NCBI GenBank assembly: GCA_964006375.1 | Contig: OZ023267.1 | Location: 22,255,739-22,319,738 of the forward strand | Length of the DNA stretch: 64,000 bases | Origin: Tillus elongatus | Lineage: Eukaryota > Arthropoda > Insecta > Coleoptera > Cleridae | Reading direction: 5' to 3' | Shown: piece by piece, positions 1 through 64,000 of the stretch | Layout of the letters: every line of letters begins with the position of its first letter | Position numbering within the stretch: position 1 is the stretch's first letter | The notes under the pieces: model-generated | What the model was told of the DNA's origin: nothing | Database searches by the model: none | What the model saw: the letters and a program-made list of their open reading frames with translations, nothing else | Position numbers and translations under genes: made by a program

Positions 1-737
1 TAGGTGTTACTATGGTTCAAGATTAAAGATTCTGGCTTAATAGGAAATTGAGTTATCGGATTTCAAATATTTTGGCAGAGACTCTCTACCATAATATGTT
101 TGCTGTACCCAGACTTTTTCAACACTTAGTTTTTAGTCCACTCAATCGAAACAGTTTCTGCAAACAAAATAACAAAAATGGTTTTCTAAAACAAATTTAT
201 CGTTGCCTGTGAAGCTCATTGTGTTATTTTTTTAATTTAGTACCCACGCTGCTTTTATCTAGGTTTTAGTATGTATCAAAATTGAAGATTCTAGTTTAAT
301 GGGAAATAGAATTACCACCATTTGGAATATTTTTACGAAAATTCGCTACCATAACGAACTTGCTGCACCTAAGCGCTTTTTAACATTTATTTACTATTGC
401 TCTGTCCATACTCTTTGAATTTTAATAATTTACGCTGAACATATGTTTATAGGTATAGATTAAACTACTGCATGATATTATGTAGTTTGATTTACCTCAA
501 ATTTTCTATATACGACATAAAGTGTAAGTGATAATGAAAATTCACTAAAAACTAAAAGTAGACAATAAGTACCTTATTTTCAGATTCTAAGGTATTAGCT
601 GAGTCTTATTATTTGTTTATGGCGTATATAAACAAAGAAGAAGAAGAAGATAATCTTGAATTCGACTCCTCCCACTGACAGTTTGCAAAATGACAAATGG
701 CAATGACAAATAGCTAACTGTCGTTGTCAGAATTTAC

Positions 738-2183
738 TAGTGATGGGAAAAACTGTTATATTGCTGTAACAGGTCGTAACTGTTACTGTTATTTAGAAAT
801 AACAGTTAAATATAACAGGTTGAAAATAACAGTATGAATTATGAATTATTAAGAATTCCACGTAGACGTAGTAACAGTAGCTGAACCCGTCCGGTGGTGT
901 AGTTGGGTAATGTTTAAAATAAAAAAATATTCTTGTATTATGTTTAAAACAATTAATTAATTTTTTATTAAAAAAATGATGGAGGTTTTTTTTTGGGTAT
1001 TCATCACTAATAATAATTTGGTGAAAAATTCAACAATGCAGAATTTCTTTCGAATTTTCTTTACTAATTAAGTATTAGTTAATCACTGAGCTTGAAAATC
1101 TCTATAGCCTTCTTTTCCTTGACAATGAGACTTATGAAATACATGAATTATTGTAAGCAAAAAAATAAAATAAATAATTTAAAAAAAATTAAATCTAATT
1201 TTTTTCTCTCTACCTATAGGGCGAAGTGTGTCTGGTTTCAACTATACCGGGTACAGGGAATATTTTTATAATTTCATTAAAACTGGTATTGTTTCTGAGA
1301 TTTTTTAAGTTTCAGCGATTTTTTATTTTGCAGTAGTAATAAAAAAATATGTTTAAAATCGGACCCATTTCTTAGATTTTCAAAGTGAAAAGTAAAAAGG
1401 AATATTGATTTATTAGTTACATAAGGCAAAGAAGAATGAGCAAGGAAACTACCTAATATAATATAATACCTTAGGACTCATGTTAAAGCATAACTGTACA
1501 TTTGTATACATATCAGTAACGTAACAGACTTTCGTCGACCAAAGTCAGTCAAATAATGTTCATCAACAAAAACTCAGAACTTTGAAAGTGTTTTGTTAGA
1601 AAAGTATTTTTTTTAGTGTAAGACAATTTTTCTCAAAGAAAAAAAGAAACATCGTTGATTTTATTTACATTTTTCATATTTTGTGTTTGTTTATAAATTG
1701 TAAATATATGTGTTTTTTGTGTGAGTCAACAACCTGTCAAAATTTAACAGTTTCATTATACCGACGACACTACGTTCCCAAAGCTGTGAGCACACTAGTA
1801 TAAAGTAGTATGTTATGAAGTAAAGTCCGCTCTATACTCTATACCCCATTCCCAGTCTCATGTCCATTCATCCTGTTATAACAGTTGCGGATGAAAACAG
1901 TATTATGTTATGAAGTAAAGTCCGCTCTATACCCCATTCCCAGTCTCATGTCCATTCATCCTGTTATAACAGTTGCGTATGAAAACAGAAGTTGCTTCAT
2001 CGTAGCAGTGCAACAGAAACAGATACGAAAACAGAAACAGATACGACTCCGAGTTCTAGTGTAAAGCGCAACAGCGTCCCCTCCACTGTACCTGTTATTT
2101 GTATATATCCATAACAGGTTGTTACTGTTGCGGCTCGACAACAGTTAAAATATAAAAGACTGTTAAATAACAACCCATCACTA
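738..2183. mobile_element. Non-autonomous hAT-type transposon with 8-bp TSD
   Basis: The element is 1446 bp, begins TAGTGATGGG and ends CCCATCACTA, a perfect 10-bp terminal inverted repeat of the hAT form. It is flanked by the perfect 8-bp direct repeat GAATTTAC at 730-737 and 2184-2191, the duplication length expected for hAT. Both subterminal regions are full of short AACAGTT/CTGTTAT motifs, as in the transposase-binding subterminal repeats of this superfamily. No transposase reading frame is present, so it must have been moved in trans. Paralogous unoccupied sites are visible near 38080-38095 and 16540-16550. Confidence 0.85.
1810..1987. repeat. Tandem duplication inside hAT element (95-bp unit)
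   Basis: Two consecutive copies beginning ATGTTATGAAGTAAAGTCC, at 1810 and 1905. The first has an extra short CTCTATA-like repeat. The duplication is internal to the hAT element. Confidence 0.85.
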
Positions 2184-2519
2184 GAATTTACTAGGAAAGG
2201 GCGATGGGTTTTAAATACCTTTAAGAATAGGAAGCTTAATATTTATACATAATAAAACGTAGTTCTAGATTGCCTTTAAACAAACTGAACAACTTTCATT
2301 AAAATTGTTATTTATTACTATATACTTTTCGGATATCTTCAAATTCAGATGACAGTTTTGGCGAATGGCAACCCCACCGATTGTTTATTGTAACATATGT
2401 AGTCTGTTTATTTGAAGTTTAATTTGGAGCGTTTGCTTGCAATAGCAGCGTGACCCTGATATATCTGTCTGACCTTGTTTAAGACTATAAGCACCCATTC
2501 ATAAGTAATTTCAAGTTAT

Positions 2520-2800
2520 ATCGTAAATTATTTATTTTTATTTGGTTATAACTCAGAATTTACTGAACCGATGAAGTTCAAATTTGGCAGGGAGGACAAC
2601 AGATATAATATCTATGTCTGCGTAAAGTTTAGGTTTCATACTTTTAGTTGTTTAAAAGATATTGCGCTTTAAACAGTTTTTCGCATTTTTTTTTCTGAAG
2701 GTATGTGAATGTCAAAACGAACATATCCAAGCTGTTAACAAACTGAAGGGAATTGCCAAATTTGGTTTTGATTGGTGAAGTGTTTTTTGAGTTATCGGTT

Positions 2801-2890
<90 letters not shown>

Positions 2891-3030
2891 AAACTTTTCA
2901 ACTTACCTTGGATTTGGCTTCTAGGGGCCCTAATTCACGCTCACTTAAAGAAAATTTTCAAAAATCTTACCATCGATACCTCTCTTTTAGTGAATTTTCT
3001 TAATGAAAATTCACTAAAAATATTCTTTTT
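2520..3030 (-). repeat. Family T copy (TA-cored dispersed repeat)
   Basis: Minus-strand copy of the window's commonest repeat. One side of the TA tract reads GAGTTATCGGTTGG and the other carries the block CTTGGATTTGGCTTCTAGG followed by the terminal hairpin AGTGAATTTTC ... GAAAATTCACT near 2992-3017. The full consensus, judged from 28640-29160 and 58274-58829, is hairpin, a GAGATCCCGACTTTTG block, a CCTAGAACCCATATCC block, (TA)n, a CCGATAACTCAAAAAATA block, and an end at CACTTGCTGCGTCC. No coding capacity. The layout recalls Helentron-associated HINE/MINE elements, but I cannot assign it. Confidence 0.7.
2803..2886. repeat. (TA)n microsatellite
   Basis: Uninterrupted AT dinucleotide run of about 42 repeats forming the core of the family T copy here. 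Confidence 0.97.
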
Positions 3031-4158
3031 TGTATATATTTCCAAGGTTGTTGTTAACTTTATTAAAAAAGAACTGACTGGTATATAAGAAGAATATTTA
3101 CATTATTCTAAAACTTCCCTTGTCAACAATAATTTAAGTAAAGTTATGAAATCCCAAAGTTGCGTCTGTTATATATATTTACATTCAAAACAGACAACTG
3201 CCTGCACAAACAACAAAACGAGCCGACTCAGTCTCATGCTTATAATTATTGTAAAGAGTAATGACTTCATTTCTACGGACTCGCAAATTTGTGGTTTTGT
3301 TAAACTAATTAATAACCAGAATTTACCAAAGCATAAAATTCGTTGAGTATACTAATTAACGACTTATTTATACAACATGTTTTTGGTGTCTTGCTGATGC
3401 AGATGGGACTTTTTCTTACAAGAGAGACTTCTGTGCTACAATTCCAATTCAAAATACAAAAGAATTAGGCTTCTTTGACGGTGTCGCTTAGTTTGCTAGA
3501 GTGCAAGTTGAATTACCGCATTTGGCGGTGTCTTGGAAGGATTACAAATTAGAAGTTATAATTAGTTGGTAGTAGTCTAATTGTTGGTAGATACCTAACC
3601 TTTGTGCTACCTTTACTTGTGGTTGACACCATCATATCTTAAGGGCGACGTAACTTTGATTTTGCTGTCTTAACCTATCAAAGCGCAAATTATTTTTTAT
3701 TTCTGAAGAACATTTTCTGTGTGTTTTTTGTCAGCAGTAGTTATGGTAAGTCAATGGCATATGCCATAAGACTACAGCAACAATTTAATTTAGGTCACGC
3801 AAGGCACGGAAAAAATGCAGACAAAAAAGACAAAAATATGCGCATTTAAATGGGTCAAATTACCAACAAACAAATGCAGATTTTAGAAAAAAAAATCAAA
3901 AAATTATGCATAATATTAAGTTTGCTAAATCACTGATTATGAATACTATTGGGTTTTTTACATTTTTTCGTGAAAAGTTTTGATAAAAATGAAACTTCAA
4001 GTTTAGTGAAATTAATTTGACAGCAATAAAACAGAATTTATTAGAAAATACAAGTTTTTTTTATAAGTATCATAATTCATAAGATTATTTATAATAAATT
4101 TTTATAAATTAAATAAAACGATTAAAAAAACTATACGAAACAGTTTGTTAAACATAAA
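3031..4158. other. Unassigned AT-rich stretch
   Basis: I see no gene or clear repeat boundary. The right part (about 3790-4158) is rich in ATGCA/TTGCAT motifs next to the hAT transposase relic and may be its 3' flank. Confidence 0.4.
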
Positions 4159-4920
4159 TCATGCCTTACAATAATTATAAAAACAATTAATTACTAAATG
4201 TTTCTCAAAGTTTTCTAGAAGAGAACTTTGTCTTGAACATGTGTTTAAAAATAGAGAAACTTCGTTGAACATCAACGGAAGTAATAGGAGCATATTTATA
4301 TTTAGAAATAAATGTTTGCTTCAGGTACATTTACATCATCTTCAAAGTTTCCTACAAAAATATTTGAAATATTTTTCAAAATTTTGAATCCTCTATTATT
4401 TTGAATCACAGAGTTAAATTTGTTAAGAATTACTGATCCGGTTGCTCCGCAAACTTTTTTACAATCAGACTCAAATTGATTTATTAAAGCAACTGACTCT
4501 GCTAAAGAAACACATGTACTCTCCAATTTTAAGAATGTTGAAGATACAGAAGAATAATTTTTTTTATATGTTAAATTCTTCTTTACGGCTGGATTTTGAA
4601 AAAGATTTTTGTAGTTTATGAGAGCGGTGGAAGAGGAGTCGTTCAAAGCGTTAATGAAGCTTCCAATTACGTCGTAATTGTTAGCATAAAATATAGCTGC
4701 ATCAAGCCATGTACCCCAACGAGTTATAACAGGTGGTGGAGGCAACGAAAGAATTGGAGGGTCTTCTTTGTAAAACTGAATGCGTATTGGAGCTTTTGAA
4801 AATATTTTTTTAATATAATTAATACGATCATTTACTAAAGGAAACTGCTCTCTTATACACTCTGCTAATCTATTAATGCCATGAGCCAAACAAGCTACAT
4901 GTAATACGTTGGAATAAACT
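4159..4920 (-). pseudogene. hAT-like transposase C-terminal half, broken
   Basis: The main open part (4302-4889, extending upstream in frame to about 4917 through ...NVLHVACLAHGINR) has the sequence order of hAT transposases: a CLAHGINRLAE helix, then VITRWGTWLDA near residue 55 (the TRW-x-SW motif of the family). The reading frame then shifts near 4303, where another frame gives YAPITSVDVQRSFSIFK, the hAT C-terminal dimerisation signature, and shifts again near 4220 before a last stop at 4159-4161. The DNA-binding and first catalytic parts are missing: the 5' side stops abruptly at a family T block at 4921. It is therefore a dead relic. Whether it belongs to the same family as the non-autonomous hAT at 738-2183 cannot be told. 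Confidence 0.75.
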
Positions 4921-5897
4921 GAATATGGGTTCTAGGGGGCCTAGTTTGCGCTCATTAGAAATTTTTTATAAGTCAAAAGTCGGGTTCTCCTCATTTGTGA
5001 ATTTTCTTAAAGAAAATTCTCTAAAACAAGCACTTGTGAAGCGACGGGAAAAGTCTACGACTACATTTAATATAGAACGGTTTCAATAAGTTGGGGCAAG
5101 AACAAACAACCAGTTATGCTATTCAATGCATATAAATTAAAAAATAATATAAATAATTGAACTAAGTCTTAAAAGTTTTCATTTTCTCTTTATTATATTA
5201 TTTTTTATACAAAAACTGAGAAAAAAATTAATCGGGATAACAACAATCTGATCAGATAACGGTAACGTCAAATGAGACAAAAATAATGATAACAAGTGAA
5301 GTCGCTAACTACGATTAGGACTTGTCATGTAGGAGCCGATTATCCAATGTACAAGGCTTACCCCACTCGGCCACGCTCGATTGGTATATACTAACAGGTA
5401 TATCTGGTAGTATGCTAATGGTCTAACGTTTACTATTTACACCAACTATTTTTATTTACAATGGCTTTTGTGTTCATATTTTAAAGAAATGAAGGAAAAT
5501 AACGACTAAGACACAGACCTAGGAGCTTGCTGGTCATTGCTTGTCGTATTTTTCAGTCACATCCGTACTCCTTCCATAATTTTCAATTTTAACGTTTCAA
5601 CTTTCTTAAATTTAATTAATTAAAAATTAATTTACCTCTAAATTTTTGTCTTTTAACATAGAGATCTGAATTTTGGTACATAGAATACACTTTATGATAG
5701 AAAATATCTTACCAAATTTGGTTGCCCTTACTTTGTTATTTACCGAGATATAAAGTTTTTCGACAGAAAACACAAAATTTCCCGTGAAAACCTGGGCCGA
5801 TTTTCCTGGCTAACGAACCTGTCGAAGCCACCTGCAAGAAGAAAGTACTTACCAAATTTTATCAAAAGCGGCCCATTATTTTTTCAGTTATCGGTGT
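4921..5897 (-). repeat. Family T fragments and unassigned DNA
   Basis: 4921-5025 is the hairpin-side end of family T (GGGTTCTAGGGGGCCTAG, hairpin near 5000-5025). 5640-5897 is the other side (GAAAACACAAAATTTCCC, CCTGGCTAACGAACC). The roughly 600 bp between holds nothing I recognise. Confidence 0.5.
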
Positions 5898-6495
5898 TAT
5901 GTCACATCAATTGCAGAAGCGGCTGCTAAGAAATTAGGTTTCCTTTTCCGGGCTCGCAAATACTTTTCACCAGCTAATATCTATACCTTATATACTTCAC
6001 AAATAAGGTCAAACCTCGAATACTGCTCCCACATCTGGGCTGCCGCTGCCGCTTCTACACTCGCTATCCTGGACTCCATTCAAAAGAGAGCTATACGTCT
6101 CATCGGTGACCCTACCCTCACCCAAAGGCTACCATCCCTTGCCCACCGACGTGCCATTGGTGACCTCTCTCTGTTTTATAGATATCTGCACGGGCACTGC
6201 TCAGAGGAGCTTTCCTCCATAGTTCCCCCACCTGCTGCCACCAACAGATCTACCAGGGGAACAGAGCGAATGCACCCTTTTACTGTCCAGGTCACCAGAC
6301 ATAGAACATCTTGTTATGCCCGCTCTTTTGTCCCGAGAACTTCCAAGTTGTGGAATTCCTTGCCGGCACATGTTTTTCCTTATCCTCCGAACCTCCAAAC
6401 CTTCAAGTCCTGAATTAACAAGCTGCCTCTTTCCTCCTTGTCAACACCCACGGTACGATAGTATTTAGGCTGTAAGCCCTCGTGGTGTGTTGTTG
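5898..6495 (+). pseudogene. LINE ORF2 C-terminal fragment and 3' end
   Basis: In one frame from about 5898 the translation contains AAAKKLGFLFRARKYFSP, LEYCSHIWAAAA, IQKRAIRLIGD and FVPRTSKLWNSLP. This is the conserved post-RT thumb and C-terminal region of CR1/Jockey-type non-LTR retrotransposons. An in-frame TGA at 6411-6413 replaces what is normally an Arg codon (FKS*INKL), and the frame ends at 6459-6461. The RT and endonuclease are absent, so this is a 5'-truncated copy. A short 3' UTR leads directly into the (TA)n tract, which may be its microsatellite tail. Confidence 0.8.
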
Positions 6496-6497
6496 AA

Positions 6498-6501
<4 letters not shown>

Positions 6502-6590
<89 letters not shown>
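6502..6590. repeat. (TA)n microsatellite
   Basis: Pure TA run between a LINE 3' end on the left and a minus-strand family T half on the right. It could be the tail of the first or the core of the second. Confidence 0.97.
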
Positions 6591-6592
<2 letters not shown>

Positions 6593-6820
6593 TTTGGTAA
6601 ATAAATCTCACTAATGATGAGATCCCGACTTTTAAATTTTGAAAAAAATTCTTCAAGTGAGCGCGGACTAGCGCCCCTAGAACCCATATCCAGCATCAGT
6701 TTCCCTTTTTATATGTTTATATATAAAAATTGAAACTGACCCTTATTTGAAGAAATTTTTTCAAAATTCACAAGTCTGGATCTCCTCACTAGTGATTTTT
6801 TTTAAAGAAAATTCACTAAT
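6591..6820 (-). repeat. Family T half copies
   Basis: Contains the GATCCCGACTTTTAAATTTTG-type block at 6622 (plus orientation) and then ACTGACCC, CAAAATTCACAAGTC and a hairpin near 6790-6820 in minus orientation. Two partial copies are joined. Confidence 0.5.
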
Positions 6821-7985
6821 TAACAAGGATTTTGAATCTGAGAAAAAGTACCTGCGTCTGTATTTAGTCGAACACCGTCTCAGACATTTAAAATAAAACC
6901 TTACAAATTTAAAATATTTTTGACGTCTTAGTGTACACAACGTAAAAAATATTTTTTGTTAAAATGGATGTTACTGAATTGCCTGTGACTCGAATTTTAA
7001 TAATAACTAAGTTATATAGACTTTTCAGCTAGCTGTAATAAAATGTTTTTTATACACACTTAGAAAATTAATGCTTTACAAACTAAGCACACGGTATAAA
7101 TACAAATTTATATTAAGGGAAGAAGACGCAGGTTAGCTTAGGGAGTTTAATATATTTATGTGTTCATGTTGGTGGCAACTAGCTCTAACATAAAGTTATA
7201 GAGAAGCGTTCGCTGTAGCAAAAACAACATACACAAGGCCTTTTATATCCAGGCTTACTAAAGTTCCCTATATCCCACAAATGATTGTTTGATATGATGT
7301 CAACCTAGTGTAACATGTCCCTCCCTCGTTGGATGCTGGTCTCATTATCTAGAAGCAGGGATAATGGCATCCCTTCATAATTGCTCTACGTATGCAAGAA
7401 ATGATAATGGTGCTCAGCAAAAAATACTTCACTATTAATTAGAGTGCTATGACACAATCTCTAGGACTAAATTTAATGAAACAGTTCAAATTAAAAACGA
7501 TACGTATATAGTTTTAAAATTGCTAAGAAAGGAACTATATGTTCTGTTTTTTTCTTTTTATCGTTGTTGAAATTTGAGTAAACTTTGTGAAAAAAACTTG
7601 CAAATCCCATATTTTGATTTACAATCACACCCTTAGGGCAACGTCGTCTTGCCGTCACAACATGATTATCTGTCTGTAGCAGCTCGGTTCATTCCATTCT
7701 AGCTTACGCACCTCATCAGTTGGGGGCAAGGTTTTCTAGAGGCTTTTTCTTTGTCTATCTCTTACTTTTTTTCAAATACGTATGCTTCAAAAATGCTCTC
7801 AGGAAGGTATTATGTATCGGAATATGCCCAATATCTCCTTATGATTTCTTTTAGTAAGCACTTTTGTTCTCTCACCATTTCTAGAGCAACCTTAAGACAA
7901 ACTACGTTCAGTAAAACGAATATTTGTGGACCGTTAGAATTTTTAAATATTATTTTTTTGCCAAAAGAAAGTACATTTTTCTTTT
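6821..7985. other. Unassigned stretch
   Basis: About 1.1 kb without a credible gene, inverted repeat or match to the other families in the window. Confidence 0.4.
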
Positions 7986-7989
7986 ATTG

Positions 7990-8520
<531 letters not shown>

Positions 8521-9062
8521 AAGAAAAATAAATTTGGGTTTTCTTCAAAACGTCAAAGTCGGCGATTTTAAACGTCAAAATTGTTAATATTTAGGCAATG
8601 AACCTGCAATTAATATGATCTATGGAAGGAAAATGTCTCAAGAATAATGTTTTACAAAGCCTGAGCTCTTAGTTTCAATCGTCATTGTCCTTCATTTTAC
8701 TAAAATATTCCCAGAAAATTCATTTCAAATAGACCCTTTCTCTGATACTTTAGCTGTAGTGTTGGCTATAAAGATTATCGTTTAATGGTATATCATTTTT
8801 GTCGAATTATCGTAAAAACTCATTAAAGCGCAATATATCCGTTATTATTCAAGTTACGAAAAAAAGTTGTATACATTAATTGTAGGGTGTCTTAAGCTAC
8901 ACCTTAAAAAATATTTCCACAATTACAGGGTGGCCCATAAGTCGTTGGTGATTCAATTTTTTTTTTTTTTTAGTGAATTTTTTTAATCGAACACGCCCTA
9001 TGTTATTGCTTTTTTGTATTTTCCATCGAAATATAATACATCTTTGTAAGAAAAGAAATTCG
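8521..9062 (+). repeat. Dispersed repeat with GGGTGGCCCATAAGTCG block
   Basis: The segment 8815-8975 contains CGCAATATATCCGTTATTAT and then TACAGGGTGGCCCATAAGTC. The same pair of phrases occurs at 28170-28320 (plus strand) and, inverted, at 32640-32815 and 51920-52065. It forms part of a longer variant of family T. No gene. Confidence 0.5.
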
Positions 9063-9363
9063 GGACGCAGCAAGTGCGTTATGGTAGCGAATTTTCATTA
9101 AATGCTTCAAATTGTGAATCAATTTACTATTAACCTATAAGGTTGACCAGAAAACCAGTTTTTTCGGGAACAATTTAAGTTTACTTTCGGAAATTTTTGT
9201 ACATTTTCAAACAATAAAGTTATTTTGATGAAATATGGTACATTGTTTCTAATATATAAATTATACTGGTAACCAAATTTGGTGCCTGCTTTCTTAGAAA
9301 AACATATTTGCTATTAGAAACATTTTTATGAAAATTCACTACCATAACGCACTTGCTGCGTCC
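9063..9363. mobile_element. 300-bp MITE with about 38-bp terminal inverted repeats
   Basis: Left end GGACGCAGCAAGTGCGTTATG, continuing GTAGCGAATTTTCATTAAA. The right end is its near-exact inverse, finishing CACTTGCTGCGTCC. Related complete copies lie at 29566-29878 and 32298-32577. The same terminal sequence also closes family T copies. No clear target duplication, no ORF. Confidence 0.75.
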
Positions 9364-10540
9364 AGAGTTTTTACCATGACAATGTTATTTTAATGATATT
9401 TGGTTGAAATTAAATCAACCGAAGTACGTGTCAATGGAAAAGTTAGCTATGGGTATTTGAAAGAGGAAAAATGAGGAAGAATGATACGCGTATTGGTTTT
9501 TCTGAAAAGGGCGACCCTTAGGATTTTATCTAGCAAAAAAACTGTCGTTTATCCTTTATAGTGTATTAAGCCGAATGGATGTGAGGCCAATTAGCCTGTA
9601 CAATTTGGATGCCGTGTCCACTTTCTCTGATTTACAATTTACAAATATAGACGCAGTTAACCTGTTACTAGGTTTTTGAGACATCACCTCACGCCAAGCT
9701 GGCCTGCAATACATCTCTTATGTAAGGAAGCAATAGTTACAGGCCGTTCTTGAGCCATGCTGGAAAAATCACATCATCGCCCACGGACTTGAATATGGAA
9801 ACTCGTTCACCGCCCACTGGTATACAGAACTGAGAGAGATCAATGGACCTTTGAGGAAATCGAAAGGGAATTGGATCAAAACTACCAAGGAGACCTTGTA
9901 CCATCTCGATAAGGTTCACCTTGCTGGCCGTGAACCTAGGCGAGGTCGCTCAAGGTCTGATCGATAGTATTGATCCAATTTTCGTTTATTTATTTTTTGA
10001 TTGAGATTTTATTGATCTTTTTGAGTCCTGTATGAGTACCCTAACCGGTTTTGCCACGCCCAGTAGCTTAATTCTTTCACAGTATAGTTTAAGGCCCTTC
10101 TGGTCTGCTTGCGTAGAATGTCAAGATTCCAACTTCACCAGCAAACCTTGATGACCGGCTTTGATGTAATAATGACTGATGTTGTTGAACTGAAACCATA
10201 TAAAAAACAAAAGAAAGAGGTAATTTTTTTTATTCCATAAATTATTTGGAATGTCCGTTCCGATGATCTGGGATGCTATTAAGATTAAGAAATTATTTGG
10301 ACAGCTGTTAACTAAACTTTATTTCTTTGTGGAGGTGTACGACGGACAGAGGTGATCGCGTTTTGTTGAAAACCTATAGACGTTTTGCATTACGACATGA
10401 GTATTGCCATCGATTTAAAAAACAAATTGAAAATTAGAAGGTGGTTACCTTCCATTTATAAAATTTTCTTCACAAAAATCCGCAAAAATAGTATATCTTC
10501 TTAAAAATTAATTAACTAAATTATAATGCATATCAGTGAG
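9364..10540. other. Unassigned stretch with small open frames
   Basis: 9590-9960 is less AT-rich than its surroundings and open over about 75 codons on the plus strand and 60 on the minus. Neither translation is one I recognise. It may be a decayed coding fragment. The rest is AT-rich and featureless. Confidence 0.35.
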
Positions 10541-10568
10541 ACTAGATGCATTCTCGCAACAATTAGAA

Positions 10569-10609
10569 CCGTAGACCGGTTACGCTCTCATTAGAGCTCT
10601 TCAGTACGG
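10569..10609 (-). ncRNA. Hammerhead ribozyme, array unit 1 (core mutated)
   Basis: Minus strand: stem I CCGTA/TACGG, core CTGAAGA, stem II GCTCT-AATG-AGAGC, then GTAAC instead of the required GAAAC, stem III ACCGGT, cleavage triplet GTC. The A-to-U change in the GAAA element should abolish cleavage. Confidence 0.75.
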
Positions 10610-10875
10610 CATACTAATTGCAGCAAAAATGCACCAAAAATAACACGGCTATCGTATAGCCAGTCTTAAAACACTAAGTGAGTGGCGAACGTGTCGCCAC
10701 CTAGTTCGGAACCAAGTACTATGTTGTCACGCCCGCTCCAAATAACACAGAGTATTAAAAATAGAGACGGTATACAACTAACTAACAATTTAGTAAATTG
10801 TTAGCCCTGGCCCATTTCTACCCCAATATAGGGACAAAGTATGTAAGACTAGATGCATTCTCGCAACAATTAGAA

Positions 10876-10916
10876 CCGTAGACCGGTTTCGCTCTCATTA
10901 GAGCTCTTCAGTACGG
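10876..10916 (-). ncRNA. Type I hammerhead ribozyme, array unit 2 (intact)
   Basis: All conserved core elements are present on the minus strand: CTGAAGA (CUGANGA with N7 = A), GAAAC and the GUC cleavage triplet. Stem I is 5 bp (CCGTA/TACGG), followed by a GTAT/TT internal loop and an outer helix pairing GCAATTAG with CTAATTGT. Stem II is 5 perfect pairs with loop AATG. Stem III is the 6-nt palindrome ACCGGT, too short for a stable monomer hairpin, as in hammerheads that act as dimers. Predicted cut: after the C complementary to 10881. Confidence 0.85.
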
Positions 10917-11182
10917 CATACTAATTGCAGCAAAAATGCACCAAAAATAACACGTCTATCGTATAGCCAGTCTTAAAACACTAAGTGAGTGGCGAACGTG
11001 TCGCCACCTAGTTCGGAACCAAGTACTATGTTGTCACGCCCGCTCCAAATAACACAGAGTATTAAAAATAGAGACGGTATACAACTAACTAACAATTTAG
11101 TAAATTGTTAGCCCTGGCCCATTTCTACCCCAATATAGGGACAAAGTATGTAAGACTAGATGCATTCTCGCAACAATTAGAA

Positions 11183-11223
11183 CCGTAGACCGGTTTCGCT
11201 CTCATTAGAGCTCTTCAGTACGG
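11183..11223 (-). ncRNA. Type I hammerhead ribozyme, array unit 3 (intact)
   Basis: Core identical to unit 2: CTGAAGA, GAAAC, GTC, with the same stems. Units 2 and 3 in tandem would release an exact 307-nt RNA if cleaved. Confidence 0.85.
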
Positions 11224-11489
11224 CATACTAATTGCAGCAAAAATGCACCAAAAATAACACGGCTATCGTATAGCCAGTCTTAAAACACTAAGTGAGTGGC
11301 GAACGTGTCGCCACCTAGTTCGGAACCAAGTACTATGTTGTCACGCCCGCTCCAAATAACACAGAGTATTAAAAATAGAGACGGTATACAACTAACTAAC
11401 AATTTAGTATATTGTTAGCCCTGGCCCATTTCTACCCCAATATAGGGACAAAGTATGTAAGACTAGATGCATTCTCGCAACAATTAGAA

Positions 11490-11532
11490 CCGTAGACCGG
11501 TGTTTCGCTCTCATTAGAGCTCTTCAGTACGG
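11490..11532 (-). ncRNA. Hammerhead ribozyme, array unit 4 (2-nt insertion in stem III)
   Basis: Minus strand GAAACACCGGTC in place of GAAACCGGTC. The two extra bases enlarge stem III into 2 bp (AC/GT) with a 4-nt loop. All catalytic core bases remain, so activity as a monomer is possible. Confidence 0.75.
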
Positions 11533-11688
11533 CATACTAATTGCAGCAAAAATGCACCAAAAATAACACGGCTATCGTATAGCCAGTCTTAAAACACTAA
11601 GTGAGTGGCGAACGTGTCGCCACCTAGTTCGGAACCAAGTACTATGTTGTCACGCCCGCATATAACGGTTTACTTTCGCGGCGCGTGT

Positions 11689-11691
<3 letters not shown>

Positions 11692-11780
<89 letters not shown>
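11692..11780. repeat. (TA)n microsatellite
   Basis: Follows the end of the tandem array by 32 bp and precedes the mariner relic. Not flanked by family T blocks. Confidence 0.97.
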
Positions 11781-11782
<2 letters not shown>

Positions 11783-11909
11783 TGTAGATGACGAAAATCA
11801 CAATAAAAATGAGGGCAGAAGCCAACTTTTGGGGTTATTTGGACATTTTTGTATAAATATTTAAACTTTTATTAAACCCTTACTCAATAATTTCCTTTCA
11901 TACAACACC

Positions 11910-12602
11910 GGTCTTGCAAACGAACTAAATGAAGATGACTTTGACTGCTGTCTGGCCTTTTCTGAAATGATAAGTGAACGAGTCGTGGACGATCCGAATT
12001 TTCTTTTTAAAACTTGCTTTTTGGGTGAGTTTGCTTTCCTAAACGGTACCGTGAATCGTCATAACTGTAGCTATTGAGCCGTTTATAATCCCAAATTATT
12101 TCACAAAATTCATACGCAACACTTAGAAAAGCGCAGTGTGTGGGCTGGATTGTTTGGTGATCATATTGTTAGTCCTTTTTTCTTACCCAGTGATCTAACT
12201 AGAGATGTGTACTTGGAATTGTTGGAAAACACCATTGATCCAATTTTGGCTGATATTACCTAGAACGATGAGCATTATCTCGCAAACCAGTTGGTGTTTC
12301 AGCAGGATAGAGCTTCTCTACACTACGCTTTCCCTGTTCGAAAATATCTCGACCACAGATTTTCAAATCCCTGGGATGGGAGAAGAGTCTCCATAGAATT
12401 GCCCGTGCGATCGCCGGATTTATCACCTTTATATTTATTTTCCTGCGGCGACATAAAAAGTAAATTTTATTCTACTCAAGCTGATTTCTTACAAGATTTA
12501 CGCCAGCGTCTCGGTAACGAGTGCCACCGAATCACTTCAGAAATATTGCATATTTTTGGAAGTTATTTTTTTAGAACACACAGTTTCAAATTTAAAAGAT
12601 AG
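11910..12602 (+). pseudogene. Mariner-like (IS630/Tc1/mariner) transposase, dead
   Basis: One frame runs 231 codons with two internal stops (TGA after NRHNCSY, where the family has Trp, and TAG after DPILADIT). Recognisable family pieces are NGTVNRHN, KRSVWAGLFGDHIVSPFF, YLELLENTIDPIL, VFQQDRASLHYA and RSPDLSP. The spacing from the Asp of QQD to the third catalytic position is 41 residues, as in DD41D elements, but that third residue is Tyr (SPLYLF for PLDFF). The first catalytic Asp is Gly (FLGEFAF). The N-terminal helix-turn-helix region is missing. Inactive by several independent lesions. Confidence 0.8.
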
Positions 12603-13394
12603 GGCACCGTTGAAAAGAGATGTGTTTCTTGACTCCCCTCCCCCTCTTTAAAACTGTATTTAAGGGTTGGTTGGGTTGGGTTTGAGGTAAAAATAAGGCT
12701 TAAAGTCTTCCCCCTTGAAATGAAAATTCACCTCGTAAAGCGGTTTTAACAAAATCACGATAAGTGCCCTACGACGCGTCTGTTTCGTGTTCAAGTGGCC
12801 ACCCTGTATAATTGTCAGCTTCATTTGTGTATACATATGTATACATGTACGTCAGATTATTAAATATAATTTAATGCAACATCTTGTCGACATGTTTCAT
12901 TTCGCATTACGGGTACTGCCTTTCGGCGTTGATAATAAACTCCGCCATATGCCAGCAAATCGCATGAAAAGATCATGTAACGTACAGCACATTTGCATAC
13001 ACCGTTCTTTCTCGCTATGTGTTTGTCCAGTGGCGTTTCTAGATCATTTTATCAACCACAGTAATGTATAAGGAATATAATCTTCAACCCTGCTCATAAC
13101 GTTTTTTTTATTATTATAAGAACACTGCAACAAAAAGCAGAATCACCCCAGAAACCACAAAATAATAACTGAGAGTTATGCAATAGATACGTATTTCGAC
13201 AACGAAGTGGTCTTCATAAGTAGCCGGCGCTAGACCAACTGACTGGGCAAAATTATATTATTTATATACCTAAACCCTCTACACTAAAAATGATGAAATG
13301 CTGGTAATGCAATACCGGATAATGCAATAACGCATAATGTAATGCCGGGTGCCAAAGTACTGGATGGTGTATTACCGGGTTACGTAATCCAAGG
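12603..13394. other. Unassigned stretch, short degenerate repeat at its end
   Basis: No gene seen. 13300-13385 has four or five imperfect repeats of TAATGCAATACCGG. 13130-13230 carries the Penelope-type motif described separately. Confidence 0.4.
13130..13235 (-). repeat. Penelope-like terminal fragment with hammerhead-like relic
   Basis: The minus strand reads CTTATGAAGACCACTTCG, TTGTCGAAATACGTATC, then TTATTATTTTGTGG. Two more copies lie at 20695-20805 and 20825-20920, where the first motif is CTGATGAAGA or CCGATGAAGA. The order CUGAUGA, hairpin, GAAAU, palindrome ACGT, then a pyrimidine-rich triplet matches the hammerheads known in Penelope-like terminal repeats. The G5-to-U change here breaks the core. 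Confidence 0.4.
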
Positions 13395-13936
13395 CTGTAA
13401 CGTGTTACACGTTTTACAAGTTATATTATTCCCATTATAACGTTCATTGGTACATGATCACATTATTTTCTTAGTCAATGAAATTCACTACTCTCCTACA
13501 CGAGCGTCTCGCAAGGTAAATAGAGCCCCAACAATGGGCTTTTATGATACAAAGTTGCCTTCCCACAGTCAGGACCGTCGAGTCAGCAGTAGACTTGGAG
13601 GAGCCCGCAAGTATGCAGGCTCAGACTGGCAAGTTGGAAGGAATATCACTCGTGAGAATCTACATCAGCAGATTCATTGTCACCTCCAGAGACAATAGTG
13701 CCACGCCTGGAGTGTAGTGTATAAATAGGCTGCTCACAAGGATACTACCGTTCATTCTTGTTCCGAGTGGTTAGACTCTGCACATCGCGTGCTAGAATTT
13801 AGATCACATGTATGTTGATCGTTACATTTATCATTAGTTTATATTATTCATTTATGTATTAAGTATTGATTGTTTAAAGTAGTAAATAAATTGTTTTAAA
13901 AATTCAAACGTCTTAACCGTAAAGTTAAGTCGCGAC
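13395..13936 (+). repeat. LTR-like segment (possible solo LTR)
   Basis: The segment starts TGTAACGTG and ends GTCGCGACA. It contains a TATA box in GTGTATAAATAGG at about 13718, a start-like TCATTCTTGTTCCG 25-40 bp downstream, and AATAAA-type signals near 13885, which is the order seen in retrotransposon LTRs. The 83-codon open frame inside (13447-13698) has no recognisable domain. No primer-binding site or internal region follows; the next sequence is a fold-back element. Alternative: an unrelated promoter-bearing repeat. Confidence 0.35.
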
Positions 13937-13944
13937 ACTAAAAG

Positions 13945-14325
13945 CTCGGCTGGATTGATCCTGCGCACTTCGCAGGATATTTTAAGTAACGAAATAAAAG
14001 ACCTCCCTGACGCGCTGTTTACACACAATCCCCCCAAGTGAAATTCCTGACCTGCCCTGACGTCAGTTTGCCTATCAAACGGTAAAAGGGGAAGGAAAAT
14101 CAACCCGGCCATTCATGTGAGTATAATGTACTTTTCTTTCCCCTTTTTCCTTTTTTCACCTTATAATTAGAGAAACTGATGTCAGGGCAGGTTGGAAAGG
14201 TCAGTTGGGAGCATTGTGTGTAAACAGAACGTCAGGGAGGTCTTTTTTATTTAGTTACTAAAAATATTCTGCGAAGTGCGCGTGATCAATGCAACCGAGT
14301 GTTTACTGTCGCTCGTCTCTACTAC
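13945..14325. mobile_element. Fold-back element with about 130-bp inverted arms
   Basis: The left arm 13945-14070 (GGATTGATCCTGCGCACTTCGC, GACCTCCCTGACG, TGTTTACACACAAT, CCTGCCCTGACGTCAG) is matched by the inverse of 14168-14325. A spacer of about 95 bp, pyrimidine-rich on one side, separates them. No ORF. Flanking target duplication not clear. Confidence 0.75.
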
Positions 14326-14559
14326 TCAATGAACTTTATGATATAACGCCGTAACTTCGTGCCCATAGAAACACATATTCTCTGGTGTCGTTCGTGAATA
14401 TCGACTGAATTGCGACAGTTGGTAGCCCGTTTCAACTTCACTCTCATTTGTTAAGATAACACAATTCTTTATAAAGCCTTTCAGGCTTCAGCAAGCCCTT
14501 TTCAACAAAACTTTTACAACAGTAAAAATTTTACGAACAAATATTAGGTTTTAAAGTCC

Positions 14560-16740
14560 CAGTTAGCGATTATTTGAAAAAAATATATTTTATACGGAGC
14601 TAAAAAAATTAAATTTGTTTTTAGATATAATATGTAAGTACTGCAAGTGTCTACAAAAATTGTGTTACAAATTTCATTAAAGGTACAAAAGAAAAAAATT
14701 ACTCATTTACAAAGGGAATGTACCTGTCAAATTATAAATAAAAATTCACTAATATGACAGGTATTTTTCCTTATTAATTGATCGGATGGTTTGTTTTAGT
14801 CTACCCATCCAGTGTTTGCAAACAATAAACAACAAAAATGGATTTTTAAAACAATTTTTTTATGCTCAAAGCTCAGTATGTTATTTTTCCCTCATTTAGT
14901 ACCCACGGTGCGTTTACATAGGTGTTACTATGGTTTAAGATTGAAGATTCTAGCTTAATGGAAAAATTATTTAGCTATCGGATTTAGAATATTTTTACGA
15001 AACTTTTCTACCATTACATACTTGCTGCACCCAGCCCCTATCCAATACTTATTTACGGTGGTTGTATCGAAACTTTTTGAAAATGATTTAATATTGCAGC
15101 TTACTATGTAAGACTGACAAACAAGGCAACCTCAAAATCATTTTTGGAAAAGAAAATTTAAAAAAAATTAAATGAGATAGCAATTTAAACATACATTGAA
15201 AATCTTGGTTCGCTGCTTCGTCGCGGGGGTGCTCCTTCCCCTTCTGCATGCATACAATCACCCTCAATGCATAAACAAGAACAATATAAACAATAAAAAT
15301 TCCTTTGGAGCAACCCCTAAGAAAGTTACAGGACCTGTGGTGAATATAGAGGTTCTGCGCGCGGTAACCAGGATTCTAAGGAGGTATAGCCACAGCATAA
15401 TATTGATTATGCTTTGGTATAGCTGCAAAATTGGATAAAAGCAGCTTAAAGAGGTACAACTAAGCTGTTTATTTCGCACATTCCGCTCACATTTCCTTTT
15501 TATATTCTTCGCCGCCCAGCACCCCTATTCACTTTTGATACCATAGCTTTCTTGTGGATAGTTTGCACGAAATTCTTCTTATGGTTTGGGCATCCAGAAG
15601 GGGTTCTAAGCCTAGTTCTGAAAAGGTTTTTCTAAACACCCTCCATGTGCTAATCTGCAAATTTACCGAAAATTTAATTTTTATTTTTTAAACGGAATGC
15701 ATCTATGAAATTATAGGTGGCAGGTAAGTATTTTTTATATTAATCGCTTGAATAATCGGTTTTAATCAACTCAATGGAACTAGTTTCTGCAAACAAAATA
15801 AGAAAAAAGCTTTCTAAGACAATTTTGTAATTATCTGTGAAGCTCATTGTGTTATTTTTAAAATTTAGTTCCACGCTGCTTGTATATAGGTTTTACTATG
15901 TATCGAAACTGAAGATTCTAGTTTGGTGGGAAATTGGGTTATCAACATTTGAAATATTTTTATGAAAATTCGCTACCATAACGCGCTTGACCTCTTTTCA
16001 ACACTTATTTACTATTGCTGTATTCATACTTTTGGAAAATTAAATAAATATAAACAATACAAAATTTTGAAAATTTTTTTTTTACAATTTAATCACAACA
16101 TCTGTTTATATAATTTTAACTAGGGATATATGTACTTTGTAATACCTACCTAGATATTATAAGTACTTACTGTATTAGTTTGAGGTAGGTATATTCCTTC
16201 TTAAAATAATTTGGTTCACTTTGGTTATACCTACCAGTGAATTATGTAAAGAGTTCACTAGGTAATACAAACAATATCTACAATCTACATGTAGTTTACC
16301 TATCACTTTCATATTTGTTTCATTAGATGTGACAATCATAATATACTTTTACAGTCATTTTGCTAAAGTTAAGTTAAAATTAACAGTTAGGTTATTATTT
16401 ACCTACTATTACCTAGTTGTTTTATACTATGAGGTCCTAATAAAGGTATTAGCAATTAGCATCAGCTGAGTCGATTTCGAGGTTATGCGATACGTAAATA
16501 GCCTACAAGCTTCTCTATGACAAATAGCTACGTGTGGTTAGATTAAACTAGGAGAGATGGAGAGAGATGGCTTTTAATTTTAAATACCGTGAACGTGAAG
16601 AATGGGAAGCTTAATATTTATACATAATGAAACGTCGTTCTAGATTGCTTTTAAACAAATCCAATAACTTTCGTTAGTTTTTTTTATTTATTAGTATACA
16701 ATTACACGCTAAAATTTAGCGCTTTGAACGCAAACTGTGT
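14560..16740 (+). repeat. Family L dispersed repeat, copy III
   Basis: Same order of blocks as the first copy plus an internal part missing there. 15190-15560 contains CTTCTGCATGCATACAA and GCACCCCTATTCACTTTTG, repeated inverted at 38520-38820. The open frames in that internal part are short and not conserved as protein. At 16535-16580 the sequence GGTTAGATTAAACTAGG corresponds to the hAT insertion point of copy I, unoccupied. Confidence 0.6.
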
Positions 16741-17189
16741 CCTAGTATTAGGAAAGAAATTGTCCAACGCTGACAATTTACAAAATTGGTAGTTGCTTGC
16801 ACATTTTACACAGCTCTATCTATAAACTTTTGTGTAAACTATATCTATCGTGACAACATACTCCCTCGTCCTGCACCGAGATGGCGTCCGTGTCGTATCT
16901 GTCGAAAAGATCTCCAGCCGCACATCTTGCAACAACTTCCATTGCTTAGATTGTTATCTACGATTCATTTAAATAGCATAGCAGTACAGATAACGTCATC
17001 TGTCTTTGTCCAGCATTTTAGATATTGCATTCCAGAATCTGAAGTGATGTCGAAAATAACTTTATTATAAATTTCGAATAGCTTTGTTCTCCTTTTATCA
17101 AACGACTTGCAAATTGGTATACAACCACGTCTGTCTTTATTCTTTTAAGTTGTATTTGTTTCAATCACTTAGAAGATTTGAGAGATATT
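16741..17189. other. Unassigned stretch
   Basis: No gene or repeat recognised; a 94-codon open frame (16786-17070) shows no family features. Confidence 0.4.
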
Positions 17190-17355
17190 TCGTTTTAAAA
17201 AATATTTTTTAATTTTTTATTAAGAAAAATTGGCCATTAAGATTTGATGAACGAACTAATCCAAGCCATTAGCAAAATAAGGCTAATTTCCAAATTTGGT
17301 CCAAATCAGTGAAGTATTTGTTGAGTTATCGGTTGGATACACACACACATACACA

Positions 17356-17430
<75 letters not shown>

Positions 17431-17540
17431 TTGAACTGACCATGGAAATTGGTTCCAGAGGCGCTAATTTGCGCTCATTTAAAGAATTTTTCCGAAAGTG
17501 TCACCATGAATACCTCTCTATTAGTGAATTTCCTTAATGA
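17190..17540 (-). repeat. Family T copy
   Basis: GAGTTATCGGTTGG, a (CA)n run and the TA core, then GGTTCCAGAGGCGC, GCGCTCATTTAAAG and the hairpin end near 17520-17545. Confidence 0.7.
17359..17425. repeat. (TA)n microsatellite
   Basis: Preceded by a (CA)n-rich segment (17340-17358), a compound repeat. Confidence 0.97.
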
Positions 17541-17878
17541 AAATATCAGCATTTGCTTCAATTAATCTTTCTGAATGTATGATTTCACAAAATTATCAAG
17601 AAAATATCGGTATTTTTGAAATTTAAAAATACAACCATATTATTTTTTAATTTAAAAAATTACAAAATACTTCTGTCACAACGCACTTGTCAAGTCACCG
17701 TATTTTATCTGCTGTTCCTTAAAACCTTTTTAGGTTTTCCGTGTTGCGACAATATGAAAATTAATAATGCTCGCCTTCTAATAGGTTGCCCACAGTACTT
17801 TCGCTACGAAAACTGACAGCAAAATGAAAACTCTTCAGTTGTTGTTACCCTCACCTGGTGAAACCGTTCCATGCTATA
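17541..17878. other. Unassigned stretch left of the mariner element
   Basis: AT-rich, no supported feature. It ends with the TA target dinucleotide at 17877-17878. Confidence 0.4.
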
Positions 17879-18450
17879 CAGTGTGTCCCAAACTGGATGG
17901 GAATGTATTGCTATCTCCGTTATTATTAGAGCTAGGGAGACGCTTAAAACAGCAATGTTTTGTAAAATTTTATGCTCATTTTAAATATGACTTGCATTTT
18001 GCCCTGCCTTTTTTCGTTCTCGAGTTATTTTGAAAAAAACAAAATTTGCCGATTTCTTTTTTCTTAAATATCTAAGTAGGCGTTGATCTGACATGTCTAA
18101 GACTTTCACATTATAAGGACACTTTCTACAGAGTAATCTTTTTATGCTATTCTCAACTTTGGATTGTTATTTGTTTTTGAGCTACAGGTATCAACGTTTG
18201 TTTTTATTATGGTAGCCATATTGGATTTTTTGCTCATGTGATAGCCTGTGAAAATATCTTTTCAATGATGTACAACATGTTAGAAAAATCTTGTAATTGA
18301 TTTTGAGAAAAACCGTTTTGAGGATAGTAGGCTATGAAATACAATACCAGAAAACAAATGACAAAAAAAGTGTTCAAATGCAGTAGGCCATGGAGTGTAA
18401 CAATAGACTTCTACTTCTAACATAATTTTCCGTACAGATTCACGATAAAA
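17879..18450. repeat. Left terminal inverted repeat of mariner copy A
   Basis: Pairs with 20040-20615. Includes TTGCTATCTCCGTTATTATT near the tip and GAAAAACCGTTTTGAGG near the inner part. The arms differ at scattered positions and by small indels. Confidence 0.85.
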
Positions 18451-18620
18451 ACATATTGTGATTTCATTTACAATACTTAATTAGGTAATAATGCTAGGTA
18501 ATATTATGTGAAACAGTTAAATAACGAAACCCGGCAATAACAAATAGAAACTTAACTCCACAAAACAACACGATTAGAAACGGAACTCAACAAATAGTAG
18601 AATAGAAACTTAAAAATATA

Positions 18621-19724
18621 CTAGATAGAGAATTTTTCATTATGGCCACCGTTTTGTTCAATGTACTTTATACACCTTTCCGAAACATGTCTACAAACTC
18701 TGGTGAGGGTGTTTTGGTTAGTATGACTTATAGCTTCCGTGAATCTGTTTTGTAATTCATTTATATTTTGTGGTGGGTAGAATTTATGCACATCATTCTT
18801 CAGAGTACCCCAAAAATAAAAATCCATGGGTGTTAGATCAGGACTTCGAGCACACCAATGAACCGGCCCATTCTTACAAATGACACGATTATTAAACTTT
18901 TGGTACAAATATTCTTTGACGATCCTAGCATTGTGAGCTAGACAACCGTCTTCTTGGTACCAAATCTCGTCTAATTATCATGAACTCTTCTAATTGTTGG
19001 TAAGATATCATTTCTCAATAGATTAAGATACCTTTCCACAGTTAAATTATTTTCAAAAAAGAAGGGACCAACAGTGAAGTTACCTGATTTTTTTTTTAAT
19101 TAACTGTCTAATCTATAAATAAAAATAACAGTTTTTCACCTAATAAGCCGCATCAAATCTTAATACCAAATCTGTCTTGCAATCGTCTTTCTTCCTTTAG
19201 ATTGGGATTTTCATTTGTCCAATAATGCCTATTATGGCGATGATACACACCACAATTTGTAAAATTGGATTCATGAGTCCATATTATTTTCAAATGAAAA
19301 TTTTCATCTTGCTGACATTGTCCTTGATATCATCTGCAGAATTGAAGTCGTTTAGGGTAATCGTCAACATTTCAGCCTTGTACGATTGTAGGTTTGTATG
19401 GATGGTAATGACTTTGTTTTAATACACGGTGTACCGTACTTTTCGGAACTTCAAATTGTTCATCATAAAACCGAACCGATTGCGGTTTTCGTTTCAAACT
19501 TGTAAGACGGCATTATTTCTTTCTTCATTTCTAGTCATTGGTAGTTTCTTTGCGTGGAAGCTACCTGCGTTCAATAGATTGGTCACTACCCTGCGAAATA
19601 TTTTGGTGTTTGATTGTCGTCTTTCTGCGTAGTTGTTTTGATATGAATTTGCAGCTGTCTCAGTATTTCGGTTAGAACGAATATAACATTCCAATATGTC
19701 AAAATATTCTTCATTACTGAACAT
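18621..19724 (-). pseudogene. DD41D mariner-like transposase, frameshifted (copy A)
   Basis: The N-terminal part (19724-19494) reads MFSNEEYFDILECYIRSNRN and RRQSNTKIFRRV, a helix-turn-helix DNA-binding region of the kind found in insect mariner-like proteins. The middle is broken by frameshifts. The C-terminal part has WYQEDGCLAHNARIV, then FNNRVICKNGPVHW, then ARSPDLTPMDFYFWG. Forty-one residues separate the Asp of YQED from the Asp of PMDF, so the catalytic arrangement is DD41D rather than the usual mariner DD34D. The last open part ends at 18621. Intact catalytic residues 2 and 3 but a disrupted frame make it inactive. Confidence 0.8.
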
Positions 19725-20039
19725 ATTGTTGTAAAATGAACAGGAAAAAAACCATTGTTCAGATAATTAAGAATGACAGTATTCTTAATTGTAGCGAAAG
19801 TGTTATAACAGTTAACCTTTCTTCTATTGTTATTCAGCTTACTTACGTTTAAAAATTAAACAATTTTCAAAGGCGTCTTCGTAAATCATTAATCTTCTTT
19901 TTATTGAGTTCTGTTAGTAAATTTAGTTATTTACTAGGTTTACCTTTTTAATTAAATTATAAAATTTTTTTAGGATAATATTGTAATGTAAAATATAATT
20001 TGCAATAATAGTTGGTGTGCTCAAAGTTCCTATTTTTTA

Positions 20040-20615
20040 TCAAGACTCATTACGGAAAATTAGGTTAAAAGTAGAAGTCAATTGTTAGACTCCATGGCCT
20101 ACTGCTTTTTGAACACTTTTTTTGGCATTTCTTTTCTGGTATTGGATTTCATAGCCTACTATCCTCAAAACGGTTTTTCTCAAAATTGTCAGTGCAATTA
20201 CAAGATTTTTCAAGCATGTGGTACATCATTGGAAAGCTCTTTTTACAGGCTATCACATGAATAAAAAATCCAATATGGGTTCCATAATAAAAACAAACGT
20301 TGATACATGTAGCTCAAAAACAAATGATAATCCAAAGTTGAGAATAGCACAAAAAGATTACGCTTTAAAAGGTGTCCTGATAATGTGCAAATCTTAGACA
20401 TGTCAGATCAACTCCTACTTAGATAATGAAGAAAAATGAAATCGAGAAATTTTGGTTTTTTCAAAATAACTCGAAAACGAAAAGAGGCAGGGCAAAATAC
20501 GTGTAATAATTAAAACTAGCATGAAATTCTACAAAACATTGCTAATTCAACCGTCTCCCTATCTCTAATAATAACGGAGATAGTAATACATTCCCATCCA
20601 GTTTGGGACATACTG
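20040..20615. repeat. Right terminal inverted repeat of mariner copy A
   Basis: Inverse of 17879-18450, ending TTCCCATCCAGTTTGGGACATACTG. An open frame over 20082-20264 is incidental. Confidence 0.85.
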
Positions 20616-20689
20616 TATACAGATATTAGACACTACTTCTCTTTCTCTACATCTGTATATAAAAGACCGAGATTGGATACTATGGTTGG

Positions 20690-20925
20690 AAACTAAAACA
20701 AAAGCAAAATTACCACAAAAAAACAAAATAATAACAGAAAGTAATGTCCTACCTATGTATTTCGACAACACGCTATCTTCATCAGTAGCTGCGAGTAAAC
20801 TGAAACTAAATAGTTTAGCGACAGCCGCCGATGAAGACATCTGCGTTGTCGAAATACGTTTCTAGCGCACAACTCTCTGTTATTATTTTTGTGGTGATTC
20901 TACTTTTTGTTTCATCTGTATTTAA
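20690..20925. repeat. Head-to-head pair of Penelope-like terminal fragments
   Basis: 20695-20805 (minus) and 20825-20920 (plus) are inverted copies that share GTTGTCGAAATACGT and TGTTATTATTTT phrases. Minus copy core: CTGATGAAGA followed by TTGTCGAAATACAT. Plus copy: CCGATGAAGA (U4 to C). Inverted flanking repeats with degenerate hammerhead-like cores are known at Penelope-like element ends; the assignment is by motif only. Confidence 0.4.
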
Positions 20926-21729
20926 GATGAAAACTGTTAAGGGGCTTTTCTACAAAAGTTAGAACAATCGTTCCTCTAGATTCTCCGCCTCTGTTCAGCT
21001 CACAGGATATCCTATATTTGGAATGAAGCTATCCCACTGTTTATGTTTGCATTCTGTGGTAGCATTGCGCGATTTTATTGCAATTCGTATGGCTTTCTGT
21101 CCTGCTGAATAAGTGATTCAACGACCACATTTCCATTGTCCTAGTATTACATGTTTAATTATAGCTCTTAAAAGAGCTATAGTTTCCAAACCAACGCTTA
21201 ACTGCATGCCTACTAACCTTTTTTCTAACTATTTGAATTGAAACTCTAAACTCTGAAAACTTGTTCTGGAATACTTTAAATACCTCTGTAAAATAATATT
21301 TGTATAACGAAAATAACGCCCACCTGGAATGTTGTTTGCCTGGTTGGATACGATGTTCTTCGCAACGTTAGAACGTTCAAAGGAGAAGATGTTAATTTGC
21401 TATTAAAATTTGCTGACCTAGTTTTGTGAAATGCGCTTTTTCGCAGATTTGGAAAACATTAAATTTTGCTCTGATTACGTCCGTTTCAGGTAACGGTGTA
21501 TTTTTAATAACCTATTTGACCTTATAGGCATTAGCAAATAATTTTAAGGCAAAATCACACCACGACGACGAATTGAAAGGATTTTTTCCCAGCATACAGG
21601 GAAAGTCGGGACAAACGCGCCAAATTTCGAAAATGTATTATACGCATAAATCTAGAAAATCAAATCTTGTTATCTGAATTGTATTAGATTTTAAGTTCAG
21701 GTGACACAAAAATTTTGCACATGCGTGTT
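20926..21729. other. Unassigned stretch
   Basis: About 800 bp with no supported gene or repeat. Confidence 0.4.
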
Positions 21730-22205
21730 TAAACTAAGTGAAGATTGGAACCTATGAGCACCGATAAGTACACTTGGAGAACCCAAATCACCACAACACA
21801 TTTTAAAAAAGACCTGACGCTAACCTAGTAAGCGTCATCAGAGGATGAAAAATTCTAACTACTTTTAAAACTAACATCACTTTATATACCGGATCTTAGG
21901 TAAAGAGACCGAACTGAGATAGGAAACTAATCGCAAGCAAATGCTGCAGTGTATTGTGTCTTTATCCCGGACAAGGTCTATGCACTGTCCCTACTAACTT
22001 ATCTAAAATATATCCATCTCTAATAATTTTGGAAAGGTTCAACGACAACTAAATTAACATAGTTTGCTTTGGCGGAACTATCTGTATTCTTATGTTACCT
22101 CTAGGACGTGTTGAAACGTGGGAATTTTATTTAACGAAACAATCGATCAAGTGACTCCTATCGACGGTGGTGACGTTCATACATTTTTTGTTGTAACTAT
22201 ATTTC

Positions 22206-22208
<3 letters not shown>

Positions 22209-22289
<81 letters not shown>
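22209..22289. repeat. (TA)n microsatellite
   Basis: TA run inside the Penelope-like 3' region, without family T flanks on either side. Confidence 0.97.
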
Positions 22290-22290
<1 letters not shown>

Positions 22291-22319
22291 TTTCAAAGGA
22301 GTTTAGCTGTCCTGGTTTT

Positions 22320-22575
22320 CTAACATTTTTTTATTAATTTCAGATTATCTTCAATAACGTGATGATTATTATCCCAAATATGTCGGCCGACGGCAGACCT
22401 ATCTATAGTACCGTAACGTAATTGGGCTAAGTGTTTTTTGAATCTAATTCGAATCAATCGTTTTGTTTGTCCGACGTACTTAAGATTACAATCTTTACAA
22501 CTTATTTCATAACTTTCCGACATTTTCTGCATGTTATCCTTGTCTTTTGGGTTACCTAGCAAGTTTTTTAAGTTT
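22320..22575 (-). pseudogene. Penelope-like GIY-YIG endonuclease domain fragment
   Basis: The open frame of about 85 residues carries SYEISCKDCNLKYVGQTKR, then RFKKHLAQLRYG and SAVGRHIWDNNHHVI. YEI...YVGQT with the paired Cys residues just before it is the GIY-YIG variant that ends Penelope-like retroelement proteins, where it makes the nick that primes target DNA. The terminal His-rich helix follows as expected. The upstream RT is missing and the first few residues come from the abutting family T sequence, so the apparent start codon is not a real start. Non-functional on its own. Confidence 0.82.
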
Positions 22576-22800
22576 TGAGTTTTCATTCGAAAAAAAATTT
22601 TAACTCAAAAAATAAAAATCTATGATAATTAAATTTGGTAGGTAGGTTTAACATATAAAAAGTAAACTATACAACAAAATTTAGATTTATATGTTACAAG
22701 ATAAAAAAGTTAAAATAAAAATTTTTGTGCCAGATCATTTCTATGAAAGTTCACTACCATAACACACTTGCTGCGTCCAGGCTTTTTAAATCACTCCACT
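22576..22800 (+). repeat. Family T right-end half
   Basis: AACTCAAAAAATAAAAATC, AAAAAGTAAACTATACAAC, then the end block CACTACCATAACACACTTGC at about 22749. It begins abruptly at the Penelope fragment, so it is truncated. Confidence 0.65.
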
Positions 22801-22999
22801 ACTCTTGCTTTAAAAACTAGTCTCTACAGCTTCTATTATTAGAAAATTACAGACCAAATAAACATTTTCACTCTGACCTAAGTGTCTGAATGGTGATCAA
22901 GTCATACCTATAATATTTTGTAAAATGTGTGGATGGAGAGCTGCACTTTGACTAAGCAGAATATAGAAAAGAAGTCGCAACTTTTAAACAAATTCGGTG

Positions 23000-23810
23000 A
23001 ATTTTGATTGAAAAAATTCACTAATAGAGAGGTATCGATCGTGAGACTTTGCAAACATTTTTTCAAACGATCGAGAATTTGGGCCCTTAAAATGTCCGAG
23101 GTCAGTTTCAATTTTTATGTATCCAACCAACAAATTAATAAAGAATTAACCAATTTCGATGAAACTCAGCAGATGCCTTCATTTTATCAATAGCTTGGAC
23201 GAGTTCGTTAGCCAGGAAAATCGGACAAAGTTTTCTGGAAAAATTTTGAACTTTGTTTCGAAAAAAATTGTTATATCCCAAAATTACAAAGATATTTTGA
23301 TCAAATTTTGCATATGTGCTGCCTTGTGAAAAGTCTAAGTAAGTACCAAAATTCAGCTTTCTAGGTGTTAAGAAAATTGAGTTATTAAAATTTGAAAAAT
23401 TTATTTTTAATATCAGACAGTTTTTTATTGACAATGATAAAAACTGGTTAATATATGAGTGGTCTAGTATGGCTTAGTCATTGTTACCCTCACAATGGAA
23501 CATTTTATATCATTGCGCAGGTTAGTTACATGCTTTAACAGTTTTATTAGTTAACGTGCATTATTAGATCGTTTATCTGTTTTCAATTTCATTTTACATA
23601 TTATTTGTGTTATTTGGAAATTTTAATATACAAGTGCAAATTATTCGTTATGACTTTATTAGTGTTAGTGGGTGGACTAAACAGTGTTTGTGATGTTTTG
23701 TCAACAGCTAAAAAGGTTCGAAGTTTTACAAAAAGATGTGATATGCGACAGGTTAGTTATCTTAAAGTCATCAATTTTGTTCTGAATAATATAAACAATC
23801 AGTTATAAGA
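23000..23810 (+). repeat. Family T variant carrying an exon-like gene fragment, copy 1
   Basis: The left part has the hairpin (22995-23025), TGAGCG-like and CGAGGTCAGTTTC blocks but no TA run (ATCCAACCAACAAATTAATA instead). After GAGTTATTAAAATTTGAAAA (about 23370-23400) comes a segment shared only with 32970-33330, described next. Confidence 0.6.
23521..23751 (+). pseudogene. Exon-like captured gene fragment, decayed copy
   Basis: Bounded by an acceptor-like ...CATTGCGCAG at 23520 and a donor-like GACAG|GTTAGT at 23751/23752. The later part is open: YKCKLFVMTLLVLVGGLN, SVCDVLSTAKKVRSF and MRQ. It is homologous, in the same order and with the same flanking family T sequence, to the minus-strand copy at 33015-33223. 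The hydrophobic segment LLVLVGGLN suggests a membrane protein. I do not recognise the source gene. Confidence 0.5.
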
Positions 23811-24061
23811 ACCGTTTAAAAGAAGAAAATGATTTTATTGAAAATAAATAGCATTTATTCAGGAAACTCAACAAGTCACTAAGAGTCATTATTGAGTTTT
23901 ACAATAGGTTGTTCATTGTTAAGATGGTGATTTAAATGTAAGGGAGATTTTTGTTAACATGCTTAAATCAATTGTGTCTTTAGTATATAGGTTAAACAAA
24001 AATTTCAATAATTTCAATTGAGTTTAACGAAAGGAGGTTATACATTATAATAAAACTAGGT
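23811..24061. other. Unassigned stretch
   Basis: AT-rich, no supported feature. Confidence 0.35.
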
Positions 24062-24292
24062 GCCTTTTATTTCGTTTAAACTAATCTAGGGCTAGAATTC
24101 ACAACCTTGAGGTAAGATAACAGCTGGTGCACATAAAAACTACAATAAAGAGGTTTTTTTTTTCCTTTGACCTAAATATATTTAAAGGTGTATACTGGGT
24201 ATACTAATAACTGGATGTGTACATATATTTAAAGGTGTATATTTAACTGTTGTCATTTCTCAACACAGACTGCAGCACATAATAAAATACAA
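24062..24292 (+). repeat. Direct repeat, left copy (about 190-230 bp)
   Basis: Shares AACTAATCTAGGGCTAGAAT, TTGAGGTAAGA-AACAGCTGG and TTCTCAA-ACAGACTGCA with 24842-25020. The left copy has an extra approximately 50-bp internal duplication of ATATATTTAAAGGTGTATA. The pair flanks a mariner/LINE chimera. Confidence 0.8.
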
Positions 24293-24592
24293 TACCATAC
24301 TGGATGGAAATGTATTGCTATCTCCGTTATTATTAGAGATACGGTTTAATTAGCAATGTTTTGTAGAATTTCATGCTCATTCCAAATATGGCTTATATTT
24401 TGCGCTGGCTCTTTTCGTTTTCGAGTTATTTAAAAAAAATCGATTTCTTTTTTTTTTCAATATCTAAGTAGGCGTTGATCTCACATGTCTAATACTTGCA
24501 CATTATGAGGACACTTTTTAAAAAGTAATCTTTTTGTGCTATTCTGAACTTTGGATTGTCATTTGTTTTTGAGCTACAGGTATCAACGTTGC
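24293..24592 (+). mobile_element. DD41D mariner inverted-repeat fragment (copy D)
   Basis: Matches the left arm of the 17.9-kb element from TACTGGATGGAAATGTATTG to TACAGGTATCAACG, then switches without a gap into a LINE fragment. The outermost CAGTGTGTCCCAAA is missing. Confidence 0.75.
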
Positions 24593-24812
24593 TGTCGTCC
24601 GCGTAACTGTGAATTGGGTTCGATGTGCTATTAAACAAAGTAGGGGCTAAAGCTAAACCTTGAGGGACTCCTGCATTTATTGGATACAGTTCAGAGGAAT
24701 GGCTATCCACGACAAAAGAAATGCTCCGGTTGGAGAGGAAATTTGCTGTCCAGGTACAGAGTAGGCCATAGGCCGGAAGTTTATTAAGCAGCGCTGCGTG
24801 CCAGACCTGAAT
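24593..24812 (-). pseudogene. LINE reverse transcriptase fragment
   Basis: Minus-strand reading gives VWHAALLNKLPAYGL, NFLSNRSISFVVD, YPINAGVPQGLALAPTLFN and SNPIHSYADDS. These are RT motifs 4 and 5: the GVPQG turn and the YADD catalytic box of non-LTR retrotransposons. About 10 residues usually found between LFN and the YADD box are deleted. It is fused directly to the mariner arm at 24592/24593. Confidence 0.8.
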
Positions 24813-24841
24813 GCATTATTACATTGTAATAATACTGTTTC

Positions 24842-25020
24842 CTTTTATTTCCTTTAAACTAATCTAGGGCTAGAATTCACAACCTTGAGGTAAGAGAACA
24901 GCTGGTGCACATAAAAAGTACAATAGGTAGGTTGTTTTTTTTTTCTTCTCATTTTACCTAAACATATTCAACTGTTGTAGTTTCTCAATACAGACTGCAA
25001 CACATAATAAAATACAATAC
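24842..25020 (+). repeat. Direct repeat, right copy
   Basis: Homologous to 24062-24292 with scattered differences; ends AACACATAATAAAATACAATAC in both. Could be a local duplication or the LTRs of a vanished element. Confidence 0.75.
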
Positions 25021-25189
25021 ACCAACACTAATTATATACATATATATGAATATACTGCATACAACGTCGGAACCCACAAGCACTATAAATACTGTAAAAC
25101 ATCATACACAGATAAATATAACAATTTGACACACAACACAAAAACAAATATAGAGGCATTGTATTGTTTGGCTCACTCATAGAGCACAT

Positions 25190-25435
<246 letters not shown>

Positions 25436-26409
25436 ATAATTAGTTTAAGCACTTTTTGAGCTTTTGGCCGTATATACTAAATTTTAAAAAATTTGCAACC
25501 CCGCTAACATATCCTTAATAAATAATATGGCAAGTTTTCTTTAATTTAAACGACATCACCCTTGTCTAACCCGCTATATACAACTATAACGCGAATGTTG
25601 CGGGCGAAGTTATTATTTAGCAGACAGAATGTAGCCTTTTAGAAATTTATTTTTAGTCGTCAAAAATAACATTAAAAATAATGAGTGTGTACTTCATTAA
25701 GGACGTACAGGTACCGTATGTATACCATAATAGGATTCACAAAGAACTGGTGACATGTCGGATTTTCCAAGGAGTAGAATGTGGGCTTACCACGTAATTA
25801 AGCTAAAATAATCCTAAGGTTTCTGCAGGAGACGCGTAGTGCGGCATAATCTCTCATCCTTACCTCCTGAGGGAGAGTAATTGGAGACAAGCTATTATCT
25901 AGGAGACGGATCTATCCGCTCTTGGAACACGATCATGCTGAAGATTGATTTGACTTTGATTATAACCAAGTTTTATTATTATAGCCCGATTTTTTATCAA
26001 ACCTTAAAATTTTCTGTTACATCTACCCAAACGATGTAAGTTCATTTTGCATATTAAGGAACATCCTTTGCGTAAAGTGTAAAAATAATGTGATTCTTCT
26101 GTCGGCGATTATAATACAATGTTAGAGTGCTCTTAAAATATTTTTGTTGCTGAAGCAATAGCGCGTAATTGAGTGATTTGAAACTAGATCAGAGAAGCGT
26201 GTGAAGGTTTGAGAGAAGGGAGCAATCAGTCAATGAAAAACAAGCAACCGTATCAATGCGACTTTTGAATTCTGAGAAAATTTCTGCAGAAACTAATACT
26301 AAAAGTTTCGGGACGCAGCCAGTGCGTTATAGTAGCAAATTTTTATAAGAATTGTACACTTTTTTTATATGGAATATTAGTAAAGTTAACACTTTAAACT
26401 TACACAGAC
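25436..26409. other. Mostly unassigned; MITE-type terminus at 26310
   Basis: 26310-26350 reads CGGGACGCAGCCAGTGCGTTATAG, a single end of the GGACGCAGC MITE/family T terminus. Nothing else is supported. Confidence 0.4.
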
Positions 26410-26790
26410 CTTGATCGATTTTAGAGGTCCTAGTAGTACGCGTAAATTTAAAGAATTCTTTCGAAGGTTTTACCATCGATAACTCTATATTATCAAAAAA
26501 ATCGAGCGTCCTAACTCCTTTTGAGAAAAATGCCCAAAAACCAATTTTCTACGAAGCTAAAGAACTAAATTTTGCTATATCTGCAGATAGTGTAAGTCTC
26601 TTTAAAAGAAACTTGTATTACAAATTTCATTAAACTTATACAGAAAATTTCCAGAACGAAACTTACTTCATATTTATAAACGTAAAGTATCTGCCAAATT
26701 ATAAGCGTAGCAGTTATTTTCCTTATTTATCCTAATCAAACTGGTTGTTTCAATATCAACAATAACAAAATTATAATTTCAGTCTCAAAG
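26410..26790 (+). repeat. Family L / family T fragments
   Basis: 26410-26500 has TTTTAGAGGTCCTAG and CATCGATAACTCTA. 26570-26790 matches 14600-14800 (ATTACAAATTTCATTAAAC, CAAATTATAAGCG). Confidence 0.45.
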
Positions 26791-26904
26791 GTGACAAACT
26801 TATTTAGGCGTTTTAAACAAAAACGAGATCTTGTTCAAAACGTATCAAATCTGTGCACTATTGTTTCTCCAAATGTCAAAATAAAACATAAAAAAAACAT
26901 AGAT

Positions 26905-26980
26905 TCATCGAGCTGGATCTGATCGCGTAACCTTCTGCTCAGGCTGCAAGCGCGAAGCCCCCTGCGCCATCTAGACATAC
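26905..26980 (-). repeat. tRNA-like sequence (tRNA-derived SINE head or tRNA relic)
   Basis: The minus strand reads CTAGATGGCGCAGGGGGCTTC (good A-box: TGGCGCAGGGGG) and, about 35 nt later, GGTTACGCGATCAGATCC, a poor B-box with extra bases. The acceptor arms do not pair, so it is not a functional tRNA gene. Confidence 0.4.
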
Positions 26981-27560
26981 GTCAACTAACGTTTTATTTT
27001 CGTGATACTTTAGATCGGCTTCATGCCCGGGATATTATATTCAAAGTATACGTAACAATTAGTAATTACAGAATTAGTAGAATTACCATTGAAACACATC
27101 CCACGACTCTTTAGGTCTTATATGACGTCTTATGTTTAACTTTAAAGATAAAATAAACTATTTTAGAATCATTTTTATAGAGGCTTGGCTTGATTTTGTT
27201 TAAATTTCTGCTATAGTATGCGACAGCATAATATATCTATGCTGTGCTAAACCGGTATTTGGGTCCGTTAATAAAGCTACAAATATAGTGTATTTTGATA
27301 ATTGGTTGAATCCCCCAGTTAAATAACAATCACATGGCAAATTTTTAATTTCATGTCGTCTGTCATTTTCCATAATTGCGGCCGAGATTTCACGATTGTT
27401 GGTTCAGATAGTATGTTTTCTTCCTGGTATATATTTAGTTTCGTTACCGTTCATGTATGGTTTATACCTGTTGTATGAATTAATCTACGCATGGCAATTA
27501 TTTACTATGTCTGTCAGGCATTTTACCTGAACCACTAAGCCGTTTCAACGCACGTCTTTG
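26981..27560. other. Unassigned stretch
   Basis: No supported feature. Confidence 0.35.
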
Positions 27561-28470
27561 GGATTTTATTTTTAATTTTGAAAAAACTCTGAATATTGTG
27601 TACCAAATTACTTAAAATTTACAACATAGGTGTATTTGCACTATTTTTAGCCACATGTAAAGTTTTCCCCGATTTTCCACCGGAAAAAACTTGATCATAA
27701 AGGCTGATTAACGAATTCGACCTCGGTTTTCGCCAAAACAAGATTTTTGCCAAGTTTGATTGAAATCAGTTTAGTTGTTTTTAAGTTATCGCTCAATAAC
27801 ATATAAAAATTACGTCAAAATTTGCAATTTTCAGACAAATACTCTGAAACAAATACGAATTATGTATAAGACATTTTGTAATAAGTTTGTTTCACAAAGC
27901 CTTCAGTTTCAGCTTCGACCATTATTGTCCTTCAATTGACTAAAATATTTTCGGAAAATCCATTTCAAATAGACCCTATTTCTGATGCTTTGGCAGTAGT
28001 TTCAGCTATAGATTTTATGGTTTAATAGTCTATATTTTATCAAATTTTATTAGAAAAATTTCGTTATTGAGAAGACAGCGACTTCTGAATTTTGAAAAGA
28101 TTTATTCAAATGAGCGCGAACTAGAAACCTTAAAATCTATATACGGGGACAGTTGTTTACACATATACAGGGTGAAGCATTTCTATGGCAAAGCTCAATA
28201 TATTCGTTATTATACAAGATATGAGAAAAAATTATATAGGTTAATCATAGGGAGTCTCAATCTGCATCTTATGAACCTATTGTGACAATCACAGGCTGAC
28301 CCATAAGTCGTTGGTGATACACACATTCTGCCTTTAATCGAACACCTCTTATGTTATTGCACTTTTACATTTTCCATCGAATTATAATGCATGTTTGTAA
28401 GGAAAAAAATAACATCTTTCATCGTTTTTGAGTTATTTCAATTGCTTTATAACTTTTCAGGTTTTTGACA
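27561..28470 (+). repeat. Family T variant with internal ACAGGGTG segment
   Basis: 27600-28040 includes AATACGAATTATGTATAAG and the phrase TGGCAGTAGTTTCAGCTATAG / TATGGTTTAATAG also found at 33000 and 52215. The hairpin side restarts near 28050. 28165-28320 has TATACAGGGTGAAGCATTTC and GGCTGACCCATAAGTCGTTGG. Confidence 0.5.
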
Positions 28471-28639
28471 CATATCACAAATTGTGATACGGCGTTTTTA
28501 CCGATAGATAGCGAAGCCTCATAGAAATGATGCATTCGGAGAGCTTTTTGTTTGTATTGCTTGTCGAAAAAATCGAGCTGCCGTATACAGGCCGTGAACT
28601 GTTTTTAGTGCTTCCGTAGAAATAATTTTTTTTAAGATT

Positions 28640-28758
28640 TTTAGTGAATTTTCATAGAATTCACTATTGGGGAGCTCCCGACTTTTGAATTTTGAAAACA
28701 TTTTTACAAACGAGCGAGAACTAGGACCCCTAGAACCTATATCCGGGGTCGGTTTCAA

Positions 28759-28845
<87 letters not shown>

Positions 28846-29160
28846 CGATAACTCAAGAAATAATAGTGCGATTTTAATTAAATTTCGCATGTACCTAGGC
28901 TTGGAGAGGTTCGTTAGCCAGGAAAATCGGACTAGGTATTCCGGGATAATTTTGAGATTTATTTTGAAAAGAATTGGTTTCTCAAAAAATAAAAAAATCT
29001 ATGACAGCCAAATGTGGTAGGTAAATTTACGATATAAAAAGTAAACTACACACCAAAACTTAGATTTCTATGTTACAAGAAAAAAAGTTATAATAAAATA
29101 TTTGGTGTCAGATGATTTCCATGAAACTTCACTGCCATAACACACTTGCTGAGTCCCGAC
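28640..29160 (+). repeat. Family T, near-complete copy
   Basis: Hairpin TTAGTGAATTTTCAT ... GAATTCACTA, GGAGCTCCCGACTTTTG, CCTAGAACCTATATCC, TA core, CACCGATAACTCAAGAAATA, AAAAAGTAAACTACAC and the end CACTGCCATAACACACTTGC. This shows the whole element at about 440 bp plus the TA tract. Confidence 0.75.
28762..28842. repeat. (TA)n microsatellite
   Basis: Core of the near-complete family T copy. Confidence 0.97.
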
Positions 29161-29389
29161 GTTTTTGATATGTTAGTAATTAATAATGCATGTTTGGTAA
29201 GGTATGTAAAAAAAGTTGTAAATTTTTGTGAAAAATATGATTTTGTGTAACATTACTTAAGGCAATTTCTGTAAAAAAAGGGGGGATTTTTGTAAAACAA
29301 ATATTTGCAAATTTTCAGAAATCTTTTTATTTTCAATTTTTGTCATTGGGCTGTTTGTAAATAAATATATCTTGGCAGGTGTGTAAATA

Positions 29390-29878
29390 TCTTGAAGAGG
29401 TTGGTTGACCAGGAAAATCGGACCAGTTTTTTCTGGAACTTTTTAAGTTTCTTTTTGGAAAATGTTTGTATTTTTGAAACAACAAAGCTATTTTAATGAC
29501 ATATGGTACACTGTTACTACTATATAGGTTATACTGCCAACCAAATGTCCTTTTAAAAAAGTTCGGGACGCAGCAAGTGCGTTATGGTAGTGAATTTTCA
29601 TAAAACTGTTTTTAATAGCAAATATGTGTGTTTTTTTTTCAGAAAGCAGGCATCAAATTTGATTACCAGTATAACATTATATATAGTAAAAACAATGTGC
29701 CATGTTTCATCAAAATAACTTTATTGTTTGAAAACGTACAAAAATTTCCGAAAGTTAACTTAAAGTGTAACCGAAAAAACCCATTTCTGGGTCAACCTTA
29801 TAGGTTAATGGCAAATTGAGCTTTCCAAATATGAAGCATTTAATCAAAATTCGCTACCATAGCGCACTTGCTATGTCC
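29390..29878. mobile_element. 300-bp MITE (29566-29878) abutting a second partial copy
   Basis: 29566-29878 runs from GGACGCAGCAAGTGCGTTATG to GCACTTGCTATGTCC with about 38-bp imperfect inverted ends. Its interior is the inverse of the 9063-9363 copy. 29390-29560 repeats part of the same interior in opposite orientation (GGTTGACCAGGAAAATCGG, ATGACATATGGTACACTG). Confidence 0.7.
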
Positions 29879-29884
29879 AGAATT

Positions 29885-30640
<756 letters not shown>

Positions 30641-31618
30641 AGGCATATTTACAAAATATTTTTATGAAACTTCTCTACCATAACGCACCTGCTGCGTCCA
30701 GACTTTTGTAATTTTTTAAAAAAGTAATTTTTTCAATCCAATTAAAATGGTGGTTTTCCGCGAAATGAGAATTCCGATAAATTCATTAGCCGGATTTACG
30801 TTACTACAACAGATAAGGGACAATATATCGAGTTAATATTTATATATTTACTCTTATACTGTGATACAAAACCCAACAAATGTTGACCGTATATTGTTCA
30901 TGCGCTCAAAAATTATACAATTGTTTGCCATATATGCATGAAAATCCCTCGCATTCTAATAGTATGATTTCAAGGGATGTTTCAAAATTACAAATCCGAA
31001 CTGCCTCAGCAGATTTCACTTGAATTGTGACATTTTCGTCCACTGTTTTCCGTTCACGTTCGCCGGTTTGATTGATGGAAACATCTATTTCATTTAACAG
31101 TAGAGCGTATGATTCAATTTTGATTCGCGTCAATGTGAAAGCCCATTCAGTAGTATCTGACCGTATCTTCTTGCTTTATTCACAAAATCGATTAAAACGA
31201 ATCAGAAAGTTTATAATTATTCGGCATTCCGCTTTCGTTTAAAGATTTTGAAACCTGGTCGCTTTGAAAATATATACGAGTACGGTTAATCTCTGATCGC
31301 ATACATTGTAGGTTAGTAATACATAAACACAAACACAATAAACATACGGCATTTTAAACGCTGGTGGATATGTATTATGTATTATTATTATTATCAGACA
31401 GCTAAATTATTTTGTAATATACAGGGTGATTGATTGAAGCCGTCTATTAAAAGTATTAGGATGTCTCGTAAAAATATTTTTCTGAAAATTTTAGCATGCG
31501 CGTAACGACCCATGATCTATTTAATAAAAATATTTTCAAGATGGCAGTACTTCCAAAAATACCGGAAGTAGACATCAGCTTTCTTATTTCAAATGAGATG
31601 GTATAGTTTTTTTCCATT
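30641..31618. other. Mostly unassigned stretch
   Basis: Starts with a family T end (CTACCATAACGCACCTGCTGC, 30673-30693). 30906-31133 is open for 75 codons on the minus strand without recognisable features. 31424-31440 has TACAGGGTGATTGATTG, a MITE-like tip with no partner found. Confidence 0.4.
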
Positions 31619-32295
<677 letters not shown>

Positions 32296-32297
32296 CT

Positions 32298-32577
32298 GGA
32301 CGCAGCAAGTGCGTTATGAAAGTGAATTTTTATAGAAATGCTTTGAATAGCAAATATGTCTTTTTAATGCAAGCAGTCATCAATTTGGTTACCGGTATAA
32401 CCTATATACTAGAAACAATGTGCTGTATTTTTCAGAATAACTTATTGTTTGAAAATGTACAATAAACTTTAAATGTTGGTTTCCTAGCCAACAAACCTTA
32501 GGTTAATAGCAAATTGAGTTATTGAAATTTGAAGCATTTAATGAAAATTTGCTACCAAAAGGCACTTACTGCATCTC
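32298..32577. mobile_element. 280-bp MITE, degenerate copy
   Basis: Left end GGACGCAGCAAGTGCGTTATG, interior as at 29566, right end degraded to GGCACTTACTGCATCTC. Confidence 0.65.
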
Positions 32578-32599
32578 AATTTTTTTTCTTACAAACATA

Positions 32600-32945
32600 T
32601 TTCGATAAAAAATGCAATAAATTAAGGGAGTTAGAAAAATATTGTAGGGATCACCAATGACTTATGGGCCAGCCTGTGATTGTCAAAATAATTTTATGAG
32701 ATGCAGTTCAAGACACCCTATGATTAACTCATACAATTTTTTCTCGTCTCTTGTATAATAATAATTATATTGAGCTTTACCGTAGAAATGCGTCACCCTG
32801 TATATATGTAAACAGATAAAAACTGAACGTAAACCCGGATATGGATTCTAGGGGGCCTAGTTTGCGCTCATTTGAAGAAGTCTTTTTAAAATTCTAAAGT
32901 CTCGATCTCCTCAATGACGAATTTTTTGTACGAAAATTAGCTAAA
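32600..32945 (-). repeat. Family T variant, hairpin side with ACAGGGTG segment
   Basis: GGGCCAGCCTGTGATTGTC at 32665, TTTACCGTAGAAATGCGTCACCC, GGATTCTAGGGGGCCTAG, ending near GACGAATTTTTTGTACG. Confidence 0.6.
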
Positions 32946-33605
32946 AATTATGGACTATTAAACCATAAACTTCACTAAAACTACGGCCAAAGCATCAGAG
33001 AGAAAAGAACTAACCTGTTGCATATCAGCCTTCATTGTAAAACTTCGATCCTTTAAATGTGTTGACAAAACATAACAAACACTATTTAGTCCACCCACTA
33101 ACATTAATAAAATCGTAAAGGAATAATTTGCACTTGTATATAAAAATTCCCAAATAACACAAATAATTTGTGATAAACAATCTAATACCATAGGATCCAC
33201 GTTAGTTACAGCATGTAACAGACCTGCGCAATAATATCAAATGATCCGTTGCCAGGCAACGACATACTAGATCTCATATACCAAGCCAGGTTTGCCATTG
33301 TCAATGAAACGCGGTGATATTAAAATTAAATGCCTCAAATTTTAATAGCTCAATTTTAGGTAAACCTAGAAAGCTGAATTTTGGTACGTAATTAGGTATT
33401 TCCCAAAGAAGCATGCACACCAAATTTCATTGAAATATCTATGTACATTTCGGAGAAAAAAAATTTTCGAAAGAAAACTCAAAATTTTCCCCGAAAACCT
33501 TGTCTGATTTTCCTGGCTAACGAACTCGTCCAAGATATTAATAAAAGAAAGGCACTTGCCGAGTGTCATCAAAATCGGTAGATTATTTTTTGAGTTATCG
33601 GTTGG

Positions 33606-33613
<8 letters not shown>
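32946..33613 (-). repeat. Family T variant carrying an exon-like gene fragment, copy 2
   Basis: Opposite-strand counterpart of 23000-23810. From the TA tract at 33614 leftward it reads CCAACCGATAACTCAAAAAA, CTAACGAACTCGTCC (inverse), GAGCTATTAAAATTTGAGG, then the captured segment, then the phrase CAAAGCATCAGAG / ACTATTAAACCATAAAC. The same junction with the same family T sequence in both copies shows the fragment travels with the element. Confidence 0.65.
33015..33223 (-). pseudogene. Exon-like captured gene fragment, open copy
   Basis: Acceptor-like ATTGCGCAG precedes 33223 and donor-like CAACAG|GTTAGT follows 33015. The 209-bp interval is fully open and reads LLHAVTNVDPMVLDCLSQ, IICVIWEFLYTSANYSF, TILLMLVGGLNSVCYVL, STHLKDRSFTMKADMQQ. 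Two hydrophobic stretches separated by a short polar turn suggest part of a multipass membrane protein; a chemoreceptor is conceivable but I cannot claim it. Without flanking exons it is not a gene here. Host genes carried by a non-autonomous element in this way are known for Helitron-like transposons. Confidence 0.55.

Positions 33614-33682
<69 letters not shown>
33614..33682. repeat. (TA)n microsatellite
   Basis: Core between the exon-bearing family T variant and family M; followed by (AAT)n at 33699-33719. Confidence 0.96.
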
Positions 33683-33686
<4 letters not shown>

Positions 33687-33689
33687 TGT

Positions 33690-34477
33690 AATATACAATA
33701 ATAATAATAATAATAATAAACTACAGTCATTATCATTAATAATAATCTAAAAAAGACGATACATTAGAACTATTCGAAATTTTAGTGACGTTTATCTGTC
33801 ACCTCACAATAAATATCAGTTGTTACGTACTTTGTGCCTCCTGTATCTGACAAAATACAGTTTTTACAAGCGAAAGTAAAACAAACCACTATAACTCGAA
33901 AACTATCAACTATAGATGTACGGAAACCCATACTATATCGATGCAGAATTGAATGACCTACCTGATCAATCCATAAATATAGGGTGTTCCATTCGAAAAT
34001 AACAAGTTATGCCACTTTAAAGTTACGTATATTGTAACCCAAAAGAAAAACACCCCGTACAATAATAATAAATTATTCTTGAACTACTTCAAAGAACTGA
34101 ATGTCGTCTATTGATATTTAGAATTTAAGTTAGGGAAACTCAAATCTCAGCCCACAGCATACGTTTGAAGTAACATATAAATCGGAGCTAAAAAAAAAAA
34201 GAAAGTCGTAATATTTTCACAAATATCAAAGATAGCTATAGGGAATGCTATACAAAGTTACACTTATTTTTTAATCTATATACGAAAATGCAATAAAAAG
34301 TATAGCATTCCATTTAAAATAACGAAGTTGATAGTTACTTGCGGTGTAAGCGGAGGTTCCACAAAGCTGAATATTTTTTGTATAGCTTACATAATTACAA
34401 GAAAATTTTGTTGAAAGTTTTTTTGGCTAACTCTTAGGATAAGGGATATATAGCGGAATTACACACTATTGGGACAG

Positions 34478-34478
<1 letters not shown>
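33690..34478 (+). repeat. Family M dispersed repeat, copy 1
   Basis: About 790 bp, repeated inverted at 49285-50095. Shared phrases: TAAACTACAGTCATTA after an (AAT)n run, TGTATCTGACAAAATACAG, AACAAGTTATGCCACTTTAA, TACAAAGTTACACTTATTTT, and ATAAGGGATATATAG at the far end. No conserved reading frame between the copies. Class unknown. Confidence 0.7.

Positions 34479-34480
<2 letters not shown>

Positions 34481-34539
<59 letters not shown>
34481..34539. repeat. (TA)n microsatellite
   Basis: Separates family M from the hammerhead-bearing inverted repeat. Confidence 0.97.
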
Positions 34540-34542
<3 letters not shown>

Positions 34543-34575
34543 AGAAAGGTTTAAGGGCAAAGCCGCAAGGAGACA

Positions 34576-34620
34576 ACCGCAAACACGTGTTTCAGGCTAA
34601 TTAGCCATCATCAGTACGGT
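34576..34620 (-). ncRNA. Hammerhead ribozyme motif, left arm
   Basis: Minus strand: stem I ACCGTA/TGCGGT (6 pairs, one G-U), core CTGATGA, stem II GGCT-AATT-AGCC with a U-U at its base, GAAA, stem III from the palindrome CACGTG, then cleavage triplet GTT instead of the favoured GTC. All core bases are present; the triplet predicts weak cleavage. Confidence 0.65.
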
Positions 34621-34761
34621 ATAGCCAAGTGAAGATGGTAACACTCTGGATGAAGATGGAAAAATATACGGAGTCCCAACAGGCAACCAGTGCATAATTG
34701 CAGCAACATTTGGAAGACCCTCAATCCGAGGGAAACAACCAAAAAAGCTACACCTGGCTAT

Positions 34762-34806
34762 ACCGTACTGATGATGGCTAATTAGCCTGAAACACGTGTT
34801 TGAGGT
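34762..34806 (+). ncRNA. Hammerhead ribozyme motif, right arm
   Basis: Plus strand: ACCGTA, CTGATGA (34768-34774), stem II 34775-34788, GAAA (34789-34792), CACGTG, TT, then TGAGGT. Same as the left arm except one mismatch in stem I (G-A). Confidence 0.62.
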
Positions 34807-34881
34807 TGTCTCCTTGCGGCTTTGCCCTTTAACCTTTCTCCTTGTATAGTACATAAATGCCGTGTTATCAATCCTGTTTTA

Positions 34882-35145
<264 letters not shown>

Positions 35146-35596
35146 TGTCGTTTTTTACACAATCCAGATATTGCCAATTTGAAGTATTATACTTTGTTCA
35201 TTTCTTTTGCCTCGTCTTTCAACGGCAAACTGAGTAAAACACCGTAACTCAAGTTACGCTCACATATTTTGCAGTACATGCATAAATTAGAATACAAAAG
35301 AGGATTATACGCTAGCGCTAGAGCTACATAGGCTAACACACAAAAATTCAAATTTATACAGCCACTGTTCGGAGTACGTCGATAGCGCTGGAATTATTTT
35401 CAATTTGCATTTTATTCGAGGTAATTGTAGATTATTATTTTATAAGTATATATAACATTACAGTAGTGTTCGTTATGTTATGCGATATAATCATAAACGT
35501 ATATTATATACTATTAATCTTAGGCGGGTATTATTTTACACTTAAAAGCAACTTTACTCAACTAGCACTACCTGGGAATTATAATTTTTAGACACG
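35146..35596. other. Unassigned stretch
   Basis: No supported feature. Confidence 0.35.
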
Positions 35597-35930
35597 TGAG
35601 GCTAGATGCATTCTCAAAACAATTAGAACCGCTCTAATTAGAGCACGTCAGTACGGCATACTAATTGCAGCGAAAATACACTAATAAAGTAATACGGCTA
35701 TGGTAGCCAGCCTTCCAAAAGTGAGTGGTATGTTACTAAATTGTTAGTTGGTTGTTTACAGTCTCTAATTTTTAGCACTTTGTGTTATTTGGAGCTGCCG
35801 TAACATACTACTTGGTTCCGCAACGAGGTGGCAGCACGTGCTTCTTGTGTTATATCTCACTTAGTATTGGAAGGCTGGCTACCACAGCCGTATTACTTTA
35901 TAGGTGTATTTTCGCTGCAATTAGTATGCA
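35597..35930. repeat. Hammerhead-unit derivatives in inverted arrangement, ribozyme deleted
   Basis: 35597-35728 matches the 307-bp array unit in minus-ribozyme orientation: GGCTAGATGCATTCTC, AATTAGAACCG, then a deletion of about 13 bp that removes GAAAC, stem III and the cleavage site, then CTCTAATTAGAGC (stem II) and ACGTCAGTACGGC. 35730-35930 is the same unit in the other orientation, cut at GTATGC exactly where the ribozyme should begin. Neither can self-cleave. Confidence 0.7.
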
Positions 35931-36250
35931 GCGAGGTGGCGGTACGTGCTTCGTGTCTTAGGGCTCACGTTTTTTTAGGCACGTTAACCAACGTCAACTG
36001 CGAGAACCACAAGAGTAATATTATATACAATACGTCACTAAGTGGAGATTGGAGCATGTGATGAGCACTGGTAAGTACACGTTTCACTAACAAAGTTAGC
36101 GTCATCAGATGATGAAAAATTCTAACTACTTTTTACTAAACACCACATTTTATACTAAGTCTTAGTTAAAGAACGATACCGAGAGGGAGATAAAATCGCA
36201 GGAAAATTTTATGTGTGTTGTATTTTAATTGCCGGACGAGGTTTTTGAAC
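35930..36250 (+). repeat. Non-coding block shared with 37602-37800 and the Penelope relic
   Basis: 35930-36080 (GCAGCGAGGTGGCGGTACG, CACGTTAACCAACGTCAAC, ATGAGCACTGGTAAGTAC) is about 90% like 37602-37756. 36085-36250 (GTTAGCGTCATCAGATGATG, AAAAATTCTAACTACTTTT) matches 21830-21990 beside the GIY-YIG fragment. This links hammerhead-unit and Penelope-like sequences in one composite. Confidence 0.6.
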
Positions 36251-36354
36251 TTCCTTTATCACTTTACCGGACAGGTTTCAGATTGTTTATCTGCTTTAAA
36301 GACAGAGCACAAAGAGTGGACTGCAAACTAGTGGCGGCGCTCGATTAACGGAAG

Positions 36355-37336
36355 TTTTTTTTTCAGGGCTTGTCCGCGGCCTTGCCGCCCCGATAGCACT
36401 GCAACCTTTGACTGATTGTGCATTGTGCATACCCTTGGTCTTACTCCAGCCATTCCAAAATCACTGTGCCTTGAACTAGTCTGCACGGCGATTGGCAGGG
36501 TGAAGTTTTATATTGCTCTGTCTCCGGTCTAGACTGACCGTAGATCAGTGGTCTTTTGCAGTCCAGAGCTTTACACTCGCAAAAAATGTGCTGGGCTGAT
36601 TCCTCCCACTCGCTGCCGAGTCTGCATGCGAGGTCCCCTTCGAACCGCCCCATTTTATGCAGGTGTTTCTTGACGGCCATGTGTCCCGTCAAGAGACCTG
36701 TTATGTTTCTGAGCTGTCCTCTGCTAAGATTTAGCAGCTCCACAGCTCTCTTCGAACTGGGTTCGTCAATTATTAACTTCCCATGTCTGAGCCCTGGACA
36801 GTCTGCCGAGTACACCTTGTGTTGGTTTCAGACCCAGGACTTAATGGCTCCCCTGGCAGTGCTCTTTGTCACGCCCAGAGCCGGTTCTGGTCCCATAAAT
36901 GGTTCTGCTGACCGTATCTTCGCGAGACTGTCAGATTCTTCATTGCCTTTGACCCCCGAGTGACCCTGCACCCAGATGAGGGTCACCTAATTCTGCCCAG
37001 CCAGGTTTCTCGTCTCGTCTCCGCACTCACTTACCAGCCAGGAACTTACCCGTGGGCTACTTAGTGTCTTAAGAGCTGACTGGCTGTCTGTAGCTATGAG
37101 GATCCGCTTGTTGGTGTAGCCCCTCCTCTTGTTCTCCCGCACACAGTTGAGGATGGCGTACATTTCGGCCTGAAACACCGTTGCATGGGCCCCGAGGAAA
37201 ATACTATGAATTACCCTCGGTCCTTCCGAGTAAACACCTGCCCCCGTCTCATGCTCCCCGCCGGATCCGTCCGTGAACCAGACGAGCGCGTCCTGTGGTA
37301 TGCCCGGCGTCTCCTCTCTCCATGTCTCGCGGTCGG
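36355..37336 (-). pseudogene. RNase H-bearing LINE, 3' part (R1/I-like), two stop codons
   Basis: A single frame from about 37330 to 36441 reads VWFTDGSGGEHETGAGVYS (first RNase H Asp), FQAEMYAILNCV (Glu), IATDSQSAL (second Asp), then VTLIWVQGHSGVKGNEESD (His and final Asp region). It goes on to LLNLSRGQLRNITGLLTGH and a Cys-rich tail (CECKALDCKR) typical of R1/I/LOA-group elements. Internal stops: TAG at 36987-36989 and a TGA just before the VYSADCPG segment (about 36822). A 77-bp 3' UTR ends in A9 (T9 at 36355-36363 on the plus strand). 5'-truncated at a hammerhead-unit sequence. GC-rich compared with its surroundings. Confidence 0.85.
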
Positions 37337-37756
37337 CTGGCTACCATAGCCGTATTACTTTATAGGTGTATTTTCACTGTAATTAGTATGCCGTACTGAT
37401 GAGCTCTAATTAAAACGAAACCGGTCTACGGTTCTAATTGTGGTGAGAATGCATCTAGCCTTTCATACTTTGTCCCTATATTAGGGTAGAAATGGGCCAG
37501 GGCTGGCAATTTACTAAATTGTTAGTTGGTTGTATACAGTCTCTATTTTTAACACTCTGTGCTATTTGGCTCTGCCGTGACAACATACTACTTGGTTCCG
37601 CAGCGAGGTGGCGGCACGTGCTTCGTGTCTTACATCTCGCGTCTTTTTGGGCACGTTAACCAACGTCAACTGCGAGAACCACAAGAGTAATATTACATAC
37701 AATACGTCACTAAGTGAAGCTTGGAGCCTGTGATGAGCACTGGTAAGTACACTTGG
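37337..37756 (+). repeat. Solo hammerhead unit plus flanking block
   Basis: 37340-37620 corresponds to one whole 307-bp unit (inverse of the array orientation): GGCTACCATAGCCGTATTAC, ribozyme, GAGAATGCATCTAGCC, CTTTGTCCCTATATTAGGG, AAATTGTTAGTTGG, CAACATACTACTTGG. It then runs into the CAACGTCAACTGCGAGAACC block. Divergence from the array units is clearly greater than among the array units. Confidence 0.75.
37391..37431 (+). ncRNA. Type I hammerhead ribozyme, solo copy (weakened stem II)
   Basis: CCGTA, CTGATGA (37396-37402), stem II 37403-37416, GAAA (37417-37420), ACCGGT, C at 37426 as cleavage base, TACGG. Core and GTC triplet are intact and use the most common U at N7. Stem II has two C-A mismatches from G-to-A changes, so activity is doubtful. 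Outer stem AATTAGT/TCTAATT is retained. Confidence 0.75.
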
Positions 37757-39060
37757 AAAACCCAAATCGCCATAACACATCTTTTTAAAGACCTAACGAC
37801 AGATATATCAGGGTTGCGCTTCTATTGCAACAACAATCAATGAACGTTCCAAATCAAACTTTAAACAAACAGGCTACAAAAATACGTCACAATAAACAAT
37901 CAGCAGGGTTGCCATTTGCCAAAACAATCATCTGAATCTGAAGATATCAGAAAAATATATAGTAATAAATAAAAATTTTAATTAAAGTGATTCAATTTTT
38001 TAGAGGCAAACTATATTTTATCATGTATAAATATTAATCTTTCCATTATGCACGGTATTTTAAAGCCATCTCCCTTTACTAGTTTAATCTGACAACACCA
38101 GTTAGCTATTTGTTATTTGTTATTTTGCCAACTGACAGCAGGGGCGGAGTCGAATTCGATGTTACCCCCTCTTCTTCTTCTTAGAAGCAGCGTGGGTACT
38201 AAATTTAAAAAATAACACAATGAGCTTCACAGGCAACGACAAATTTGTTTTGGAAAACCATTTCTGTTATTTTGTTTGCAGAAACTGGTTAGATTAAGTT
38301 GACTAAAACGGATCATCCAAGCGACTATCAAGGAAAAATACCTGCCACGCTTATAGTTTGGCAGGTACATGCCTTTTGTAAATAAAAATTTAAGTTTCGG
38401 TAAATTTGCAGATTAGAACAGGGTGGCTTTCTAGAAAAAATAGTTGAGAAACATGCTTAAAACTCCTCTTGGATGCACAAACCACAAGAAATATTTCTTG
38501 CAAACAGGCTCCAAGAAAGTTACGGGAAAAAAGTGAATAGGGGTGTTGGGCGCGGAAGAAGATAAAAGGATATGTGCGAAAAAAACAGGTTAGTAAGACC
38601 TTTATAACTGAATTTTTTTCATTTTGCAGCTATACATCCTTAAAATTCCGTGGATCCCGTCCAGAACCCCTATATTCACCGCAGGTCTCGTAACCTTCTT
38701 GCGGGTTGTTCCTAAGAAACTTTTCTTGTTTACATTGTTCTTGTTTATGCATTGGGGGTGGTTGTAGGCATGCAGAAGCGGAAGGAGAACCACTAAGACA
38801 AAGCAGCGAAGCAAGATTTCTAATTAATATTTAAATTGTTGCCCCATTTCATTTGTTTAAAATATTTTTTCAAAAATGAAATTTAGGTTGTCTGCAGTCA
38901 GTCTTACATAGAGAGCTACAATATTCCATCATTTCTAAAAAGTGCGGATACAGCAACAGCAAATAAATGTTGAAAAGGTGCAGCAAATACATTATGGTAG
39001 AGAGTTTTTGTAAAAATATTTAAAATCCGATAACTCAATTTCCTATTTAGCTATGCAGAG
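37757..39060 (-). repeat. Family L dispersed repeat, copy II
   Basis: Inverse of copies I and III: GATATATCAGGGTTGCGC (37803), GAATTCGAT and CTTCTTCTTCTTAG (38152-38183), GCATGCAGAAGCGG (38767), and end GTGCAGCAAATACATTATGG (38980). At about 38080-38100 it shows CTAGTTTAATCTGAC, the unoccupied equivalent of the hAT insertion site in copy I. Open frames at 38602-38814 are not conserved as protein. Confidence 0.6.
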
Positions 39061-39074
39061 AAATAATAATAGAG

Positions 39075-39809
39075 CCGAAACAGAAGGGTGATCTAGGACT
39101 GATATATCCTTTAAGTAAGTGTAATGCATTACTAATCGCTAGAACGATAAAATCGGTAAATGACAGTCCTGACATGTTTGAATATTCAAAGTGCTCTGTA
39201 CTGTGCCCTGGAAACCCACCTTTTCCTGCTCAGGTCCCTCACCAAGCACCACACATTCGCCGAATCTTTGAGGAGATGGCCTACCTAGAGAAAACTGATT
39301 TTAAGAGCACTACAACAAAAATAGTTTGTTGAGATATCATGAGAGGGAAGAGAAAAGCAGACACCAGAAATAATCAGCTGTGGAGAAATGTCAATAGTCA
39401 ATATTTGTCACATCAAGAAAAAAAGCCTTCTGTACGGTACTGTGCATAACTCGTTTACTTCGCAGATTTTTTACATAAAAGAGGTCTCAGTAATTCACCA
39501 AATTGTAGAAGATGCAAATTGTACCCAGACACCTTAGTGCATAGATTAACGTGGGGTAGTGAATGGTTAAAAATAATAGAGTATTGTTTGGAATTTAGCA
39601 CAGCAAAGACACTTATAGATAAACTGGACCTAAGTTTAGTGCTAAGCTTAGATTTTAAATTTGATGCATGGCAAAATAATATTGGTGTTATTGTGATTGC
39701 CTCCTTAATTAACTATACAATATTTGTATCTGACAACTATGTGAACTTACATGTGTTTATTGAGTTACTGAAAGACAGGATAAGACAATATCAACAGATA
39801 CTGAGATAA
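39075..39809 (+). pseudogene. LINE C-terminal region, decayed
   Basis: One frame with two internal stops (TGA after TTTKIVC, TAA after SVRYCA) reads GDLGLIYPLSKCNALLIAR, IKSVNDSPDMFEYSKCS and RGLSNSPNCRRCKLYPDT. The GGLGL-like helix followed by a CxxC...H element is the usual order downstream of the RT in several non-LTR clades. The 96-codon end (39519-39809) is still open. No RT motif remains, so clade is uncertain. Confidence 0.55.
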
Positions 39810-39849
39810 AGGTTAATTTATTCAGTAGGAAAGATTTCTATTTATAGGT

Positions 39850-40380
39850 TTAAAATGTAGGAATTTACTTTTTGATTTATTTTGAGAAATCTGTACCTTA
39901 TTTTATTGTAAATAAACAATCTTATTGAAAAAAAATTAGCTAGAATCTTCAATCTTGAACCATAGTAAAACCTATGTAAAAGAAGCATGGGTACTAAATT
40001 AAAGAAAAATTTTTGATGGTTTGTTTGCAAAAACTAGTTCGATTGAGTTGACTAAAACAAAACCATCCAAGCAATTAAAAGGAAAAGTACCAGCCATATT
40101 TATAATTTCGCAGGTACGTTCCCTCTGTAAATAATTGATTTTTTTTTTGGAACCTTTTGCGACTTTAATGCAATTTATAACATAATGTTTTTACAGAGAC
40201 TTGCGGTACTTACATATATATCTCAACCAAATTATAATTTTATAGCTCCATAGAAAATATAAATTTCTTCAAATAATCGCTAACTTGGACCTCTAAAACC
40301 GATCTCCCAGGTCCATTTAAATATAAAGTATTACTGTACAATTCTTATGAAAATTCACTACAACAGTACACTTGCTGCAT
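39850..40380 (-). repeat. Family L fragment
   Basis: Inverse of the start of family L: GCTAGAATCTTCAATCTTG, CTATGTAAAAGAAGCATGGG, AATTTCGCAGGTACG, ending CACTACAACAGTACACTTGC. Confidence 0.5.
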
Positions 40381-41123
40381 CTCGCACATTCTATTAGTAT
40401 GTATTAGTTAATTAGTAAAATAAATACATGTATGTCGAATATAACTGCATTATTTCATTTAGGTTGGCTCACGTCGCTTACGACTAAGGAGCTTACTGCT
40501 TATTACAGACTTATCAAAGTAGCCCATCACATTGAAAAGGTTCGAAACCACTGGTTTAAAGGATATTAAGCCGTCAGACACAAAGTTTAAAACACCACAG
40601 TTTGTGTTAAGCATTCGAGATGCCTAACGCTGTTAACTTGAAGAAAACCTGATTTACATCTGACATTTCGCAAAGGAACGTTAGTTAAATTAGTGCAACA
40701 AATGTTAATGAAGTCAGTATTTCATTGGAGCGGGTCGGCATCATCAGTAGTATGTATTAAGTACCATCAGGTCTAAGATGAAGATCCATTTGTCCGCTTC
40801 AACTTGTTACGTATAAAACTGGAGAGTTTAGTTTATGTAGTAATTACGGCAAGTGGTGGATGTAGTTTGGAATGAGCCTACTCTGTGGGACAATTAAAGT
40901 AACCCTGGGCCGGGCACAAGAACACTACGGACCCGCATAGCAATCATCAGGCAAATTCATCTCACTTAGTTCTCCACCAAGTTGTAAATCCAGACTATAC
41001 GTTATTCTACTAGTTACTTGTTACCAGAAAACGGCTGTCTTCTCTAAAAGACGTTGTATTCTCTTGTTTAAGCCTCACTAGTGGCTCTACAGCTCTAGCC
41101 CTCGGTGACTAATACAAAGTTAG

Positions 41124-41126
<3 letters not shown>
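40381..41126. other. Unassigned stretch
   Basis: No gene supported. The only notable point is CGGCATCATCAGTAGTATG near 40737, a Penelope-end-like phrase without a full hammerhead. Confidence 0.35.

Positions 41127-41209
<83 letters not shown>
41127..41209. repeat. (TA)n microsatellite
   Basis: Followed by the right half of a family T copy (CCAACCGATAACTCAAAAAA to about 41400). Confidence 0.97.
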
Positions 41210-41731
<522 letters not shown>

Positions 41732-41759
41732 TGGATCCCCATTAATGAATGAATTTTGA

Positions 41760-42041
41760 AACTGCGTAAACACGCATAGTTGGAAATTTGAAGATCCACA
41801 TGAGTTCAGAGAGGATCGGTACCAGCATCAATTTAAGAAAAATCTCTGGGCCGGTATTTTTAACGGAACACTTGTGACCAGTGTAACTGCGCCCTACTTT
41901 AAATGGCCAAAGACATTTGGCGTTTTTGCAAAGCAATTTGCCAGAACTGCTGGAAGACACCCCATTAGAACTTCGGACAACAATGTGGCTTCAGAATGAT
42001 GGATGGAAATGAGGATTATTTTAATTTTAATTTCGCATAAC
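41760..42041 (+). pseudogene. Mariner-like transposase fragment
   Basis: Two frames together give DPHEFREDRYQHQFKKNLWA and GIFNGTLV, then NGQRHLAFLQSNLPELLED and TPLELRTTMWLQNDG. This is the stretch of mariner-type transposases leading to the second catalytic Asp (LQND). A frameshift separates the halves and the sequence stops right after that Asp. The 3' tail is duplicated in inverse orientation at 41449-41527. Confidence 0.65.

Positions 42042-42043
<2 letters not shown>

Positions 42044-42123
<80 letters not shown>
42044..42123. repeat. (TA)n microsatellite
   Basis: Left partner is the mariner fragment tail, right partner a family T half. Confidence 0.97.
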
Positions 42124-42125
<2 letters not shown>

Positions 42126-42400
42126 TATCACACCGATAACTCAAAAAATAATGGGCGGATTTTGATCAAATTTGGTACGTACCTTCCTTTTGTAAGTGGC
42201 TTGGACAACCAGGTTTTGCAGGAAAATTTTGAGTTTTCTTTCGAAACAAATTCTTATCTCAAAAAATAAAAAAGCTATGGTAACCAAATTTCAGGTAGGT
42301 TTACGATATAAAAAGTAAACTATACGCCAAAATTAGATTTTTATGTTGCAAGAAAAAAAGTTATAATAAAATATTTGGTGCCAGATCATTTTTCTTCTGT
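42124..42400 (+). repeat. Family T right half
   Basis: CACACCGATAACTCAAAAAA through AAAAAGTAAACTATACGCC and AATATTTGGTGCCAGATC; the terminal CACTACC block is missing. Confidence 0.65.
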
Positions 42401-42935
42401 AAATATCAGACTAGAGATTTAAAACGTGAAAAGTGGTGTAATGCGGTTTATCATTGATAAATATTGCAAGAAGTGTATACTAGAATGGCCTTAATTTATG
42501 CTACTCTTCTCATTTGTTAAAATAGTTGCAAAATGTCTCTAAAATACACCTCACATATATTACGAATAAATAACTGGAGATGATTATGCGTTATCTGCCT
42601 GTGATTATACTTTGTTTCCCAATCTTCCTTAGCGCTGGAACTTCCATAAGTAGCTCATAAGCAAAGGGGTATTGGTTTAAATTTCAGTTATGATTGAATT
42701 TCTCTTTCAACTTTTTTTTTCCTGTTTTTAGTCTTCGATTCAATTTTAAGGTTATATGATCAGATTGTGCAAATCAAGTAATTTTTGCTTAGTGGCTTTT
42801 TGTTGAAAAAACTACCAATGGAAATATAAAGACTTTTAAGACTTCTTGTTGGTAAAACCGTTCCACACTTAAAGCGGACGTGGAGATTTGTAACTTCAGA
42901 AGAGTTTGTTTTCTTTTCTGCAACCGGTTTAAATT
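42401..42935. other. Unassigned stretch
   Basis: No supported feature. Confidence 0.35.
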
Positions 42936-43055
42936 TTAGTGAATTTTCGTAGAAAGAATTCACTATTGGGAAGATTCAGATTTTTTAATTTTAAAAAGAA
43001 TTTTGCAAATGAGCGCGAATAGGATCCCTAGAACCCATATCCGTGATCAATTTCA

Positions 43056-43135
<80 letters not shown>

Positions 43136-43410
43136 TGTATCACACCGATAACTCAAAAAATATAGGCTGATTTCTATCAAATTTGGTACATATCTTCTTT
43201 TTGCAAGTGTCTTGGAAAAGTTCGTTAGCGAAGATAAAGGGACCAGTTTTTCCGGTAAAATTTGGGTTTAGTTAAAACAATAATTTCTGAAAGTAAGAAA
43301 GGTATGACAACTAAATGTAATATGTCGGTTGCTGTTAGTGAATGTTATTAAAAGTATAATATCCAACAAAATTTATATCTCTAGGTTGAAAGAACAGTTA
43401 TAGGCATTTA
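42936..43410 (+). repeat. Family T copy
   Basis: Hairpin at 42938-42966, CCTAGAACCCATATCCG, TA core, CACACCGATAACTCAAAAAA. Right end decayed. Confidence 0.7.
43059..43130. repeat. (TA)n microsatellite
   Basis: 36 repeats, core of the copy at 42936-43410. Confidence 0.97.
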
Positions 43411-43626
43411 AATGTTTTTTATTTTGTCATGCTGGCGGCCAGGGAAGCAAAGCAATACCAAAATATTTGTGGGGAAAAAAATCTATTACATATTACAGCA
43501 AAGATTAATTTATATTAATGCAAAAAGGTCAAGAAGTACGAGAAAAATTAATTTTAAAATGTTCTATCTTTTTCTTCGTCTGGAAAGATCAGTGATGTCT
43601 TAGATATATCAAATAACAACTTTCTA

Positions 43627-43751
43627 TTAGTGAATTTTCGTAGAAAAAATTCACTCACGGGGAGATCCCGACTTTTGAATTTTGAAAAAAAATTTGCAAA
43701 TGAGCGCGAACTTGGACCCCTAGAACCCATATCCGGGTTCAGTTTTAATTT

Positions 43752-43758
<7 letters not shown>
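43627..43758 (+). repeat. Family T left half
   Basis: Hairpin 43627-43657, GGGGAGATCCCGACTTTTG, CCTAGAACCCATATCCGG; continues into a TA tract and then mariner sequence. Confidence 0.7.

Positions 43759-43829
<71 letters not shown>
43759..43829. repeat. (TA)n microsatellite
   Basis: Between a family T left half and a solo mariner arm. Confidence 0.97.
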
Positions 43830-43832
<3 letters not shown>

Positions 43833-44456
43833 CATTATTACCTAATTAAGTATTGTAAATTAAATCACAATATTTTTTTATCTTGAATCATTACGGAAGA
43901 TTATGTTAAAAGTAGAAGTTTATTGTTAGACCCCATTGCCTACTGTTTTTTGATCACTTCTTTTGTCATTTGTTTTCTGGTATTGGATTTCATAGCCTAC
44001 TATCCTACTATCCCCAAAACGGTTTTTCTCAAAATTGTCAGTGCAATTACAAGATTTCTCAAGCATGTTGTATATCATTTGAAATCTCTTTTCACAGGCT
44101 ATCACATAAGCAAAAAATCTAATATGGCTGCCATAATAAAAACAAACGTTTACCTGTAGCTTAAAAACAAATGACAAACTAAATTTAAGAATAGCACAAA
44201 AAGATTACTCTGTAAAAGGTGTCCTGATAATGTGCAAGTCTTAGATATGTCAGATCAACGCCTACTTAGATATTGAAGAAAAAAGTTTGACAAATTTTGG
44301 TTTTTTCAAAATAACTTGAAAACAAAAAGAGGCAGGGCAAGATAGAAGTCATATTTGGAACGAGCATGAAATTCTAACAAAGATTTCTAATTTAACCGTC
44401 TCCCTATCTCTAATAGTAACGGAGATAGCAATGCGTTCCCATCCAGTTTGGCACAC
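43830..44456 (-). mobile_element. Solo terminal arm of the DD41D mariner (copy C)
   Basis: Inverse of the left end of the 17.9-kb element including about 50 bp inside its inverted repeat (TTACCTAATTAAGTATTG). It ends at the outer tip CCATCCAGTTTGGCACACACTG just before a TA tract. No transposase sequence. Confidence 0.8.
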
Positions 44457-44457
44457 A

Positions 44458-44460
<3 letters not shown>

Positions 44461-44538
<78 letters not shown>
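44461..44538. repeat. (TA)n microsatellite
   Basis: Starts at the TA target dinucleotide of the mariner arm; a minus-strand family T end follows (44540-44640). Confidence 0.97.
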
Positions 44539-44540
<2 letters not shown>

Positions 44541-44640
44541 CATTTTAATTGACCATGGAAATGGGTTCCAGAGGCCCTAATATGCGCTCGATTGAAGAAA
44601 TTTTCCGAAAGTCTCACCATCGCTAAATCTCTAAAATTCA

Positions 44641-45415
44641 CTAAAATACATTAAAAAATATATACAATATAAAATGAACCTAATTCGCGCTTGTTTGAAA
44701 AACAACAACAAATTCGTTACCTCTCTATACAAGATTTTTTAGTTAAATTTTGCCACAAAATTGTGCCGAAATTAATAACACATCTGTATGTGGTGGCTCT
44801 GCAAAGTATAGCATAGAATTATTGCCGAAATAATGTTTTAGCCTAAAAGAAGTCGGTAGGGCTTTTCACTCTCTTAGTCAATTAGTAGGCCGGTGAGTTA
44901 ATTTCGAGAGCTAAATTACACAGATTTGGCACAATAGCTTTTCCTCATATAAATTAATTAATTAGTTAACTCTCCCGTTTGTGGTCCACTAGGTTGTCCG
45001 ATCGGGAAATAGAAGGGATGAGCGAGCTAATCCGATGATGTGATAATCCTGCTATGCTTCAGAACCCAACGAAGCCCCACTTTATTTAATAAATGAACAG
45101 AAAGAAGGTTTCGAATTTTCATGTCAGGATATTGCTTACGTTTCTTAAGCCGTTTACTTCGGTAACTTGAGCTAAAAACTGGACAGAGGGTATAATTGAA
45201 TTTGAGTATTAGGCTGAATGAGATTATACTACACCTCAGGTCGCATTTAGATTTTTCTGTAAAAGCAATCTGACCTCAAACCGTCTTGCAATATACAAAA
45301 ATTTGTAAGAAAGTTTTACTATGTATTATGGTATGATCAACCTTCTTAAAAGACTATTGTGACTTGTGCTATATCGACGTTCTTCGCCTTATATTAGAAG
45401 AGATAACAAAAGCCT
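44641..45415. other. Unassigned stretch
   Basis: No supported feature. Confidence 0.35.
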
Positions 45416-45882
45416 GGACGCAGCAAGTGCGTTATGGTAGTGAATTTTTATAAAAATGTTCTGGCACAAAATATTTTATTATAACTTTTTTTTCTTGTAA
45501 CATAGAAATCTAAATTTTGGTGTATAGTTTACTTTTTATATCGTAAACCTACCTACCAAATTTGGTTATCATAATTTTTTTATTTTTTAAGAAAATTTTT
45601 TTTTTCAAATGAAAACTCAAAATTTTCCCGGAAAACCTTGTTCGATTTTCCTGACTAACAAACTTGTCAAAGCCATTTACAAAAGGAAGGTACATGCCAA
45701 ATTTTATTAAAATTTTTTTTTTTTTTTTATTACTTTTTGAGGTAAGAATTTTTTTCTAATGAAAACTCAAAACTTTCCCGAAAAACCTCGTCCGATTTTC
45801 CTGACTAACGAACTTATCCAAGCCATTTATATGCCAAATTTTATCAAAATCGGCCTATTATTTTTTGAGTTATCGGTGTGAT

Positions 45883-45982
<100 letters not shown>

Positions 45983-46197
45983 ATATAAAAATTGAAACTG
46001 ACCCCGGATATGGGTTCTAGGGGTCCGAGTTTAAAATCGGCTTATTACTTTTTGAGGTAAGAATTTTTTTCTAATGAAAACTCAAAACTTTCCCGAAAAA
46101 CCTCGTCCGATTTTCCTGACTAACGAACTTATCCAAGCCATTTACATGCCAAATTTTATCAAAATCGGCCTATTATTTTTTGAGTTATCGGTGTGAT

Positions 46198-46210
<13 letters not shown>

Positions 46211-46288
<78 letters not shown>
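46211..46288. repeat. (TA)n microsatellite
   Basis: Second of the duplicated pair, a few repeats shorter than the first. Confidence 0.97.
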
Positions 46289-46291
<3 letters not shown>

Positions 46292-46435
46292 ATATAAAAA
46301 TTGAAACTGACCCCGAATATGGGTTCTAGGGGTCCGAGTTCGCGCTCATTTTCAAAAAATTTTTGAAAATTCAAAAGTCGAGATCTCCCCATTAGTGATT
46401 TTTTCTACGAAAATTCACTAAAACAGATTAATAAT

Positions 46436-46765
46436 TTAAACGTTTTGAATCACCGGGAACTGCATCGATTGATTATGGAAAAACCACCAACAGGAGAAAT
46501 CTCAAAATTTGGCACTGTACTTATACAATTGGGGGACACTCAGCTAATATATTTTCAGGCTGGTGGTATTTCCGGTTATATCGGATAGATCTCACCTTCC
46601 TTATTTCAAATTGCACATCCAGTATATTATGAGATTTTGAGATTCTGCGTAAAATCCTGAAAACTTTTTGTATATAATATCATATACCTAAGTCTTCTTC
46701 ATCTTGAACTATTCGAACTTTTATGTCAAAATTGACGTTTTCAGACCGAAACATATAGATATTTT
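46436..46765. other. Unassigned stretch
   Basis: No supported feature. Confidence 0.35.
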
Positions 46766-47028
<263 letters not shown>

Positions 47029-49173
47029 CCCAAGCAACAAATTAAGGCATGTTAACCAGCACTCGAGTCCAAATAACCTAACCAAGTTGTAATTTGGTAA
47101 TAATTAACTAAAATGTTGCCTTGATTGTCATAATGACTACAAATTTGGAAATGCGGCTCCGAACTAGCTTATTTTTGACTATTAAAATTGCTCCAAAGTC
47201 AGTAACTTACAAATAACTAAATTGGGAAAAAATTGGTTTAATTTTACTCATAAAACATACTTGAATATACTTTTGTGTTTCAGTTCCAGAGTTGGTAATT
47301 TTTAGGTCGAAGTGTGCCCTAAATTGGACTGAAAATCGACTACCAAGTCCAGATACCTGAAATTCCTACTTTAAGGTAATTTATTACCTAATATTAACCT
47401 GCAATATGTCTCTGTGGTATAGTAAATTGGAGGTCTTCTTATGAAGTCCAGCTTACATATATATTACCAATTTCAGTGCAATACAGCACAGGAAATATTT
47501 TGGGCACTGAGCTAACCTAAAATGGCTTTCTGATCGGATATAAAGTCATAATTACTGCAGAAATGGTCTTCCAAGTCAAATTGCCTACCTTCAAGTTGAA
47601 AATACCCATAAAATCTGACTTGAAATAAAAATTGTCCTCAAAGTTCAAAGTGTACAGCAGTGAAATACATTTGTGAATCTTAAAGGTGTGTCAGTTGATA
47701 AACTTCATCAATAAAAGTTTATTCTTGTTGTTAATGTGCGTGCACCAGTAACAAATATAGTGTTACAATGCCCCCTTTGAAACCAATAAAAGTTTACAGA
47801 CATACTACAAACTATTATAGAGTAGTAAAGAATGCTCACAGAAAAATAGTGATAGATGCTGATCATTCAAAGTGGCTTACATCAAATGAAGAACTCATTT
47901 TTCAATCCTAAAAAAAGTATGACAACTTTATCGGCCACTACTACTAGGTATATGAAAGTAAAACTGAATTTCAATTCTATGCTGGTATCAAATCAGCACG
48001 TTTCCCTCTTCAATATAATACATCCCTTTTCATGCCAAATGGAGTGAAGTATTGGCAACACGGTCAGCTGTCATGTTTATGTTTATTTACTTATTTTATT
48101 TTGTTTCTATTTTCTATTAATGTTTATATATTATGGAATCAAAGACCAAAAACGCTGTATAATCATTCCTATATGTCTCTCCGCTGTGCACGGATATAAG
48201 TAATATATATTTCTATACACGAAAATGTTTCATTTCTAATAAATTCAAACAATATTCGTTTACCATATAGTTGAAATTCCCATAATAGGACAAAATGCCT
48301 TCAAGGTTTGGTTAGTTTGCCCTGTCATTAGGAAGTGTGACTTATAGGTAAAAAAATAGGGCAAAATTAACTTTCAGGTCAATAATGTTAGAAGGGCAGC
48401 CATATTAAATTAATTTTGCGGTATCCATCTTGATTGTATTGGAAAATGAAAAATAATATTTTGTTGAATATAGTGTAATCAAATTTTAGTTCGAAAAAAA
48501 CATTAAATAATGATTGTATACCATGACAAGATAGTTTTGTGTTGTTTACATCACCAATCCTCCAAAATCAGAATTTCAAGAATTTTGAATAATTTTTTAT
48601 TTTCACTAATTTTATCTTTTACAAGGGCGCTCAAATTTTATCGAAGTATCATCATCATGTTAACAGAAAAAAACATAACCGCAGTGGATTTTTTCTTTAT
48701 ACAGTGCGATTCACCTTTATCATTGTTGCAAATATTTGAAGTAAGTTCTTTGATCATTCAAGATGTCATTTTTTAACAAAGATGGACAATATCTCTACTA
48801 CTCCACTGTTTGTTTATACATACATAACCACAGATCCTGCAGAACCGAATAATGTCACATGCGTATGCGTAGTTCGTTGTTAAGAACGTCACGGCACTCG
48901 GCGCCTAGATGTCAGATTCAAGTAAAGCGTAGCACATATTTACCAATATATTACGTCCATTGGCCCAATGTTAAGTGAAAATGCCCTACATATAACTAAA
49001 ACGCCTTGGTCGAAACGCCTTGCTGGACCTATTATCGACTTCCATATTACTTTGACTTTATTCCCCACATTGGTAATATAAACTTAAATTTTACTTGAAA
49101 ATGACCTGTGGTGATTTGGTCGTCGACCTATTGGTAGGGCGATTTTACGTCAAATTGACTTTAAATGTTGCTT

Positions 49174-49176
<3 letters not shown>
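47029..49176. mobile_element. 2.15-kb DNA transposon with CCCAAGCAAC ends
   Basis: Left end CCCAAGCAACAAATTAAGG, right end inverse CCCAAGCAACATTTAAAG, i.e. about 11 perfect plus further imperfect bases of inverted repeat. Both ends abut TA repeats, so it landed inside a (TA)n tract and the duplication length cannot be read. The outer 600 bp on the left and the outer few hundred on the right contain many short AAGTC(C)A / GGTCAA motifs, likely subterminal binding repeats. Only a short ORF is inside (next entry). Superfamily not assigned. Confidence 0.65.
47768..47911 (+). CDS. Short ORF at start of a possible transposon protein
   Basis: 47 codons from the ATG: MPPLKPIKVYRHTTNYYRVV, basic N terminus with Tyr/Arg residues, then KNAHRKIVIDADHSKW and a TAA stop. 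It lies inside the CCCAAGCAAC element downstream of a GTTGTTAATGTGCG leader. It may be the intact first part of a decayed transposase; a shifted frame continues for about 15 residues. No family recognised. Confidence 0.35.
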   Translation: MPPLKPIKVYRHTTNYYRVVKNAHRKIVIDADHSKWLTSNEELIFQS

Positions 49177-49256
<80 letters not shown>

Positions 49257-49276
49257 GTGTGTGTGTGTGTGTGTGT
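49177..49276. repeat. (TA)n then (GT)n compound microsatellite
   Basis: TA to 49252, GT from 49255. Right part of the tract interrupted by the transposon at 47029-49176. Confidence 0.97.
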
Positions 49277-49284
49277 AATTCCTC

Positions 49285-50095
49285 TATACATCCCTTACCC
49301 TTAGGGCTAGCCGAAAAAATTTTCAACAAAATTTTCTTGTGATTATGTATGCTATATCGAGAAAATATATTCAACTTTGTGGAACTTCGGGTTGTACCAG
49401 AAGTACCTATCAATTTCGTTATTTTAAATGTAATACTATGCTTTTTATTGCATTTTTGGATAGATATTAAAAAATAAGTGTGACTTTGTGTAGCATTCCC
49501 TATAGCTAACTTTGATATTTGTGAAAATATTACGACTTCCTTTTTTTTTAGCTCCGATTTATATGTTACTTCCAACGTATGTTGTGGGCTGAGCTTTGAG
49601 TTTCCCTGCCTTAAATTCGAAATATCAACAGACGACGTTTCATTCTTTGAAATAGTTAAAGAATAATTTATCATTGTGCAGGGTGTATTTCTTTTGGGTT
49701 ACAACATACCTTATTTTAAAGTGGCATAACTTGTTATTTTTAAATAGAACACCCTATATTTTATGGATTGGTTAGGTAGATCATTCAATTCTGCATCGAT
49801 CTAGTATAGATTTCCCTATATCTATAGCTGATAGTTTTCGAGTTATAGTGGTTTGTTTTACTTTAGCTTGTAAAAACTGTATTCTGTCAGATACAGGAGG
49901 CATAGAGAACGTAACAACTGATATTTTTTGTGAGATGACAGGTAAACCTCACTTAAATTTCGAATAGTTCTGATGTATCGTCTTTTTTAGATTATTTTTC
50001 TTATGATAATGACTGTGGTTTATTATTATTATTATAGTTATGTGATATATAATAATAGTGATAATAATAATAAACTACAGTCATTAACAAAAAAA
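49285..50095 (-). repeat. Family M dispersed repeat, copy 2
   Basis: Inverse of 33690-34478 throughout. A 174-codon open frame on the minus strand (49150-49674) overlaps it and extends into the GT/TA tract; the other copy does not preserve it, so I treat it as chance. Confidence 0.7.
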
Positions 50096-50099
50096 CTTA

Positions 50100-50384
50100 A
50101 AAGCTTATAACTTTTTTATTTTAACGTAGAAAGTCAAATTTAGGTGCATGGTTTTGTTTTTATGATATAAACCCGCGTACCCAATATGGTTGCCCTAACT
50201 TTTTTGTTTCCGGATATATAAAAATTGTACGAAAGAAAACGCAACATTTTCCGGGAAAAACTTGTCCGATTTTCCGGGTTAACAAACCTATCGAAGCCAC
50301 TTGCGAACGGAAGATACTCACCAAGTTTTATCATAATCGGTCTATTATTTTTTCAGTTATCGGTGTGACACATAAATATATATA

Positions 50385-50473
<89 letters not shown>

Positions 50474-50610
50474 AAACAGATAAAGTCTGAAACCGACCTC
50501 GGATTTGGGTTCCAGGGGTCCTAAATAGCGCTCATTTGAAGAATTTTTTTCAAAATTCAAAAGTCGCGATCGAGTCGAGTGAATTCTTTTTAAGAAAATT
50601 CACTAAATGG
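50100..50610 (-). repeat. Family T copy
   Basis: GAAAACGCAACATTTTCCGGG, CAGTTATCGGTGTGACAC, TA core, TTTGGGTTCCAGGGGTCC, hairpin 50578-50608. Confidence 0.72.
50389..50469. repeat. (TA)n microsatellite
   Basis: About 40 repeats, core of the copy at 50100-50610. Confidence 0.97.
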
Positions 50611-50667
50611 CGACTTTGGAAAGCTCGATACTAAGTAAAATTTTAAGTGATTTTATTTGTGATTCTT

Positions 50668-51023
50668 GTGTGTGTGTTTTGTTTCTTTAACGTCGGCCTA
50701 TTTCCGCGACTATGGCCAATCACCGACGCCAGGGAGCAGTGTCGCCTCACTATCCGGGAAATTTTGCCGAACCCCTGCCTTTCTGTAAGGAGGGTAGGGA
50801 TTTCTAACGTGCCCAACATCGCATGGACACGGGACCGACAGCTTTACGTCCCCTCCGAAGAGCGGAACTTACAGACATTCAACTTGCTCAAATACAATGC
50901 CAGAACCTCGGTTGATGTTAATGTTACAGCTTGTATTGAAAAAGTGAAAGGAGTACCCTGGGATCGAACCTAGTACCCTTCGGTTCAGAGGCACACGTTC
51001 TTACCCCTGAACCACTGAGGTTC
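50668..51023 (-). mobile_element. tRNA-derived SINE with perfect 14-bp TSD
   Basis: The 356-bp element is flanked by TATTTGTGATTCTT at 50654-50667 and 51024-51037. The minus-strand head GAACCTCAGTGGTTCAGGGG has an A-box-like GGTTCAGGGGTAAGAACG, and about 45 nt later AGGTTCGATCCCAGGG, an excellent B-box: an internal RNA polymerase III promoter. The T and acceptor stems are imperfect, so it is tRNA-derived rather than a tRNA gene. The body includes GGACGTAAAGCTGTCGGTCC. The tail is AAGAAACAAAACACACACAC. A 108-codon open frame across it on the other strand is spurious. Confidence 0.85.
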
Positions 51024-51037
51024 TATTTGTGATTCTT

Positions 51038-51587
51038 AAAAATGTAAATACCGAAATCGTGTTGTTGTGTACGCATTTAATCATCATTTGTTTAGCACAC
51101 TGTATAATTATATACCAAATCCTATACTAATATTGTTCTAACAAATATAACAATAATATTAGTATATAAAAAGTAATTCCAGAAATAGCTTTAATTTTTT
51201 GTAATGTAACCAGCCTAACAATACGCTAGTAATTATAATTATGAAGCTGACAAAGTATATTTGTAAAATTGTTTTGCATAGATTGTTATCCACATAAAAC
51301 AACAAATAAAGCAAGTATATGAACACACGACATTGTATATCGAGATCGGAATTGATAATTAACAAATAACTAAGCAATTAACATTTTGACCAAACATAAT
51401 AGTACAACATAACTCAGGAAAATATCAAACAGACAACCCAGTCAACTGCGGTAAAACTTTGAAATACAGACATGTAAAATTATCTGTCATAATTGGTTAC
51501 TGGATTAAATGCCAAACTAATTACATCCAGTACAAATATATAAAACATTACGTCGATATGTTGTCCTACACAATTAGTAAAAAGTCG
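51038..51587. other. Unassigned AT-rich stretch
   Basis: Nothing supported. Confidence 0.35.
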
Positions 51588-52210
51588 GGACGCAGCAAGT
51601 GCGTTATGGTAGCCAATTTTAGTAAAAATATGTCTTGTTTTTAAAAGAAGGACATTTGGTGGGCAGTATAACTTATATATTAGTAACAATCTACCGTATT
51701 TCATTAAAATAGCTTTGTTGTTTCAAAAAGTATAAATATTTTCTGAAAATATACTTTAAAAGTTCCAGAAAAAATTGGTCCGATTTTCCTGGCCAACAAC
51801 TCAACAACTCAAAAACGATGAACGATATATATTTTTTTACAAACATGCATTATAATTCGCTGGAAAACACAAAAATGCAATAAAATAAGGGGGTGTTTTA
51901 TTAAAAAAAGAAAGTGTGTATCACCAACGACTTATGGGCCACCCTGTGATTGTCAAAATAGGTTTACAAGGGGCAGTTCGTGATACCTTATAATTAACGT
52001 CATATCTTGTATAATAACGGATGTATTGAGATTTGCCCTAAAAAAGCTCCACCCTGTATATGTGTAAATAGACAAAAACTGAAACTGACCCCGTATATGG
52101 GTTTTTGGGGTTCTAGTTCGCGCTCATTTGAAGAAATCTTTTTAAAATTCATAAGTCGCCGTCTTCTCAATAACATTTTTTTTTTCTACGAAAATTTGCT
52201 AAGACTATTA
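51588..52210 (-). repeat. Family T variant, full length without TA core
   Basis: Starts GGGACGCAGCAAGTGCGTTATG, MITE-like interior (TAGTAACAATCTACCGTATTTC), TATGGGCCACCCTGTGATTG, AAGCTCCACCCTGTATATG, TATGGGTTTTTGGGGTTC, ends near CTACGAAAATTTGCTAAG. Confidence 0.6.
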
Positions 52211-52946
<736 letters not shown>

Positions 52947-53055
52947 CACATTTGTCTATGAGAATTAAGTTTAGGAACCTTGTTACTTCTATGGTAGTGT
53001 GTTGGTAACAGCGAACACTCTGGAACGATAAACACAGATCTCCTCATTAGTGAAT

Positions 53056-53309
53056 TTTTCGTAAAATTGGAGTGGCCGGCTAGATCGCCAGATCCAACTC
53101 CGTTAGATTTTTTCTTGTGGGGATACCTCAAGAAGGTTAACAAAAGTGAGCCAAAGGATCTTGATAATTCGAAAAATCGAATTTGCGACGAAATACATGA
53201 TATTAATACCAACAAGCAAAATTTAAAAAAAAATTCATTGCATTCTTTTATGGACAGATTAGGCTATTGTGTTTCAGCAGAAGGCCAACATTTCGAACAT
53301 TTGGTATAA
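53056..53309 (+). pseudogene. Mariner-like transposase C-terminal fragment
   Basis: Reads LEWPARSPDPTPLDFFLWGY then LKKVNKSEPKDLDNSK..., the block that carries the third catalytic Asp (PLDFF) and the downstream tail of the mariner-like type seen at 12.3 kb. It starts abruptly after a family T end (TAGTGAATTTTTCG). Open to its stop at 53307-53309 but lacks the rest of the protein. Confidence 0.75.
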
Positions 53310-54420
53310 CAATTATCTGATGCGATTGTTTCAAACTAACTAGAGATGATTTAGTTTTTTTTACATTTATGTATTTTTCGATAAAAATTAAAATTTGGAA
53401 ACTTAGTTCTTTGTTTTTATACCCCAACAATTAATGTTTGTAGACAACAACAAAATTTTTAAAATTTAAAATATTAGGGGAAAATACGGATAATTATTGT
53501 CCATTTCGTATTCGTGTCTTACTTCACATTTAACTTTTTTTTCTGTAATTTTTTTTATGCAAGCCCCACCTTGTGATACACTCTTAGATGCAGAAAAGAT
53601 TATACTTTCAGAGATTGACAAGTACTAGCCATGTTACCATTAAGAAAAGACCTACACCCTGTATATTCTGTAATAAAAGGGGTAAATACTTGGAAATCAC
53701 GTCATAATATGCGAAAATACGTCCAATATGCGCATATCAAATTTCAATTTTTTTGGCTGCTTACTTTAGATTTTATAAGTCCCGGTCCATACATTTGGCG
53801 CGCACTGTATAATAGTTGGTGGATACGATTTAAAATTGTTTTACATTCACCTCTTTAGGGTTGTTTTTTGAGGTAAAGGTATATAAAAGTATATCTGGAG
53901 CAAGTGTATAAAGAAGGTTAGTGCTCCGAACAAGCAGAACAGCTATTAGATAGCATCGGTTAGCGCATGTTGTTCGCCTATGGAGGGTGAAATAGGGCAC
54001 ATAAAGTGTATTAAATTGTTAGTTGGGTAAGTCTGTGCGATAACGCTCGGACCGTTGCTGAATGTGTAAGCAGCCGTGGACCGGAAGCGGTTCCCGCACA
54101 ATTCAACAGGCTGAAGACAGCCCGCACAATAATGCGGAAGGATGGACGCTAGACGACTATGAGCTCTGAGCTGCCCTTGTTACTCCTTTCCATCATTCTT
54201 ACCCCGTAACTACACTTACCCCATCTCGTTCTATTGCCACAGCTTTCCTGAATAAGATCATGCGGACCACCAGGTAGCGTCCAACGATTACGTCTAATGC
54301 TTTTACTTAACCACCATACTAAATACCTAAGGGGGCATCTAATTTTATCCAGCTTTCGCTGGGTTCTATTATCCATTTCGTATTTTAGAGCATAATATAA
54401 TAAACGGTACATGTGTTATA
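53310..54420. other. Unassigned stretch
   Basis: 53880-54180 is moderately GC-rich, begins GTATATAAAAGTATATC and includes an 87-codon minus-strand frame at 54149-54412 with no recognised features. Confidence 0.35.
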
Positions 54421-54861
54421 CAGCGTGTCCGGAAATTATGTGTCAAGACTTCAGGGGGGGGGGGGTGATTCCTCACTAGAAATTAGCGCTACAAAATCTT
54501 AATAAAAATGTTTTAAAAATTTAGTATTAACGGAGATACAGGTGGTTAGAACGCGTGGATCTAGCGTCTTCAATTTTGGTATACAGTGAGCACCCGACAA
54601 ACAAATGATTTGGCTTAGGGAAGTTCGATTCCAAATCGATTTTTGAAAAGATCGATTATTTTTGTTGCAAAATTTCGATTCTAAAATTGGTTCGCCAGCT
54701 CTCGATTTACAGGAAAATCGCTTCATTTTCCCAGAGATCGAATCAAAAAAATTACTTAATACGTAAATGATATTAATTAATTTTCAAACGAAAAACGGTA
54801 CATTCTTTTGTGCCACTATTTTAATATAGTATTCCTTAATACCAAAAAAATATGATGTATA
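54421..54861 (+). other. Unassigned; possible transposon tip and G12 run
   Basis: TACAGCGTGTCCGGAAATTATG at 54419 resembles a Tc1/mariner tip after TA, but no inverse partner is found. A run of 12 G follows at 54454-54465. Confidence 0.35.
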
Positions 54862-57055
54862 CAGTGTGTCCCAAACTGGATGGGAATGTATTGCTATCTC
54901 CGTTATTATTAGAGATAGGGAGACGGTTAAATTAGCAACGTTTTGTAGAATTTCATGCTCGTTCCAAATATGACTTGTATCTTGCCCCGCCTCTTTTCGT
55001 TTTCGAGATATTTTGAAAAACCAAAATTTGTCAATTTATTTTTTCTTCAATATTTAAGTAGGCGTTGATCTGGCATGTCTAAGACTTGCACATTATCGGG
55101 ACACTTTTTATAGAGTAATCTTTTTCTCCACAAAACCACACAATTAGAAACGGAACTCAACAAGGAATAAAAAAGAAACTTAAAAGTACACTAAACAGAA
55201 AATTATTCAATATGGTCACCGTTTTATTCAATGCAATTTATACACCTTTTCAAAACATGCCTGCAAACTCTGGTGAGGGTGTTTTGGTTAATATGATTTA
55301 TAGCTTCCGTGATTGTGTTTTGTAATTTATTGATATTTTGTGGTGGATCGAATTTATACACATGCTTCAGAGTACCCCAAAATTAAAATCCATGGGTGTT
55401 ATATCAGGACTTTGAGCACACCAATAAACCGGCCTATTGTTACAAATGACACGATTATTAAAATTTTGGTACAAAATTTTTTTGACGATCCTAGCATTGT
55501 GTGCTCGACAACCGTCTTGTTGGTACCAAATCTCGTCTAAATTATTATGAGTTCTTCTAATTCTTAGTAAGATATCATTTCTCAATAGATCAAGACCTTT
55601 CCCCAGTTAACTTATTTTCAAAAAAGAACGGACCAACAATCAAGTTGTCTGATTTTTTTTTTTTAATTAACTGTCTAATTTACATATAAAAATAACAGCT
55701 TTTTACCTAATAAGCCGCACCAAACATTAATACCAAATCTGTCTTGCAAGCGTCCTTCTTCCTTTAGATGGGGATTTTCATTTGCCTAATAATAACTATT
55801 ATGGCAATTATACACACCACAATTTGTAAATCTAGAAATTTTCATCTTGCTGACATTGTCCATGATACCATCTGCAGAATTGCAGTCGATTAGGGTAATC
55901 GTCAACATTTAAGCCTTGTACGATTGTAAGTTTGTATAGATGGTAATGACTTTGTTTTAATACACGGTGTACCGTCTTTTTGGAACGTCAATTTGTTCAC
56001 CATAAAACCGAACAGATTGCGGAGGGTTCTCGTTTGAAACCTGTAAGACGGCATTATTTCTCTCTTCATTTCTAGTCATTGGTAGTTTTTTTGCGTGGAA
56101 GCTACTGTCATTCAATAGATTCGTCACTATCCTGCGCAATATTTTGGTGTTTGATTGTCGTCTTTCTGGGTAGTTGTTTTGATATGAATTTGCAACTGCC
56201 TCAGTATTTCGGTTAGAACGAATATAACATTCCCACATGTCAAAATATTCTTCATTACTGAACATATTGTTGGATGATATTTAAAATAAACAGGAAACAA
56301 ACTATTTAGTACAACATTTTATGCAACGTGTTATATGCACCTTAAATTGTTCAGATAATTTAGAATGACAGTATTCTTAATAGTCGCGATAGTGTTATAT
56401 CCATAGCAACCTTTTTTCTGTTGTGTTTCAGTTGACTTACGTTTAAAAATCAAACAATTTTCAAAGGCGTCTTCGTAAATTATTAATCTGCTTTTTATTG
56501 AGTTCTGATAGTTAATTTAGTTATTCACTAGGTTTACCTAAGTAATTAAATCATAACAATTTTTTAGGATAATGTTGTAATGTAAAATATCATTTGTAAT
56601 AATGGGCCGATTCATTGGTGTGCTCAAAGTTCCTATTTTTTTATAGTGAATCATTACGGAAAATTATGTTAGAAGTAGAAGTCTATTGTTAGACTCCATG
56701 GACTACTGCTCTTTGGACACTTTTTCTCTGTCATTTGTTTTCTGTTATTGGATTTTACAGCCTACTATCCTCAAAACGGGTTTTCTCAAAATTGTCAGTG
56801 CAATTACAAGATTTCATAGGCATATTGTACGTTATTGGAGAGCTCTTTTCACAGGCTATCACACGAGTAAAAAATTTAATATGGCTGCCATAATAAAAAC
56901 AAACGTTGATACCTGTAGCCCAAAGAAAATGACAATCCAAAGTTGAGAATAGCACAAAAAGATTACTCTGTAAAAAGTGCGCTGATAATGTGCCAATCTA
57001 AGACATGTCAGATCAACGCCTACTTAGATATCGAAGAACAAATAAATCGACATTT
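54862..57055 (-). mobile_element. DD41D mariner-like transposon, copy B, right end truncated
   Basis: Begins CAGTGTGTCCCAAACTGG after TA (54860-54861). The left arm has lost about 370 bp (jump near 55130 from GAGTAATCTTTTT to CACAAAACCAC). The right arm stops near 57055, roughly 150-200 bp short of the tip. Gene region as in copy A. Confidence 0.82.
55150..56265 (-). pseudogene. DD41D mariner-like transposase, copy B, broken
   Basis: N-terminal open part (56265-55957) starts MFSNEEYFDMWECYIRSNRN and continues to GEQIDVPKRRYTV, longer than in copy A and covering the whole helix-turn-helix region. The C-terminal part (55585-55367) has DEIWYQQDGCRAHNARIV and SPDITPMDFNFG, again 41 residues between the two Asp. 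Stops and frameshifts separate the parts. Comparing A and B would allow a consensus family description. Confidence 0.78.
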
Positions 57056-57705
57056 TTTTTTTTCCAAATCATGTTTCTGGGTTCCCCACACGTACGGTAC
57101 AGCAAAAAGGGAGCTGTGGAAAGAAACCTAGCGAGCGAAAGCAACTACTACCCTGACTAACATCTTGACGGGCATTGAATTACATCACTCGCTACCCATT
57201 ATCACTTTAGTCCTACTAGGAATTGCAGTGAGATGTAAATCAGTAGACAAAGATCAGTTTCGTCCTTCGGATGGACATTTCAATATTCCACACATGTGCT
57301 TCAACAGGTCTCCTTTAAGATAGGCATTGCCAAAATATGCAATGGAGAATAGCGCCGCGCTCCATTTCTAGTATTGTGACGGTTTTAGGCTTCCACACAC
57401 TCACTAGCCGCCATCATTTCACTCCTACCGGAACTGGCGGTAAGATGTACAATGGAGACAATAAATCTGTTTCGTCAGGCTTATTGGCTTTTCAGTATGT
57501 CGCACCTAGTTTTATTCCCACAGCGTCCTTATTGTTGTACTGTGCGTGGGTGGAAGCTGCTGTAAAAGCCTAGAACCGTCACAACACCAGACATTGGTAC
57601 CCTGCGCAGTCTTTATCGCATATTGTGGCAATGCCTGGCTTAAGGCCGACTTGTTGGAGCACATGCGTGCCCATAAGAAGGACGAAACCGGTATGTTTCT
57701 CCTGC

Positions 57706-57710
<5 letters not shown>
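57056..57710. other. Unassigned, GC-richer stretch
   Basis: Contains open frames of up to 78 codons on the plus strand (57337-57573) but no recognisable domain. Possibly an old mobile element fragment. Confidence 0.35.
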
Positions 57711-57796
<86 letters not shown>

Positions 57797-58227
57797 TGTG
57801 TGTGTGTGTGAGCACGTGCGTGCGTCACATCAATAACTAATAAAATAATTAGCCGATTTTGATATTTGGTATGTACCTTCCTTACATAAGTGGCTTGGAT
57901 AAAATCGTTAACCAGTTTTTTAAGGAAAATTTGGGGTTATTTTTTGGAATTTTTTTGCATCCCCGTAAAGAACAAAGCTATTGTAATCAAATTTGACACG
58001 TATGTTTATGTTAGAAAACATATATTATGTGAGAAAATTTATATTTCTAAGTTTAAGTAAAGAGCATTATAAGCATTTAAGCAAAATATGTTTGTTATCG
58101 TAATAGCACTGTACAAAACCAAAATAATGCTTGTTTTTAAATATCACAGGGAAATGTTAGTTTTTTCAAAACTGCGTCTATTATTTCAATCAAAGTTCAC
58201 TACCATAACGCACTTGCTGTCTCTAGA
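57711..58227 (+). repeat. (TA)n tract and family T right half
   Basis: TA 57711-57793 then (GT)n, CACATCAATAACTAATAAAA, AAGTGGCTTGGATAAAATCG and the end CACTACCATAACGCACTTGC (58198-58218). Confidence 0.75.
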
Positions 58228-58273
58228 CTGTCAGTTTAGGAGTACATATTTATTCTGTAGATTAGCATTTATA

Positions 58274-58403
58274 TTAGTGAATTTTCGTAGAAAAAATTCA
58301 CTAATAAGGAGATGCCGACTTTTGAATTTTGAAAAATTTTTGCAAATAAGCGCGAACTAGGACCCCTAGAACCCATATCCGGTGTCAGTTTAAATTTTTA
58401 TAT

Positions 58404-58502
<99 letters not shown>

Positions 58503-58829
58503 ACCGATGACTCAAAAAATAATGGGCCGATTTTGATAAAATTTGGCACGTACCTTCCTTTTGTAAGTGGCTTGGATAAGTTCGTTAGTCAGGAAAATCG
58601 GCCGAGGTTTTCCGGGAAAGTTTTTAGTTTTCATTCGAAAAAAAAATTTATCTCAAAAAATAAAAAAGATATGATAACCAAATTTAATAGGTAGGTTTAC
58701 GATATAAAAAGTAAACTATGCACAAAAATTTAGATTTCTATGTGGCAAGAAAAAAAAGTTATAATAAAATATTTGGTGCCAGATCATTTCTATGAAAATT
58801 CACTACCATAACGCACTTGCTGCGTCTTT
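58274..58829 (+). repeat. Family T, complete copy
   Basis: Best full-length example: hairpin TTAGTGAATTTTCGTAG ... AAATTCACTAA (58274-58304), TGCCGACTTTTGAATTTTG, GGACCCCTAGAACCCATATC, TA 58407-58499, CACACCGATGACTCAAAAAA, GGCTTGGATAAGTTCG, AAAAAGTAAACTATGCAC, end CACTACCATAACGCACTTGC and TGCGTC. Confidence 0.8.
58407..58499. repeat. (TA)n microsatellite
   Basis: Core of the complete family T copy. Confidence 0.97.
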
Positions 58830-59892
58830 GAGGTTCTATAACTACAAGGAGCCGTGTTACATATTGATTTACCGGAATGCAAAATTTGTTATAGTAGTTT
58901 TGTGAGATTTATAATCCTTTAGCAAATCGCTAATGTAAGCTTTCGTTCGTTTTTAACCCTGCTTTATGTTTTAAACTTTCATTTCGAGTGAAACTATTAT
59001 TTTAGAGTACTCGCTATTCAATTTACAGAGACGGAGAAATATTCTCAATAGAGATAAAATAGTAGATCTTAGAAAGTTCTTAGATCATTCTGGATCACGG
59101 AGAATAAAATAACGTTCAGTTAACTCTAGATTCAGGATATCGTGTGATCCTCTTAGTATTTCTTCGGATAAGTCCAGCATTTCTTTTCATCTGCCGTTAT
59201 CTACAGCAGCTGTACAAACCTCATTCAATGTGAAGTCTAATATTATTCCAAATGGTAGCCGCACATAAGACATCTCTTTATATCCTGCCACAATAAACGA
59301 AATACCTTAAAACCTGTACGTTTTATTCAACACGCCCACAGAATTCCTTAAATTCATGGCATGGCTTGAGTATAATGCTGACAGGTTGCGGTTCAGCTCT
59401 TGGAAAAAGTGCTATACACCGCTGAACGTTGCCCTCGCTCCTTGTGTGGTTACGTTCAAGCAACATTAAAAAATATGGTCGATAAATAATATATGGGGGA
59501 AAGTGTAAACACGAAACAAGTTTATCTAATCTATTTTGTTTTATAAAATAATGCAGGGCACGAAAACTGAGATATAAAGTCATCGTGTTCATATACATTT
59601 TATGCCAATCGTTGTGAAACGAAGCAATAAGTACGTTATGGTATTATTATAAATATTATAAAGACTTTTTAAATAAAAAACTAAATTTCTCATTTAGCTC
59701 AAATGCTTAAGTTCAATAAATAGTTAAGGCCCAATACCACCAAAATATTTTAATTATTTTCTAGACATATTCTTTCAGCAAGCATCTGTCTTTTCTAGCC
59801 TATTTCAACACCCTTCTTTTAGTCTTTCTAACGATGCACCGTGCATTTGTTATTTATCTCTATATCCACATGTTAAAAGCTTATATGCTCAT
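58830..59892. other. Unassigned stretch
   Basis: No supported gene. A 91-codon minus-strand frame at 59323-59598 shows no family features. Confidence 0.35.
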
Positions 59893-60250
59893 CATGGGCT
59901 GCTTACTTTTCCTCATTTATATGGGCGTCTGTCTGCTTCTTTCATCCTGACCCCTCTGATGTCTCACAAAACGTAACCGAAATCATCCAAGCTGGCATGG
60001 AATTATTTATTCCACGTACACAGAAAACCTCTTCAGCCACTCAAAAGCCCTGGTTCTCTAAATCCTGTGACAAGGCCAGACTTGAAAAGGCCAAAGCTCA
60101 CAAAACGCTTCTACGCGATCCCAGTCAAGAAAACCGTCAAGCATTTAACGACGCAAGAAACCGCATTCTTTCTGAGGCAAAAAACTCGTTTAATAACCAC
60201 ATCAAAAACAAAGTACTCTCAAGCTCCAACGGCAGCAAACCCTTCTGGAC
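59893..60250 (+). pseudogene. LINE fragment between endonuclease and RT, split by Jockey
   Basis: Frame reads FHPDPSDVSQNVTEIIQAGM, ELFIPRTQKTSSATQKPWFS, KSCDKARLEKAKAHKTLL, ...IKNKVLSSSNGSKPFW. This Lys-rich linker with PWFS...R..F...RN...FW is characteristic of the region between endonuclease and RT in CR1/Jockey-type elements. The frame is open but ends where the A-tail of the minus-strand Jockey element begins; no continuation exists in the window. Older than the Jockey insertion. Confidence 0.72.
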
Positions 60251-60260
60251 TTTTTTTTTT

Positions 60261-60464
60261 GATGCAGGAGGGGGAAATGCTCATGCAGAACTCATTCACG
60301 GCCCCGTAGGTTCCGTGAGATATCGAGGTACTGTGAGACTGTACTCACTAAAACCCCCTCCCAGGGAGTACCGGACCTTAGTCCATACCTCCGTCGGAAA
60401 GAATTACACACAATGACTTTTTAGGGAATGAATGTTTCCATTCTGTTTTTTGCCGCAGGGGCGT
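60261..60464 (-). other. 3' UTR and poly(A) junction of Jockey LINE
   Basis: Non-coding sequence after the ORF2 stop. On the minus strand it includes CGGTACTCCCTGGGAGGGGG and ends ...CTCCTGCATC followed by A10. No TSD can be checked because the 5' end is off the window. Confidence 0.7.
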
Positions 60465-63143
60465 TTAGCGGGTAAGTATAAGCTTTGGACGCTTATGCTT
60501 GTGTGGAAGTTGCTCGTCGTAGTCGGTGGCACTACGGAGAAGAGCATTTGGGTGAGAAGCGGCTTTTGCGAACTGGGTTGTGGATAGTTGAGTTATAAAC
60601 TCAAGTATCGAAGGCATTTCCAGATCAGAGTGAATCTGACTGTTTCGGACAAACCATGGCGCTCCGGTTACCATTCTCAGAATTTTGTTCTGGATGATTT
60701 GAAGGCTCTTGATATGTGTTGCGGCCGCGGTGGCCCATGCGGGTGATGCATAGGTCAAGGCTGGCCGGATAATGACTTTGTAGATGATCAACTTATTGTT
60801 CATGGACAATTTTGAATTTCTATTTAGAAGTGGGAACAGCTTCGAGATGAACATCGAGGCTTTCTTTCGAGCGTGATCGACATGGGGGCGCCATGTTAAG
60901 TGTTTGTCGAGGAAAACCCCGAGGTATTTGGCGAAATCTTGCCAGGGGATTGGACGGTTGTCGAATGAAACGTGTTCGTGAGGTGTGTGTCTCCTCTTGG
61001 AAAATAGGACAGCTGAACATTTATCGGGGTTTATGGCTAGAAGAGATTTCCTATACCATGATTGCAGCTCGACTACGGCGGTCTGAAGTCGTTCGGTTAT
61101 TATCCTCGGCTGAGTGGAGCTGCTGAGGATGGTAGTGTCGTCTGCGTACAGTGCGTATGTCACGTTTAGGGGGGCTGTCGGAATATCTGCGACAAATATA
61201 TTGTACAGCAGAGGGGAGATAGCAGAACCCTGCGAGAGACCAGCCGTGGCTGGGTACGTTCTAGATCTGGCTCCAAGGTGTTTGACCTGGTACTTCCTCT
61301 GTTGCAGGTATGACCTGATTAGCAGAATCAGAGGGAGAGGATAATTAAATGATAGAAGTTTGTTTAGGAGGCCCGCATGCCAAACCCTATCGAAAGCTTG
61401 AGCAATGTCAAGGAATATTGCACCAGTTGACTTGTTTATGTTAAATCCTTTGGTGATGTTTTCCACCACACGAAGGACTTGGTCAGTGGTGGAGTGCTGG
61501 TGTCTGAAGCCGAATTGCTCATCCGGGAGGATATGATTTTCTGAGGTGAAAGAAGCTAGCCTTTTCTGAATCAGTTTTTCGGCGATTTTACCGATGACTG
61601 GTAGCAGGCTAATGGGCCTGTAGTTTTGAGGGAACAGCGGATCTTTGTTGGGTTTCGGGATGTTGATAATGTCGGCAAGTTTCCACATGGAAGGAAAATG
61701 TTGAAATCGCAACATGGCATTCATAATCGTAACTATGAATACCACGGCTTTGCGGGGGAGGTTTTTCAGGGCTACGTTGGAGATTCCATCGTATCCCGGA
61801 GCTTTCCTATTTTTTAATGCTTTGATTATTTGGGAAACTTCTTCGAAAGTTGTGGGCTCGATAGTTGTGTCTGGGGTGGCGCGAAGCGCACTCCTGACAT
61901 AGCGGTGCGTTCTTGCTACGTGCGACAGATCAACGTTGTCATAATTCGGGCTGAATTGCAACTCCAGATGATCTGCGAATGCAGTAGTTTTCTCTGCATC
62001 CGTGTATACCACACCATTACGGCCGTGAAGCGGGGATATCGGAAGTTTTTGGGAGCGTAGGGCTTTCGCCATTTGCCAGACGGAATTGTCTTGGGTAGAC
62101 AGGGTTTGCAGGCGCTCCTCCCAACAATTGTTGCGGAGTTCTTGTAGGGCGGATCGTACTTGTTTGATGAGTCTGTTAGCGTCTCGTTTGTCGGTGGGGT
62201 TTCCGGTGCGTTGAGCCAGTCTACGCACGCGGTTCTTTTCGAGTATCATTTCCCTGATACTGGACGGAAAAGGTGGCAGATTGCTCTGGGCGGGGTACGT
62301 CCTTGATGCATGTTCGATAGAGCATTGAATTTTGGACTGTAGATTATCCACGGCACCCTCGAGTTCGGGGATGCCGCGGATAACCGGAATATTGCCAAGG
62401 GTGTTTTTAAGCTGATCTGTGAAGACTGGCCACAGTACCTTTTTCCTTGGGAGGGCGGGTTCGTCGCTGACGTCGCCGAGCTGCAATATGACTGGGTTAT
62501 GGTCCGACGAGAGGTCGTTTTGGGTTGTTATTTCATGGAGAAGGGTGGTGTTCGACATGATAACTATGTCAAGCACGTCGGGTCGACCTGCACTGCCGAA
62601 GTGTGTAGGTATTTGGGGAGCGTCAACCGTGCAATTTGCACGGCTGTCGACGTAGGCTTGGAGGAATCTCCCATTTGTGTTGGCATTGCGAGAATGCCAA
62701 TTGGGATGTTTGGAATTTAAATCGCCAGCAATTATTATGGGTTGGTTGGTATCGAATAAGAGGTCTAGGTCGGCGTCTAGAATTCTCTTTTGTGGCGGAT
62801 TATATGCAGAAATGAGCTTAATTGGGCCTGCAGAGAAAGTGTTTACTACGACTTGCGTAGCCTCGATGTTTTGCAGGGCTGGCGTGCTGAAAGGGTGGTG
62901 GTCAATATTTGTCTTTACATACACTGCCGTGCCGCCACCTCTGGAAGTGGTGCGGTCATTGCGGTACAGTGTATAGTTAGGGAGTTTCGGATTGGTTGGA
63001 AGACGCATTTTGGTTTCCTGGACTAGAATAACGTCCAGTTTTAATCGTTGGGCGAATTCTTGGAGCTCATTTCTTTTGCAGGCTAGGCCGTTTGCATTCC
63101 ATGATGCAACCTGCAGGGATTGTGGCTTTCTTCGAGAAATCAT
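60465..63143 (-). CDS. Jockey-type ORF2: AP-like endonuclease and reverse transcriptase
   Basis: 892 residues, uninterrupted. Residues about 10-225 form an exonuclease-endonuclease-phosphatase endonuclease: SWNANGL (14-20), QETK (42-45), GDLNSKH (140-146), DVLDIV (189-194) and SSDHNPV (212-218), so the catalytic Glu, Asp-x-Asn and SDH are all present. RT spans about 445-720: KAPGYDGI (447-454), NYRPISLL (507-514), FLDIAQAFDRVWH (577-589), LSQGSAISPLLYN (636-648), YADDT (666-670) and KYLG (739-742). It nicks target DNA and reverse-transcribes the element RNA. No RNase H, as in the Jockey clade. Start: the ATG directly follows the ORF1 stop. It looks functional. Confidence 0.95.
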   Translation of the reverse strand: MISRRKPQSLQVASWNANGLACKRNELQEFAQRLKLDVILVQETKMRLPTNPKLPNYTLYRNDRTTSRGGGTAVYVKTNIDHHPFSTPALQNIEATQVVVNTFSAGPIKLISAYNPPQKRILDADLDLLFDTNQPIIIAGDLNSKHPNWHSRNANTNGRFLQAYVDSRANCTVDAPQIPTHFGSAGRPDVLDIVIMSNTTLLHEITTQNDLSSDHNPVILQLGDVSDEPALPRKKVLWPVFTDQLKNTLGNIPVIRGIPELEGAVDNLQSKIQCSIEHASRTYPAQSNLPPFPSSIREMILEKNRVRRLAQRTGNPTDKRDANRLIKQVRSALQELRNNCWEERLQTLSTQDNSVWQMAKALRSQKLPISPLHGRNGVVYTDAEKTTAFADHLELQFSPNYDNVDLSHVARTHRYVRSALRATPDTTIEPTTFEEVSQIIKALKNRKAPGYDGISNVALKNLPRKAVVFIVTIMNAMLRFQHFPSMWKLADIINIPKPNKDPLFPQNYRPISLLPVIGKIAEKLIQKRLASFTSENHILPDEQFGFRHQHSTTDQVLRVVENITKGFNINKSTGAIFLDIAQAFDRVWHAGLLNKLLSFNYPLPLILLIRSYLQQRKYQVKHLGARSRTYPATAGLSQGSAISPLLYNIFVADIPTAPLNVTYALYADDTTILSSSTQPRIITERLQTAVVELQSWYRKSLLAINPDKCSAVLFSKRRHTPHEHVSFDNRPIPWQDFAKYLGVFLDKHLTWRPHVDHARKKASMFISKLFPLLNRNSKLSMNNKLIIYKVIIRPALTYASPAWATAAATHIKSLQIIQNKILRMVTGAPWFVRNSQIHSDLEMPSILEFITQLSTTQFAKAASHPNALLRSATDYDEQLPHKHKRPKLILTR

Positions 63144-63926
63144 TTACTTCTTGAAGATTGACACGATTTCGGGGATTTGCGGGATGGCGGAGGTGATCAG
63201 CGTCAGCAGATCAGGGGAAGTTTGGAGGATGTTCAGGACTTTCCCCGCGACCAACTTCAGCTGTGTGAAGTTGATCATGGTGATAAGGGAGAGTGCACTG
63301 GACAGGTCTATGGCGGGAGCTGCCTTTGCAGTGGAAGCTGCTTTTGCAGGGGGAGCTGGGTTCGGCTTGGGTGTTACCGGTTTCGAGGTGGTTGTGGGTT
63401 GGACGGGGCGGAAAGATCCAGTGGCAGCCGCGTAGGAAACTTGCGGCTTCCGTTGGGAGGTCTGTTTGTTGGGTTTGGGGAATTTCGGGCAGCCTTTATA
63501 GTTGTCGGTGTGACCCTCCTCGCAGTTGCAGCAAGTTGGGTCAACGGATAGGGGCTTTTTACACTCCACAGACAAATGGGGGCCGCTGCATTTCACGCAG
63601 CGGGGGGCTCGCCTACAGGACTGTTGGGAGTGACCAAACCTTTGGCAGCGATGGCACTGGTTCGGAAGGTTCTTTTTGTGTAGCGACTCCACCTTGACGA
63701 GGAGTTTGCACACAGTTTGGATGCCGAAAATGGACCTTTCGGACTTAGGGAGGTTGGTCATGATGAGGGGCATGGGGATTTTCTTGTTGCCCCTACCTCT
63801 GCGACACATGCGATGGACGCCAACGGGATGGAAACCCTGTTTGATGAGGTCTTGTTCGACCTCTTCTATGGGGATGGATTCACAGACCCCCCGGAAGACA
63901 ATTTTTATATATACTGGGTTCAGCCG
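63144..63926 (-). CDS. Jockey-type ORF1 (gag-like nucleic-acid-binding protein), 5' incomplete
   Basis: The open frame runs from 63926 (just after an in-frame TGA at 63927-63929) to the TAA at 63144-63146. The upstream part reads NPVYIKIVFRGVCESIP and HPVGVHRMCRRGRGNKK, the gag domain that precedes zinc knuckles in Jockey elements, so the first ATG (63809) is internal. Three CCHC-type knuckles follow, counted from that Met: C52-C55-H60-C65, C71-C74-H78-C83 and C93-C96-H100-C107, then a Pro/Lys/Ala-rich C terminus. It would bind element RNA. The TGA at 63927 or a nearby frameshift breaks the N-terminal part seen here; beyond it another frame is open to the window end. Confidence 0.85.
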   Translation of the reverse strand, partial: RLNPVYIKIVFRGVCESIPIEEVEQDLIKQGFHPVGVHRMCRRGRGNKKIPMPLIMTNLPKSERSIFGIQTVCKLLVKVESLHKKNLPNQCHRCQRFGHSQQSCRRAPRCVKCSGPHLSVECKKPLSVDPTCCNCEEGHTDNYKGCPKFPKPNKQTSQRKPQVSYAAATGSFRPVQPTTTSKPVTPKPNPAPPAKAASTAKAAPAIDLSSALSLITMINFTQLKLVAGKVLNILQTSPDLLTLITSAIPQIPEIVSIFKK

Positions 63927-64000
63927 TCAAAGCGGCTAGAAAAGCCGCTCTGAGGTCTGACGACAGGGAGCGGAAGGGTACGATAAGCTCCCGGAGTTGC

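Follow-up and report, generated by a model that had tools for sequence, protein, structure and literature searches.

Insertion scars of a hammerhead retrozyme in the beetle Tillus elongatus suggest that it spreads with Penelope-type copying machinery

Tandem repeats that carry a hammerhead motif in each unit may be satellites with a fossil ribozyme or mobile elements, and in the latter case the question is which machinery copies them. Such an array is present in the stretch of 64,000 nucleotides of the Tillus elongatus genome that was analysed here and is called the window. It occupies 10536-11659 on the minus strand and consists of 3.65 tandem units of 307 bp. Tandem Repeats Finder reported a period of 307, 3.6 copies and 99% matches at 10539-11659, and repeat finding bore out the four phased units starting at 10541, 10848, 11155 and 11462 that an earlier note on this DNA had described. 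The sense unit is numbered S1-S307, counted from the ribozyme cut. The array has the following features.

10536..11659, minus strand: retrozyme insertion with a single arm; its sense 3' end (site A, S38) is at 10536 and its other end (S145) at 11659
10568..10610, minus strand: hammerhead of unit 1, core broken (GUAA)
10875..10917, minus strand: hammerhead of unit 2, intact core, predicted cut between 10881 and 10880
11182..11224, minus strand: hammerhead of unit 3, intact core, predicted cut between 11188 and 11187
11489..11533, minus strand: hammerhead of unit 4, intact core, stem III lengthened by a 2-nt insertion
10672..10681, minus strand: the word TCACTTAGTG at start site B; further copies in the array begin at 10979, 11286 and 11595
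10528..10533 (left copy) and 11658-11663 (right copy), no strand: candidate target duplication GCATAT, alone not significant

When the minus strand is read, CCGTA-CTGAAGA-stem II and CGGTC-TACGG are present in all units. Stem I is formed by GCCGUA and UACGGU and is followed by an internal loop and an outer helix. CUGAAGA is followed by stem II (five pairs without a mismatch), by GAAA, by the palindromic ACCGGU and by GUC at the cut. When the units were compared with the definition of a type I hammerhead (CUGANGA, stem II, GAAA, NUH and the order of stems I and III), units 2-4 agreed in all points, whereas unit 1 has GUAA in place of GAAA. The earlier statement that each unit encodes a hammerhead is therefore right for the motif but not for the core of unit 1, and the complete core that had been ascribed to units 2 and 3 is also found in unit 4. 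The cuts predicted opposite 10881 and 11188 were correctly placed. In unit 4, the 2-nt insertion converts stem III from ACCGGU, with one pair and a palindromic CCGG loop, to ACACCGGU, with two pairs and a tetraloop. This unit (11462-11659) has the only monomer-type stem III of the array and stands beside dimer-type neighbours, which makes a natural test pair for the function of stem III.

A descriptor scan of the window returned four complete type I hammerheads, three in units 2, 3 and 4 of the array and a fourth, at 34576-34620, that belongs to a second family. The same scan gave a single match in total in 60 simulated 64-kb sequences. The covariance-model search that the earlier note had proposed matched Rfam Hammerhead_HH9 to all four array units with 30.4, 30.4, 27.1 and 25.6 bits, the best match reaching E values of 4.2e-5 (search of 2 kb) and 0.0014 (search of the whole window), but all four remained under the gathering score of 52 and the search at the gathering threshold gave no match. 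The array has a GC content of 0.41-0.42. No stop-to-stop frame of at least 75 amino acids overlaps it in a frame list without IY-rich frames, in line with the absence of an ORF noted before.

The array thus has what is expected of an animal retrozyme: a type I hammerhead in tandem units within 150-450 bp, a GC content below 50%, no coding capacity and, in predicted folds, a highly self-paired RNA. Target duplications of more than 4 bp are found at the dispersed insertions described below; the window copy has only 6 exact bp (GCATAT), or 7 of 8 if one mismatch is allowed, too little to prove anything by itself. The array is best explained as a single insertion of an animal (non-LTR) retrozyme, a mobile element of 307 nt that does not code for protein and has a type I hammerhead.

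The dispersal of the element was analysed in the 1.72-Gb assembly of 30 contigs that contains the window. The ribozyme end GAAACCGGTCTACGGTTCTAATTG with at most two mismatches matched 14,199 + 14,302 = 28,501 times, and the reversed control pattern did not match at all. Without dispersed copies, the earlier note would have read the array as a plain satellite; these matches in the same genome answer that point. The first 100 places listed fell into 54 clusters, 15 of them with both strands. Among these 100 places, neighbours on opposite strands within 1 kb were head-to-head in 15 cases and tail-to-tail in none, and 28 of the 31 spacings on the same strand measured 305-308. Pattern scans of viral contigs and prokaryote genomes and a blastn search of plasmids gave no retrozyme match, as expected for an animal repeat.

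We analysed 36 insertions, 19 chosen by similarity and 17 taken in order along contig C1. The similarity-chosen set comprises the window array and the loci L009-L025, with L012 counted twice. The second set comes from the first 18 clusters along C1, which 30 loci cover; the eighteenth (L073-L075) was dropped because its array extends past the loci. Old fragments in L012 (1969-2100) and L019 (1524-1659) and the older copies in the window were also dropped before counting, as was a 10-bp duplication of L012a that lies inside the element. The B end of L048 was read by eye from the left flank. Two parts of L066 that are 197 bp apart were counted as one insertion, which its 13-bp duplication bears out.

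Two head-to-head arms were present in 25 of the 36 insertions (15 of 19 in the similarity-chosen set and 10 of 17 on C1), and the window array is one-armed. The outer ends are sense 3' ends that fall at two fixed positions of the RNA, A and B. Site A lies about 37 nt past the ribozyme cut (...GTCTTA/C); the matches end at S35-47 and, where a duplication fixes the border, at S35-40 (S45 in L014). Site B lies near nucleotide 207 (...CACTTAG/TG), with matches ending at S204-220. The word CTTA occurs exactly twice in the retrozyme unit, once at A and once at B. One A end combined with one B end was observed in 20 of the 36 insertions. Eleven of these belong to the similarity-chosen 19 (L009, L010, L011, the second insertion of L012, L013, L014, L016, L020, L022, L023 and L024) and nine to the 17 on C1 (L047, L048 by eye, L053, L057, L060, L066, L068, L069 and L071). 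Only one of the two sites was found in 12 insertions (7/19 and 5/17) and neither in four (1/19 and 3/17), whereas the combinations A+A and B+B did not occur in any of the 36.

Exact target duplications of at least 9 bp flanked 17 of the 35 insertions tested and were not seen in the other 18, so that the genome search for arrays with target duplications suggested by the earlier note was successful and its retrozyme reading is supported. In the similarity-chosen set, duplications of 9-13 bp were found in 11 of 18 tested insertions, L025 being left out of this count, and 306 cross-pairings of flanks gave none, the largest being 8 bp. The insertions of this set with at least 9 exact bp were located on five contigs (C1, C2, C4, C7 and C8). 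On C1, 6 of 17 insertions had duplications of 9-15 bp, of which some letters are possibly the element's own; here the control gave at least 9 bp in 3 of 272 cross-pairings, with 13 bp as the largest.

These data bear on two simple readings. The units stand head-to-tail, have a constant length and are 99% alike, as in an ordinary satellite that grows by unequal exchange and keeps the hammerhead as a fossil. This reading is already contradicted by the insertion data, since inverted arms with fixed ends and target duplications stand at unrelated places, and we consider it highly improbable. Inverted arms with flanking duplications also resemble the terminal inverted repeats of a DNA foldback or MITE-like transposon that is moved by a transposase. 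The outer ends A and B, however, differ in sequence, single-armed copies exist, and the arms range from tens of bases to 1.3 kb (4.2 laps in L017) and include whole extra laps. A transposase is therefore just as hard to credit, and both readings were dropped because of the duplications, the unequal ends and the multi-lap arms.

The arms also tell something about the template. In the similarity-chosen set, 15 of 16 A-arms crossed the ribozyme cut, which is 37 nt upstream of A, and the exception, in L012, passes it by one base. Since a cDNA would stop at this point on cut RNA, we infer that the template was uncut or re-closed. In L052 (1476-2134), a one-armed insertion with a 7-bp duplication, the far end lies a few bases past the ribozyme cut and is perhaps a run-off near the cleavage site.

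The sequence differences among the copies were compared next. Units within one arm differed by 1.21% on average (41 pairs), opposite arms of the same insertion by 2.05% (35 pairs) and insertions from each other by 5.33% (1441 pairs). In 7 of 13 two-armed insertions, both arms carry a variant that is absent from every other insertion examined. A single template does not fit all cases, however: the arms of L014 differ by 6.4-6.8%, and for only 11 of 39 segments was the opposite arm of the same insertion strictly the nearest sequence. The 36 nt of the ribozyme are the least variable part, with 3 changes in 612 insertion-site cells versus 160 in 4482 elsewhere. This about 7-fold lower variability between insertions also speaks against the satellite with a fossil hammerhead. 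Among 50 complete units of the similarity-chosen insertions, 42 have the exact core, stem II and GGTC, and 46 have the dimer-type ending AACCGGTC.

The RNA is predicted to be highly structured. As circles, the three full window units in sense orientation folded with -104 to -108 kcal/mol and z values of -5.4 to -7.4 (40 shuffles each), whereas the antisense folds reached only -2.5 to -2.9, a difference between the strands that does not favour the satellite either. In the predicted circular fold of unit 2, 70% of the nucleotides are paired. When the structure of one window unit was applied to 13 units from 13 loci, 97.7% of the pairs were standard. Changes on both sides of a pair occurred in 16 cells, which none of 500 shuffles reached, and were spread over five pairs, which 6 of 500 reached; versions slid along the alignment gave 0 or 1. 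Further pair types in the 13-unit alignment were not above shuffles (264 of 500 reached the value). On alignment A2, three of the five covariation measures beat nearly all shuffles, an excess that relatedness alone can yield; the earlier, small alignment A1 lacked power, its value being reached by 193 of 500 shuffles. Sites A (S31-43) and B (S206-219) pair to a common stem in the predicted circular RNA, with a small internal loop at the start points. The pair C34-G216 has a probability of at least 0.65 in 15 of 16 insertion consensuses and of 0.27 in L023.

If the retrozyme is copied from RNA, an enzyme has to be provided in trans, as the earlier note had already assumed. This assumption has been strengthened to a named candidate, a Penelope-like element that has the same insertion plan and is represented in the window by a 3' fragment.

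21733..22604, minus strand: 3' part of a Penelope-like element, with a GIY-YIG fragment and, by eye, an end of type B' and a hammerhead remnant

The GIY-YIG fragment at 22323-22604 matched Pfam PF01541, and this endonuclease domain scored above the cut-off in the window fragment and in 6 of 6 pieces of the Penelope-like element. In the six pieces scanned, Pfam did not match a reverse transcriptase domain; YVDD was seen by eye in L027. With the GIY-YIG fragment as query, the genome yielded 36,830 first-look candidates, the best 150 of which were scored. Of 20 loci retrieved, 15 yielded readable 3' ends with a ribozyme, 20 ends in all. The ribozyme is a minimal type I hammerhead (CTGATGA-CGCTAACTTGGTTAGT-GAAACGATCGTC/AGG) downstream of the GIY-YIG region, with a palindromic stem III, ACGATCGT. 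Its pattern matched 11,524 times in the genome and the reversed control not once. Among the first 100 places listed, neighbours within 2.5 kb were head-to-head 15 times and tail-to-tail never.

The 20 readable 3' ends fell into two kinds: type A' with 11 ends (...AAGTGTACTTA/ or G) and, about 36 nt further along the element, type B' with 9 ends (...CAATCTTCACTTAG(TG)/). All four head-to-head loci (L027, L029, L033 and L040) combine one A' with one B'. L028 has two copies tail-to-tail, which we interpret as two insertions. Exact duplications reach 13 bp in L029 and L040; that of L027 covers 9 letters in a TA-rich stretch, and L033 sits in (TA)n and is uninformative. The retrozyme shares the features of a Penelope-type insertion, i.e. 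head-to-head arms, two distinct 3' ends with one on each side, and duplications of 9-13 and 9-15 bp in its two sets, where a size near 8-10 bp is expected for Penelope.

The B' end of the Penelope-like element carries the word TCACTTAGTG in L027, L040 and L044 and in the window at 37708. This is the B word of the retrozyme, in register. A run of at least 10 shared letters arises in 0.012% of random comparisons, the Penelope string used in this comparison having been assembled by eye. All ten letters are present in 3 of 9 B' ends, and the rest reach the flank earlier or differ (L028 and L042). At A, the retrozyme and the Penelope-like element have only CTTA in common, and runs of at least 4 letters occur in 12% of random comparisons. 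The fold of the Penelope-like end did not choose an A'-B' stem. Older retrozyme foldbacks lie within less than 3 kb of Penelope copies in L035 (2695-3256, oriented with GIY-YIG forward) and in L044 (1-938).

Dispersed, head-to-head, with two fixed ends, target duplications, a conserved ribozyme and a start word common to Penelope copies, the insertion scars suggest that the retrozyme has spread by borrowing the copying machinery of a Penelope retrotransposon. It is probable, judging from the insertion sequences, that uncut or re-closed retrozyme RNA is copied by double-ended target-primed reverse transcription.

The window also contains a candidate for a different mover, a LINE with an endonuclease and a reverse transcriptase at 60468-63143 and an upstream frame to 63926, all on the minus strand. 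The endonuclease-reverse transcriptase frame has 892 amino acids and the upstream frame resembles a zinc-knuckle gag; we take the element to be jockey-like. Such a LINE could mobilise the retrozyme by twin priming, and the likeness to Penelope would then be coincidental. Twin priming yields a head-to-head plan with duplications of about 9-13 bp, as observed here, and has one fixed and one scattered start. Both starts of the retrozyme, however, are fixed and differ from each other. Moreover, inspection of A and B ends in the similarity-chosen insertions gave no poly(A) tail, and the B word is in register with Penelope copies, which themselves follow the rule of one A' and one B'. We regard mobilisation by a LINE as improbable, although LINEs as well as Penelope elements have been proposed as movers of animal retrozymes (PMC7229834).

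On the Penelope reading, the steps would be as follows. The hammerhead would cleave transcripts of the minus strand, probably in dimeric form given the short stem III (ACCGGU), and the cut RNA would be closed into circles, as published for other animal retrozymes. Uncut or re-closed RNA would then be reverse transcribed by the Penelope-like machinery at a chromosomal break. At a staggered break, the 3' ends of both DNA strands would serve as primers, one at A and one at B, which pair with each other as a stem in the predicted circular RNA. Both cDNAs would be extended upstream along the RNA, often past one full lap, and would be linked head-to-head, so that a duplication of about 9-13 bp remains. 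The window copy would be a one-armed insertion primed at A. Cleavage of the RNA, its circularity, the enzyme and the mobilisation in trans are what we infer beyond the sequence data.

A stronger version of the Penelope reading is offered tentatively, as quite possible but short of probable. It states that one and the same circular ribozyme RNA serves both sides of the break at once: Penelope machinery would start one cDNA at A and another at B, on the two strands of one internal stem, each cDNA would travel around the circle, and the two would be joined head-to-head. Retrozymes would then live as parasites on Penelope elements by imitating the start signals of the latter. In SINE-LINE pairs, a non-coding element likewise bears the start signal of its autonomous partner; there it is one 3' tail, whereas the retrozyme has two start sites and would offer a circular or multimeric template.

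The circle has a competitor within the Penelope reading. The template could be an uncut, multimeric linear RNA transcribed from genomic arrays that never becomes a circle, and the ribozyme would be dispensable for insertion. Arms of several laps also fit multimers, and hammerhead mutants of the anole Penelope RNA were inserted in vitro without change (PMC11167929). The low variability of the ribozyme implies, on the other hand, that the ribozyme matters, and the difference of 1.21% within arms versus 5.33% between insertions is obtained most easily from one circle. We judge the linear template rather unlikely; as a special case of the Penelope reading, it shares part of the latter's likelihood.

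Older copies and a second family are also present in the window.

35596..35728, minus strand: older, diverged retrozyme arm with its A end at S38, ribozyme partly deleted
35733..35929, plus strand: older retrozyme arm, head-to-head with the arm at 35596..35728
37337..37619, plus strand: older retrozyme copy, 87% identical, with CTGATGA...GAAACCGGTCTACGG and a decayed stem II
34541..34882, no strand: foldback of a second, unrelated retrozyme family, with head-to-head arms in a TA microsatellite
34576-34620, minus strand, and about 34768-34792, plus strand (core only): hammerheads of the second family

With Rfam at E values up to 1 or 2, the older retrozyme copies and the second family were not found. 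The region 35596-37760 is a composite of older retrozyme arms and a fragment with an RNase H match (36990-37340, minus strand). It includes two copies, 93% alike, of one stretch (35928-36080 and 37600-37752), which seems to extend the Penelope 3' end beyond B' into retrozyme sequence. At 16731-16900, there is a strongly diverged relative (67%) of the retrozyme unit in which the ribozyme was not seen. The window also holds more than 20 TA/AT microsatellites, many of them flanked by a common repeat with CCCCTAGAACCCATATCCGGGG-like sequence.

The second family has the motif ACCGTA-CTGATGA-TGGCTAATTAGCCT-GAAACACGTGTT and a unit near 305 bp. The genome yielded 1,367 first-look candidates, 40 of which were scored. 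Tandem and foldback relatives are many, for example an array of eight units, the last one partial, at C3:97463205-97465434. Three of four loci have one end of each of two kinds, and in the fourth (L078) the second end was beyond reach. The ends are ...CTTTCTCCTT/ and ...CCTGTTTTAG/ with small differences, and the insertions lie in TA repeats. CTTA as a rule for all start sites was rejected, as the second family ends at other words. Because its start words differ from CTTA, this family may use another Penelope family as its mover.

How far do these observations go beyond known systems? According to PMC7229834 (Cervera and de la Pena 2020), animal non-LTR retrozymes have a type I hammerhead in tandem units of 170-400 bp, are low in GC, non-coding and dispersed, give a self-paired RNA and have, in salamanders, a similarly weak stem III; they are expressed as circles in coral, mussel and axolotl. 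The enzyme is merely proposed there, whereas the beetle element adds head-to-head insertions, two fixed ends and a start word common to Penelope copies. The hammerhead repeats of newt and axolotl, as far as this source covers them, also have a short palindromic stem III and are more active as dimers, but are amphibian and have units of 330-350 bp. According to a review (PMC7761336), most invertebrate hammerhead motifs can form a stable stem III, in contrast to the dimer-type ending that prevails here.

On the Penelope side, the accessible account of Adineta vaga (PMC3846280) describes endonuclease-containing Penelope elements that carry a pLTR in inverted, head-to-head position to the element and, optionally, a tail of 31 bp at one of the ends; several copies are flanked by duplications of 8-10 bp, others by none. 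This resembles the plan found here, although those elements are autonomous and protein-coding, and for the inverted form self-priming on an antisense template is discussed in that account, not double-ended priming of a ribozyme RNA. The purified protein of the anole Penelope element (Poseidon of Anolis, PAc) cleaves both DNA strands, extends them and initiates at two internal sites of the RNA that bound the genomic tail, and the element contains a hammerhead. This was observed in vitro with its own RNA, and a circular or non-autonomous template is absent from the sections of PMC11167929 consulted. Head-to-head retrozyme insertions or a start site shared with Penelope were not found in the literature searched, which consisted mostly of papers outside subscription and of main texts without supplements. 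What is new is the footprint of the insertions; it points to copying of the Penelope type, in which both ends of the target prime synthesis on uncut or circular RNA.

The mover of animal retrozymes and the circle as a template have been open so far, LINEs and Penelope elements being named as candidates in the accessible text of PMC7229834. With tens of thousands of copies in one genome, the footprints give the start sites, a partner element and the rule of one A and one B. If true, this would account for the retention of hammerheads in Penelope elements as well as in retrozymes and for the joint occurrence of the two.
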